From Sulfurimonas sp. CG01_land_8_20_14_3_00_36_23 (GTDB lineage: Bacteria > Campylobacterota > Campylobacteria > Campylobacterales > Sulfurimonadaceae): a DNA stretch of 38,187 bases. The position numbers were made by a program, and so were the translations under genes. The stretch is from NCBI GenBank assembly GCA_002781365.1, contig PETN01000013.1, positions 1-38,187 of the forward strand. The letters are read 5' to 3'. Shown here one piece after another: positions 1 through 38,187 of the stretch. A model generated the notes under the pieces. That model had not been told where the DNA came from and did not search any database. It was given only the letters and a program-made list of their open reading frames with translations. Each line of letters begins with the position of its first letter. Within the stretch, counting starts at the first letter, position 1.

Positions 1-2
1 AG

Positions 3-44
3 CTGAAGATGTGGCATAAGGTTACAGGTGATGAAGGGAATTAA
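3..44 (+). CDS. possible C-terminal tail of an upstream gene
   Basis: An open frame enters from the left edge and ends with TAA at 42-44, giving a 13-residue tail LKMWHKVTGDEGN. It is too short to identify. Its only support is that it is open to the edge and that the next gene begins 71 bp later with a clear ribosome binding site. Confidence 0.3.
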   Translation: MKMWHKVTGDEGN

Positions 45-115
45 GATTTAAAAAAAGTTGTCTTGACTTTTTGGGGTAGCATACTTCAAACGTAATACCC
101 ACCCAAAGGAAAAAA

Positions 116-334
116 ATGAGAGATTCACTCAAAACAAAAATCATCGAAGTTTGCAACAAAAAGATTGAGGCGAAAGGCTCCAAGGTTGGGTTGTCATTTT
201 ATGCTTTTTTTGCAAACAAAAAAGACAACCCTGAGTTGTTGATGGAAGTTGCGCAGTGGTGGATAATGAGACATAAACTAGACCACTTTGAAAAAGCTGT
301 GAAAATCAAAAGCATGGTAGAAGAGGGCAGATAA
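116..334 (+). CDS. small hypothetical protein, 72 aa
   Basis: I do not recognise this protein. It is soluble, basic and mostly helical in character, with a hydrophobic SFYAFFANKK segment and an aromatic QWWIMRHK segment, no cysteines and no signal peptide. AAGGA at 106-110 lies five bases before the ATG, supporting this start. Its last codons (E-G-R-stop) lie inside the left copy of a 23-bp direct repeat whose other copy follows hipA. The gene therefore appears to have been the insertion target, with its 3' end regenerated. No function is claimed. Confidence 0.6.
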   Translation: MRDSLKTKIIEVCNKKIEAKGSKVGLSFYAFFANKKDNPELLMEVAQWWIMRHKLDHFEKAVKIKSMVEEGR

Positions 335-343
335 GATAAAAAA
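321..343 (+). repeat. 23-bp direct repeat, left copy
   Basis: Perfect match to 2114-2136. This copy contains the last three codons and stop of the 72-aa gene (GAGGGCAGATAA) followed by an A-rich run. Together the copies bracket hipBA. Confidence 0.9.
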
Positions 344-355
344 GAACCAAGTCAT

Positions 356-366
356 TTCCACATGCC
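356..366 (+). repeat. iterated motif TTCCACATGCC, copy 1
   Basis: Exact 11-mer, forward, intergenic, 21 bp after the 72-aa gene and inside the hipBA insert. It is followed by GA rather than the usual AA. Confidence 0.85.
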
Positions 367-402
367 GATTTTCAAGGTCAAAAAAAATATTTATAAAATA
401 TC

Positions 403-419
403 TAAAAACAAATAATTAA
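403..419 (+). repeat. 17-bp direct repeat upstream of hipB, distal copy
   Basis: TAAAAACAAATAATTAA, repeated identically at 503-519, exactly 100 bp downstream. It is a possible HipB or HipBA binding site. The surrounding DNA is extremely AT-rich, which lowers the weight of a simple repeat. Confidence 0.5.
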
Positions 420-469
420 TAACAAATTATGTATATAAAAATCTTTAAATAGATAATTAAATAGAATAT

Positions 470-498
470 TTGCAAAAAAGAAAAGCATATGATATAAT
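470..498 (+). promoter_or_regulatory. predicted hipBA promoter
   Basis: TTGCAA at 470-475 and TATAAT at 493-498 with a 17-bp spacer form a good sigma70-type promoter. Transcription would start near 505, inside the proximal 17-bp repeat. This fits autoregulation by the antitoxin complex, as is known for HipBA. Confidence 0.6.
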
Positions 499-502
499 TA
501 TT

Positions 503-519
503 TAAAAACAAATAATTAA
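503..519 (+). repeat. 17-bp direct repeat upstream of hipB, proximal copy
   Basis: Second copy of TAAAAACAAATAATTAA, immediately downstream of the predicted -10 box, where a bound repressor would block initiation. TATCTA/TAGATA hexamers also recur at about 399-545. Confidence 0.5.
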
Positions 520-558
520 GTATCTATATATACTTTAAATATCTAAAAAGGAATGATA

Positions 559-870
559 ATGATTGAGTTTTTTACAGCATTTGATATCATGGAAAAATTT
601 GTTGATATGATTGAAAAAGAACGAATCAGAAGAAATATGACGCAAAAAGATTTATATAAAGCTTCTGGTTTGTCTGCAAGTGCCTATCGTGCATTTATGG
701 ATACAAAAAATACAAAATTTGAAAATATTATAAATCTATTATTTGCATTGGATTTAACTTCAAAACTTGAGGAACTCATAAAAGTTGAAGAGTTCATTTC
801 ATTAGATGAAATTAGAAGTGAGAAAGATAAAAAAGTTAACAAAAGAGTAAGAAAGAGTAAAAATGACTGA
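559..870 (+). CDS. hipB: HipB-like XRE-family antitoxin
   Basis: Predicted DNA-binding antitoxin that neutralises the HipA kinase and represses the operon. A helix-turn-helix of the Cro/XRE type spans roughly residues 15-65 (RIRRNMTQKDLYKASGLSAS, then a recognition-helix region). A charged, Lys-rich C-terminal tail follows. Two ATGs are possible, at 553 and 559. AAGGA at 548-552 leaves no room for the first but lies six bases from the second, so 559 is preferred. The gene overlaps hipA by 8 bp, implying translational coupling. Pairing with hipA makes the antitoxin role likely; the repeat-bearing leader suggests autoregulation. Confidence 0.8.
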   Translation: MIEFFTAFDIMEKFVDMIEKERIRRNMTQKDLYKASGLSASAYRAFMDTKNTKFENIINLLFALDLTSKLEELIKVEEFISLDEIRSEKDKKVNKRVRKSKND

Positions 871-2113
871 GATTGATGCGTATATTTACGATAAAAAAAT
901 AGGTACTCTTTTGGAGCACAAAGGAAGTATCTTTTTTCAATATGATAAAGATTTTATAGCTGGAGGAGTTCAAATATCACCTATTAAGCTTCCTTTAAAA
1001 GATGTTCTTTATACAAACAACGATCACAAATATTTATATCATGGTATGGCTGGTGTATTCTTTGATTCCTTACCTGACAAACATGGTATGACTTTTATTG
1101 ATAGATATTTTGAAAGACAGGGGTTAAAAACCTATGAGATCACATTACTTCATAAACTTGCTTTTATTGGAGACAGAGGAATGGGTGCAATTGAATATCT
1201 ACCTAAAGAACATGATGAAAATGTTTTAAGAGCAGATGTAATTAATGCCAAAGATGCCTATGAAAAAATGAAAAAGAACATTGACGATAAAGATTCATCT
1301 ATAGAAGACTTAATGAATATCCTTGATAGTGTTTCTCCTGTAGGTGGGGGAAGACCTAAAATGCTTGTGCAGTATGATAAGAGTACTAAGGTGATTAAGC
1401 TAAACACAAAAAAGTTAGAAAAAGGATGCAAAAGAGCAATCATTAAATTTGATGAAGTCTATGAGGGTGTAGGAAGTATTGGACTTACAAAACTTGAGTT
1501 TATTATGATGAGTATGGCTAAAGAAGTAGGAATTAAAACAGCAGAATTTGAACTAATCGAAGAGAATGGCTTTCATCATTTATTAGTAGAGAGATTTGAT
1601 AGAACTGATTATGATGAAAAAATTCATATGTGCAGTGCATCTGGTCTTATGCATATTGATATCTCAATTTCACAAGTTACAACATATGAGCATTTATTGA
1701 TGCTAACAAAAAGAGTATGTAAAAGCCAAGAGGATATAGAGGAACTATTTAAGAGAATGGTTTTAAACGTATTGGTGTTTAACTTTGATGATCACGCTAA
1801 GAACTTTGCATTTTTAATGGATAAGTCTGGTAAGTGGTCTTTATCACCTGCATACGACATTACATATTCAAAAGGTCTTGCTGCACAGCATATTACAACC
1901 ATTGGGGGTAAGGCTTTAGAGATTACTAGAGATGATGTTTTAAAAATTGCAACTTCATATTCGATTAAACCTGCATTTGCAAACAAAATTATTGATGAGT
2001 GTATTAAAGTTACTGCAACTTTTAAAGAACGGGCAGAGGCTTTAGGGCTTGAAAATTATGATATTGAAGCGTATAAGAGTGACATAGATAGTCAAATTAA
2101 ATTTTTATCATAA
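863..2113 (+). CDS. hipA: HipA-family serine/threonine-protein kinase toxin
   Basis: 416-residue member of the HipA toxin kinases; E. coli HipA (about 440 aa) phosphorylates glutamyl-tRNA synthetase and causes growth arrest. The N-terminal subdomain is at about 1-110 (GMAGVFFDSLPDKHG). A glycine-rich nucleotide loop SPVGGGRPKML lies at 158-168 and AIIKFD with the ATP-binding lysine near 192-197. The catalytic stretch NFDDHAKN is at 307-314, and PAYDITYS with the metal-binding Asp at 329-336. All key residues are present, so the kinase should be active. The target cannot be read from the sequence; a gltX gene lies 20 kb away in this window. The gene ends exactly at the right-hand direct repeat. 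Confidence 0.88.
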   Translation: MTEIDAYIYDKKIGTLLEHKGSIFFQYDKDFIAGGVQISPIKLPLKDVLYTNNDHKYLYHGMAGVFFDSLPDKHGMTFIDRYFERQGLKTYEITLLHKLAFIGDRGMGAIEYLPKEHDENVLRADVINAKDAYEKMKKNIDDKDSSIEDLMNILDSVSPVGGGRPKMLVQYDKSTKVIKLNTKKLEKGCKRAIIKFDEVYEGVGSIGLTKLEFIMMSMAKEVGIKTAEFELIEENGFHHLLVERFDRTDYDEKIHMCSASGLMHIDISISQVTTYEHLLMLTKRVCKSQEDIEELFKRMVLNVLVFNFDDHAKNFAFLMDKSGKWSLSPAYDITYSKGLAAQHITTIGGKALEITRDDVLKIATSYSIKPAFANKIIDECIKVTATFKERAEALGLENYDIEAYKSDIDSQIKFLS

Positions 2114-2136
2114 AAGAGGGCAGATAAGATAAAAAA
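2114..2136 (+). repeat. 23-bp direct repeat, right copy
   Basis: Perfect match to 321-343, starting directly after the hipA stop codon. It is not part of any gene here but still contains the EGR-stop coding end of the 72-aa gene, as expected for a displaced original 3' end. Confidence 0.9.
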
Positions 2137-2201
2137 ACTCCATACCTACAATAAAGCCAAAACCTACTAAAATACGCACAAACAATATGAGGAAACTCCC
2201 T

Positions 2202-3446
2202 ATGCCATTTACTAAACTTGGACTCTCCAAGCAGATACAAACCGCTATAAAAGAGAAAGGCTACAAAGAGCCGACACCTATTCAGGAAAAAGTGATTCCG
2301 CTCTTTCTCCAAGGTCACGATATTATGGCGATGGCGCAAACAGGAAGTGGTAAAAGTGCCAGTTTTGTTTTGCCGATTTTAGAACTTTTGTCAAAAAACA
2401 AAACGCACACAAAGTCAAGAATCAAGGTTCTCGTTCTCACACCCACAAGAGAGTTGACACTTCAAGTTGCAGAGACTTTTGATATTTTTAGCACTGCATT
2501 CTTTGAAAAACCAAAGGTTGTTGCTCTTATTGGTGGAGAAAGTATTGGAAATCAACTTTACGATATTCAGCAGGGTTGTGATATTTTGGTCGCAACATCT
2601 GGTCGCTTTTTGGATGTATTGAGTAAAAAACAGATGAACCTCTCGCACCTTGAATACTTCATTCTTGATGAAGCGGACAAGATGTTAAACCTTGGTTTTG
2701 CTGAGGAGCTTGAGCTTGTCTTGGCGGCTATTCCTCCAAGACGACAAAACCTTCTTTTTTCTGCCACCTATCCTGAGAAAATCCGAGAGATAGCATCCAA
2801 GATTACAAAAAACCCTATAGAAGTGACGATTGAAGAGAAACAGACTGTAGAAAAAATCCACCAAAGAGTCATAGAGGTAAACCGCGAAAATCGTGGACCA
2901 CTTCTGCGACAACTCCTCAAAGAGAACCAATGGAAACTCGTTCTCGTTTTTATGGCGAACAAACGCGCAACGGACAATATAGCTGAGAAGTTTAGAAAGT
3001 ATGGGATTCAAGCTGCTTCTTTCAATGGCGACTTGTTGCAAGAGGAGCGAAATAAGACGCTCTCCGCTTTTAAAGAGGCAAAGGTAAATCTGCTCTTTGC
3101 AACAGACATCGCCGCGCGTGGTTTAGACATAGAGAACATCGACTGCGTTATCAACTACGACCTTCCACGCTCTCCTTCGGATTATATTCATCGTATTGGA
3201 AGAACTGCGCGGGCTGGGAAATCAGGAACAGCTATCTCTTTTATCTCGCATGAGGAGCAGGAGCATTTCAAACTCATCGAAAAACGCTCACAAATCTCTC
3301 TCAAAAGAGAGCAAATCCAAGGGTTTGAGCTTATAGGCGAAGCCAAAGCAAAAGAGAAGGGTCCCGCTCCAATCAAAGGAAAAGGCAAAAGTAAGAAAGA
3401 TAAACTTCGAGAGAAGGCTTTAAAAGAGGCTACTTCTCAGGGATAA
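2202..3446 (+). CDS. DEAD-box ATP-dependent RNA helicase, RhlE-like
   Basis: ATP-dependent RNA-unwinding enzyme, expected in ribosome assembly or RNA decay. Visible motifs, numbered from the chosen start: Q motif GYKEPTPIQ (20-28), motif I AQTGSGKS (45-52), Ia PTRELTLQ (81-88), II DEAD (156-159), III SAT (187-189), V ATDIAARGLD (300-309) and VI HRIGRTARAG (330-339). A short Lys-rich tail, typical of RhlE-type proteins, follows. An ATG at 2187 is in frame, but AGGA at 2190-2193 sits eight bases before the ATG at 2202, and MPFTKLGLS matches family N termini. The 3' end overlaps the convergent methyltransferase by 17 bp. Confidence 0.93.
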   Translation: MPFTKLGLSKQIQTAIKEKGYKEPTPIQEKVIPLFLQGHDIMAMAQTGSGKSASFVLPILELLSKNKTHTKSRIKVLVLTPTRELTLQVAETFDIFSTAFFEKPKVVALIGGESIGNQLYDIQQGCDILVATSGRFLDVLSKKQMNLSHLEYFILDEADKMLNLGFAEELELVLAAIPPRRQNLLFSATYPEKIREIASKITKNPIEVTIEEKQTVEKIHQRVIEVNRENRGPLLRQLLKENQWKLVLVFMANKRATDNIAEKFRKYGIQAASFNGDLLQEERNKTLSAFKEAKVNLLFATDIAARGLDIENIDCVINYDLPRSPSDYIHRIGRTARAGKSGTAISFISHEEQEHFKLIEKRSQISLKREQIQGFELIGEAKAKEKGPAPIKGKGKSKKDKLREKALKEATSQG

Positions 3447-4503
3447 AGTACATAACACTCTCAAAGATTCCCTCCATGTAGTGCCTCAAATAGAGTTTGT
3501 AACCACTCTCTAAAGCAAGCACTTTTTGAGGAATCTTGTACCAATCCTCGGCTCTGTGGTAGATACAGACAGCAAGGATAGGTTTGTACTTCTGTATTGT
3601 CTCCTTAGCTCCATCAATCGCATCTTGTTCCGCACCTTCAATATCAAGCTTGATAAAATCAACGCGCTCTTTTACGAGGGCATCTATGGTGTTGACCTCT
3701 ATACTTTGCGTCCCAGTGCCATAAAGCGTGGAAAAAGATTTCTCTTCGTTGAAGTGCAGGGTGGCTTGTTTGTTGGAGATTCCACATGCCAAAAACTCTA
3801 TATTTTCATAATGCCCAAGTTCTCGTTTGGCGATGCGTATATTTTCAGCAATAGGTTCTATGAGATAGATTTTTTCAAAGTCAGGGAAGTTCTTTACAAC
3901 CTCTGTGCAGGTATCTCCAACATAACCTCCGCCATCGACAAAGCGTATGCCCTCTATCTCACCAATAAGCTCTTTCTCAAAGTATTGCCCAGCGTGGTCA
4001 TTTGTAAAGCCCTCCATAAAGTTGTAATCAAAACTTATTTTAAAGTTGAGAACTTTTATGAAAACCTCTTTTGACTTTTCATCGCCAAGGAGCTTATAGG
4101 TCGCTTCATACTGCGCACGATTGTTTTGAAAATCCTCTTTGAAGTCGAGTATAAAGGGCGGTTCTGCTAAGTCAAGTTTGGAGTATCTGTAGAAGGCGAG
4201 GTAACTTATGTTTTTAAGACCCATGGCATCGAGTCTCTTTTTCACTTCTAGCGGACTGCCCGTTGCCACCCAAAGAACGATGGAATCTTTAGGAACATCC
4301 TCTATCTGCAATATCTCTTTTTTGCGTGAACGTTGGACTCTGCTGAAATCATCAATAATTCCATCCACTTCCACATGCCGAAGTACACTTTTTGTAAGTT
4401 TGTTAATACCTAAAATATATTTTTTAACACTCTTACAAGAGAGGAAGCGTTGTGTTAATGCTTCTTCATTTTGGTTGATATAGTCGAAATCTACCAGTTG
4501 CAT
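3430..4503 (-). CDS. FkbM-family SAM-dependent methyltransferase
   Basis: Predicted methyltransferase of the FkbM family, usually acting on sugars or other small hydroxylated substrates. The SAM-binding motif FVDGGGYVGDT is at 188-198, the acidic motif YLIEP at 213-217, and the family signature FIKLDIEGAE at 283-292. Residues 1-115 form an additional domain with a GIIDDFSR motif and an LWVATGSP strand-loop, resembling the Rossmann-like N-terminal domains of sugar-modifying enzymes; its role is unknown. The ATG directly follows the tmk stop codon, so it is the last gene of the flgA-ubiX-coaD-tmk operon. Possible roles are modification of flagellin glycan or surface polysaccharide. It carries two copies of the iterated motif. 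Confidence 0.8.
   Translation of the reverse strand: MQLVDFDYINQNEEALTQRFLSCKSVKKYILGINKLTKSVLRHVEVDGIIDDFSRVQRSRKKEILQIEDVPKDSIVLWVATGSPLEVKKRLDAMGLKNISYLAFYRYSKLDLAEPPFILDFKEDFQNNRAQYEATYKLLGDEKSKEVFIKVLNFKISFDYNFMEGFTNDHAGQYFEKELIGEIEGIRFVDGGGYVGDTCTEVVKNFPDFEKIYLIEPIAENIRIAKRELGHYENIEFLACGISNKQATLHFNEEKSFSTLYGTGTQSIEVNTIDALVKERVDFIKLDIEGAEQDAIDGAKETIQKYKPILAVCIYHRAEDWYKIPQKVLALESGYKLYLRHYMEGIFESVMYFIPEK
3780..3790 (+). repeat. iterated motif TTCCACATGCC, copy 2
   Basis: Exact 11-mer plus AA, antisense to the FkbM gene, which reads it as A-C-G-I (residues 239-242). Confidence 0.85.
4369..4379 (+). repeat. iterated motif TTCCACATGCC, copy 3
   Basis: Exact 11-mer, antisense to the FkbM gene, which reads it as R-H-V-E (residues 42-45), a different frame from copy 2. 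Followed by GA. Confidence 0.85.
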
Positions 4504-5076
4504 TTAATTGATATTTTTTAATATCTGCGCGCTTATCTCTTCTCTGCTTTGTGTCGCATCAATCGTTACAAGCTCCAACTTTAGGAGCTTTGCAGCTTCT
4601 ATAATCGCATCTTGAATTTTTAAAAGATACGCACTGCCACGAAGTTCTATGCCATCGAGCTCTTTTTGAGAAAGTCTAAACTCCAACTCCTCTTTAGTGA
4701 GAAAAAGTAGAAAAATTTTCTGAGGATAGATTCCATTGGTTGCAAAATTGTTTAAAGATACAAGCTCCTCTTTTTCAATCTCTCCCTGAATCAGAGCATA
4801 CGCAACACCACTCACAGCACTTCTGTCTGAGATAATCATCTTCTCTCTGTTTGGCTCGATAACCTCTTTGATATGTTCCGCTCTGTCAGCTAAGAAGAGC
4901 AAAAATTCCGCTTTTTTACTCTTAGCGCGCGCGCTAAGAACAAGTTCGCGTATCTCTTTTCCTACCGCAGTCGCACCTGGCTCTTTTGTGATAATGGCAT
5001 GTGGAAACGCACTGGCAAGCGTAGTAATTTGAGTACTTTTACCAGCTGTATCTATCCCCTCTATTGCGATATACAT
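4504..5076 (-). CDS. tmk: thymidylate kinase
   Basis: Phosphorylates dTMP to dTDP in dTTP synthesis, in the cytoplasm. The P-loop GIDTAGKST is at 7-15, FLADRAEH at about 61-68, and DRSAVSGVAY holds the conserved DR(x) motif; the length of 190 aa is normal to slightly short for the family. Its ATG overlaps the coaD stop and its stop abuts the fkbM start, so it is translated from the shared operon mRNA. The order flgA-ubiX-coaD-tmk is also found in Campylobacter. Residues F24-P25-H26-A27 are encoded by a copy of the iterated motif just after the first helix. Confidence 0.93.
   Translation of the reverse strand: MYIAIEGIDTAGKSTQITTLASAFPHAIITKEPGATAVGKEIRELVLSARAKSKKAEFLLFLADRAEHIKEVIEPNREKMIISDRSAVSGVAYALIQGEIEKEELVSLNNFATNGIYPQKIFLLFLTKEELEFRLSQKELDGIELRGSAYLLKIQDAIIEAAKLLKLELVTIDATQSREEISAQILKNIN
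4996..5006 (-). repeat. iterated motif TTCCACATGCC, copy 4
   Basis: Exact 11-mer, reverse orientation, same strand as tmk, read as F-P-H-A. Followed by AT. Confidence 0.85.
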
Positions 5077-5558
5077 TATTTTGTGTTCCCTATCATCTCT
5101 TGTACCTCTTTTGGAACAAGATGTTCTGTTTTAGCATTGAACTTTAAAAGGTTTCGTACTATGGATGAACTAATAAAGGCATGTTTGAGTTTTGGCATAA
5201 GATAGACTGTCTCGATGGAGTCATCAAGGGAGTTGTTGAGATAACCGAGTTGTAGCTCATACTCAAAGTCGCTCACCGCACGAAGCCCACGAATAAGGAT
5301 AGTCGCACCGTGACTTTTTGCCAACTCTACTGTTAAGTTGTCAAAACCTATAACACTCACATTTTCAAGATGTGCGATAGATTTATTTATCATTTCTATA
5401 CGTTCTAAAAGGCTAAACATAGGGTTTTTCTCTTCTGAGACAGCAACCGCGATAATCACTTCATCAAAAAGATGTAACGCTCTTTCAATCACATCAAAGT
5501 GCCCGTTTGTAATAGGGTCAAATGTCCCTGGATAAAGTGCTATTTTATGACTTGACAT
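5076..5558 (-). CDS. coaD: phosphopantetheine adenylyltransferase
   Basis: Catalyses the fourth step of coenzyme A synthesis (4'-phosphopantetheine + ATP to dephospho-CoA). Visible are the nucleotidyltransferase signature YPGTFDPITNGH near residue 9, LIRGLRAVSDFEYE with substrate-binding residues, and the ISSSIVR motif; 160 aa is standard. An in-frame GTG at 5573 exists, but GTGAGG there lies nine bases before the ATG at 5558, which gives the family-like N terminus MSSHKIALYPG. It follows ubiX by 47 bp and overlaps tmk by one base. Confidence 0.92.
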   Translation of the reverse strand: MSSHKIALYPGTFDPITNGHFDVIERALHLFDEVIIAVAVSEEKNPMFSLLERIEMINKSIAHLENVSVIGFDNLTVELAKSHGATILIRGLRAVSDFEYELQLGYLNNSLDDSIETVYLMPKLKHAFISSSIVRNLLKFNAKTEHLVPKEVQEMIGNTK

Positions 5559-5605
5559 GCGTTTGTGCCTCACTCGTTTGTATTTGAACTCTCTTTTTTT
5601 TCATA

Positions 5606-6133
5606 TTATTCCCATCTTTTATAAAGGTTGTTTTCAATGCCAAGTAAATCGAACCATTTTCCAATAATGAAATTCTCCATCTCATCCAGTGTCTGTTGCT
5701 CGGAGTAGTATGCCATAACAGGCGGCGCGATAATGATACCTAAAGAGGCTAATTTATGCATATTTTCAAGTGCTATTGCCGAAAAAGGCATCTCTCTTGG
5801 CGCGATAATAAGCTTTTTTTGCTCTTTTATCATCACTGCCGCACATCTTGTTACCAAGTTGTCTGCGATTCCACATGCTATTTTTGCAAGTGTATTCATG
5901 CTACACGGTGCGATAATCATTGCATCCACACCAAAAGAGCCTGAAGCGATACTTGCGGAGATGTCTGCATTGGAGTGAGAGGTTACATTCATCTCTTTTT
6001 TCAAAACTATGCTTGAGTTTTCAGACATAATAAAATGCTTTTCTATAGAGTCAGGCAGAAGCTCTAAGCTCTTTAAACCTAAGTTTACTCCGCTCGCGCC
6101 ACTTGTTGCAACCACTATTTTACGCTTTTTCAT
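5606..6133 (-). CDS. ubiX: flavin prenyltransferase UbiX
   Basis: Makes prenylated FMN, the cofactor of UbiD-family decarboxylases. In this phylum that serves menaquinone synthesis, probably the futalosine route (inference). The FMN-binding loop GASGVN is near residue 13. Also visible are SMNTLAKIACGIADNLVTR, and APREMPFSAIALENM in the C-terminal half. At 175 aa it is slightly shorter than most homologues. Its ATG overlaps the flgA stop (TAATG), indicating translational coupling. A degenerate copy of the iterated motif (TTCCACATGCT, 5869-5879) lies within the gene. Confidence 0.92.
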   Translation of the reverse strand: MKKRKIVVATSGASGVNLGLKSLELLPDSIEKHFIMSENSSIVLKKEMNVTSHSNADISASIASGSFGVDAMIIAPCSMNTLAKIACGIADNLVTRCAAVMIKEQKKLIIAPREMPFSAIALENMHKLASLGIIIAPPVMAYYSEQQTLDEMENFIIGKWFDLLGIENNLYKRWE

Positions 6134-7002
6134 TATCGAATCTCCACTCTATTTTTACCTATAACCACCACTTTTAGTCTCTGTAAATTATTTTTTTGAA
6201 TCATGATTGTATCTCCAAGTTTGCCATCTTGCAAGGCTTTTGCCGAAAAAGAGATGACTACATTGTTTTCTCGTAAACCCACACTCACAACCGTGTTTCT
6301 CTTTACTATGCTGAGTTGTTTTACATCTCTCATTGTAACGATATGACCATTATTTAGATGCTGTTTACTCTCATAGGAGATTTTTTGTAGGTCTTGAAGA
6401 GGCATCGCTCTTAATCTCTCTAAGATTATACTCTTTCTTGTGGCATTAAAGAGAGAGAGCTCTTCGCCTCTTTTTATCTTCTTTTTCGTCACAATCACAT
6501 CAATCTGTGCCTCTACGTCATAATCAAAAAAGATTTTTTTATGATCATCCGTCTTCACATAGAGCGTTCCATCTCTTGAGAGATGGGCATCTCTTTCAAG
6601 TTTGACACTGTAGTTTTCACTGAGAGACTTTATAAAACCTCTTGGTCGAACAGAGATAGTTTTGATTTTTATATCTGGGTACTTTTTCTCATAAAATTCT
6701 CGAACACTTAACTCGATTTTTGAGAGGTCAATAGGGCTTTTTTTTGTAAACTGTACATATCTCGACTCTGCTGTGTAAGAGGGGTATCCGTACTCTTTTA
6801 AGATTTCAAGTAACTCTTGTGCCTTGACTCTTTTGATGTATTGACCTCTATCAAATGAAAAGATTTTAAAGTCCTCTTTGGCATGTGGAACTACATGAGA
6901 GAGATAAATAGCATCAGAATCTACATAATAGTTACTTTGTACTCTATCGCTTGCAATCAAGCTCAAAGTTAGCAAGAGAAAAAAGAGTACTTTAAAAAAC
7001 AT
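6133..7002 (-). CDS. flgA: flagellar P-ring assembly protein FlgA
   Basis: Periplasmic chaperone for assembly of the flagellar P ring. It has an N-terminal signal peptide (FFKVLFFLLLTLSLIAS), a SAF-type segment after about residue 160 (VIVTKKKIKRGEEL), and a C-terminal region with TVVSVGLRENNVVISF typical of FlgA. An in-frame GTG at 7011 is possible, but AGAAG eight bases before the ATG at 7002 favours the latter (289 aa). It is the first gene of the operon with ubiX, coaD, tmk and fkbM, an arrangement of unrelated functions that is nevertheless conserved in the phylum. Confidence 0.9.
   Translation of the reverse strand: MFFKVLFFLLLTLSLIASDRVQSNYYVDSDAIYLSHVVPHAKEDFKIFSFDRGQYIKRVKAQELLEILKEYGYPSYTAESRYVQFTKKSPIDLSKIELSVREFYEKKYPDIKIKTISVRPRGFIKSLSENYSVKLERDAHLSRDGTLYVKTDDHKKIFFDYDVEAQIDVIVTKKKIKRGEELSLFNATRKSIILERLRAMPLQDLQKISYESKQHLNNGHIVTMRDVKQLSIVKRNTVVSVGLRENNVVISFSAKALQDGKLGDTIMIQKNNLQRLKVVVIGKNRVEIR
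6880..6890 (-). repeat. iterated motif TTCCACATGCC, copy 5
   Basis: Exact 11-mer plus AA, same strand as flgA, read as V-P-H-A-K near the mature N terminus. Confidence 0.85.
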
Positions 7003-7089
7003 AGCAGTCACTTCTAAAAAATTTTTGAGATTTTAACATTTTTTTTATTGTTTAAAAAAATCAAGTTCTAAGTTATGGAATTATTTTGA

Positions 7090-7095
7090 TATACT
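7090..7095 (+). promoter_or_regulatory. -10 box for the 100-aa gene
   Basis: TATACT preceded by TTTTGA, 31 bp before the ATG at 7127. No clear -35 hexamer is seen, as is common in this phylum. Confidence 0.4.
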
Positions 7096-7126
7096 CAAAA
7101 TTATATTTCATCAAAAAGGTGCTTTT

Positions 7127-7429
7127 ATGGATGGGGAATTTATTTACTCTCTTGTAGGATTTATACTTTTTATGGGGATTGTTGTACTGATTTTTAGAGA
7201 CACGACTCCTAAAGAAGTTCGAACTAAAGCAAAAAAGAAGGCAGAAATCCTTCAAAAATATAATGAGCAACTGAGTGAAGCTTTGGCTCCGTTCGCAAGA
7301 GATAGAGAGGCTTTTGTAGCCAAGAAGAGTGCTCTTTTGAAAAAAATTTCTCAAGAGCTCTCTCAGAACATCTTTTTTGATGAAGATGAGATTAGAAATA
7401 TTATTTTAGAGCTTTCGCTGGAAAATTAA
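7127..7429 (+). CDS. small single-pass membrane protein, unknown function
   Basis: 100 residues. One transmembrane segment is at about 7-24 (YSLVGFILFMGIVVLIF), followed by a charged, probably coiled-coil cytoplasmic region (residues 28-100) rich in Lys, Glu and Ala. I do not recognise a named family. AAGG lies about seven bases before the ATG. The gene converges with the lipoprotein gene and their stop codons overlap by 4 bp. Topology suggests N-out/C-in, which is inference. Confidence 0.65.
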   Translation: MDGEFIYSLVGFILFMGIVVLIFRDTTPKEVRTKAKKKAEILQKYNEQLSEALAPFARDREAFVAKKSALLKKISQELSQNIFFDEDEIRNIILELSLEN

Positions 7430-7725
7430 TTTTCCAGCCCGAAAGAGACGACTTTACCATCGACTAATTTCACTTCATAGTTATTCCAACGTAGGCATTT
7501 ATGATCTACTTTATAGTTACCGATTTCTTCGCATAAATGATATGTGAAAGTTTCAGTGTCGTGAAGTAAGCTGAAACTCTTTGGTTCGCCCATAGCTATT
7601 TTGAGTTCTAACTTTGTCATACCTATTTTTGCTTTTTTAATACTTTCAGCCATTTCATTAGGCTTTGGTTGTAAACATCCAGTGAGTAAAAATAGTAGAA
7701 TCGTTGTAAGTATTGCTTTGTACAT
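7426..7725 (-). CDS. BamE/SmpA-like small lipoprotein
   Basis: 99 residues with a lipoprotein signal peptide ending in the lipobox LLTGC (Cys near residue 17). The mature part, IKKAKIGMTKLELKIAMGEP followed by TFTYHL and a YEVKLVDGKVVSFG strand, matches the fold pattern of the SmpA/OmlA (BamE-like) domain: GMT/S, 'GEP', then a beta strand. True BamE belongs to the outer-membrane assembly machine. Many small lipoproteins share this domain, so BamE itself is not asserted. It has its own short leader and converges with the neighbouring gene. Confidence 0.65.
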   Translation of the reverse strand: MYKAILTTILLFLLTGCLQPKPNEMAESIKKAKIGMTKLELKIAMGEPKSFSLLHDTETFTYHLCEEIGNYKVDHKCLRWNNYEVKLVDGKVVSFGLEN

Positions 7726-7833
7726 GATTTTTTCTCTCTTTTTATAAATTTCTAAGATAAAGTTAGGGTACTGTGATAATAAAAAATGATTTTTTATTTT
7801 TGAAGTGTGAAGTACTTTTAAAACTTTAAATTG

Positions 7834-7917
7834 TGGTACCAGAGAGGGGATTTGAACCCCTAAGCCTTGCGGCGGCGGATTTTGAATCCGCTATGTATAC
7901 CATTCCATCACTCTGGC
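7834..7917 (-). tRNA. tRNA-Leu (anticodon CAA)
   Basis: 84 nt on the minus strand. It has a 7-bp acceptor stem GCCAGAG/CTCTGGT and anticodon stem GCGGA/TCCGC with loop TTCAAAA, giving anticodon CAA. A long type II variable arm, the T-loop GGTTCAAATCC, discriminator A and encoded CCA are present. It reads UUG leucine codons. Confidence 0.96.
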
Positions 7918-8013
7918 GTTTAATAAGAGCAGAATAATAGTAGCATGTTGCTTAAAGCTTTGTAAAATGAATTCTTTTTTAAGGATAACTCTATTTTAGC
8001 CGATATTAGAATG

Positions 8014-8029
8014 TGGAATCAATATTGCT
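8014..8029 (+). promoter_or_regulatory. sigma54 (RpoN) promoter of flgL
   Basis: TGGAATCAATATTGCT matches the -24/-12 consensus with invariant GG (8015-8016) and GC (8027-8028) at exactly the right spacing. It lies 44 bp before the flgL ATG. RpoN control of hook-filament-junction genes is established in Helicobacter and Campylobacter. Confidence 0.8.
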
Positions 8030-8073
8030 TTTTATAAAGCAACAAATTGTAGATTTTATAACGGAGAATGATT

Positions 8074-10113
8074 ATGAGAGTCACATCAAGCATGTATTAC
8101 AAAAGCATTAATGCTGAAAATTCTAAAGCTAACGAGAGGCTTTTTGATGTAAACAAACAAATTTCATCTGGTATAAAAATACAATATGCAAGTGATAATA
8201 TAAGTATATTTACTGAAACTATGAGGCTGGATAATGAATTAGTCTCTTTGGGACAGATCAAAAAAAGCACAGCAAACGGTTATAAAATGTCCAATCAATC
8301 CGATGTAACTATGAATGAGTTCTCAACAAGTATAAATCGAACAAGAACACTTCTTTTAAATGCTGCAAATGGAACGAATGATGCGACTTCTCTTAATTCC
8401 ATAGCTGCAGAGCTAAGAGGAATAGAGAGCAATTTGAAAAGTCTTGCAAATACATCTATAAATGGGCAATATATATTTTCAGGTTCAGCAGTCGATGTGA
8501 AACCTATCAATGCAGATGGAACCTATAATGGCAATGCACTCTCTATAAGTGCTTTTGTTGGTGCTGGCGTGCAACAAGCCTATAATTTAAGTGGTGCGAG
8601 TCTGTTTTTGGGTGAAGAATCACTTGTTAGACGAGAAATCACAACTAATGTTGTGCAGTTTCCGAATGTTAATACAACACTTAATGGAAATACTACTATG
8701 GGTGACTTTATGGGAGTTGTTCCTGCAGGAAATTTACATAATTTCTACATAAGAGGAGCACAAAGTGATGGCACAGCGATTAACAAGCAGATTCAACTAA
8801 CAAATGTTGATACTGTGGACTCACTACTTAATGCTATTGGACAAGCTTATGGTAATACAGGTACAACCCAAGTTGTAAATGTTTCAATGAATCAAAATGG
8901 TCAAATTGTTGTACAAGACAAATTGCAGGGTTCAAGTAAATTGGATTTTCATATGATTGGAGCATCTGATTTTGATGCTACAGATAATGCAGATATTTCA
9001 GCTGCTACAAATAATATATCCGATTTAGATATAGGAAGTACGGATTATGCTACGGCGCAAGCTGCTGTAAATAAACTCTACATAAGAGAATTTAATGTCT
9101 CATCCTACACAGCTGCAGCAGGTGCTCCAGTAATAGGTGGTTCTCTCTATGATATGACACAATTTTCTGTTTCAGGGAATAAACTTTCATCCAGTATACC
9201 TCAAATTGTTAAGGGCTCCAATGCTTTTGCAACTCCATCTACTAAACTTTCTGAAGTAGCGGATTTGTCTCAAGGAACAGCTGGAACTTTAGCTGGAACG
9301 CAGCTTACACTCTCTGGGACGGACATCAATGGAAATGCTTTTAATGCACAAATAGATTTTAATAGTAATGTTTTACCTGCTACAGGCTCCACTTTCACTG
9401 TAGGTGGAAATACCTATAATATTTTTGATATGGGAAATCCAAGAGCCGCAGTTAATGCCGATGATATGACCTATCAACAACTTATGGATGTTATGAATAT
9501 GGTTACAACGCTTAGCCTGCCACCAGTTGCTGCTACTGCTACGCAATATGACAATGCTATCCTCACTTCAAATGTAATGGGACAAACTTCATTGAGCTAT
9601 GATGGTAAACTTCAATTTAATGACTTACAAAATGCAACAACAAAAGCTACTATTGCTCTGCATGACTCAAACAGTGGGGATTTTACTGCAGGGAATGCTT
9701 CTGTTTTAACATTTAACAATAATAATGCCCTCACTGTTCGAGACCCAAAAACAGACTTTTTCAAAACTTTCAATGAGATGATAACAGCAGTTGAAGAGTA
9801 TAAAATATATCCTAACTCTGCAAATGGGAATGCAAGAACTGTAGGGATTGAAAATGCTATCGCTATGATGGATGATTTGCAAAACCATGTTTTAAAATCA
9901 CACTCTTTAGTAGGAGCACAATCTAACACCCTTGACACCTCTTTGCAAAGAACCACTCTTTTAGAAGTAAGTACAATGACTTTAAGATCTTCTGTAATAG
10001 ATACTGACATGGCCGAAGCATCTTTACAACTCTCTCAACTTACTCTTAATTTTCAAGCAATGTTATCAACGGTAGGCAAGATTTCTCAACTAAGTTTAGT
10101 CAATTACTTATAA
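8074..10113 (+). CDS. flgL: flagellar hook-associated protein 3 (hook-filament junction)
   Basis: Structural junction protein between hook and filament, exported by the flagellar secretion system. The N-terminal flagellin-like coiled-coil domain is at about 1-140 (VTSSMYYKSINAENSK through INGQYIFSGS). The C-terminal flagellin-like domain is the last ~90 residues (SLVGAQSNTLDTSLQR to QLSLVNYL). At about 679 aa it is longer than enteric FlgL (~320 aa); the difference is a large Thr/Ala/Asn/Gly-rich surface-exposed middle domain, as is usual in this phylum. GGAG at 8063-8066 is seven bases from the ATG at 8074, so the ATG at 8068 is not preferred. It is monocistronic behind a sigma54 promoter. 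Confidence 0.92.
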   Translation: MRVTSSMYYKSINAENSKANERLFDVNKQISSGIKIQYASDNISIFTETMRLDNELVSLGQIKKSTANGYKMSNQSDVTMNEFSTSINRTRTLLLNAANGTNDATSLNSIAAELRGIESNLKSLANTSINGQYIFSGSAVDVKPINADGTYNGNALSISAFVGAGVQQAYNLSGASLFLGEESLVRREITTNVVQFPNVNTTLNGNTTMGDFMGVVPAGNLHNFYIRGAQSDGTAINKQIQLTNVDTVDSLLNAIGQAYGNTGTTQVVNVSMNQNGQIVVQDKLQGSSKLDFHMIGASDFDATDNADISAATNNISDLDIGSTDYATAQAAVNKLYIREFNVSSYTAAAGAPVIGGSLYDMTQFSVSGNKLSSSIPQIVKGSNAFATPSTKLSEVADLSQGTAGTLAGTQLTLSGTDINGNAFNAQIDFNSNVLPATGSTFTVGGNTYNIFDMGNPRAAVNADDMTYQQLMDVMNMVTTLSLPPVAATATQYDNAILTSNVMGQTSLSYDGKLQFNDLQNATTKATIALHDSNSGDFTAGNASVLTFNNNNALTVRDPKTDFFKTFNEMITAVEEYKIYPNSANGNARTVGIENAIAMMDDLQNHVLKSHSLVGAQSNTLDTSLQRTTLLEVSTMTLRSSVIDTDMAEASLQLSQLTLNFQAMLSTVGKISQLSLVNYL

Positions 10114-10130
10114 TATTTTCATTTCAAAAT

Positions 10131-10162
10131 GCCAAAAAATTTCTTTATGGAACATTTTTGGC
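10131..10162 (+). terminator. inverted repeat between flgL and ftsK
   Basis: GCCAAAAA (10131-10138) and TTTTTGGC (10155-10162) could form an 8-bp stem with a 16-nt loop after flgL. The T-rich 3' arm is compatible with termination, but the loop is large and the arm touches the ftsK -10 box. Confidence 0.35.
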
Positions 10163-10168
10163 TATACT
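10163..10168 (+). promoter_or_regulatory. -10 box for ftsK
   Basis: TATACT, 40 bp before the TTG start, directly after the inverted repeat. No clear -35. Confidence 0.4.
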
Positions 10169-10208
10169 CCCTTTACAAAATACATCATCATATTCTTAAG
10201 GTCATAAT

Positions 10209-12500
10209 TTGAAAGACACGTTTTTTATCATAGTTTTTGGAGTACTTATTTATCTGGGCGTAGCAACTATTTTAGGGGATAACGGTCTGATTGGGAGCTA
10301 TGGAGCTATTTTTGCTTCTTATAATTATAAATTTTTTGGCTACATATCTTATGTTTATCTCTTCTTACTCATGGTGCCTATCTTTTATCTACATAAGCAT
10401 ACTGTTTTTAATTTTCGTAAGGCGGAAATCGCTCTTGCTTCTTCTTTACTACTTTTCTCATCTCTCCTTTTTCAAGCTCTGCTTGTTACAAATGCCTCAA
10501 GAGGTAAAATTGGTGGAGACTTTGTAGATTTCCTCTCTCCTTATATCGGGAGTTTTGGTCTCTGGATTTTTTTCCTGATTATAACCATGGTCTCTGTCAT
10601 TATTCTTTTAGACAAAACTGCACATGAAATACTCGACATCATCTCTAACTTTGTAAAAGATATTATTCCACATGCCAAAAAGATTGAGTTTGAAGAGACT
10701 CCACTTAGCAAATCTGCGCCTATAAAAACAAAAGAATCAGTAGCCAAAACTATAGTCGAGATAGAAGAAGATGAGTTTGATAAGCCAGCCTATTTAAGAA
10801 AAAAAGAGTTCAACTTAGAGATAGAAGAACCTTTTATAGAGAAGAGTGTAGAAACGCCTTTATCTTTTGAATTTCCTTCATTAGTAAAAGAGAAAGAGCC
10901 AGAGAAGATGGAGAGCATAGAGAAACCTTTAGAGTTTCCACATGCCAAAAAGAGGTTAGAAGAGATAGAAGATGAAAAGCCACATACGATAGTAGAGCTT
11001 GCCTCAAAAGTAAAAGAACAAAAAAATGCTTTGATTGTAGATGAACTCGAAGAGAATACAAAACTTTTAGAGAGCATAGAAAAAGGGGAAGTTGAGAAGC
11101 CTAAAAACTTTACACTTCCATCTGTCAATTTTCTACAAAAAGCGAATGTAACTTCACATAGCGTGGATGAGAGCGAAGTAGATGACAAGATACGCTATCT
11201 TATAGAGAAGCTTGCACACTTTAAAATAGAAGGGGATGTTGTACGAACATACGCTGGACCTGTGGTTTCAACCTTTGAGTTTAAACCAGCGGCAAATGTA
11301 AAAGTATCAAGAATCTTAAACCTTCAAGATGATTTAGCTATGGCACTCTCGGCTGAGAGCATACGTATTCAAGCGCCAATTCCTGGAAAGGATGTTGTAG
11401 GGATTGAGATTCCAAATGCAACTGTAGACACTATCTATCTTAGAGATTTACTCGATAGTAAACTTTTTAAAGAGTCCTCTTCTCCTTTGACGATTGTTCT
11501 TGGAAAGGATATTGTTGGAAAACCTTTTATTACAGACCTTAAAAAGCTTCCGCATCTCTTAATCGCAGGAACAACAGGAAGTGGAAAGAGTGTTGGTATC
11601 AATGCGATGATTTTGAGTCTCTTATACAAGAACTCTCCTGATCAGTTAAGACTTTTGATGATTGACCCAAAAATGTTGGAATTTTCTATCTATAATGATA
11701 TTCCACATCTCTTGACACCCGTCATCACTAAACCTAAACAGGCTATCGTCGCGTTAAATAACATGGTCTCTGAAATGGAACGTCGTTATGAACTTATGAG
11801 CGAAAATAGAACCAAAAACATAGAGAACTACAATGATAAAGTAAAAAAAGAGGGTGGAGAACACTTCCCTTATATCGTTGTCATTATAGATGAGTTGGCA
11901 GACTTGATGATGACAAGCGGAAAAGATGTGGAACACTCTATAGCTCGACTTGCACAGATGGCAAGAGCATCTGGAATCCATTTAGTTGTAGCAACACAAA
12001 GACCTTCTGTGGATGTTGTAACAGGACTTATTAAAGCCAATTTACCATCTCGTATCTCCTATAGAGTAGGGCAAAAAGTAGATAGTAAGATTATTTTAGA
12101 TCAGCAAGGGGCAGAGTCTCTTTTAGGTAAAGGAGATATGCTTTTCACACCTCCAGGTGCTACTGGTTTAGTACGTCTTCATGCACCTTGGAGTACAGAA
12201 GAGGAGATTGAAAATATTGTAAATTTCATCAAGTCTCAAAGAGAACCAAATTATGACAAAAGCTTTTTACTCGAAGAAAATGAGCTAAGTTCTTCCTCTT
12301 CAAAAGATACCTATGAAGAGTTAGACCCACTTTATGATGAAGCAAAAAGTGTAATTTTAACGGATAAAAAAACTTCTATCTCCTACCTTCAAAGAAAACT
12401 ACAAATAGGTTATAACCGCTCTGCACGAGTTATCGAGCAACTCGAAGGTGAGGGTATTTTATCTGCTCCAAATGCAAAAGGTATTCGTGAAATCCTCTGA
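10209..12500 (+). CDS. ftsK: DNA translocase FtsK
   Basis: Septal DNA pump that clears chromosome termini and drives dimer resolution at division; in this phylum the partner is usually XerH at a single-recombinase dif site. The N terminus has about four transmembrane helices (residues ~5-140). A Glu/Lys-rich linker (~150-320) follows. The motor domain has Walker A GTTGSGKS near 455-462 and Walker B IVVIIDELADLMM near 557-569. The last ~65 residues form the winged-helix gamma domain (SYLQRKLQIGYNRSARVIEQLE). The start is TTG, supported by AAGG at 10198-10201 seven bases upstream. The linker contains two copies of the iterated motif encoding I/F-P-H-A-K-K. The stop overlaps the next gene (TGATG). 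Confidence 0.94.
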   Translation: MKDTFFIIVFGVLIYLGVATILGDNGLIGSYGAIFASYNYKFFGYISYVYLFLLMVPIFYLHKHTVFNFRKAEIALASSLLLFSSLLFQALLVTNASRGKIGGDFVDFLSPYIGSFGLWIFFLIITMVSVIILLDKTAHEILDIISNFVKDIIPHAKKIEFEETPLSKSAPIKTKESVAKTIVEIEEDEFDKPAYLRKKEFNLEIEEPFIEKSVETPLSFEFPSLVKEKEPEKMESIEKPLEFPHAKKRLEEIEDEKPHTIVELASKVKEQKNALIVDELEENTKLLESIEKGEVEKPKNFTLPSVNFLQKANVTSHSVDESEVDDKIRYLIEKLAHFKIEGDVVRTYAGPVVSTFEFKPAANVKVSRILNLQDDLAMALSAESIRIQAPIPGKDVVGIEIPNATVDTIYLRDLLDSKLFKESSSPLTIVLGKDIVGKPFITDLKKLPHLLIAGTTGSGKSVGINAMILSLLYKNSPDQLRLLMIDPKMLEFSIYNDIPHLLTPVITKPKQAIVALNNMVSEMERRYELMSENRTKNIENYNDKVKKEGGEHFPYIVVIIDELADLMMTSGKDVEHSIARLAQMARASGIHLVVATQRPSVDVVTGLIKANLPSRISYRVGQKVDSKIILDQQGAESLLGKGDMLFTPPGATGLVRLHAPWSTEEEIENIVNFIKSQREPNYDKSFLLEENELSSSSSKDTYEELDPLYDEAKSVILTDKKTSISYLQRKLQIGYNRSARVIEQLEGEGILSAPNAKGIREIL
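10666..10676 (+). repeat. iterated motif TTCCACATGCC, copy 6
   Basis: Exact 11-mer plus AA in the ftsK linker, read as I153-P-H-A-K157. Confidence 0.85.
10936..10946 (+). repeat. iterated motif TTCCACATGCC, copy 7
   Basis: Exact 11-mer plus AA, 270 bp after copy 6, read as F243-P-H-A-K247. Both copies sit in the low-constraint linker rather than the motor. Confidence 0.85.
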
Positions 12501-12895
12501 TGAGTAAAGCAAAATTTCTCTTTAGCACCTCTCGTGAGCATTTTAGTGTTCAAGTTGAAAACCTAGAAGAGCTTTCCGTTGAAGAGATTCAGAAGATAGA
12601 GTCTTTTGTAAGTGCAAGAAACGGTATTTTTGATTTTAATACCTACTCCTTTATCATTAAAAAAAGAGTCACTTTTATTGAGTTTCTCACGCTGCTCAAA
12701 TATAGCGACATCGAACACATCAGTGAAGAGATAGCACGCAAAGCAACTACCACCCTAGCAAGAATAGAGTTTGGAAAATATAAAGGGATGTTTTATAGTG
12801 AAGCACCCGACTCCTATCTTCTATGGCTCAAAGGGAACTATAGAGGTAAAGATAGGGATATTATTGATGCAGAGTTGAAGAGTAGGGCTTTATAA
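12500..12895 (+). CDS. hypothetical protein with DUF3820-like C terminus
   Basis: 131 residues, soluble. The C-terminal ~45 residues (IEFGKYKGMFYSEAPDSYLLWLKGNY) match the pattern of DUF3820-type proteins: FGKYKG, then a (D/E)xPxSYLLWL element. The N-terminal half (KFLFSTSREHF...FIIKKRVTFIEFLTLL) is unfamiliar. The ATG overlaps the ftsK stop, so it is probably co-translated with ftsK. The DUF3820-like segment in other proteins accompanies nucleases, but no catalytic motif is visible and no function is claimed. Confidence 0.65.
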   Translation: MSKAKFLFSTSREHFSVQVENLEELSVEEIQKIESFVSARNGIFDFNTYSFIIKKRVTFIEFLTLLKYSDIEHISEEIARKATTTLARIEFGKYKGMFYSEAPDSYLLWLKGNYRGKDRDIIDAELKSRAL

Positions 12896-12899
12896 GAGA

Positions 12900-13433
12900 C
12901 TATTTTAGAGGTATATAGGTAAAGTTCTGAAAACCTGTTGTAAACTCTAGCATTAAACCAGCGGCACTCGAAGTAAAGACTTGAACATCCTCAGCAAAAT
13001 TTACATCACCTGAGAGTCCAGAGTAGAGTGGAACAACAGACATTTGAGTTGCGTACTGAAACCCATCTTTTTTAAACTTTTCAAAAGCATCTACTGTTTT
13101 AAAGAAAATAATCTCACTATACTGCTGCCCTCCCGCTTGAATCCCTACTGTGTATTGATTTAAAATCACATTTGCAACATATCTACCACCAATAAAAGCA
13201 CGACCTTCACCATAAGCACCGCCAATAAGAGCGCCACCTTTTCCTACCGTTGGAAAAACAACATAGGCATGTGACTTATAAACGAACTCTGTAACTGTTT
13301 TATCGTCTTTCATATAAGCTTTAATAGTTTCATTATAGACTCTGTCTAAATCGCTATTTGTTTGAAACTGTGCTTCGGATTGAGCAAAGAGAGAGAGCGT
13401 GATAAAAAGTAGCACTATAAATTGTTTAAGCAT
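12900..13433 (-). CDS. SYLF-domain (Ysc84-type) lipid-binding protein, secreted
   Basis: 177 residues beginning with a signal peptide (LKQFIVLLFITLSLFAQSEA). The mature protein shows the SYLF/DUF500 hallmarks: AYVVFPTVGKGGALIGGAYGEG, GRYVANVILNQYTVGIQAGGQQYSEIIFF, and the C-terminal SSAAGLMLEF segment. Eukaryotic members bind phosphoinositides; bacterial roles are poorly defined, so an envelope role is inferred from the signal peptide. GGAGT precedes the ATG. It converges on the previous gene with a 4-bp gap. Confidence 0.82.
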   Translation of the reverse strand: MLKQFIVLLFITLSLFAQSEAQFQTNSDLDRVYNETIKAYMKDDKTVTEFVYKSHAYVVFPTVGKGGALIGGAYGEGRAFIGGRYVANVILNQYTVGIQAGGQQYSEIIFFKTVDAFEKFKKDGFQYATQMSVVPLYSGLSGDVNFAEDVQVFTSSAAGLMLEFTTGFQNFTYIPLK

Positions 13434-13525
13434 GAAAATACTCCGATTTTTTTACCCATTATAACAGAGAATATGCGATTTTAAAAATGAAAAAAATAGC
13501 TTGTAAAAGAAGCACGAATAAAATA

Positions 13526-13542
13526 TGTTACAAATATTAACA
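13526..13542. promoter_or_regulatory. inverted repeat TGTTA-N7-TAACA upstream of acnB
   Basis: Half-sites at 13526-13530 and 13538-13542, about 50 bp upstream of the second palindrome. It could be an accessory binding site. It is equidistant from the SYLF gene start and acnB and could serve either. Confidence 0.35.
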
Positions 13543-13577
13543 TTTTATAAATATGCCTCCTCATTATGTTTACTTTT

Positions 13578-13617
13578 GTAACATGTGTTACTATGCGTGT
13601 TTATCTTTAGCTACAAT
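13578..13617 (+). promoter_or_regulatory. acnB promoter with Crp/Fnr-type palindrome
   Basis: GTAAC-N4-GTTAC (13578-13591) has the 5-4-5 geometry of Crp/Fnr-family sites. TACAAT at 13612-13617 is a good -10 with no -35. If transcription begins near 13624, the palindrome is centred near -40, the class II activator position. The regulator is not identified. Confidence 0.5.
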
Positions 13618-13645
13618 ACTCTGAAATTTAAAGACAGGAATAATT

Positions 13646-16186
13646 ATGGCATTTATTGAAGAATACAAAGCACATGTTATAGAAAGAGAAGCACTTGGTG
13701 TACCTCCGCTACCACTATCTGCACAACAAACTGCAGAGCTTATTGAGCTTATCAAAGTAGATTATACAGACGAATTATTAGACTTATTAACAAATCGCGT
13801 GTCCCCTGGTGTGGATGACGCTGCTTATGTAAAAGCCGCTTTTTTAAATGATGTTGCATCTCAAAAAGTAACTGTATCTGCTATATCTCCTGCTCATGCA
13901 GTGAAGATTATGGGAATGATGCTAGGTGGTTACAATGTGAAGCCTATTATTGATTGTTTAACTTCTGCAGATTCTGAAGTTATCGAAGCTGCAAAAGAGG
14001 CGCTTAAACACACTCTCCTTGTATATGATGCATTTAATGATGTTGAAGAGTTGCACAAAGCTGGAAATGCAGCGGCAACTGAAGTTATGACTTCATGGGC
14101 AAACGCTGAGTGGTTTACTTCTAAACCAGCACTTGCAGATGAAATCACTGTGACAGTTTACAAAGTTCCAGGTGAGACAAATACAGATGACCTCTCTCCA
14201 GCATCTGAAGCGTTTACTCGTTCTGATATTCCTCTTCATGCAAATTCTATGCTTGTGGCTAAAATGCAAGACCCAATCGCTACTATCGCCAAACTTAAAG
14301 AGATGGGAAATCCTATCGCTTATGTTGGTGATGTTGTTGGAACTGGTTCAAGTCGTAAGTCAGGTGTAAACTCTGTTCAATGGCACATGGGTGAAGATAT
14401 TCCAGGCGTACCAAACAAGCGTACTGGCGGTGTGGTTCTTGGTAGTATTATTGCTCCTATTTTCTTTGCTACTTGTGAAGATTCAGGTGCATTACCATTA
14501 GAGCTTGATGTTACACAAATGGAGAGTGGTGATGTTGTTACTATCTATCCATATAAAGGGGAAGCACATAAAGATGGTAAATGTATTGCTACTTTTAAAC
14601 TTAACCCGAACACTATAACTGACGAAGTTCGTGCAGGTGGTCGTATTCCACTTATTATTGGTCGTGGTTTAACTTCTAAAGCACGTGGCGTTCTTGGTCT
14701 TGGAACTTCGGATGTTTTCTTAACTGCTGAACAACCAGAAGACAATGGCAAAGGGTACACACTTGCACAAAAAATGGTTGGTAAGGCATGTGGAATCGCA
14801 GGCGTTAAGCCAGGTATGTATGTTGAACCTGTTACTTCAACTGTAGGAAGCCAAGATACAACTGGTCCTATGACACGTGATGAGATTAAAGAGCTTGCGG
14901 CACTTGGATTTAGTGCTGACTTGGTAATGCAATCCTTTTGTCACACAGCGGCATATCCAAAACCATCTGATGTTACTATGCACCACACGCTTCCAGATTT
15001 TATCTCAAACCGTTCTGGTGTTGCGCTTCGTCCAGGGGATGGAGTTATCCACTCATGGTTAAACAGAATGGTTCTTCCAGATACTGTTGGAACGGGTGCA
15101 GATAGTCATACACGTTTTCCTATCGGTATCTCTTTCCCTGGTGGATCAGGAATCGTAGCTTTTGCTGGTGTAACTGGTTCAATGCCTCTTACAATGCCAG
15201 AGTCAGTTCTTGTTCGTTTCTCAGGTGAGATGCAAGCAGGTATCACACTTCGTGACCTTGTAAATGCGATTCCTCATCAAGCAATCAAAGAGGGTCTTTT
15301 GACTGTTGAGAAAAAAGGGAAGAAAAACATCTTTGCTGGTCGTATTTTAGAGATAGAAGGCTTACCAAATCTTAAAGCTGAGCAAGCATTTGAACTTTCA
15401 GATGCATCTGCGGAGCGTTCTGCGGCGGCATGTACAGTACTTTTAAACAACGAACCTGTCATCGAATACCTAAAATCAAATGTAACTCTTTTAGAATCTA
15501 TGATTGAAGCTGGTTATTCAGATGCACGTACGCTTCAACGTCGTATTGACAAGATGAATGCTTGGTTAGCGAATCCTACTTTAATGAAACCAGATGCAGA
15601 TGCTGAGTATGCGGCTGTTATCGAGATTGATTTAAATAAAATCACTGAACCAATTGTTGCTTGTCCAAATGATCCAGATGATGTTGCAACATTGAGTGAA
15701 GTTTTAGCGTCAGATAGACCTACTAAAATTGATGAAGTATTTGTTGGTTCATGTATGACAAATATTGGTCACTACCGTGCACTTGGTGAAGTTTTACAAG
15801 GTGAGGGTACAGTGCCAACTACTTTATGGGTTTGCCCTCCAACAAAAATGGATCAAAAACAACTTACTGAAGATGGTTACTATACAATTTTCAATGCTGC
15901 TGGTGCACGTACAGAGATTCCTGGATGTTCTTTATGTATGGGAAATCAAGCACGTGTAAATGATGGCTCAACAGTATTTTCAACATCAACGCGTAACTTT
16001 GACAACCGTTTAGGTAAAGATACGAAAGTTTATCTAGGTTCTGCGGAACTTGCTGCTGTATGTTCTCTACTTGGTCGTATTCCAACTGCTGCAGAGTATT
16101 TAGAAAAAACGAAAAAGATAGTTGGTAAAGAGTCAGAGATTTATAAATATCTTAACTTCAACCTTATTAGAGATTACAAACTCTAA
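13646..16186 (+). CDS. acnB: bifunctional aconitate hydratase 2 / 2-methylisocitrate dehydratase
   Basis: TCA-cycle enzyme that interconverts citrate and isocitrate with a [4Fe-4S] cluster. This phylum commonly runs the cycle reductively for carbon fixation. 846 aa against 865 in E. coli. The N-terminal HEAT-like domain covers about 1-160 and the swivel domain about 165-380 ([24 protein letters not shown]). The catalytic domains hold the cluster ligands C703 (GSCMTNIGH) and C761/C764 (GCSLCMGNQ). AGGA upstream of the ATG supports the start. It is monocistronic between a palindromic promoter and a hairpin terminator. Residues A381-C-G-I are encoded across an antisense copy of the iterated motif. 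Confidence 0.96.
14785..14795 (-). repeat. iterated motif TTCCACATGCC, copy 8
   Basis: Exact 11-mer, antisense to acnB, which reads it as (K)A-C-G-I, the same frame as copy 2. Followed by TT. Confidence 0.85.
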
Positions 16187-16193
16187 ATCATTC

Positions 16194-16222
16194 TATCAGA
16201 AGTGAATCTCTCACTTCTGATA
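16194..16222. terminator. bidirectional hairpin between acnB and tetR
   Basis: A perfect 12-bp stem, TATCAGAAGTGA (16194-16205) with TCACTTCTGATA (16211-16222), and a 5-nt loop. It lies between convergent stop codons. T-tracts are weak on both sides, so it may slow or protect transcripts rather than act as a strong intrinsic terminator. Confidence 0.75.
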
Positions 16223-16229
16223 CCTCACT

Positions 16230-16844
16230 TTACTTTATACTTTCCCAGAAAAAATCCACATGCTTCTCAAACTGTGTTGAGAGACTATTCGTAGATAAAG
16301 AATCAAACCGCAAAAGAGTCACCTGAAGTCTGATATAGAAGAGGGTGGATAAAAATTCATAAGAGATTATCATCGGGTCGTAAGAGCGGATGAGATTGTT
16401 CTGCATCATTACAAAAAAGCCCTCTGACAATACTTTGACATTCTTGTCGTGAAACTCACTCATAAACTGCTCTCTAAGCTCTTTGTTTTGTAGTAGCTCT
16501 ATCATGAGTAACCTAAACATATTTTCGTTGCTCTTATCAAATGTAATGAGTTTATACTGCATCGCAAACTTATGTAAAAAAGGTTTTCCTTTTAAAGCCA
16601 ACTCTCTGATATCCTCATTTTCAAAAGAGAAGGGCGATGAAAATATCTCTTTTGAAACCTCTAAAAATATCTCCTCTTTATTTTTGTAGTGATTGTAGAT
16701 TGCACTCTCTCGAATCCCTACCGTTGAAGCTATTTTTCTGACACTTGCACCCTTGTAACCATACTCACAGAAGAGGGCACGGGATGCTTTTAGTATCTTT
16801 TCTTTTGTTCCGCCTTTTTTGTTAGACGTCGTGTTTTCGGGCAT
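16230..16844 (-). CDS. TetR/AcrR-family transcriptional regulator
   Basis: 204 residues. The N-terminal HTH is at about 14-60 (KEKILKASRALFCEYGYKGASVRKIASTVGIRESAIYNHYKNKEEIF), the standard TetR pattern with G-Y-x-x-A-S-x-x-x-I and YNHYKNKEEIF. The helical C-terminal ligand-binding/dimer domain has no close named match. AAAGG seven bases before the ATG supports the start. Its promoter (-10 TATAAT on the minus strand, 16894 to 16889) is embedded in an array of four GAAC-N4-GTTC-type sites, strongly suggesting autorepression. No efflux or target operon is adjacent; the only divergent neighbour is the RNase P RNA. Confidence 0.88.
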   Translation of the reverse strand: MPENTTSNKKGGTKEKILKASRALFCEYGYKGASVRKIASTVGIRESAIYNHYKNKEEIFLEVSKEIFSSPFSFENEDIRELALKGKPFLHKFAMQYKLITFDKSNENMFRLLMIELLQNKELREQFMSEFHDKNVKVLSEGFFVMMQNNLIRSYDPMIISYEFLSTLFYIRLQVTLLRFDSLSTNSLSTQFEKHVDFFWESIK

Positions 16845-16865
16845 AAATCAACCTTTTATTGAAGT

Positions 16866-16972
16866 GAACGTATGTTAATGTAATCAGAATTATATATGAA
16901 CAGTTGTTAATTTAAACTTACACAAAAAGAACGAGTGTTCATATTATGAATTAAACAAGTGAACGATTGTTC
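16866..16972. promoter_or_regulatory. array of four phased GAAC-N4-GTTC operators
   Basis: Sites: GAACGTATGTTA 16866-16877, GAACAGTTGTTA 16898-16909, GAACGAGTGTTC 16929-16940 and GAACGATTGTTC 16961-16972. Start-to-start distances are 32, 31 and 32 bp, about three helical turns, so all face the same side of the DNA. Site 2 falls just upstream of the tetR -10 box and site 1 just after the expected start. Site 4 lies where the -35 region of an rnpB promoter would be. The TetR product is the obvious candidate ligand. Confidence 0.75.
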
Positions 16973-17010
16973 TTTTTGATATTAGAACCTATTTTAAAGG
17001 AACAATTGTG

Positions 17011-17347
17011 TACTATTTCGCAGGTACAACAGATAGATACTTGGGTCAAACCAAGAGGAAAGTCCGAGCTGCTGTAAGACAGTGTTCCATTTAACTAATG
17101 GCCGTAGTAATACGAGGGAAAGTGCAACAGAGATTAGACTTCCGCTTTAGGGCGGTAAAGGTGAAAAGGTGGTGTAAGAGACCACCAGTCTCTATGGCAA
17201 CATAGAGAGCTTGAAAACCCAACATGGCAGCAAGAAACAAATGGTTAGCGTCTTACATTGCTATTGTTTCGCTAGAGGCATACTGTAAAGTATGCAGTAG
17301 ATTAATGCTATCAAAACAAAACTCGGCTTATAGTTGTACCTGCTACT
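17011..17347 (+). ncRNA. rnpB: RNase P catalytic RNA
   Basis: Ribozyme that matures tRNA 5' ends. Diagnostic conserved blocks are present in order: GAGGAAAGTCCGAGCT near 17051, GGGAAAGTGCAACAGA near 17116, GGTAAAGGTGAAAAGGTGG near 17153, and the closing P1 strand. P1 pairs GCAGGTACAAC (17020-17030) with GTTGTACCTGC (17333-17343). The exact ends are uncertain by several bases. A copy of the iterated motif begins within five bases of the P1 3' strand. Confidence 0.93.
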
Positions 17348-17358
17348 TTCCACATGCC
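17348..17358 (+). repeat. iterated motif TTCCACATGCC, copy 9
   Basis: Exact 11-mer plus AA, intergenic, at the 3' boundary of rnpB. Confidence 0.85.
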
Positions 17359-17471
17359 AAAATCCACTTCGATATTTATATGTTCAGAATCTAAACATAA
17401 TTTTACATGTGCTAATAATGCCTCCCTTATTTACTGAATATACTAAACAATATAAATAATTCAATCCATAC

Positions 17472-17508
17472 ATTAGCATGTGGATTTACAATATTTCCAC
17501 ATGCCAAT
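17472..17508. repeat. inverted pair of the iterated motif (hairpin)
   Basis: A slightly degenerate reverse copy (AGCATGTGGAT, 17475-17485) faces an exact forward copy (17495-17505, copy 10), forming a stem of about 12 bp with one mismatch and a short loop. There is no T-tract. Paired uptake sequences of this kind serve as terminators or attenuators in Neisseria and Haemophilus. Confidence 0.7.
17495..17505 (+). repeat. iterated motif TTCCACATGCC, copy 10
   Basis: Exact 11-mer plus AA, intergenic; right arm of the hairpin at 17472-17508. Confidence 0.85.
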
Positions 17509-17614
17509 ACTCCTCCACAAAAGAACATCTTCACAGAGAGCTATCTTCTGTAATATCTTCGTAATAATCTTCTTTTACTATTGCACAAACAAACAAAACG
17601 CAAAGGAAGTTAAG

Positions 17615-17704
17615 ATGTTAAATTTCATAAAAGCTATCTCATTTGAGATTTTATCGTTGAGTATATTTATCGGCTCTACTGCATACGCATATACAATGCT
17701 GTAA
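17615..17704 (+). CDS. 29-residue predicted membrane peptide
   Basis: A longer open frame runs from 17480, but a strong ribosome site (AAGGAAG, 17603-17609) lies five bases before ATG 17615. The upstream part covers the motif hairpin, so the short start is chosen. The peptide (MLNFIKAISFEILSLSIFIG, then STAYAYTML) is one hydrophobic helix. It ends six bases before the chemoreceptor ATG, which lacks its own evident ribosome site. It may couple translation of the receptor or act as a small membrane protein. No homologue is recognised. Confidence 0.5.
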   Translation: MLNFIKAISFEILSLSIFIGSTAYAYTML

Positions 17705-17710
17705 CTCAAC

Positions 17711-19384
17711 ATGTTCAAAAACATCAACACACTCAACAAAATCCGCATCATTCAAGCGCTTTTTATGGCGGCAATCATTTCCATACTTTACTATAGTTTT
17801 TACTTAGCGAACTTTGAAGTAAGAGAGTTTGAATCCATACAAAAAAATGAGCTTAGTATACAGAGCGAAATAATGGCTCTCAAATACGATGTACTCCAAT
17901 ACCACGACATGCTCATGGAAGCTTCCATCTATAAATCTATCAATCCAGAGAAAGAAAAAAAGCGCAATGCATTTTACAATCAGACAAAAGAGAAGATTCA
18001 ACAGCTCTCTTCAAGCTTGGAGCTTTTCTCTTTTGATAACAAAGAAGAGATTAAAAAGAGTGTTGAAGAACTGATTAAGGCCTATGATGTCTTTTATCTC
18101 TTAGCTGGAAGCATGCCCTCTGATTTTTCTGATAGTTATGAAGATGGCATAGACTCTATAAGTGCCGCAAATCAGTACTCCAAAGAGATAAAAACCCTCT
18201 TAGATACTTTGAGTAGCAGTATAAACACTATCGTAGAGAAACGATTTGAGTTTGTAACAGAGCGTGCAGTCTCTATCAAAAATCTCATCTATATAACAGC
18301 ATTTATCTCTATCATTATCACGATGGTGCTTAGCTTCATCTTTGTCAAAACGCTCACAGACACGGTAAATGCTCTTAAATACAGAATGAATGATTTGATT
18401 GAGGGCAAAGAGCTTGATGAACATTTTGAGATTGATAGCAAGGATGAGACAGGGCAGTTGTCAAAACTCTTCAATACCTATATTAAAAAAGTCAACGTCG
18501 GCATAAGTGATGATGAGCTCTTTATAAACAATGTTGCCCATATAGTGGAAAAAATAAAATATGGTAACTACTCTGTTTTAGTAAAAGATAAAAGTTCCAA
18601 TGAAAATATAGAACATTTAAAAGATGTTCTCAACGACATGATTCTCTCATCATCTAAAAACCTCAGACTCATTCAAGATGCACTTCAATCCTACCAAAAG
18701 GCTGACTTTACCCATAAGATAGATGCAAAATTAGAGGGTCAAATGGGGGAACTCATAGAAAATAGTAACTACTTAGGAACAAATATATCTTCACTTTTAG
18801 GTTTAATTGTAAATGCGAACGGTGTATTACAAAACGCTGTAGGCTCCCTTTTCAGTGGCTCAAAAAACCTAAACCACTCCGTAGAGACACAAAATGAGAG
18901 CCTTACTAAGATAAACAGTATCACTGAGAAGATGGTTGAGAACTTGGAAAAAAATAGTCAAAATATGTTCTCAATGCAAGATGACTCTGAAAATATGAAA
19001 ACTATTCTTGATAAGATTGACACGATTGCAAAGCAAACAAACTTACTGGCATTAAATGCGGCTATAGAAGCGGCTCGGGCAGGGGAACACGGAAGAGGGT
19101 TTGCAGTAGTCGCGGATGAAGTCCGCAAATTAGCTGAGAGTACACAATATGCGCTTCTTGAGATAAGTGCGAGTATAGATAAATTGGTTTCGAGTGTAGT
19201 GAGTGCGGCAGACTCTTTTAAAGTACAAGAGAAACAGATCAATGGAATCAACAGCGCCTTGATTGAGTTTAATGATATATCAAAAGAGAACTCAAAAATA
19301 GCAAATGAGATTGATGATTTAACTTCTTCTATCTCTTCCATAAGTAGAGGTCTTATCGAAGCAACTTCTAAAGCGAAGTTTTAA
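17711..19384 (+). CDS. methyl-accepting chemotaxis protein
   Basis: Transmembrane chemoreceptor of 557 aa. TM1 is at about 12-31. A helical periplasmic sensor domain of ~155 residues follows, with no recognised ligand pocket, then TM2 at about 190-212 ([20 protein letters not shown]) and HAMP linker regions at ~213-265. The cytoplasmic coiled coil has the signalling hairpin [21 protein letters not shown] followed by [18 protein letters not shown] (about 437-480). There is no C-terminal NWETF-type CheR tether. No chemotaxis operon is adjacent, so it signals to components encoded elsewhere. Ligand unknown. Confidence 0.9.
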
Positions 19385-19451
19385 ATCGAGTAAACAAACT
19401 ATCTTATCTTATTCTGTTGTATGTTATCATACTTCTCATAAGGAGAGAAAG

Positions 19452-20477
19452 ATGTCCCATACAGCATGGCTAAGTAAAAAACTCGACAGTGGCAAAGTTT
19501 TGTGCCAAGCATGTGCACACGCATGCAAACTCGAAGAGGGTGAATATGGCATCTGCGGTGTCAGAAAAGTTGAAAATGGTGCGATTCAACTCCTTGTTTA
19601 CGGGCTTGCTGCCGCTGTAAACATTGATCCTGTAGAAAAAAAGCCTATGTTCCACTTTTTACCGCAAAGCAGGGTGTTTTCAGTAGGCACTGTTGGCTGT
19701 AATTTCACATGTAAATTCTGCCAAAACTACGAAATATCCCAATATCCAAAAGAGCATGCGCATAAGGTTGTCGGGCGAGAACTTTTACCAGAGCAGATAG
19801 TGGAGCTCGCCATAGAAAATGGGTGCAAATCCATTGCTTACACTTATAATGAACCGATAGTATTTTTTGAATACACCTATGATACAGCGAAGTTAGCGCA
19901 TGAAAAAGGACTTAAAAATATCTATGTAACCAGTGGATATGAAACAAAAAAAGCTATAGATTTACTTGCTCCATATATAGATGGCATGAATATAGATATA
20001 AAAAGTTTCAGGGAAGAGTTTTATAGGGATATTTGTGGCTCAAGATTAAAGCCAGTTCTTGAAGCGGTGAAATATGCACATGAAAAAGGGATTTGGATAG
20101 AGATTACGACTTTGTTGATTCCAGGAAAGAATGACTCGGATGAAGAGATTCGAAATATTGCCAAGTTTATAGCAGATATCGACAAAGCTATTCCTTGGCA
20201 TATCTCAGCATTTCACCCAACCTATAAAATGCTCGATGTAGCGCGTACACCAAATGCCACACTTAGAAGAGCCTATAAGATTGGGCAGGATGTTGGATTA
20301 AAGTATGTATACGTCGGCAATGTCGATGATGAAGATTATGAGTCAAGCTATTGTCCAAAGTGCCATCAAAGAGTTATTGATCGTCGAGGACATATTGGTC
20401 AATATGTTGTTAATGCGCTAAAAGAAGATGGAAAATGCCCACACTGTGGCTATACTCTTGAGGGCGTATGGAGTTAA
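19452..20477 (+). CDS. amrS: AmmeMemoRadiSam-system radical SAM enzyme
   Basis: Radical S-adenosylmethionine protein of the AmrS family, related to pyruvate-formate-lyase-activating enzymes. 341 aa. The cluster motif CNFTCKFC is C83/C87/C90. An N-terminal Cys set (C18, C21, C25, C35) and a C-terminal CPKC...CPHC ribbon suggest extra metal sites. TYNEPIVFFEYTYD and ITTLLIPGKND are typical of the family. AGGAGA before the ATG is a strong ribosome site. The usual partners (Memo-like and AMMECR1 proteins) are not in this window. The exact reaction of the system is not settled. Confidence 0.87.
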   Translation: MSHTAWLSKKLDSGKVLCQACAHACKLEEGEYGICGVRKVENGAIQLLVYGLAAAVNIDPVEKKPMFHFLPQSRVFSVGTVGCNFTCKFCQNYEISQYPKEHAHKVVGRELLPEQIVELAIENGCKSIAYTYNEPIVFFEYTYDTAKLAHEKGLKNIYVTSGYETKKAIDLLAPYIDGMNIDIKSFREEFYRDICGSRLKPVLEAVKYAHEKGIWIEITTLLIPGKNDSDEEIRNIAKFIADIDKAIPWHISAFHPTYKMLDVARTPNATLRRAYKIGQDVGLKYVYVGNVDDEDYESSYCPKCHQRVIDRRGHIGQYVVNALKEDGKCPHCGYTLEGVWS

Positions 20478-20571
20478 TTATTATTTTCAATAGAATATAC
20501 ATTATGTTAATCATATAAATATAAACTACTTTGTAGTATAGTTTTGCTTATATAAAAGCATTGGACAAATG

Positions 20572-20781
20572 ATGAGCACAAAAGAACAGTTAATAGCAGA
20601 TATAGAAAACCTTTTAAATAGTTATGACAATATACATAAAACACAAATCAACCCCACTCTACTAGAATTTATGGATGAAGAGACTTTAATAAGTATCATT
20701 GACTTACTTCTAAATCAAAAAGAGGATTCCAAAGAGAGCGATATGGAGTGGCTAGAAACTTTCAAAAAGCATGAATCTTAA
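20572..20781 (+). CDS. small acidic hypothetical protein, 69 aa
   Basis: I do not recognise it. Sequence STKEQLIADIENLLNSYDN followed by two helical segments, ending WLETFKKHES; soluble, no cysteines. An ATG at 20569 is also possible, but GGA at 20563-20565 is six bases from the ATG at 20572, which is preferred. It stands alone after amrS, preceded by an AT-rich 90-bp spacer with an ACTAC/GTAGT inverted repeat near 20526. Confidence 0.55.
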   Translation: MSTKEQLIADIENLLNSYDNIHKTQINPTLLEFMDEETLISIIDLLLNQKEDSKESDMEWLETFKKHES

Positions 20782-20886
20782 TATCACAAACTAAATAACT
20801 AATAAAAATATTCATTTTTTTTAACATATTTTTCGTGCAAAATCCCTATTCTATGGACTTTAACATAATTTGTAAAAATATATTGT

Positions 20887-20916
20887 TTGTATTTGTTACC
20901 AAAAAAACACTATACT
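20887..20916 (+). promoter_or_regulatory. promoter of the response-regulator gene
   Basis: TTGTAT (20887-20892), an 18-bp spacer and TATACT (20911-20916). Transcription from here would start near 20923, which rules out any upstream start for the following gene. Confidence 0.6.
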
Positions 20917-20949
20917 TCCGCAAAATATAAATTAAGGACATCCAAATTC

Positions 20950-21495
20950 ATGGGCAATATAGATTTAATACAACTAACACAAGAGACAAAAAAACTTACA
21001 GCGATGATTGTAGAAGATGAGAAAGTAACAAATGAGCTTTTAAGCTCTACTTTCAAAAACTTTTTTTCTAAAGTAAATTCATGTTTTAATGCTACTGAAG
21101 CACTTGAAACTTATAACAGAGAATTACCAGATATCGTATTTCTAGATATCATTATGGCAGGAATGGATGGTATCGAACTATCTCGTAAAATCAGAGCTAT
21201 CAACCCTACTCAAATTATCATCGTTATTTCAGCAAGTAATGATATTGAAAGAATCTCTGAGTCTATTGAAGTTGGTGTAAACAGCTTTATTCAAAAACCA
21301 ATAGATACTAAAAAAATCATAGAGCTTTTAATAAGCGTTGTAGCTATGGTTGCTAAAAAGAAAAAAGTAGAAACAAAAACATTCTCTATCTCTCTTCCAT
21401 TAGATTTATATGAAGTTGTAAATGACAATGCTAAAGCTGAAAGTATCTCTAAAAATGCTGTTATCATCAGAGCACTTAGAAGCTTTTACGAGTAA
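20950..21495 (+). CDS. response regulator with ribbon-helix-helix output domain
   Basis: 181 residues. The CheY-like receiver at about 15-130 has the acidic pair E22/D23, phosphoacceptor D66 (VFLDIIMAGMDG), switch residue S94 and K116 (FIQKPI), so it should be phosphorylatable. A Lys-rich linker (KKKK) leads to a 40-residue C terminus. That segment, KTFSISLPLDLYEVVNDNAK followed by ISKNAVIIRALRSFYE, fits an Arc/CopG ribbon-helix-helix DNA-binding fold. This pairing is unusual; most regulators use winged-helix, HTH or enzymatic outputs. The ATG at 20950 is chosen because the promoter lies inside any longer frame and AAGGA is 11 bases upstream. No cognate kinase is adjacent. Confidence 0.82.
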   Translation: MGNIDLIQLTQETKKLTAMIVEDEKVTNELLSSTFKNFFSKVNSCFNATEALETYNRELPDIVFLDIIMAGMDGIELSRKIRAINPTQIIIVISASNDIERISESIEVGVNSFIQKPIDTKKIIELLISVVAMVAKKKKVETKTFSISLPLDLYEVVNDNAKAESISKNAVIIRALRSFYE

Positions 21496-21551
21496 ATAGA
21501 TAATTATCCTGAGCTTCTCTTTATTTTATGATTTATTAAGTTATAAATCTA

Positions 21552-21557
21552 TATAAT
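21552..21557 (+). promoter_or_regulatory. -10 box of tRNA-Glu
   Basis: A consensus TATAAT 28 bp before the tRNA 5' end. Confidence 0.55.
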
Positions 21558-21585
21558 TTCGGCTCAGGAAATAAGTACTGAAAGT

Positions 21586-21660
21586 GGCCCCGTCGTCTAG
21601 CGGTCAGGATCCATGGTTTTCATCCATGTTACAGGAGTTCAATTCTCCTCGGGGTCACCA
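21586..21660 (+). tRNA. tRNA-Glu (anticodon TTC)
   Basis: 75 nt with acceptor stem GGCCCCG/CGGGGTC (one G-U pair), anticodon stem CATGG/CCATG with loop TTTTCAT giving anticodon UUC, T-loop GTTCAATTC, and encoded CCA. It lies 85 bp upstream of a glutamyl-tRNA synthetase gene. Confidence 0.96.
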
Positions 21661-21745
21661 CTTCTCCCTCCTATAAAACAATCAAAAAAGAACTTTATTA
21701 GTAAACATTTGTTAGAATTCCATAAAATAATATTTAGGATTTTTA

Positions 21746-23044
21746 ATGTTAAGATTTGCTCCTAGTCCAACTGGTGATATGCACATTGGTAATTTACGCG
21801 TTGCCCTATTTAACTACATCGTTTCAAAGCAAAAAAAAGAGGATTTAATTGTCAGAATAGAAGATACTGACAAGGAGAGAAATATAGAGGGTAAAGATAA
21901 AGAGATACTCGCTATATTGGACCTATTTGGTATCGAATATTCTCAAGTGCTTTATCAAAGCGAAAACTTCCGTTTTCACGCTGCTATGGCATTGCAACTT
22001 CTGCATGAAAAAAAAGCTTTTAGTTGTTTTTGTTCTCCTGATTGGCTTGAAAAAAAGAGAGAAGAGTCTAAAGCAAATAAAAAAGCGTACAGATATGATG
22101 ATGCCTGTGCGAATCTTCCCGCGGAACTTGTTATAGACAACATGAATCCCTTTACAATTAGAATAAAAAAACCAGAATCTACCATCATGATTCATGACCA
22201 TATTAAAGGTGACGTTACCTTTGAACCGAATGATGTAGACAGCTTTATTATCATGAGACAAGATAAAACGCCTACCTATAATTTTGCATGTGCAGTAGAT
22301 GATATGTTAAGCGATATCTCTTTAGTGATTCGCGGTGAAGACCACATGACAAACACCCCTAAACAAGACCTCATTCGAACCTCTCTAAACTATGAGAAAA
22401 AAATAGAGTATGCGCATTTACCTATTATTTTGAATGATGATGGTAAAAAGATGAGTAAACGTGATGACGCTTCAAGCGTTAAATGGCTTTTAGAAGAGGG
22501 TTTCTTGCCATCAGCTATATCAAATTATTTAGTATTAATGGGAAATAAGCCACCTAAAGAGATTTTTACTCTAAGTGAAGCGATTGAGTGGTTTAGTTTA
22601 GAAACTATTTCAAAGTCCCCTGCCCGTTTTGATATGACTATGTTAAGACATATCAATAATGAGCATTTAAAACTGCTTGAGAATAAAGAGCTCTCAAGAT
22701 ATGTCGGTTTTGCTGATGAAGAGATTGGTAAGCTTGCAAAAGTATATCTTGAAGAGGCAAGTACAACAAAAGAGCTACGCGCTAAAATCGAAGCTATATT
22801 CGGTGAAAAAGCAACTTCTGAAGAGTTTCAAAAAGAGATAAATACAATGCGTGCAGTTATCAAAGCAGCACCCTACTTTGATGCATACGATGATTTTAAA
22901 AATCATATCATGAAAGAGTCAGGACTTAAAGGAAAACTCTTTTTTAAACCTCTTCGTTTAATTTTAACAGGTGCTGAACATGGTCCTGACGTTGCAGAGG
23001 TCTATAAATATTTAAAAAATTATATAGGTGAGATTGTAAAATGA
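21746..23044 (+). CDS. gltX: glutamyl-tRNA synthetase, GltX2 type
   Basis: Class I aminoacyl-tRNA synthetase, 432 aa. The HIGH motif appears as HIGN at 13-16 ([20 protein letters not shown]) and the KMSKR loop near 235. It resembles from memory the Helicobacter pylori GluRS2 pattern ([17 protein letters not shown], ...[10 protein letters not shown], ...NYL...GNK.PKE), and such enzymes lack the longer canonical N terminus. H. pylori GluRS2 charges tRNA-Gln with glutamate for GatCAB conversion. Bacteria of this phylum usually carry a second, canonical gltX elsewhere. The tRNA-Gln specificity here is inference. Its stop overlaps the yggT start by 4 bp. Confidence 0.9.
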
Positions 23045-23325
23045 GTGCATTAGTGGATATTATTCAAGGCTTAGGTGGAATTTTCTTAACCGTTGTAAAT
23101 GTATATATTTGGGTGGTTATCATCTCCGCTCTTATCAGTTTTGTAAACCCTGATCCCTACAATCCGATTGTTCAGTTTTTACATAGAGTAACACAACCAG
23201 CGTATAAACTTGTAAGAAGATTTATACGGACTGATTTTAACGGCATAGATTTAGCGCCTTTTGTTATCATTGTTTTTTTACAAATAGTGATTGTGCTCAT
23301 TACTGCGCTTTTAAATTCTCTGTAA
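23041..23325 (+). CDS. YggT-family integral membrane protein
   Basis: 94 residues with two hydrophobic segments (about 10-35, [17 protein letters not shown], and 68-92, [20 protein letters not shown]) flanking the family signature [27 protein letters not shown]. YggT proteins are linked to cell-shape or osmotic phenotypes in some bacteria but have no settled biochemical role. Translationally coupled to gltX and followed after 3 bp by the lytic transglycosylase gene, which suggests an envelope-related operon. Confidence 0.85.
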
Positions 23326-23328
23326 GAT

Positions 23329-24942
23329 ATGTTTCAATATATAGCCCTCCTCTGTACTATCTTAGCATGTGTAAATGCTGAGATAACACTTCAAGATATA
23401 ACTTCAAAACCAGCGAGCCGCACTAAAGATTTCATGATTTGGCAATATTTCAAACAAGATATTACACCTGCTCAAGCAGATAAAGCCTTTTATGAAATCA
23501 ACAACGTGGACAATAAACTTTTTCGTATGTATGCTGAAAAATGCGATAGAGAAGAGATTAAATATACTGTTTCATGTATGAATGAAAAAAATTTATTATC
23601 TATTGTAGATGAAGATTGTTTAGAGCTAGCGATGAGTCCTTACAAAACAGTTCATTTAACAAATGAGCAGAGAAAAAAATTATCTAAAAGTCTAAAATCT
23701 AAACATTTTCAAGAGTTACTGAGTATTCAGAGTGAGCCCTATACGCAAAAAGCGTATGAAAAATATGATGCAAACACCATACTTTCTCTCTTTGTCCAAA
23801 CTACTGCTTCACATCGTAGAAATCATTTAAATATAGATTTAGATAAAAAGTTTATGCAAAAACTAACTTCAAACTGGAAAATAGGCTCTTTTATTGAACT
23901 CGTTGTAAATGATGACACACTTGATAAACTTCAAAATGCACTCTCTTATCTTGATGGAAAAGAGTTGAGTGCGCAAAGTAACTTTATTTTAGCATTACAT
24001 CATCTCCAACACTCAAACAAAACCAGAGCAATGGAACACTTAGAACTAACTCGACTCAAATCAACCTATAGAATAGATGTAGATAAGAGTTATTTTTGGA
24101 TGTATAAAATAAGTAACAATAAAGATTATCTAAACGAACTCCTTCTTAGTATGGATATAAATATATATACGCTCTATGCACATGAAGTTCTCGATAAGGA
24201 TGTTGACAACTATTTTAGCAGTGTTGAAACAGTAGTTGAAAGGGCCGAAAAGAACCTTCAAGACCCATTCCAATGGAATGAGATTTTAAAGGAGATAAGA
24301 GAAACACCAAAAAAGAAACTTTTTGATTTAGCTTCCTCTTATAAAAATGACACGATGAAGCCTGTACAAGCTTTTATTATAGAAAAAGCGTATAACTATA
24401 AGATACATAGCTATATCATGCCCTATAACAAATACCTCAAAGATATTTCTATCGATGCCAAAGCTTTAGTCTATGCCATCATGAAACAAGAGAGTCACTT
24501 GATTCCATCTGCTTTGTCTCGCTCTTATGCGCTTGGACTCATGCAATTGATGCCATTTTTAGTAGATGCTATGAGTAAAAAAGAGAAAAATGCAGTTCAA
24601 AGCTACGAAGAGATGTTTATCCCACAAAATAATCTCAATTACGCAAAAAAGCATTTGGAATGGATTCAAAAATCTCTCTATCACCCTCTATTTATAGCGT
24701 ATGCCTACAATGGCGGTATGGGTTTCACAAGAAGATACTTAGAGAGTGAAAAATTCACAGATGCCCCTTACGAGCCATTTTTGAGTATGGAACTTATGAA
24801 AAACTCTGAAAGTAGAGAGTATGGGAAAAAAGTTTTAGCAAACTATGTGATGTATAAAAAGATATTAGGTGAAGAGGTCTCTATTGTTCACCTTTTTGAT
24901 ATATTAACGCAACCGAAGAAAACTGACCGCTTTCGAGGCTAA
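23329..24942 (+). CDS. soluble lytic murein transglycosylase
   Basis: Periplasmic enzyme that cleaves peptidoglycan to anhydromuropeptides. It has a signal peptide (MFQYIALLCTILACVNA), a long alpha-helical superhelix region (~30-365) as in Slt70, and a C-terminal SLT domain. The catalytic Glu is E388 (MKQESHLIPSALS), followed by ALGLMQLMP and, near residue 463, YAYNGGMGFTRRYL. Length 537 aa is close to other members. It follows yggT by 3 bp. Its 3' end overlaps the convergent lipoprotein gene by 62 bp, so both C-terminal coding regions share DNA. Confidence 0.9.
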   Translation: MFQYIALLCTILACVNAEITLQDITSKPASRTKDFMIWQYFKQDITPAQADKAFYEINNVDNKLFRMYAEKCDREEIKYTVSCMNEKNLLSIVDEDCLELAMSPYKTVHLTNEQRKKLSKSLKSKHFQELLSIQSEPYTQKAYEKYDANTILSLFVQTTASHRRNHLNIDLDKKFMQKLTSNWKIGSFIELVVNDDTLDKLQNALSYLDGKELSAQSNFILALHHLQHSNKTRAMEHLELTRLKSTYRIDVDKSYFWMYKISNNKDYLNELLLSMDINIYTLYAHEVLDKDVDNYFSSVETVVERAEKNLQDPFQWNEILKEIRETPKKKLFDLASSYKNDTMKPVQAFIIEKAYNYKIHSYIMPYNKYLKDISIDAKALVYAIMKQESHLIPSALSRSYALGLMQLMPFLVDAMSKKEKNAVQSYEEMFIPQNNLNYAKKHLEWIQKSLYHPLFIAYAYNGGMGFTRRYLESEKFTDAPYEPFLSMELMKNSESREYGKKVLANYVMYKKILGEEVSIVHLFDILTQPKKTDRFRG

Positions 24943-25375
24943 GAGAAAGGCTGTTGCTTGTACTCTCCTCAAATGCTACAAGATAGTAGCGATTCCAATC
25001 GTTTTGCATTCCAATAAGATGAGAGTAATTATTGGCATGTGGAAGTTGCTTGATTTTTAGAGGTAATTGAGAGTTTAGTTTGAGTGTAAGCTTAATGTCA
25101 TCGAGAAGATTTGGATTATACATCTCTTGTTTCTCTTTTTGATATAAATAGACTAGAAAATACTCTTGCTTTGTAAAAGTGTTTGGATAGACTTCATTTA
25201 AATAGACAGCTGATAAAACACCTTTTACTACAGTTCCCGACATTATCTTGGAGCTTTGCAGGTTAGAGATACTCAACTCCTCTTGCTCTGTCATCTCAAA
25301 CTTACTAAAAGCATTCTTTGTCGCACAAGCTGTAAACATCACCAAAACGCTCAAGCTAATAATAAAAAATTTCAT
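24881..25375 (-). CDS. predicted lipoprotein, unknown function
   Basis: 164 residues from the ATG at 25375, preceded by AAGGA with five-base spacing; a TTG at 25390 is less likely. A lipoprotein signal peptide ends in the lipobox FTAC (Cys near residue 17). The mature domain contains TKQEYFLVYLYQKE and RYYLVAFEES strands, suggesting a beta-rich fold, but no family is recognised. The C-terminal coding region overlaps the transglycosylase gene on the other strand. L-P-H-A-N is encoded by a copy of the iterated motif. Confidence 0.65.
   Translation of the reverse strand: MKFFIISLSVLVMFTACATKNAFSKFEMTEQEELSISNLQSSKIMSGTVVKGVLSAVYLNEVYPNTFTKQEYFLVYLYQKEKQEMYNPNLLDDIKLTLKLNSQLPLKIKQLPHANNYSHLIGMQNDWNRYYLVAFEESTSNSLSLSLESGQFSSVALIYQKGEQ
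25034..25044 (-). repeat. iterated motif TTCCACATGCC, copy 11
   Basis: Exact 11-mer plus AA, same strand as the lipoprotein gene, read as L-P-H-A-N. Confidence 0.85.
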
Positions 25376-25472
25376 CCCTATCCTTGCCAAATATAGAAAG
25401 AATTATAGCTTATTAAACAACTTTTTAATGACTCTTTTGTATAATAAACTAAATTTTTAACAAAGATATAAA

Positions 25473-25976
25473 TTGAACAAAAGATTAGCAATTGCATTTA
25501 CCGGTCCTTCAAACAGTGGTAAAACTACTCTCATATTAAAAGTCGCTAGAAAACTTATAAATGAACACTTCAAAGAAGTAGCAATCATCAAACATGACCC
25601 TTCGGACAAGGCTCGATTTGATGTTGTTGGAAAAGATAGTTATAAGTTTTCAGACACGGGTGCAGAGGTAATTGTAACATCTCCAAATAGAACCACTTAT
25701 TTTTCTAAAAGAAACAAAGACTTAGATGAAATCATTAGACTTTTTGATAAGTTTGATATTTTACTAGTTGAGGGTTTAAAGAGCTTGCCTCTGCCTAGAA
25801 TAAGTGTTTTTAGGGATTCTCTTGATCATGATTATTTTCCTTATATGGATGCTTTAGCAATTGATGATAGCATCAATATAATGGATTATGATATTCCAAA
25901 GAATGTTGATATTTTAAATTTAAATGATCCAGATGAAGTAATATCTTGGATACTTAAAAATGCAAAGGAAGTATAA
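25473..25976 (+). CDS. mobB: molybdopterin-guanine dinucleotide biosynthesis protein MobB
   Basis: GTP-binding accessory protein for forming the bis-MGD cofactor used by nitrate, formate and polysulfide-type molybdoenzymes. 167 aa. The P-loop GPSNSGKTT is near residues 10-18, IIKHDP in the Walker-B-side region, and the family motif LLVEGLKSLPLPRI near 110. The start codon is TTG; no strong ribosome site is visible. It abuts fbp directly (stop TAA, then ATG), forming a mobB-fbp unit. Confidence 0.88.
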   Translation: MNKRLAIAFTGPSNSGKTTLILKVARKLINEHFKEVAIIKHDPSDKARFDVVGKDSYKFSDTGAEVIVTSPNRTTYFSKRNKDLDEIIRLFDKFDILLVEGLKSLPLPRISVFRDSLDHDYFPYMDALAIDDSINIMDYDIPKNVDILNLNDPDEVISWILKNAKEV

Positions 25977-26819
25977 ATGCGAGATATATTTAATGCAATT
26001 CAAAAGAGTGCTATAAGAATAAAAGAAGCGATAGATGTCAAAGATATAGGCTATTCACAACAAGAGAACTCTTCGGGTGAGACACAGCTTCAACTTGATA
26101 TTCAATGCGATATGATTATTGAAGAGGAGTTTTCAAACGTCACTTCTGTTCACACCATAGCAAGTGAAGAGAAAGAGCATGCGCAACTGATGCATAATGA
26201 GGGTAAATATTTTATAGCCTATGACCCGCTTGATGGTTCTTCTCTAGTCGATGTAAATTTAAGTGTCGGTTCTATCTTTGGAATCTATGAAGGCGATTTC
26301 GGCTCTCAAAATATGGTCGCTGCATGTTATGTTGTTTATGGACCTAGAGTTGAAATGGTTTTTGCAGAGAACAAAACAAAACTCTATCTGCTTCAAGCAG
26401 GTGCGTTTGAGTTTGTAAAAGAGATTCGTCTCAAAGAGAAAGGAAATCTCAACGCGCCAGGTGGAACACAACAACATTGGGCACCTTACCACAAGGAACT
26501 CGTAGATAGCTTTTTTGCTGAGGGGTACCGTCTGAGATATTCTGGGGGAATGGTTCCTGACTTGCATCAGATTCTCCTCAAAGGTGGTGGTCTTTTTAGC
26601 TATCCAGGCACTTTGGATAAGCCAAATGGAAAGCTTCGTAAACTCTTTGAAGTTTTTCCTTTTGCTTTTATTTATGAAAAATCAGGTGGTCGTGCTATAG
26701 ATGGCAAAGGTGATTTAATGAAACTTCCACATGCCAATATCCATGATACTGCCATCTGCTTTTTTGGTTCAAACTATGAGATAGAAAGAGTAAAAGAAGT
26801 TTATGCACAACAGGGCTGA
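25977..26819 (+). CDS. fbp: class 1 fructose-1,6-bisphosphatase
   Basis: Gluconeogenic phosphatase hydrolysing fructose 1,6-bisphosphate, expected in autotrophs that build sugars from pyruvate. The metal-binding motif [16 protein letters not shown] is near residues 79-94, SEEKE near 62-66, [14 protein letters not shown] near 187, and the C-terminal GGRAIDG region is present. 280 aa is shorter than enteric FBPase (~330 aa) but normal for this phylum. It overlaps the next small gene by 17 bp. L250-P-H-A-N254 is encoded by a copy of the iterated motif. Confidence 0.92.
26725..26735 (+). repeat. iterated motif TTCCACATGCC, copy 12
   Basis: Exact 11-mer plus AA in fbp, read as L-P-H-A-N. Confidence 0.85.
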
Positions 26820-27009
26820 TATAGAGCTTGACAAGTTTGAACTTTTTCTCGATGAGATGGTTCTCAAAATACACACCTGTCAAGAGGAAAAAAGTGTAAA
26901 GAGCTGTAGCGTTTGCGAACACTATCTAGTTTGTGAATTACGAACTGATTATGTCAAAGCAGTCTACAACAGCATGTCTAAGGGTGAAACAGGTGGATTT
27001 GAGTTTTAA
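26803..27009 (+). CDS. small Cys-rich hypothetical protein, 68 aa
   Basis: It contains four cysteines in the pattern C-x7-C-x2-C-x5-C ([22 protein letters not shown]). These could bind zinc or an iron-sulfur cluster, but no named family is recognised. The N-terminal part is acidic and helical. It overlaps the end of fbp by 17 bp and lies 89 bp before metG, so it is probably co-transcribed with both. Confidence 0.6.
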
Positions 27010-27027
27010 TAGCCTAAGATGCTAGGC

Positions 27028-27102
27028 ATGAAACTCATCTCTTCAAAAGAGCTTTCAAGCGCGATGTCGCTTACAGAATTTAAATTAAGGATAAAAATTT
27101 GA
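27028..27102 (+). CDS. possible 24-codon small ORF before metG
   Basis: ATG at 27028 (or 27019, same frame) opens a frame reading KLISSKELSSAMSLTEFKLR plus a few residues. It ends at a TGA that overlaps the metG TTG start (TTGA). It may be a translationally coupled leader; the ribosome site is weak. It could equally be chance in a 90-bp spacer. Confidence 0.25.
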   Translation: MKLISSKELSSAMSLTEFKLRIKI

Positions 27103-29033
27103 GTAAATATATAACAACCCCTATATACTATGTAAACGGCGAAGCTCACATTGGGCATGCTTACACTACTTTTATAGCAGATACGATGACGCGATATGAG
27201 AAACTAAAAGGTGAAGATACCTACTTTTTAACTGGAACAGATGAGCATGGGCAAAAGATAGAAGAGTCCGCTCAAAAAAATGCAAAACCGACACAAGAGT
27301 TTGCAGATGAAATCAGTAAAACATTTAGAGACCTTTGGGATGAGTTTGAGATAGATTATGATCAATTCATTAGAACTACGGATGAAGATCACAAAAAAGG
27401 TGTTCAAAAAGCATTTGAAGTTATGTACGCAAAAGGGGATATTTATAAAGACTTTTACGAAGGTCACTACTGTGTGAGTTGTGAGACTTTTTTCCCTGAA
27501 ACACAACTTATAGATAGTCAATTTTGCCCTGATTGCGGAAGAGCTACAAGCATCGTAAAAGAGGAGAGTTACTTTTTTAAACTCTCTAAGTATGAAGATG
27601 CCCTTCTTAAACATTATGCAGAAAATCCTGACTTTATACTCCCACGCTCTCGTGCGAATGAAGTGATCAACTTTGTAAAGGGTGGATTACGTGACCTCTC
27701 TGTCACAAGAACTTCATTTACATGGGGTGTCAAAATGCCAGAGTCTCTCAATGACGACAAACATGTTATGTATGTATGGCTTGACGCACTTTTAAACTAC
27801 ATAACAGCACTTGGATATGGTACAGAGAGTGAAAAAATGAGTTATTGGCCTGCTTCTACACAATTTGTAGGTAAAGATATACTCCGTTTTCATGCTATCT
27901 ACTGGCCAGCATTTTTAATGAGTCTTGACTTACCTCTTCCTAAGACTATAGGTGCGCATGGATGGTGGACAAGAGATGGTGAAAAAATGTCTAAATCAAA
28001 AGGCAATGTTATCTCTCCTAAAGAGGTGGCAGATGCGTATGGCGTTGAAAACCTAAGATACTTCATGCTAAGAGAAGTGCCTTTTGGTCAAGATGGCGAC
28101 TTTTCACAAAGAGCTTTTATAGATAGAATCAACTCCGAGCTAAGCAATGACTTAGGCAACCTTCTAAACCGTATTATTGGGATGAGTGGAAAATATAGCG
28201 AGTACCTCATAGAGAGCACAGATGTAGAAAAGTTTCACTCAAAAGAGTTGGATGCAATGAATGAAGCACTTGGAAACCTTGATGCTTTTATGGAAAACTT
28301 ACAAACACATCGCTACCTTGAAGAACTTTGGAAACTCTTTGCAATTGGAAACAAAGCGATAGAAGAACACGCTCCATGGGTAAAAATGAAAGAGGGTAAA
28401 AAAGAGGAAGCCCTAGCGACTGTTGCGCTTGTTGCAAATATATTAGCAAAAGCAGCGATTATGCTCCACCCTGTTATGCCAAAAACTACGAACATCATTG
28501 CAGATGCACTCAACTTTACGATTGATAGCGCAAGCTATAATGAGCTTGTAGTAGCTAAAAAGCTTTTAAAATCATTTACGATAAAAGTAGTTCCGCCTCT
28601 TTTCCCTCGTGTTGAAGAGCCTTTGATGGCAGAAGCACCTCTTGCAGAGCCTAATAAACCAGAAAAAGCAGTTTCTGAAAATGTAGAAGTTGTAAAAGAA
28701 GAGGATAACCTTATAGAGATAGGTCAATTTTTTGAAACCTCTTTAAAAGTTGGGACAGTTCTTGAAGCTGAAGAAGTTCCAAAAAGTAAAAAGCTGTTAA
28801 AACTTCAAGTTGATTTAGGGGATGGAAGAAAGAGACAAGTTTTAGCAGGAATCAAAGAGTTTTATAGCGCAGAGTCTCTTGTAAATACGCAAGTATGTGT
28901 CGTAGCAAACCTTAAACCTGCAAAGCTTATGGGTATGATTTCTGAGGGAATGCTTCTTGCTGCTAAGGATGAAGATGGTTTATGTTTAGTAAGACCAGAA
29001 AAACCTAAAAAAGCGGGTACACCTATTGGATGA
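27099..29033 (+). CDS. metG: methionyl-tRNA synthetase
   Basis: Class I synthetase, 644 aa. Contains HIGHAYT near residue 18, a zinc-binding CVSC...CPDC pair (about 127-146), the WTRDGEKMSKSKGN loop near 300, and the tRNA-anticodon helical domain. The C-terminal ~110 residues are a fused Trbp111-type tRNA-binding/dimerisation domain (IGQFFETSLKVGTVLEAEEV, then KLMGMISEGMLLAA). The start codon is TTG, supported by AAGGA at 27087-27091 seven bases upstream. Its stop overlaps the next gene by 4 bp. Confidence 0.95.
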   Translation: MSKYITTPIYYVNGEAHIGHAYTTFIADTMTRYEKLKGEDTYFLTGTDEHGQKIEESAQKNAKPTQEFADEISKTFRDLWDEFEIDYDQFIRTTDEDHKKGVQKAFEVMYAKGDIYKDFYEGHYCVSCETFFPETQLIDSQFCPDCGRATSIVKEESYFFKLSKYEDALLKHYAENPDFILPRSRANEVINFVKGGLRDLSVTRTSFTWGVKMPESLNDDKHVMYVWLDALLNYITALGYGTESEKMSYWPASTQFVGKDILRFHAIYWPAFLMSLDLPLPKTIGAHGWWTRDGEKMSKSKGNVISPKEVADAYGVENLRYFMLREVPFGQDGDFSQRAFIDRINSELSNDLGNLLNRIIGMSGKYSEYLIESTDVEKFHSKELDAMNEALGNLDAFMENLQTHRYLEELWKLFAIGNKAIEEHAPWVKMKEGKKEEALATVALVANILAKAAIMLHPVMPKTTNIIADALNFTIDSASYNELVVAKKLLKSFTIKVVPPLFPRVEEPLMAEAPLAEPNKPEKAVSENVEVVKEEDNLIEIGQFFETSLKVGTVLEAEEVPKSKKLLKLQVDLGDGRKRQVLAGIKEFYSAESLVNTQVCVVANLKPAKLMGMISEGMLLAAKDEDGLCLVRPEKPKKAGTPIG

Positions 29034-30025
29034 GACTAGAGAATATCCTTGCACTTACACATGGCAAACTTATAAATGAGCCCTTTGTAAATATTTTTGA
29101 AAATATTGTTTTTGATGAAAAGAGCGTAAAGAGAGGTGATCTCTTTATAGCCTTTGATGAAGAAGCGATACAAACTGCCGTTTTAAATGGTGCTTATGGT
29201 GTTGTGTTTGATAAACCAACGCAAATAAGTGATGCAGAAATAGCTTGGATAAAAGTACAAAATCTAGACGATGCCCTCAAAAGACTCCTTCGCTTTAGAC
29301 TTATAGAAAAAGAGGTTAGAGTCTATGAATCAAATGAAATCATTTTAAAGCTTGCACTGCAAGTCATCACAGAGTCTACTTTTATTGCGATAAACGGTAG
29401 CTTCAAAGAGATATTCAAAGCTCTTTGGCATGTGGAAAGTGGCTCAACACTCCTCTTTAGCCCTACTCTCACCGATAAAGATATTTTTACAGATATTAAG
29501 TCACTTCCAAAAACAGCCATTAAACCTATTACAATTATGGAACAGACACTTTTTGAGACCTCTTTTATTTATAACAATACTTTTTATGAGAGACAACTTA
29601 TCTCTCCCTTTTTTATTCCCTATTTAGAAGAGCTTCTTCATCTCTATAAAAGTTTAAAAATCAACTTTAGACTAAGAAAATTTGCACCTATAGGTCACTT
29701 TGAAGCTGTCTTTACAAATAAAAATTTTGAATTAAAAGAGTTTGGTACAAGTGATAAAGTTCTTATCTTTGAAAAGAACACAGACCTTATTGACTCGGAG
29801 ATAAACTTTTTAGAGAAACATGCAAATTGGGCTAAAATCATCTATATTATCCCTCATACTAAAAAATATGAAGACAATAATACTATTTTTACCTATAAAA
29901 ATGAGAAAGAGATACTCAACATATTGCAAAATAATAGTTTTCATTTTGCACTTTTAGTGGGTGTTGATAAATCTATGCTTTGTAAACCAATAACAAATCA
30001 AACTCAGCTAAGCTTAGAGTTCTAG
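29030..30025 (+). CDS. Mur-ligase-like protein lacking the ATP-binding P-loop
   Basis: 331 residues. The N-terminal ~100 residues resemble the substrate-binding domain of MurE/MurF ligases (VFDEKSVKRGDLFIAF at 27-42, then GAYGVVFD at 54-61). Where such ligases have a GxxGKT/S-type P-loop, this protein has FIAINGSFKEIFKALW (118-133), with Lys-Thr absent. The remainder is diverged. I infer a non-catalytic or repurposed Mur-like protein. An alternative is an unrelated protein with a chance N-terminal match. It is translationally coupled to metG by a 4-bp overlap. Codons for W133-H-V-E contain an antisense copy of the iterated motif. Confidence 0.6.
   Translation: MRLENILALTHGKLINEPFVNIFENIVFDEKSVKRGDLFIAFDEEAIQTAVLNGAYGVVFDKPTQISDAEIAWIKVQNLDDALKRLLRFRLIEKEVRVYESNEIILKLALQVITESTFIAINGSFKEIFKALWHVESGSTLLFSPTLTDKDIFTDIKSLPKTAIKPITIMEQTLFETSFIYNNTFYERQLISPFFIPYLEELLHLYKSLKINFRLRKFAPIGHFEAVFTNKNFELKEFGTSDKVLIFEKNTDLIDSEINFLEKHANWAKIIYIIPHTKKYEDNNTIFTYKNEKEILNILQNNSFHFALLVGVDKSMLCKPITNQTQLSLEF
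29427..29437 (-). repeat. iterated motif TTCCACATGCC, copy 13
   Basis: Exact 11-mer plus AA, antisense to the Mur-like gene, which reads it as W-H-V-E, the same frame as copy 3. Confidence 0.85.
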
Positions 30026-30041
30026 AACAGAGGGTCAAAAT

Positions 30042-31175
30042 ATGAATCGTAGAAATTTTTTAACAACAGCCACAGCAGCTTCCATTGCTGCTGCTTTGAG
30101 TGGATGCAATGAATCAAACCGTCAAGCTATTGATGATTCAAAACGCCATGAACTCAAGAGTGCAGATCCAAAAAGAGTTAACATCAACAAAAATAGAAAA
30201 ACCGTTCTAAAGCTTGCTACAAGTTGGCCTGCGCATTTCCCAATTATGGGTACTGGAGTAGAGAAATTTGTTCAGAGAGTTAAAGATATAAGTTCTGGTT
30301 CACTAGAGATAAAACTCTATCCCAAGAACACTTTAGTTCCTGCTTTAGCTGTCTTTGATGCATGTAGTAGCGGTCAGATTGATGCTTTTCACTCTGGTCC
30401 CTACTATTGGAAGGGAAAGAACAGTGCTTTTGCTCTTTATAGCGGCACTCCTTTTGGTTTTACAGCAGAAGAGATAAATTCTTGGATGCTTTTTGGCGGA
30501 GGACTGGAACTTTGGCGAGAACAGTATGCAAAATATAACCTTTACCCATTTATGGGTGGAAATACCAATATTCAAATGGGTGGCTGGTTTCGAAAACCGA
30601 TAAACTCTCTAGAAGATATGAAGGGTTTAAAGATGCGTATGCCAGGTTTAGGCGGCGAAGTCTTCTCAAAGATGGGTGTCAACCCTATTCTTCTCCCAGC
30701 TGGTGAAATCTACACAGCCTTAGAGCGTGGTGTGATTGATGCAACCGAATGGGTTGGACCTGCTTTAGATATTAAGATGGGGTTCTATAAAGTTGCACCC
30801 TACTACTACTCTGGTTGGCATGAACCTGGTTCTATTTTAGAAGTTACTTTTAACAAATACTCTTTTGAGAAACTCTCTTTTGAACATCAAGCGATTATTG
30901 AAGTTGCATCCAGTGAAATGAACTCCAATATGACTTCTGAATTTCACGCAGAGAATATATACGCTCTTAAAAAACTCAAAGAGTTAGATATACAAATTCT
31001 ACAATATCCTAAAGATGTTATAAATGAAGGGAAAAAAGCTTTGAATGAAGTCATACAAGAATTAAGTGCAAAAAATAGTGATTTTGAGAAAGTGTACGCT
31101 TCTATGGAGGCACATCTAAAACTATCAAAAGAGTGGAGCGATGTGAGCTTAAACTACTTTTTAAATGAGAGATAA
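30042..31175 (+). CDS. TRAP-type transporter substrate-binding protein (DctP family), Tat lipoprotein
   Basis: 377 residues. The N terminus MNRRNFLTTATAASIAAALSGC combines a Tat twin-arginine motif (RRNFL) with a lipobox (LSGC, Cys at 22), so the protein is probably exported folded and lipid-anchored. The mature part has the DctP pattern: KLATSWPAHFPIMGTGVEKF, GQIDAFHSGPYYW, LKMRMPGLGGEVF, YTALERGVIDATEWVGP. Such proteins capture carboxylates or similar anions. No DctQ/DctM membrane subunits are adjacent. It overlaps the next frame by a few codons and is likely co-transcribed with it. Confidence 0.88.
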   Translation: MNRRNFLTTATAASIAAALSGCNESNRQAIDDSKRHELKSADPKRVNINKNRKTVLKLATSWPAHFPIMGTGVEKFVQRVKDISSGSLEIKLYPKNTLVPALAVFDACSSGQIDAFHSGPYYWKGKNSAFALYSGTPFGFTAEEINSWMLFGGGLELWREQYAKYNLYPFMGGNTNIQMGGWFRKPINSLEDMKGLKMRMPGLGGEVFSKMGVNPILLPAGEIYTALERGVIDATEWVGPALDIKMGFYKVAPYYYSGWHEPGSILEVTFNKYSFEKLSFEHQAIIEVASSEMNSNMTSEFHAENIYALKKLKELDIQILQYPKDVINEGKKALNEVIQELSAKNSDFEKVYASMEAHLKLSKEWSDVSLNYFLNER

Positions 31176-31179
31176 CTTT

Positions 31180-32406
31180 ATGTTAAAACTACTCTTGAGT
31201 TTCACACTCTTACAATCACTGCTTCTTGCCTCATTTCAGGGTTTTATTATTGATAAAGAGACTCAAAAGCCTATTGCTAAAGCTACTATTAGTGATTCAA
31301 AACAGAGTGTAAAAAGTGATGAAAATGGCTCTTTTAGCATACTTAGCCAAGAGAGTCTTTACCATGTAAAAGCTTATGGATACAGACCTTACAAAATTAA
31401 CCAAGAGAATAATCAGACGCTTATTCAAGTAGAGCCTATTAACGTAAAAGCACTCTATCTAAGTTTTTGGGGTGCAAGTAACAACTCTCAAACTTTAAAA
31501 AATATCTTACAAACGATTGAAGAGACAGAAGTGAATGCTATCGTAGTTGATATAAAAAATGAGTATGGTTCAACCTCTTATAAAACATCCTTTGCACAAG
31601 CAAATAGTTATGGCGCAGATGAAGAGAGAACAAACCGTAACATTCAAAAGTTCATGGCTCTAATGAAAGAGAAAAACATCTACACTATTGCCAGAATCGT
31701 TACCTTTAAAGATGAACTCCAAGCATCCAATAATCCAGAGTATGCAATCAAAAATGCAGATGGAGAGATTTGGAGAAATCATGACAAGATGGCTTGGGTG
31801 GACCCTTTTGATAAAAGAGCCCATAAATACACCCTCTCTATTGCAGAGGAAGCCGCGAAAGTTGGATTTGATGAGATAAACTTTGACTACATCCGTTTTC
31901 CTGCAAAATCTGGATTAGTTTACTCTAAAGAGAATACTCAGGAAAATCGTATTAAAGCTATTGAGAGCTTCTTGTTACGCGCTCAGAACCAACTTAGAAA
32001 GTACGGTGTTTTTATCTCTGTGGATACCTATGGAAATATCTGCTGGAGTGATGATGATAATAATATTGGACAAACAGTTTCCTCTTTAGCCAAGCACGCG
32101 GATTATCTCTCCCCTATGTTATATCCATCAGGATTTGCGAGCGGTTCATTCTATTTCGACTATCCCTCAGAACACCCTTATGCCGTTATTTATAGGAGTG
32201 TAATCAATGTACACCCTACAATCGGTGCGGTAAGAATTCGACCTTGGTTACAGTACTTTAAAGATTATGCACACAAAAAAAGATACTATAAAAAGTTTGA
32301 AGTCAACGAGCAGATAAGGGCAGCGCAAGATGCAAATACAAGTGGCTGGATGATGTGGTCACCCTCTAGTAAGTACCATACAGAGTACTTTCAAGAGAAC
32401 AATTAG
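31180..32406 (+). CDS. putative glycoside hydrolase, DUF4015-like, with N-terminal carboxypeptidase-regulatory-like domain
   Basis: 408 residues from ATG 31180 (an ATG at 31165 overlaps dctP; the later start puts the signal peptide MLKLLLSFTLLQSLLLAS at the N terminus). Residues ~20-85 form a small beta domain (GFIIDKETQKPIAKATISDS) of the carboxypeptidase-regulatory type. The main domain carries AIVVDIKNEYGS, IYTIARIVTFKD, WVDPFDKRAHKYTLSIAEEA, GFDEINFDYIRFPAKSG and DYLSPMLYPSGFA. These are typical of the DUF4015 putative glycosidase family with a TIM-barrel fold. Substrate unknown; secreted to the periplasm. It converges on the sensor-kinase gene with a 4-bp overlap. Confidence 0.82.
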   Translation: MLKLLLSFTLLQSLLLASFQGFIIDKETQKPIAKATISDSKQSVKSDENGSFSILSQESLYHVKAYGYRPYKINQENNQTLIQVEPINVKALYLSFWGASNNSQTLKNILQTIEETEVNAIVVDIKNEYGSTSYKTSFAQANSYGADEERTNRNIQKFMALMKEKNIYTIARIVTFKDELQASNNPEYAIKNADGEIWRNHDKMAWVDPFDKRAHKYTLSIAEEAAKVGFDEINFDYIRFPAKSGLVYSKENTQENRIKAIESFLLRAQNQLRKYGVFISVDTYGNICWSDDDNNIGQTVSSLAKHADYLSPMLYPSGFASGSFYFDYPSEHPYAVIYRSVINVHPTIGAVRIRPWLQYFKDYAHKKRYYKKFEVNEQIRAAQDANTSGWMMWSPSSKYHTEYFQENN

Positions 32407-33617
32407 AACTCTATTATAAAAGTGTTTAAGCCCTCCGCATATTGGCAGGAAAAACCAAAGTTATGCTTTTGCAGGACTCTTTTTACTAAACTGAGTCCTA
32501 AGCCATAGCCACTTTTTGACCTTGAACTCTCGCCTTGAGTAAAATCCTCACAATAAAATTCAAGTGGTTTTTCAAGCCCCTCCCCTCTGCTTTTAACAAA
32601 GATTTTTCTCTCTTTTACAAGGATAAAGACAGGTTTTTCTACTCCATACTTCAAACCGTTATCTATCAAGTTTTTAAGGGCGATAGAGAGGTAGTTTAGG
32701 TCTGCATATATATCGAAGTTGCTCTCAATTACAACATCTACACTTGTTTCATCCTCTATAAAAAGCTTTGAGAGAGACTCACTTATAAGTGTCTCACAAT
32801 TAAATTTTTCAAAATTAAATTTATGCTGATTTGCATTTAACTTCTCTATATACAAAAGCTCATTTGTCATCTCATCAATCTGTGAGAGCGCTTTTTTTAG
32901 CACTTTTGTATATTTATTCTCCTCAAGCATCTCCACTGCCAATTTTGCTTTTGATATTGGGGTTTTCAACTCATGCCCAACATCTCTTAGCAATCTTTGT
33001 CTTGAAGTGATAAGCTCTTCAATATTGAGTGCCATAGAGTTAAAAGTTTTAGAGAGTTTTCCTATCTCGTCATTACTCTGTTTGTTTATCCTTGAAGCGT
33101 AGTTTCCCTCTCCAAACTTTTTTATACTGTTTGAAATCTCTTTGAGAGGATAAATCATCTTTAAAATGATTAAAGACAAGATAGTCAAAATCATAATATC
33201 TGCCAAAATCATATAGTTTAAAAACTCTTTATCTTGAAAAATTTTATTTTGAGATACATCCATCACTAAAATATCATCATCGAGATAGTTCATATAAAGG
33301 AGGTATTTGTTATCTTCATGTTTGAGAATTTTGATGCTTGAGAGATCTGTTTTGTAGTCATAAAGTGTTGTTGACACCGCAAGATAGTGCTTTGTATCTT
33401 CTACGATTTGAAAATTGAGTTCTGCCAATTTCTTCTCTATAGCCGCGGCGTCATTGTTAGAGAGATAGGTAAAGAGTTCGTCTGAGACTTGAATATACTT
33501 CTCTTTTAGAAGCTTTTCTATGGTTGTCTGTGTCAATTTATTTGTCTCATTGGAGACATAGAGCATAAGTGTACAACTCACTAAAAAGAGGAGGATAACT
33601 TTATGGATTATAGACAT
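32403..33617 (-). CDS. sensor histidine kinase (ArsS-like)
   Basis: 404 residues. TM1 is at ~5-21, a periplasmic sensor domain at ~22-133, TM2 at ~134-155, and HAMP at ~156-205. The phosphoacceptor is H215 in RDVGHELKTPISK, the N box is NLIDNGLKYG and the G box SGYGLGLSLVKR. The ATP-lid region is compact (SRGEGLEKPLEFYCEDFTQGE), as in the Helicobacter ArsS type. It is the last gene of the SHP-DHC-cytochrome b operon, four bases after its response regulator. It presumably senses a periplasmic condition relevant to those haem proteins, perhaps through the Spy-like protein (inference). Confidence 0.9.
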   Translation of the reverse strand: MSIIHKVILLFLVSCTLMLYVSNETNKLTQTTIEKLLKEKYIQVSDELFTYLSNNDAAAIEKKLAELNFQIVEDTKHYLAVSTTLYDYKTDLSSIKILKHEDNKYLLYMNYLDDDILVMDVSQNKIFQDKEFLNYMILADIMILTILSLIILKMIYPLKEISNSIKKFGEGNYASRINKQSNDEIGKLSKTFNSMALNIEELITSRQRLLRDVGHELKTPISKAKLAVEMLEENKYTKVLKKALSQIDEMTNELLYIEKLNANQHKFNFEKFNCETLISESLSKLFIEDETSVDVVIESNFDIYADLNYLSIALKNLIDNGLKYGVEKPVFILVKERKIFVKSRGEGLEKPLEFYCEDFTQGESSRSKSGYGLGLSLVKRVLQKHNFGFSCQYAEGLNTFIIEF

Positions 33618-33621
33618 ATTT

Positions 33622-34290
33622 TCATCCTATAAATTTATACCCGATACCCCAAACAGACTTTATATATCTTGGGTCTTTTGGGTCATCGCCTAACTTTTGT
33701 CTTAGGTTGCTTATATGCATATCTATCGTTCTATCTTTTGAGTTATACTCTATGGAGTTGACTGCATTTGCGATAGACTCTCTTGATAAAACCTTGTCAG
33801 AGTTGAGTAAAAAGAGCTGCAAGATGTCATACTCCACTTTTGTTAAATCAAGAAGCAAGCCATCCACTTTTATCTCTAGTTTTGCTTCATCTATTTCAAA
33901 GTCACCTATTACTTTACTTCTCTTTGTTGTTCTTCGTAAAATGGAGTTGATACGAAGAACCAACTCTCTAGGCTCATAAGGCTTTGCCAAGTAATCATCT
34001 GCACCAAAATCAAAGCCTAAGATTTTATCACTCATCTCACTTCGAGCAGAGGAGATAATGATAGGAATATTAGAGATTTCTCTCACGCGTTTACAGACAT
34101 CAAAACCATCCATCTGCGGGAGCATCAAATCTAAAACAAGCAGAGCGTATCGCTCTTTATTCTCTTGAAGATGAAGAAGTGCCTCTTTTGGTTTATCAAA
34201 AGCCTTCACTTCAAAACCATAGTTCAAAAGGTACTCACACAGAAGCATCGAAATATCTGCATCATCTTCAATCAGCATAATCTCTTGCAT
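33622..34290 (-). CDS. OmpR/PhoB-family response regulator (ArsR-like)
   Basis: 222 residues from the ATG at 34290, which overlaps the stop of the Spy-like gene (TAATG); a longer in-frame start at 34305 is unnecessary. The receiver has E8/D9/D10, phosphoacceptor D54 (LVLDLMLPQMDG), switch S80 and K103 (LAKPYEP). The C-terminal winged helix is complete (LTKVEYDILQLFLLNSDKVLSRE, then DMHISNLRQKLGDDPKDPRYIKSVWGIGYKF). Likely autoregulates this operon and controls the haem-protein genes upstream. Confidence 0.92.
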   Translation of the reverse strand: MQEIMLIEDDADISMLLCEYLLNYGFEVKAFDKPKEALLHLQENKERYALLVLDLMLPQMDGFDVCKRVREISNIPIIISSARSEMSDKILGFDFGADDYLAKPYEPRELVLRINSILRRTTKRSKVIGDFEIDEAKLEIKVDGLLLDLTKVEYDILQLFLLNSDKVLSRESIANAVNSIEYNSKDRTIDMHISNLRQKLGDDPKDPRYIKSVWGIGYKFIG

Positions 34291-34679
34291 TATTCCACTT
34301 CCCAATCATCAAAATAGTGTATAAACCTTTTTCTTTGCTGTGGAGTTAAAATCATATGTATCTCTTTGAGGAAAACATTCTCTATAGCATGTGCTTTTTC
34401 ATCTAAAATAGTATTTAATTCATTAAGTTCGTCGGTATCAAAATTCTCTTGTGTAAAGAGTCTTTTTCTTTTTTCTTCAACATCTTCTTTTAAATTTTTA
34501 AACTCTTTTGAGTTGTGTCTAAACTCTTTTAAAATTGTTTTTATCTGAATGTTTTGTTCTTTTGAGAGGTTGAGATGGGATAACTCTTTGTTAATATGGT
34601 ACTCTCTATAATGCTTGTCTCCATCCCCGTAGAGCGTTGTAATCAATAGAAGTATAATAATATATCGCATGATTTTCAT
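34290..34679 (-). CDS. periplasmic Spy/CpxP-like protein
   Basis: 129 residues with a signal peptide (MRYIIILLLITTLYG). The helical, highly charged mature chain contains NLSKEQNIQIKTILKEFR and ILTPQQRKRF, the LTxxQ motif of the Spy/CpxP family. Those proteins are periplasmic chaperones or sensors of envelope stress, and CpxP dampens its cognate kinase. The first ATG (34679) overlaps the cytochrome b stop; the ATG at 34670 has better spacing from AAGGA and is also possible. Its position directly before a regulator-kinase pair supports a sensing role. Confidence 0.8.
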   Translation of the reverse strand: MKIMRYIIILLLITTLYGDGDKHYREYHINKELSHLNLSKEQNIQIKTILKEFRHNSKEFKNLKEDVEEKRKRLFTQENFDTDELNELNTILDEKAHAIENVFLKEIHMILTPQQRKRFIHYFDDWEVE

Positions 34680-35791
34680 CCTTTAGCTATCTCAGGTATT
34701 TTAATATCTTTATCATTTAATAGACCTTGCTCTATATTTTGATGGCAAGCTTTACAATTTGAGGCTGCTGCTATCTCTTTAGAGGTGAAGATACTTTTAT
34801 CAATCTCGCTATGTCTTCTTTTCCAGTAAGGTGTTTTTGTTATCGCTATAATCTCTTCATCTTTGATACTTTTTAAAATTTTAAATGCTGACTCTTTTGT
34901 AGAGTTTTCTGCCGCATTTTGAACTAAATAATCTTTTATAAACTCTTTATCACTCGCTTCAAGTGAAGCGTCATCACCAAAATGGTTTTCTAAATTGTCC
35001 ATCATCTTCACCCAAGATTGTTTTGGTAAAAGGTAGGGAGGATAAAGTGTATGGCAACTTTTACACTCGTTAAAAAAGAGCGTATGCTCTTTTTTATAAT
35101 CGACTGGAGTATTTGCATCCGCGATTAAAAGGTTCGATGGGTTGGCTAAAAGGTACAAAAAAAAGAAGATAGAAGTACCAATCCACACAACACCGAACAC
35201 TCTTTGAAAAAATGTTAACTTTAAACTTGTTGCATCACTCTCTTTATAACCGCCTATCATAGACTCTATGGCTTTGGATGAGTGCAAAACCCTATCGAGT
35301 AAAACACCTGCAATGTGTATAAATATCACCGCCATAAAACTATTTGCAAAGAGTTCATGTACATCTTCAAAAAAATCCATATCTTTAAAGAGTGAGATAT
35401 TTAAAAAAGATAAAATCCCCATGCCCTCTTGTGTTCCATAGACAACTATGCCTGTAAAAACGGAACCTAAGCCTAAAGCTATCATGGCGACAATCGCCCA
35501 ACTTGAGGCTGGGTTATGTCCTACATATTTTTTTTTATCTGTAAAAACATTAAAGATATACTCTTGTAAATCATGAAGATTAAAATTAAAATCCTTAAAT
35601 TTAGAGTATTTAACATCCATAAATCCCCACAAAATTCTATAAACAAAAAGGAGTCCTATCGTAAAACCAATAGCTGCATGCCAACTTAGGAGTTTGTCAA
35701 ATTCTGCTAGTATAAATACTAAACCTACAGAAATAACAAGAATGATATGAAAAACTCTTGTAAAAGAGCTCCATATATAACTTTTAATCAT
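34676..35791 (-). CDS. cytochrome b561-like membrane protein fused to a dihaem cytochrome c (DHC) domain
   Basis: 371 residues from ATG 35791, which overlaps the preceding gene by 8 bp; an in-frame start at 35806 is less likely. The N-terminal ~225 residues have several transmembrane helices with haem-ligand histidines (FTRVFHIILV, LSWHAAIG, FEDVHELFAN, VIFIHIAG), as in b-type cytochromes of the Ni/Fe-hydrogenase or b561 class. The periplasmic C-terminal ~135 residues contain two c-haem sites, CKSCH and CKACH, with the DHC pattern LLPKQSWVKMMDNLENHFGDDASL. Predicted to pass electrons between the quinone pool and periplasmic haem proteins. Confidence 0.88.
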   Translation of the reverse strand: MIKSYIWSSFTRVFHIILVISVGLVFILAEFDKLLSWHAAIGFTIGLLFVYRILWGFMDVKYSKFKDFNFNLHDLQEYIFNVFTDKKKYVGHNPASSWAIVAMIALGLGSVFTGIVVYGTQEGMGILSFLNISLFKDMDFFEDVHELFANSFMAVIFIHIAGVLLDRVLHSSKAIESMIGGYKESDATSLKLTFFQRVFGVVWIGTSIFFFLYLLANPSNLLIADANTPVDYKKEHTLFFNECKSCHTLYPPYLLPKQSWVKMMDNLENHFGDDASLEASDKEFIKDYLVQNAAENSTKESAFKILKSIKDEEIIAITKTPYWKRRHSEIDKSIFTSKEIAAASNCKACHQNIEQGLLNDKDIKIPEIAKG

Positions 35792-36308
35792 CGTCCCATC
35801 TTCCAAAATTTGGAATCATAATATCTCTTTCACTATAAGAACCTTTCTCCGCTGTTGTGTGGCATGCGACACAGTTTGCTAAAGATTTTACCTCTTCTTG
35901 TTCAATCGCTCTTCTTGGAATCCCTCTATGTTTCTGTTTAAAGTAGCCTGTAGCGGTTACTGCAATAGGTGTTTCGTTTTCTGCGATACTAGCAACAATC
36001 TTTCTACTTCGTTTATAGTTTGTAAACTTTTCAGCTGAATTATCAACTAAGTACTCAAGTATAGTTTTGTTATCTACCGCTTCTAATGAAGCATCTGTAC
36101 CAAAGTGATTACTCAAATCTCCCATCACTTTTGTCCATGATTTAGCGGGAAGAAGTCCAGGCTGATAAGCGAAATGGCAACTTGCGCACTCACTCTTATA
36201 AAAAGCGTTCTCAACTGGAGCGACACCTCGTTTTGTGAAAAAATTATAATCGCTATCTGCGAGCAAACTCCCCGCAATTAATATGGATGCTAGTACTATT
36301 TTTTTCAT
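35784..36308 (-). CDS. dihaem cytochrome c (DHC family)
   Basis: 174 residues. Signal peptide MKKIVLASILIAGSLLADS; c-haem sites CASCH (near 41) and CVACH (near 147). LLPAKSWTKVMGDLSNHFGTDASL and YFKQKHRGIPRRAI are DHC signatures. It is clearly paralogous to the C-terminal domain of the next gene, suggesting duplication and fusion. In Rhodobacter sphaeroides, DHC donates electrons to SHP and is encoded beside it and a b-type cytochrome, the same trio as here. Confidence 0.88.
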   Translation of the reverse strand: MKKIVLASILIAGSLLADSDYNFFTKRGVAPVENAFYKSECASCHFAYQPGLLPAKSWTKVMGDLSNHFGTDASLEAVDNKTILEYLVDNSAEKFTNYKRSRKIVASIAENETPIAVTATGYFKQKHRGIPRRAIEQEEVKSLANCVACHTTAEKGSYSERDIMIPNFGRWDDD

Positions 36309-36321
36309 GTTGATTCCTTTT

Positions 36322-36738
36322 TTATTTGTTGAGGATGTACGTTAAAACATCCCCTTTTTCAGTGGCTGTACCCTCTCTGTTGTACACATCTTTAAAGTTT
36401 CTTCTTAGCCATTTTGTAACCTCTTTGACATCTGTCAATCTTTGAGGATTTGTCGTTGGAGAGAGTGGCTCAATCACTTTATTTGTGTGTTCATTCATCC
36501 CACTTTTTGACAAATCATTTGTATGGCAGGAAACACAAGAGATAAGTTTTCCTTTTTTACCGATGGCTTCTGTGGTAAAAATTTTCTCACCTCTAGCATA
36601 ATCAAACCCTGTAAAGTTTTGACTCTCTTGCTTTGCCTCAGCTTTGAGGGTGTTCATATACTCTTGCATTTGAGTGTTTAACTCTTTTGCCTCCATAAAT
36701 GAAACTGCGATAAATAATACAAGTAATGTTTTTCTCAT
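36322..36738 (-). CDS. SHP-type monohaem cytochrome c (DUF1924)
   Basis: 138 residues with a signal peptide (RKTLLVLFIAVSFMEA) and one c-haem site CVSCH (near 68). The family pattern FDYARGEKIFTTEAIGKKGK, KVIEPLSPTTNPQRLTD and VTKWLRRNFKDVYNREGT matches DUF1924, the family of the oxygen-binding sphaeroides haem protein. In that protein an Asn is the labile distal ligand; candidate Asn residues lie in the NEHTN and RRNFKD segments. AAGGAG eight bases before the ATG supports the start. First gene of a six-gene minus-strand operon. Confidence 0.85.
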   Translation of the reverse strand: MRKTLLVLFIAVSFMEAKELNTQMQEYMNTLKAEAKQESQNFTGFDYARGEKIFTTEAIGKKGKLISCVSCHTNDLSKSGMNEHTNKVIEPLSPTTNPQRLTDVKEVTKWLRRNFKDVYNREGTATEKGDVLTYILNK

Positions 36739-37009
36739 ATTTCTACTCCTTTTACAATTTAGATAGGAAAATTATAGAGGAAGAGTGTCAAGAGAACTTT
36801 GACTGTGTCTTTACAATTTCTTGACAAGTTGGAGTTTCGTGGAAGAGCGCAAGAGAGTGGAGAAGCCTCTTGGCATGTGGAAATATCTTAGGATCTATTT
36901 TGTAGCTACGTTTAACTCTGTCTATCTCTATAATCTTCATAAGAGAAATTTTTGACTCGTTCCAAGCTCCAGTGTTTCAGTTGCTTACATTCATATACGC
37001 ATTCCCAAC
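36739..37009 (-). promoter_or_regulatory. leader region of the SHP operon and adjoining non-coding DNA
   Basis: A -10 TATAAT for shp lies on the minus strand at 36776 to 36771 with no -35 at the normal distance, which suggests activator dependence. An inverted repeat TGTCAAG (36786-36792) with CTTGACA (36820-36826) and a further TTTGAC (about 36799-36804) are candidate response-regulator sites. Copy 14 of the iterated motif is at 36872-36882. An ACTCGTT/AACGAGT inverted repeat (36955-36961, 37007-37013) adjoins the first attC-like site. I see no gene in this stretch. Confidence 0.45.
36872..36882 (-). repeat. iterated motif TTCCACATGCC, copy 14
   Basis: Exact 11-mer plus AA, intergenic, upstream of the SHP operon. 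Confidence 0.85.
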
Positions 37010-37079
37010 GAGTAACGTTTAAGTTGAGAAATAGTTTTGCCCGCAGGGTCAACTATTTCTCTCCAAGGTTTTGTTAGAC
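37010..37079 (-). repeat. attC-like recombination site A
   Basis: On the minus strand it begins with GTCTAAC (37079-37073, containing the stop codon of the cassette gene) and ends with GTTACTC (37016-37010). Between them is an imperfect palindrome: GAGAAATAGTT (37026-37036) pairs perfectly with AACTATTTCTC (37051-37061), and an inner CCC/GGG stem carries unpaired bases. The block AACAAAACCT next to the first box is shared with site B, while the central palindrome is unrelated, as expected of integron attC sites. Confidence 0.65.
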
Positions 37080-37319
37080 TACAAAACCACCACCGTGATA
37101 TGAGTCATAATTTTCTGGAGTGTAATTACTGTCAGTAACATGTGTTTTGCATGATTGACAGTTCCATTCTCCATTCCCCCAATCTTGAAGTCTAATTAAT
37201 TTTTGATCTTTGTCATAGCATAGTTGACAATACGGTCCTTCTTTTTCTTGTTCAGTTATTTTTTTCCAATAGTATGGTTTTTCATAAAATAAGTTTTCTT
37301 TTAAATTTAATTTATCCAA
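37074..37319 (-). CDS. C-terminal (zinc-ribbon) half of a split cassette protein
   Basis: 81 codons from an in-frame TTG, but the natural N terminus is probably the preceding gene. It contains YWKKITEQEKEGPYCQLCYD and WNCQSCKTH, a two-CxxC zinc-ribbon pattern common in a family of short phage- or island-linked proteins. In those, a helical coiled segment precedes the ribbon in one chain. Here the helical segment is in the -1 frame upstream (37307-37522), and the two frames overlap by 13 bp. The stop codon is within the attC 5' box. Function unknown. Confidence 0.6.
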   Translation of the reverse strand: MDKLNLKENLFYEKPYYWKKITEQEKEGPYCQLCYDKDQKLIRLQDWGNGEWNCQSCKTHVTDSNYTPENYDSYHGGGFVV

Positions 37320-37522
37320 TAGCTCTTTTTTTCTCGATCACTTTCAAGTAAAGCTTCTTGAATTTCTGCGATTTGCATTTTTGCATCTGCAAGTGATCCT
37401 ATCAATTCTGCTAATTGTAATTTTACTTCTGCTTTATCAAATGAGCCAGCACTATCTTTTAATAATTTCGCAATTTCTATTGCTGATTTTACACTTCCTA
37501 CTGCTACTGCTATGTCAATCAT
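37307..37522 (-). CDS. N-terminal (helical) half of a split cassette protein
   Basis: 71 codons. AVGSVKSAIEIAKLLKD followed by KAEVKLQLAELIGSLADAKM and IAEIQEALLE is an Ala/Leu-rich coiled segment typical of the same short family. GGAGAA before the ATG (37522) is a good ribosome site. The frame ends at ...REKKSYWIN. Just before, a run of seven A (plus-strand T7, 37326-37332) reads GAA AAA AAG; a -1 shift there continues as ELLDKLNLKENLFY into the zinc-ribbon half. Either an indel, a sequencing error or programmed frameshifting could explain the split. Confidence 0.6.
   Translation of the reverse strand: MIDIAVAVGSVKSAIEIAKLLKDSAGSFDKAEVKLQLAELIGSLADAKMQIAEIQEALLESDREKKSYWIN
37326..37333 (-). 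other. A AAA AAG slippery heptamer at the gene split
   Basis: On the minus strand the zero-frame codons are GAA AAA AAG, i.e. the A AAA AAG heptamer known from E. coli dnaX frameshifting, in the phase needed for -1 slippage. The -1 product joins both halves without a stop. No convincing downstream stem-loop is visible. Confidence 0.5.
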
Positions 37523-37541
37523 ATTAAATTCTCCTATGTGT

Positions 37542-37597
37542 GTCTAACGGTTGACTTTACCGACAGCTTAGCTGTTCGGTGCTAGGTTTTGTTGTGT
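37542..37597 (-). repeat. attC-like recombination site B
   Basis: On the minus strand it runs from ACACAAC (37597-37591) followed by AAAACCT to GTTAGAC (37548-37542). The centre is a hairpin of ACCGAACAGC with GCTGTCGGT (37580-37571, 37567-37559) around TAA, with one extrahelical base, the attC hallmark. The 5' box deviates from the RYYYAAC consensus. It lies just after the stop of the RhuM-family gene. Confidence 0.6.
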
Positions 37598-37600
37598 TTA

Positions 37601-38179
37601 CTAACCTTCAATATCTAATTCTCCAAGTAATTTGTCAAAATCACTCTTATATGACTTATCTTGAATAACTTTATATTTCTCAAATTCACAAATAGCAAAC
37701 TCTTTTGCTATTTGTGCTGTAACTTTTCCTGCATTTTCTAAAATATCTCTTTCATTAAATTGTAAAAAAGCATTTAACTTTTGACTCCAATCTTTCATTG
37801 TCATTGGAATATTTCTTTCAGCTTGGTCTTCTGCATAATCAAGATACATAGTTACAATTCTATCAAGTGACTTTATCTCATTTTGCGATAGATAGTTTTT
37901 AGCAACTGTAACATCTGATTTTAATATTTTTCCATTTGGAGCTTTTTTCCAGTTTGTAAGTCCCATAAACTCTTTTTTATGGTCTGCTCGCTCAACAATC
38001 AGTTCAGAAGCTGTATGACCGTGAATAGCCCAATGTAGTTTATTTTGAACTGTTGCAAAAAACTCTTGTGTAGTTGGGGCTTGAAAATCATAATCCATAG
38101 CAGTTGCATAAATATCTGTTATTTGTTGATAAAAATTTCGAGACCGTAAAATAAACTGTGTAAACCCACCTCTTATCCT
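37601..38179 (-). pseudogene. RhuM-family protein, N-terminally truncated
   Basis: An ATG at 38098 opens a 165-codon frame. Its sequence (EFFATVQNKLHWAIHGHTAS, VTVAKNYLSQNEIKSLDRIV, MYLDYAEDQAERNIPMTMKD, LNAFLQFNERDILENAGKVT) is the C-terminal part of RhuM-type 'virulence' proteins, which are usually about 300 aa or more. Family-like sequence (RSRNFYQQITDIYATA) continues upstream of the ATG to about 38140. The frame then meets an in-frame TGA at 38180-38182. The N-terminal half is therefore missing or out of frame. It may still make a shorter protein. RhuM function is unknown; members occur in islands and phages. Confidence 0.65.
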
Positions 38180-38187
38180 TCAATCAC

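Follow-up and report, generated by a model that had tools for sequence, protein, structure and literature searches.

The window that we analysed, a stretch of 38,187 nucleotides from a Sulfurimonas genome, contains four palindromes of the form GAAC-N4-GTTC, placed at regular intervals in the gap between a tetR gene on the minus strand and the divergent rnpB gene on the plus strand. Which of the two genes do these palindromes serve, and what is their regular spacing for? A preliminary description, made from the letters of the window, had taken them for operators of the adjacent TetR protein, and had raised the possibility of a regulated transcription of rnpB or of a filament-like repressor complex.

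The operator array in the window

The four palindromes are present as described, at intervals of 32, 31 and 32 bp, two of them being perfect and the two others having one change (Table 1). A single GAAC-N4-GTTC with at most one mismatch is not rare, since 8 are observed in the window while 12.3 are expected. In the source genome, pairs of sites 20-48 bp apart are found at this locus and nowhere else, and the control with the reversed pattern gives 0. The significant feature is the phased cluster, and not the single copies of GAAC-N4-GTTC.

Table 1. Positions of the operators and of the neighboring features within the window
Feature	Positions	Strand	Remarks
Operator 1, GAACGTATGTTA	16866..16877		one change; kept in 26/28 Sulfurimonas genomes
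Operator 2, GAACAGTTGTTA	16898..16909		one change; beside tetR core promoter
Operator 3, GAACGAGTGTTC	16929..16940		perfect
Operator 4, GAACGATTGTTC	16961..16972		perfect
TetR/AcrR-family gene, 204 aa, putative cognate regulator	16230..16844	-	Pfam TetR_N PF00440 and AF2 model
Probable tetR -10 (TATAAT)	16889..16894	-	adjoins operator 2; from sequence
rnpB, RNase P RNA	17021..17346	+	Rfam RF00010, 231.9 bits
dif site, TTTCAATAGAATATACATTATGTTAATC	20485..20512	+	sole genome match of AATWTAYATTATGTTAA

The array does cover the tetR promoter, as had been proposed: operator 2 abuts the TATAAT on the minus strand (positions 16894-16889), and this flank of the operator is strongly conserved in 24 aligned arrays. 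In the Sulfurovum-like family f6, it is site 1 which lies within the spacer of a consensus-like tetR promoter (TTGAC...TATAAT). The tetR promoter holds an operator in both array types; as an operator overlaps or abuts the core promoter of the gene itself in Sulfurimonas and in f6, this geometry suggests that tetR is autorepressed. The array had also been said to cover the expected promoter region of rnpB, and this has to be corrected: it stops upstream of the core promoter of rnpB, its last site ending 49 bp before the start of the RNA. A degenerate fifth palindrome, GAACAATTGTGT, overlies the rnpB core promoter region at positions 17000-17011; it is out of phase (39 bp past site 4) and has no counterpart among the 28 Sulfurimonas tetR-rnpB gaps compared.

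Conservation with tetR and helical phase

We compared the locus with its relatives. The gap between tetR and rnpB is readable in 28 Sulfurimonas relatives, and the array is found in 28/28, with spacings of 32/31-32/32 (31-33 throughout), site 1 having decayed in two of them. In the aligned arrays the operator cores are conserved while most spacer positions are variable. The same picture is given by 17 further Sulfurimonas genomes, with an interval of 43 bp in one of them, and by some 50 named loci; a fifth site in phase is present in some cases. A phased array is also retained by the orthologous tetR of other families (40-65% identity at the protein level), and it is the neighboring gene which differs: f4 and f18 have an XerH recombinase there, f3 has a MutS protein, and elsewhere the genes are various. 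The rnpB gene adjoins tetR in Sulfurimonas and in two sister genera (g23 and g25) only, and is located away from it in f3, f4, f10 and f18. In the relatives without tetR, dif is present and the array is absent; the sole tetR-less Sulfurimonas with a readable rnpB (G023) has a normal rnpB promoter with no operators upstream. As the array follows tetR across families and is missing where tetR was lost, we concluded that it belongs to the TetR protein and not to rnpB. Conservation along with tetR is what the reading of the palindromes as operators of the adjacent TetR protein demanded, and the comparison of sequences supports this reading.

The possible regulation of rnpB transcription by the TetR protein has in its favor the short distance, in Sulfurimonas, g23 and g25, from operator 4 to the rnpB gene downstream of it. 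It is however contradicted by five families (f3, f4, f6, f10 and f18) which retain the array without an adjoining rnpB, by G023, which retains rnpB without the array after the loss of tetR, and by the end of the array being upstream of the rnpB core promoter. Since the array tracks tetR and not rnpB, we rejected an rnpB switch, and we hold this part of the preliminary description to be extremely improbable.

Two observations at individual loci may be mentioned here. One Sulfurimonas MAG (G435, locus L256) has a TetR protein 76% identical to that of the window, with no array upstream or elsewhere and no nearby dif, which suggests a relocation or an assembly fault. In one other Sulfurimonas relative, CRISPR repeats (CRISPR-DR4, L014:3034-3602) are found about 0.4 kb past rnpB.

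Across at least 16 genera, the spacings between neighboring operators fall, with few exceptions, on 21-22, 31-33 or 42-44 bp, which correspond to two, three or four helical turns. Typical values differ between families: about 32 bp in Sulfurimonas, 42-43 bp in the Sulfurovum-like f6 (where four turns, 42-44 bp, is the rule in most cases), 22 or 32 bp in the Nitratiruptor-like f18; spacings of 30, 34 and 63 bp are exceptions, each of them met in a single case. The resultant length calculated at 10.5 bp for 67 representative spacings is 0.944, a value which 0/5000 uniform draws reached; these spacings are not fully independent, but with the distinct values of each genus the resultant is 0.915 and the outcome is the same. 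Judged from these spacings, the constrained quantity is the rotational phase rather than the exact distance. We infer that the phasing is best explained by protein dimers aligned on one face of the DNA, so that the palindromes would be operators at which several dimers of the divergent TetR-family protein bind in helical phase. The one-face arrangement put forward in the preliminary description is supported by this comparison, and its remark that such an ordered array is unusual for TetR proteins was, in our judgment, right. The phasing would also allow a complex which is filament-like or cooperative.

The array at dif and the isolated sites around the origin

Each of the genomes scanned has essentially a single copy of the classical dif motif AATWTAYATTATGTTAA. 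The dif site has been located at 1,122,264 in the 2,201,561-bp chromosome of Sulfurimonas denitrificans DSM 1251 (Carnoy and Roten 2009, PMC2731167) and at 1,186,929 in the 2,562,277 bp of Sulfurovum NBC37-1 (PMC2731167); our matches in these two chromosomes (G368 and G307) coincide with the published coordinates, and the 28-mer layout of the dif of the window is identical to that published for S. denitrificans (PMC2731167). Wherever a single contig carries both tetR and dif, the latter lies on that side of tetR which has the array (56/56 genomes), and in 54 of these 56 its orientation relative to tetR is the same. The distance to dif ranges from 192 bp to 80 kb, with a median of 718 bp, and is within 2 kb in 44/56 genomes. 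In the families with the single recombinase XerH, f4 and f18, the interval from the array to xerH contains the difH motif GTTTGAAAATTATAGTTTTCAATACT (searched with up to one mismatch). When the genes within 10 kb of dif were clustered, TetR alone was common to f1, f4, f6 and f18, and TetR was near dif in 24/24 of the tetR-bearing loci examined. In the open-access literature searched, we found no TetR protein reported beside the dif of these bacteria.

Distances of 10-80 kb between array and dif are observed in L188 (G232), L189 (G424), G237, G396, G309 and G352. In G232 and G424 the gap consists mostly of genes without counterparts in relatives; such long gaps are probably due to insertions near dif.

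Measured from dnaA, tetR lies at 0.504 +/- 0.022 of the chromosome (range 0.460-0.545) in 29 genomes, nearly all of them complete. In the window itself the GC-skew switch is unclear (the cumulative curve peaks at 32.1 kb, at a distance of 11.6 kb from dif), hence the position of the terminus rests on dif and on the distances to dnaA in complete genomes.

It had been suggested to search the genome for GAAC-N4-GTTC in order to find other targets. Over the set of genomes this proved fruitful, isolated sites being enriched, but the draft genome from which the window comes shows no such enrichment by itself, neither with the looser pattern GAACRNNYGTTM (20/19 against 22/20 for the control) nor with the 14-base pattern TGAACRNNYGTTMA (2/1 against 2/1). 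Over 25 genomes, the 14-base form gives 223 strand-hits, arrays included, against 29 for the reversed pattern. Once the arrays and the double counts of palindromes were removed, 135 isolated sites remained in 29 genomes, 119 of them in the origin half of the chromosome and 16 in the terminus half; 41/135 are within 5% of dnaA and 0/135 in the terminal 20% of the chromosome. The probability of this bias under a uniform distribution is about 1e-20, a nominal value since related genomes share some sites; the bias is present separately in genera g1, g25 and g27 and in families f4 and f18. As a control we counted 59 permuted half-sites in two 200-kb stretches of G368, one around the origin and one around the terminus, which gave 8 and 8; hence composition is not the cause of the bias. 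With the true motif, this genome has three isolated sites at the origin, and its terminus has the array only.

The isolated sites are not promoters, as 54 of the 60 examined fall inside open reading frames. Several of them are kept at the same codon (the names of the genes were assigned by eye from the protein sequences): in ilvD in 9 genomes, one of which is from another family, in recJ in 7, in a 2-hydroxyacid dehydrogenase gene in 6 and in an endonuclease III-like gene in 3. In ilvD, 44 of the 388 codons with an invariant amino acid are also invariant as codons, while the codons of the site match the operator in 9/9. Under the observed codon usage, the chance that the amino acids at a site are spelled as the operator is 2-3% per genome. 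Among the complete Sulfurimonas genomes, the site is present in 8/11 for ilvD, 7/11 for recJ and 6/11 for the dehydrogenase, with nominal probabilities of 3e-10, 3e-10 and 4e-8; a look-elsewhere factor of thousands applies to these values, the sites having been found by motif search, and the conclusion on codons survives it. The origin-biased intragenic sites are under selection at the DNA level, beyond the protein code. Isolated sites distributed in this way are characteristic of proteins of the SlmA, Noc and RefZ type.

The Sulfurovum-like genomes of f6 (L118-L137) keep the dif-linked array, but the pattern used finds hardly any isolated sites in them. In f18 a site TGAACGAGCGTTAA is right beside dnaA in four genomes, and in the two that were read (L324 and L326) this site lies in a thyX-like gene.

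The TetR protein and its possible role

The protein scores 50 bits with PF00440 (TetR_N), for a cut-off of 24, which places it in the TetR/AcrR superfamily. Its AF2 model (mean pLDDT 87.8) has an ordinary TetR fold, with structure matches at Z 16-18, the top PDB match being 5ztc (Z 18). A Foldseek/VIA search with this model returned generic TetR matches and did not single out SlmA or RefZ, an absence which in such a list excludes nothing. The highest-scoring curated model is that of RefZ (NCBIfam NF037937), with 44.1 bits for a cut-off of 180; the SlmA model (NF007015) gives 23.3 bits for a cut-off of 120. As both scores are far under the cut-offs, we rejected membership in either group. Orthologs were found in 71/397 genomes of the class; the protein is dispensable, because several Sulfurimonas and Sulfuricurvum-like genomes are without it.

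We consider it rather probable, from the comparison of genomes, that this is an uncharacterised TetR-family chromosome-position protein, autoregulated through its array at dif, which would coordinate the segregation of the terminus, or division, with the chromosome. Its main job would be reading chromosome position, and probably not the switching of local genes. Presumably bound, in a cooperative way, to the array at the replication terminus beside dif, and also to several isolated intragenic sites flanking oriC, the protein might act on terminus segregation or on the control of the Z-ring and of division, as SlmA and RefZ do. A more ambitious form of this reading is possible, though we would put it forward with some hesitation: an unrecognised TetR system of the sulfur- and hydrogen-oxidising Campylobacterota would mark oriC by intragenic sites and dif by a four-operator array, couple replication and segregation to division, and supply the nucleoid-occlusion or ter-linkage function which this lineage is missing. 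In the literature searched we found no chromosome-linked division regulator of such a kind in Campylobacterota. If the reading is true, the TetR lineages recruited to control the chromosome in space now number three, and the effect of such site arrays can be tested directly on the natural one at dif; the helically quantised spacing makes cooperative binding on one face testable.

Terminus array and origin-flanking sites taken together match none of the known parallels (SlmA, Noc, RefZ, ZapT) exactly. SlmA, the TetR nucleoid occlusion factor of E. coli and Vibrio, shares the TetR fold and has palindromes which are spread over the chromosome and rare at the terminus. Here this holds for the isolated sites (0/135 in the terminal 20%) and not for the array, a conserved group of four sites standing at the terminus; the sites are also few. 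Sites of SlmA and of Noc are scarce in the vicinity of Ter, and artificial terminus arrays of them delay division in E. coli and B. subtilis (PMC4726725). RefZ, a TetR-family protein of Bacillus, binds a few palindromes flanking oriC whose placement is conserved (PMC6657595). Fold, small number and conserved placement around the origin (119/135; ilvD, recJ) are alike here, but there is no sporulation, and a phased array at dif is unreported for RefZ. MatP with its matS sites, and ZapT, a protein with a MerR-type regulator fold able to link terminus and divisome (PMC7188993), resemble our protein as terminus-bound DNA proteins that could link ter to division. They belong however to other protein families, and their numerous sites are scattered through the ter region, whereas here there is one compact phased array at ter, the other sites being near the origin instead of confined to Ter. 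Several facts count against the position-protein reading: the f6 genomes with an array and almost no isolated sites, the TetR of L256 without an array, a terminus array which is the opposite of what is expected for a pure nucleoid-occlusion inhibitor, the dispensability of the protein, and the low scores with the curated RefZ and SlmA models.

Some of these facts would suit a plain ligand-responsive autorepressor, acting on its own gene and perhaps on a few others, in which the phased sites serve tight cooperative repression and the vicinity of dif is inherited synteny. Ordinary autorepressors of the TetR family with tandem operators, such as QacR and EthR, have a divergent gene, operators over their own promoter and possibly cooperative binding. 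The operator in the tetR promoter of both array types (within the consensus-like spacer in f6), the ordinary fold and the near solitude of the array in f6 genomes all agree with this. The present system differs from QacR and EthR in the whole-turn spacing kept across families, in the linkage to dif and in the intragenic sites near the origin; a plain autorepressor leaves unexplained these origin-biased, codon-frozen sites, and also why, among neighbors of dif which change between families, tetR is the only one to stay. We regard it as rather unlikely. That the array acts on dif itself, as a landing site which would, for instance, position or activate Xer recombination or FtsK, or keep sister termini together, would account for a linkage which persists through two Xer systems, XerCD/dif and XerH/difH, with a consistent side and orientation of dif. 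Accessory sites of Xer recombination of the cer/psi type are however at a fixed distance from the core, unlike the 192 bp to 80 kb found here, and the copies flanking the origin are again left unexplained, so that we see little chance for such a terminus companion. A sensor of origin/terminus dosage would join isolated sites near oriC, titrating the protein, to an autoregulated gene at ter, the copy ratio being reported by this gene and the free protein reflecting the state of replication. This is very doubtful, as this analysis identified no downstream target and the some 2-10 sites per genome make for a weak titration.

One more occurrence of phased palindromes may be recorded: in a genome of family f15 which has no TetR ortholog (G050), two perfect GAAC-N4-GTTC lie 31 bp apart at L141:1512-1554.
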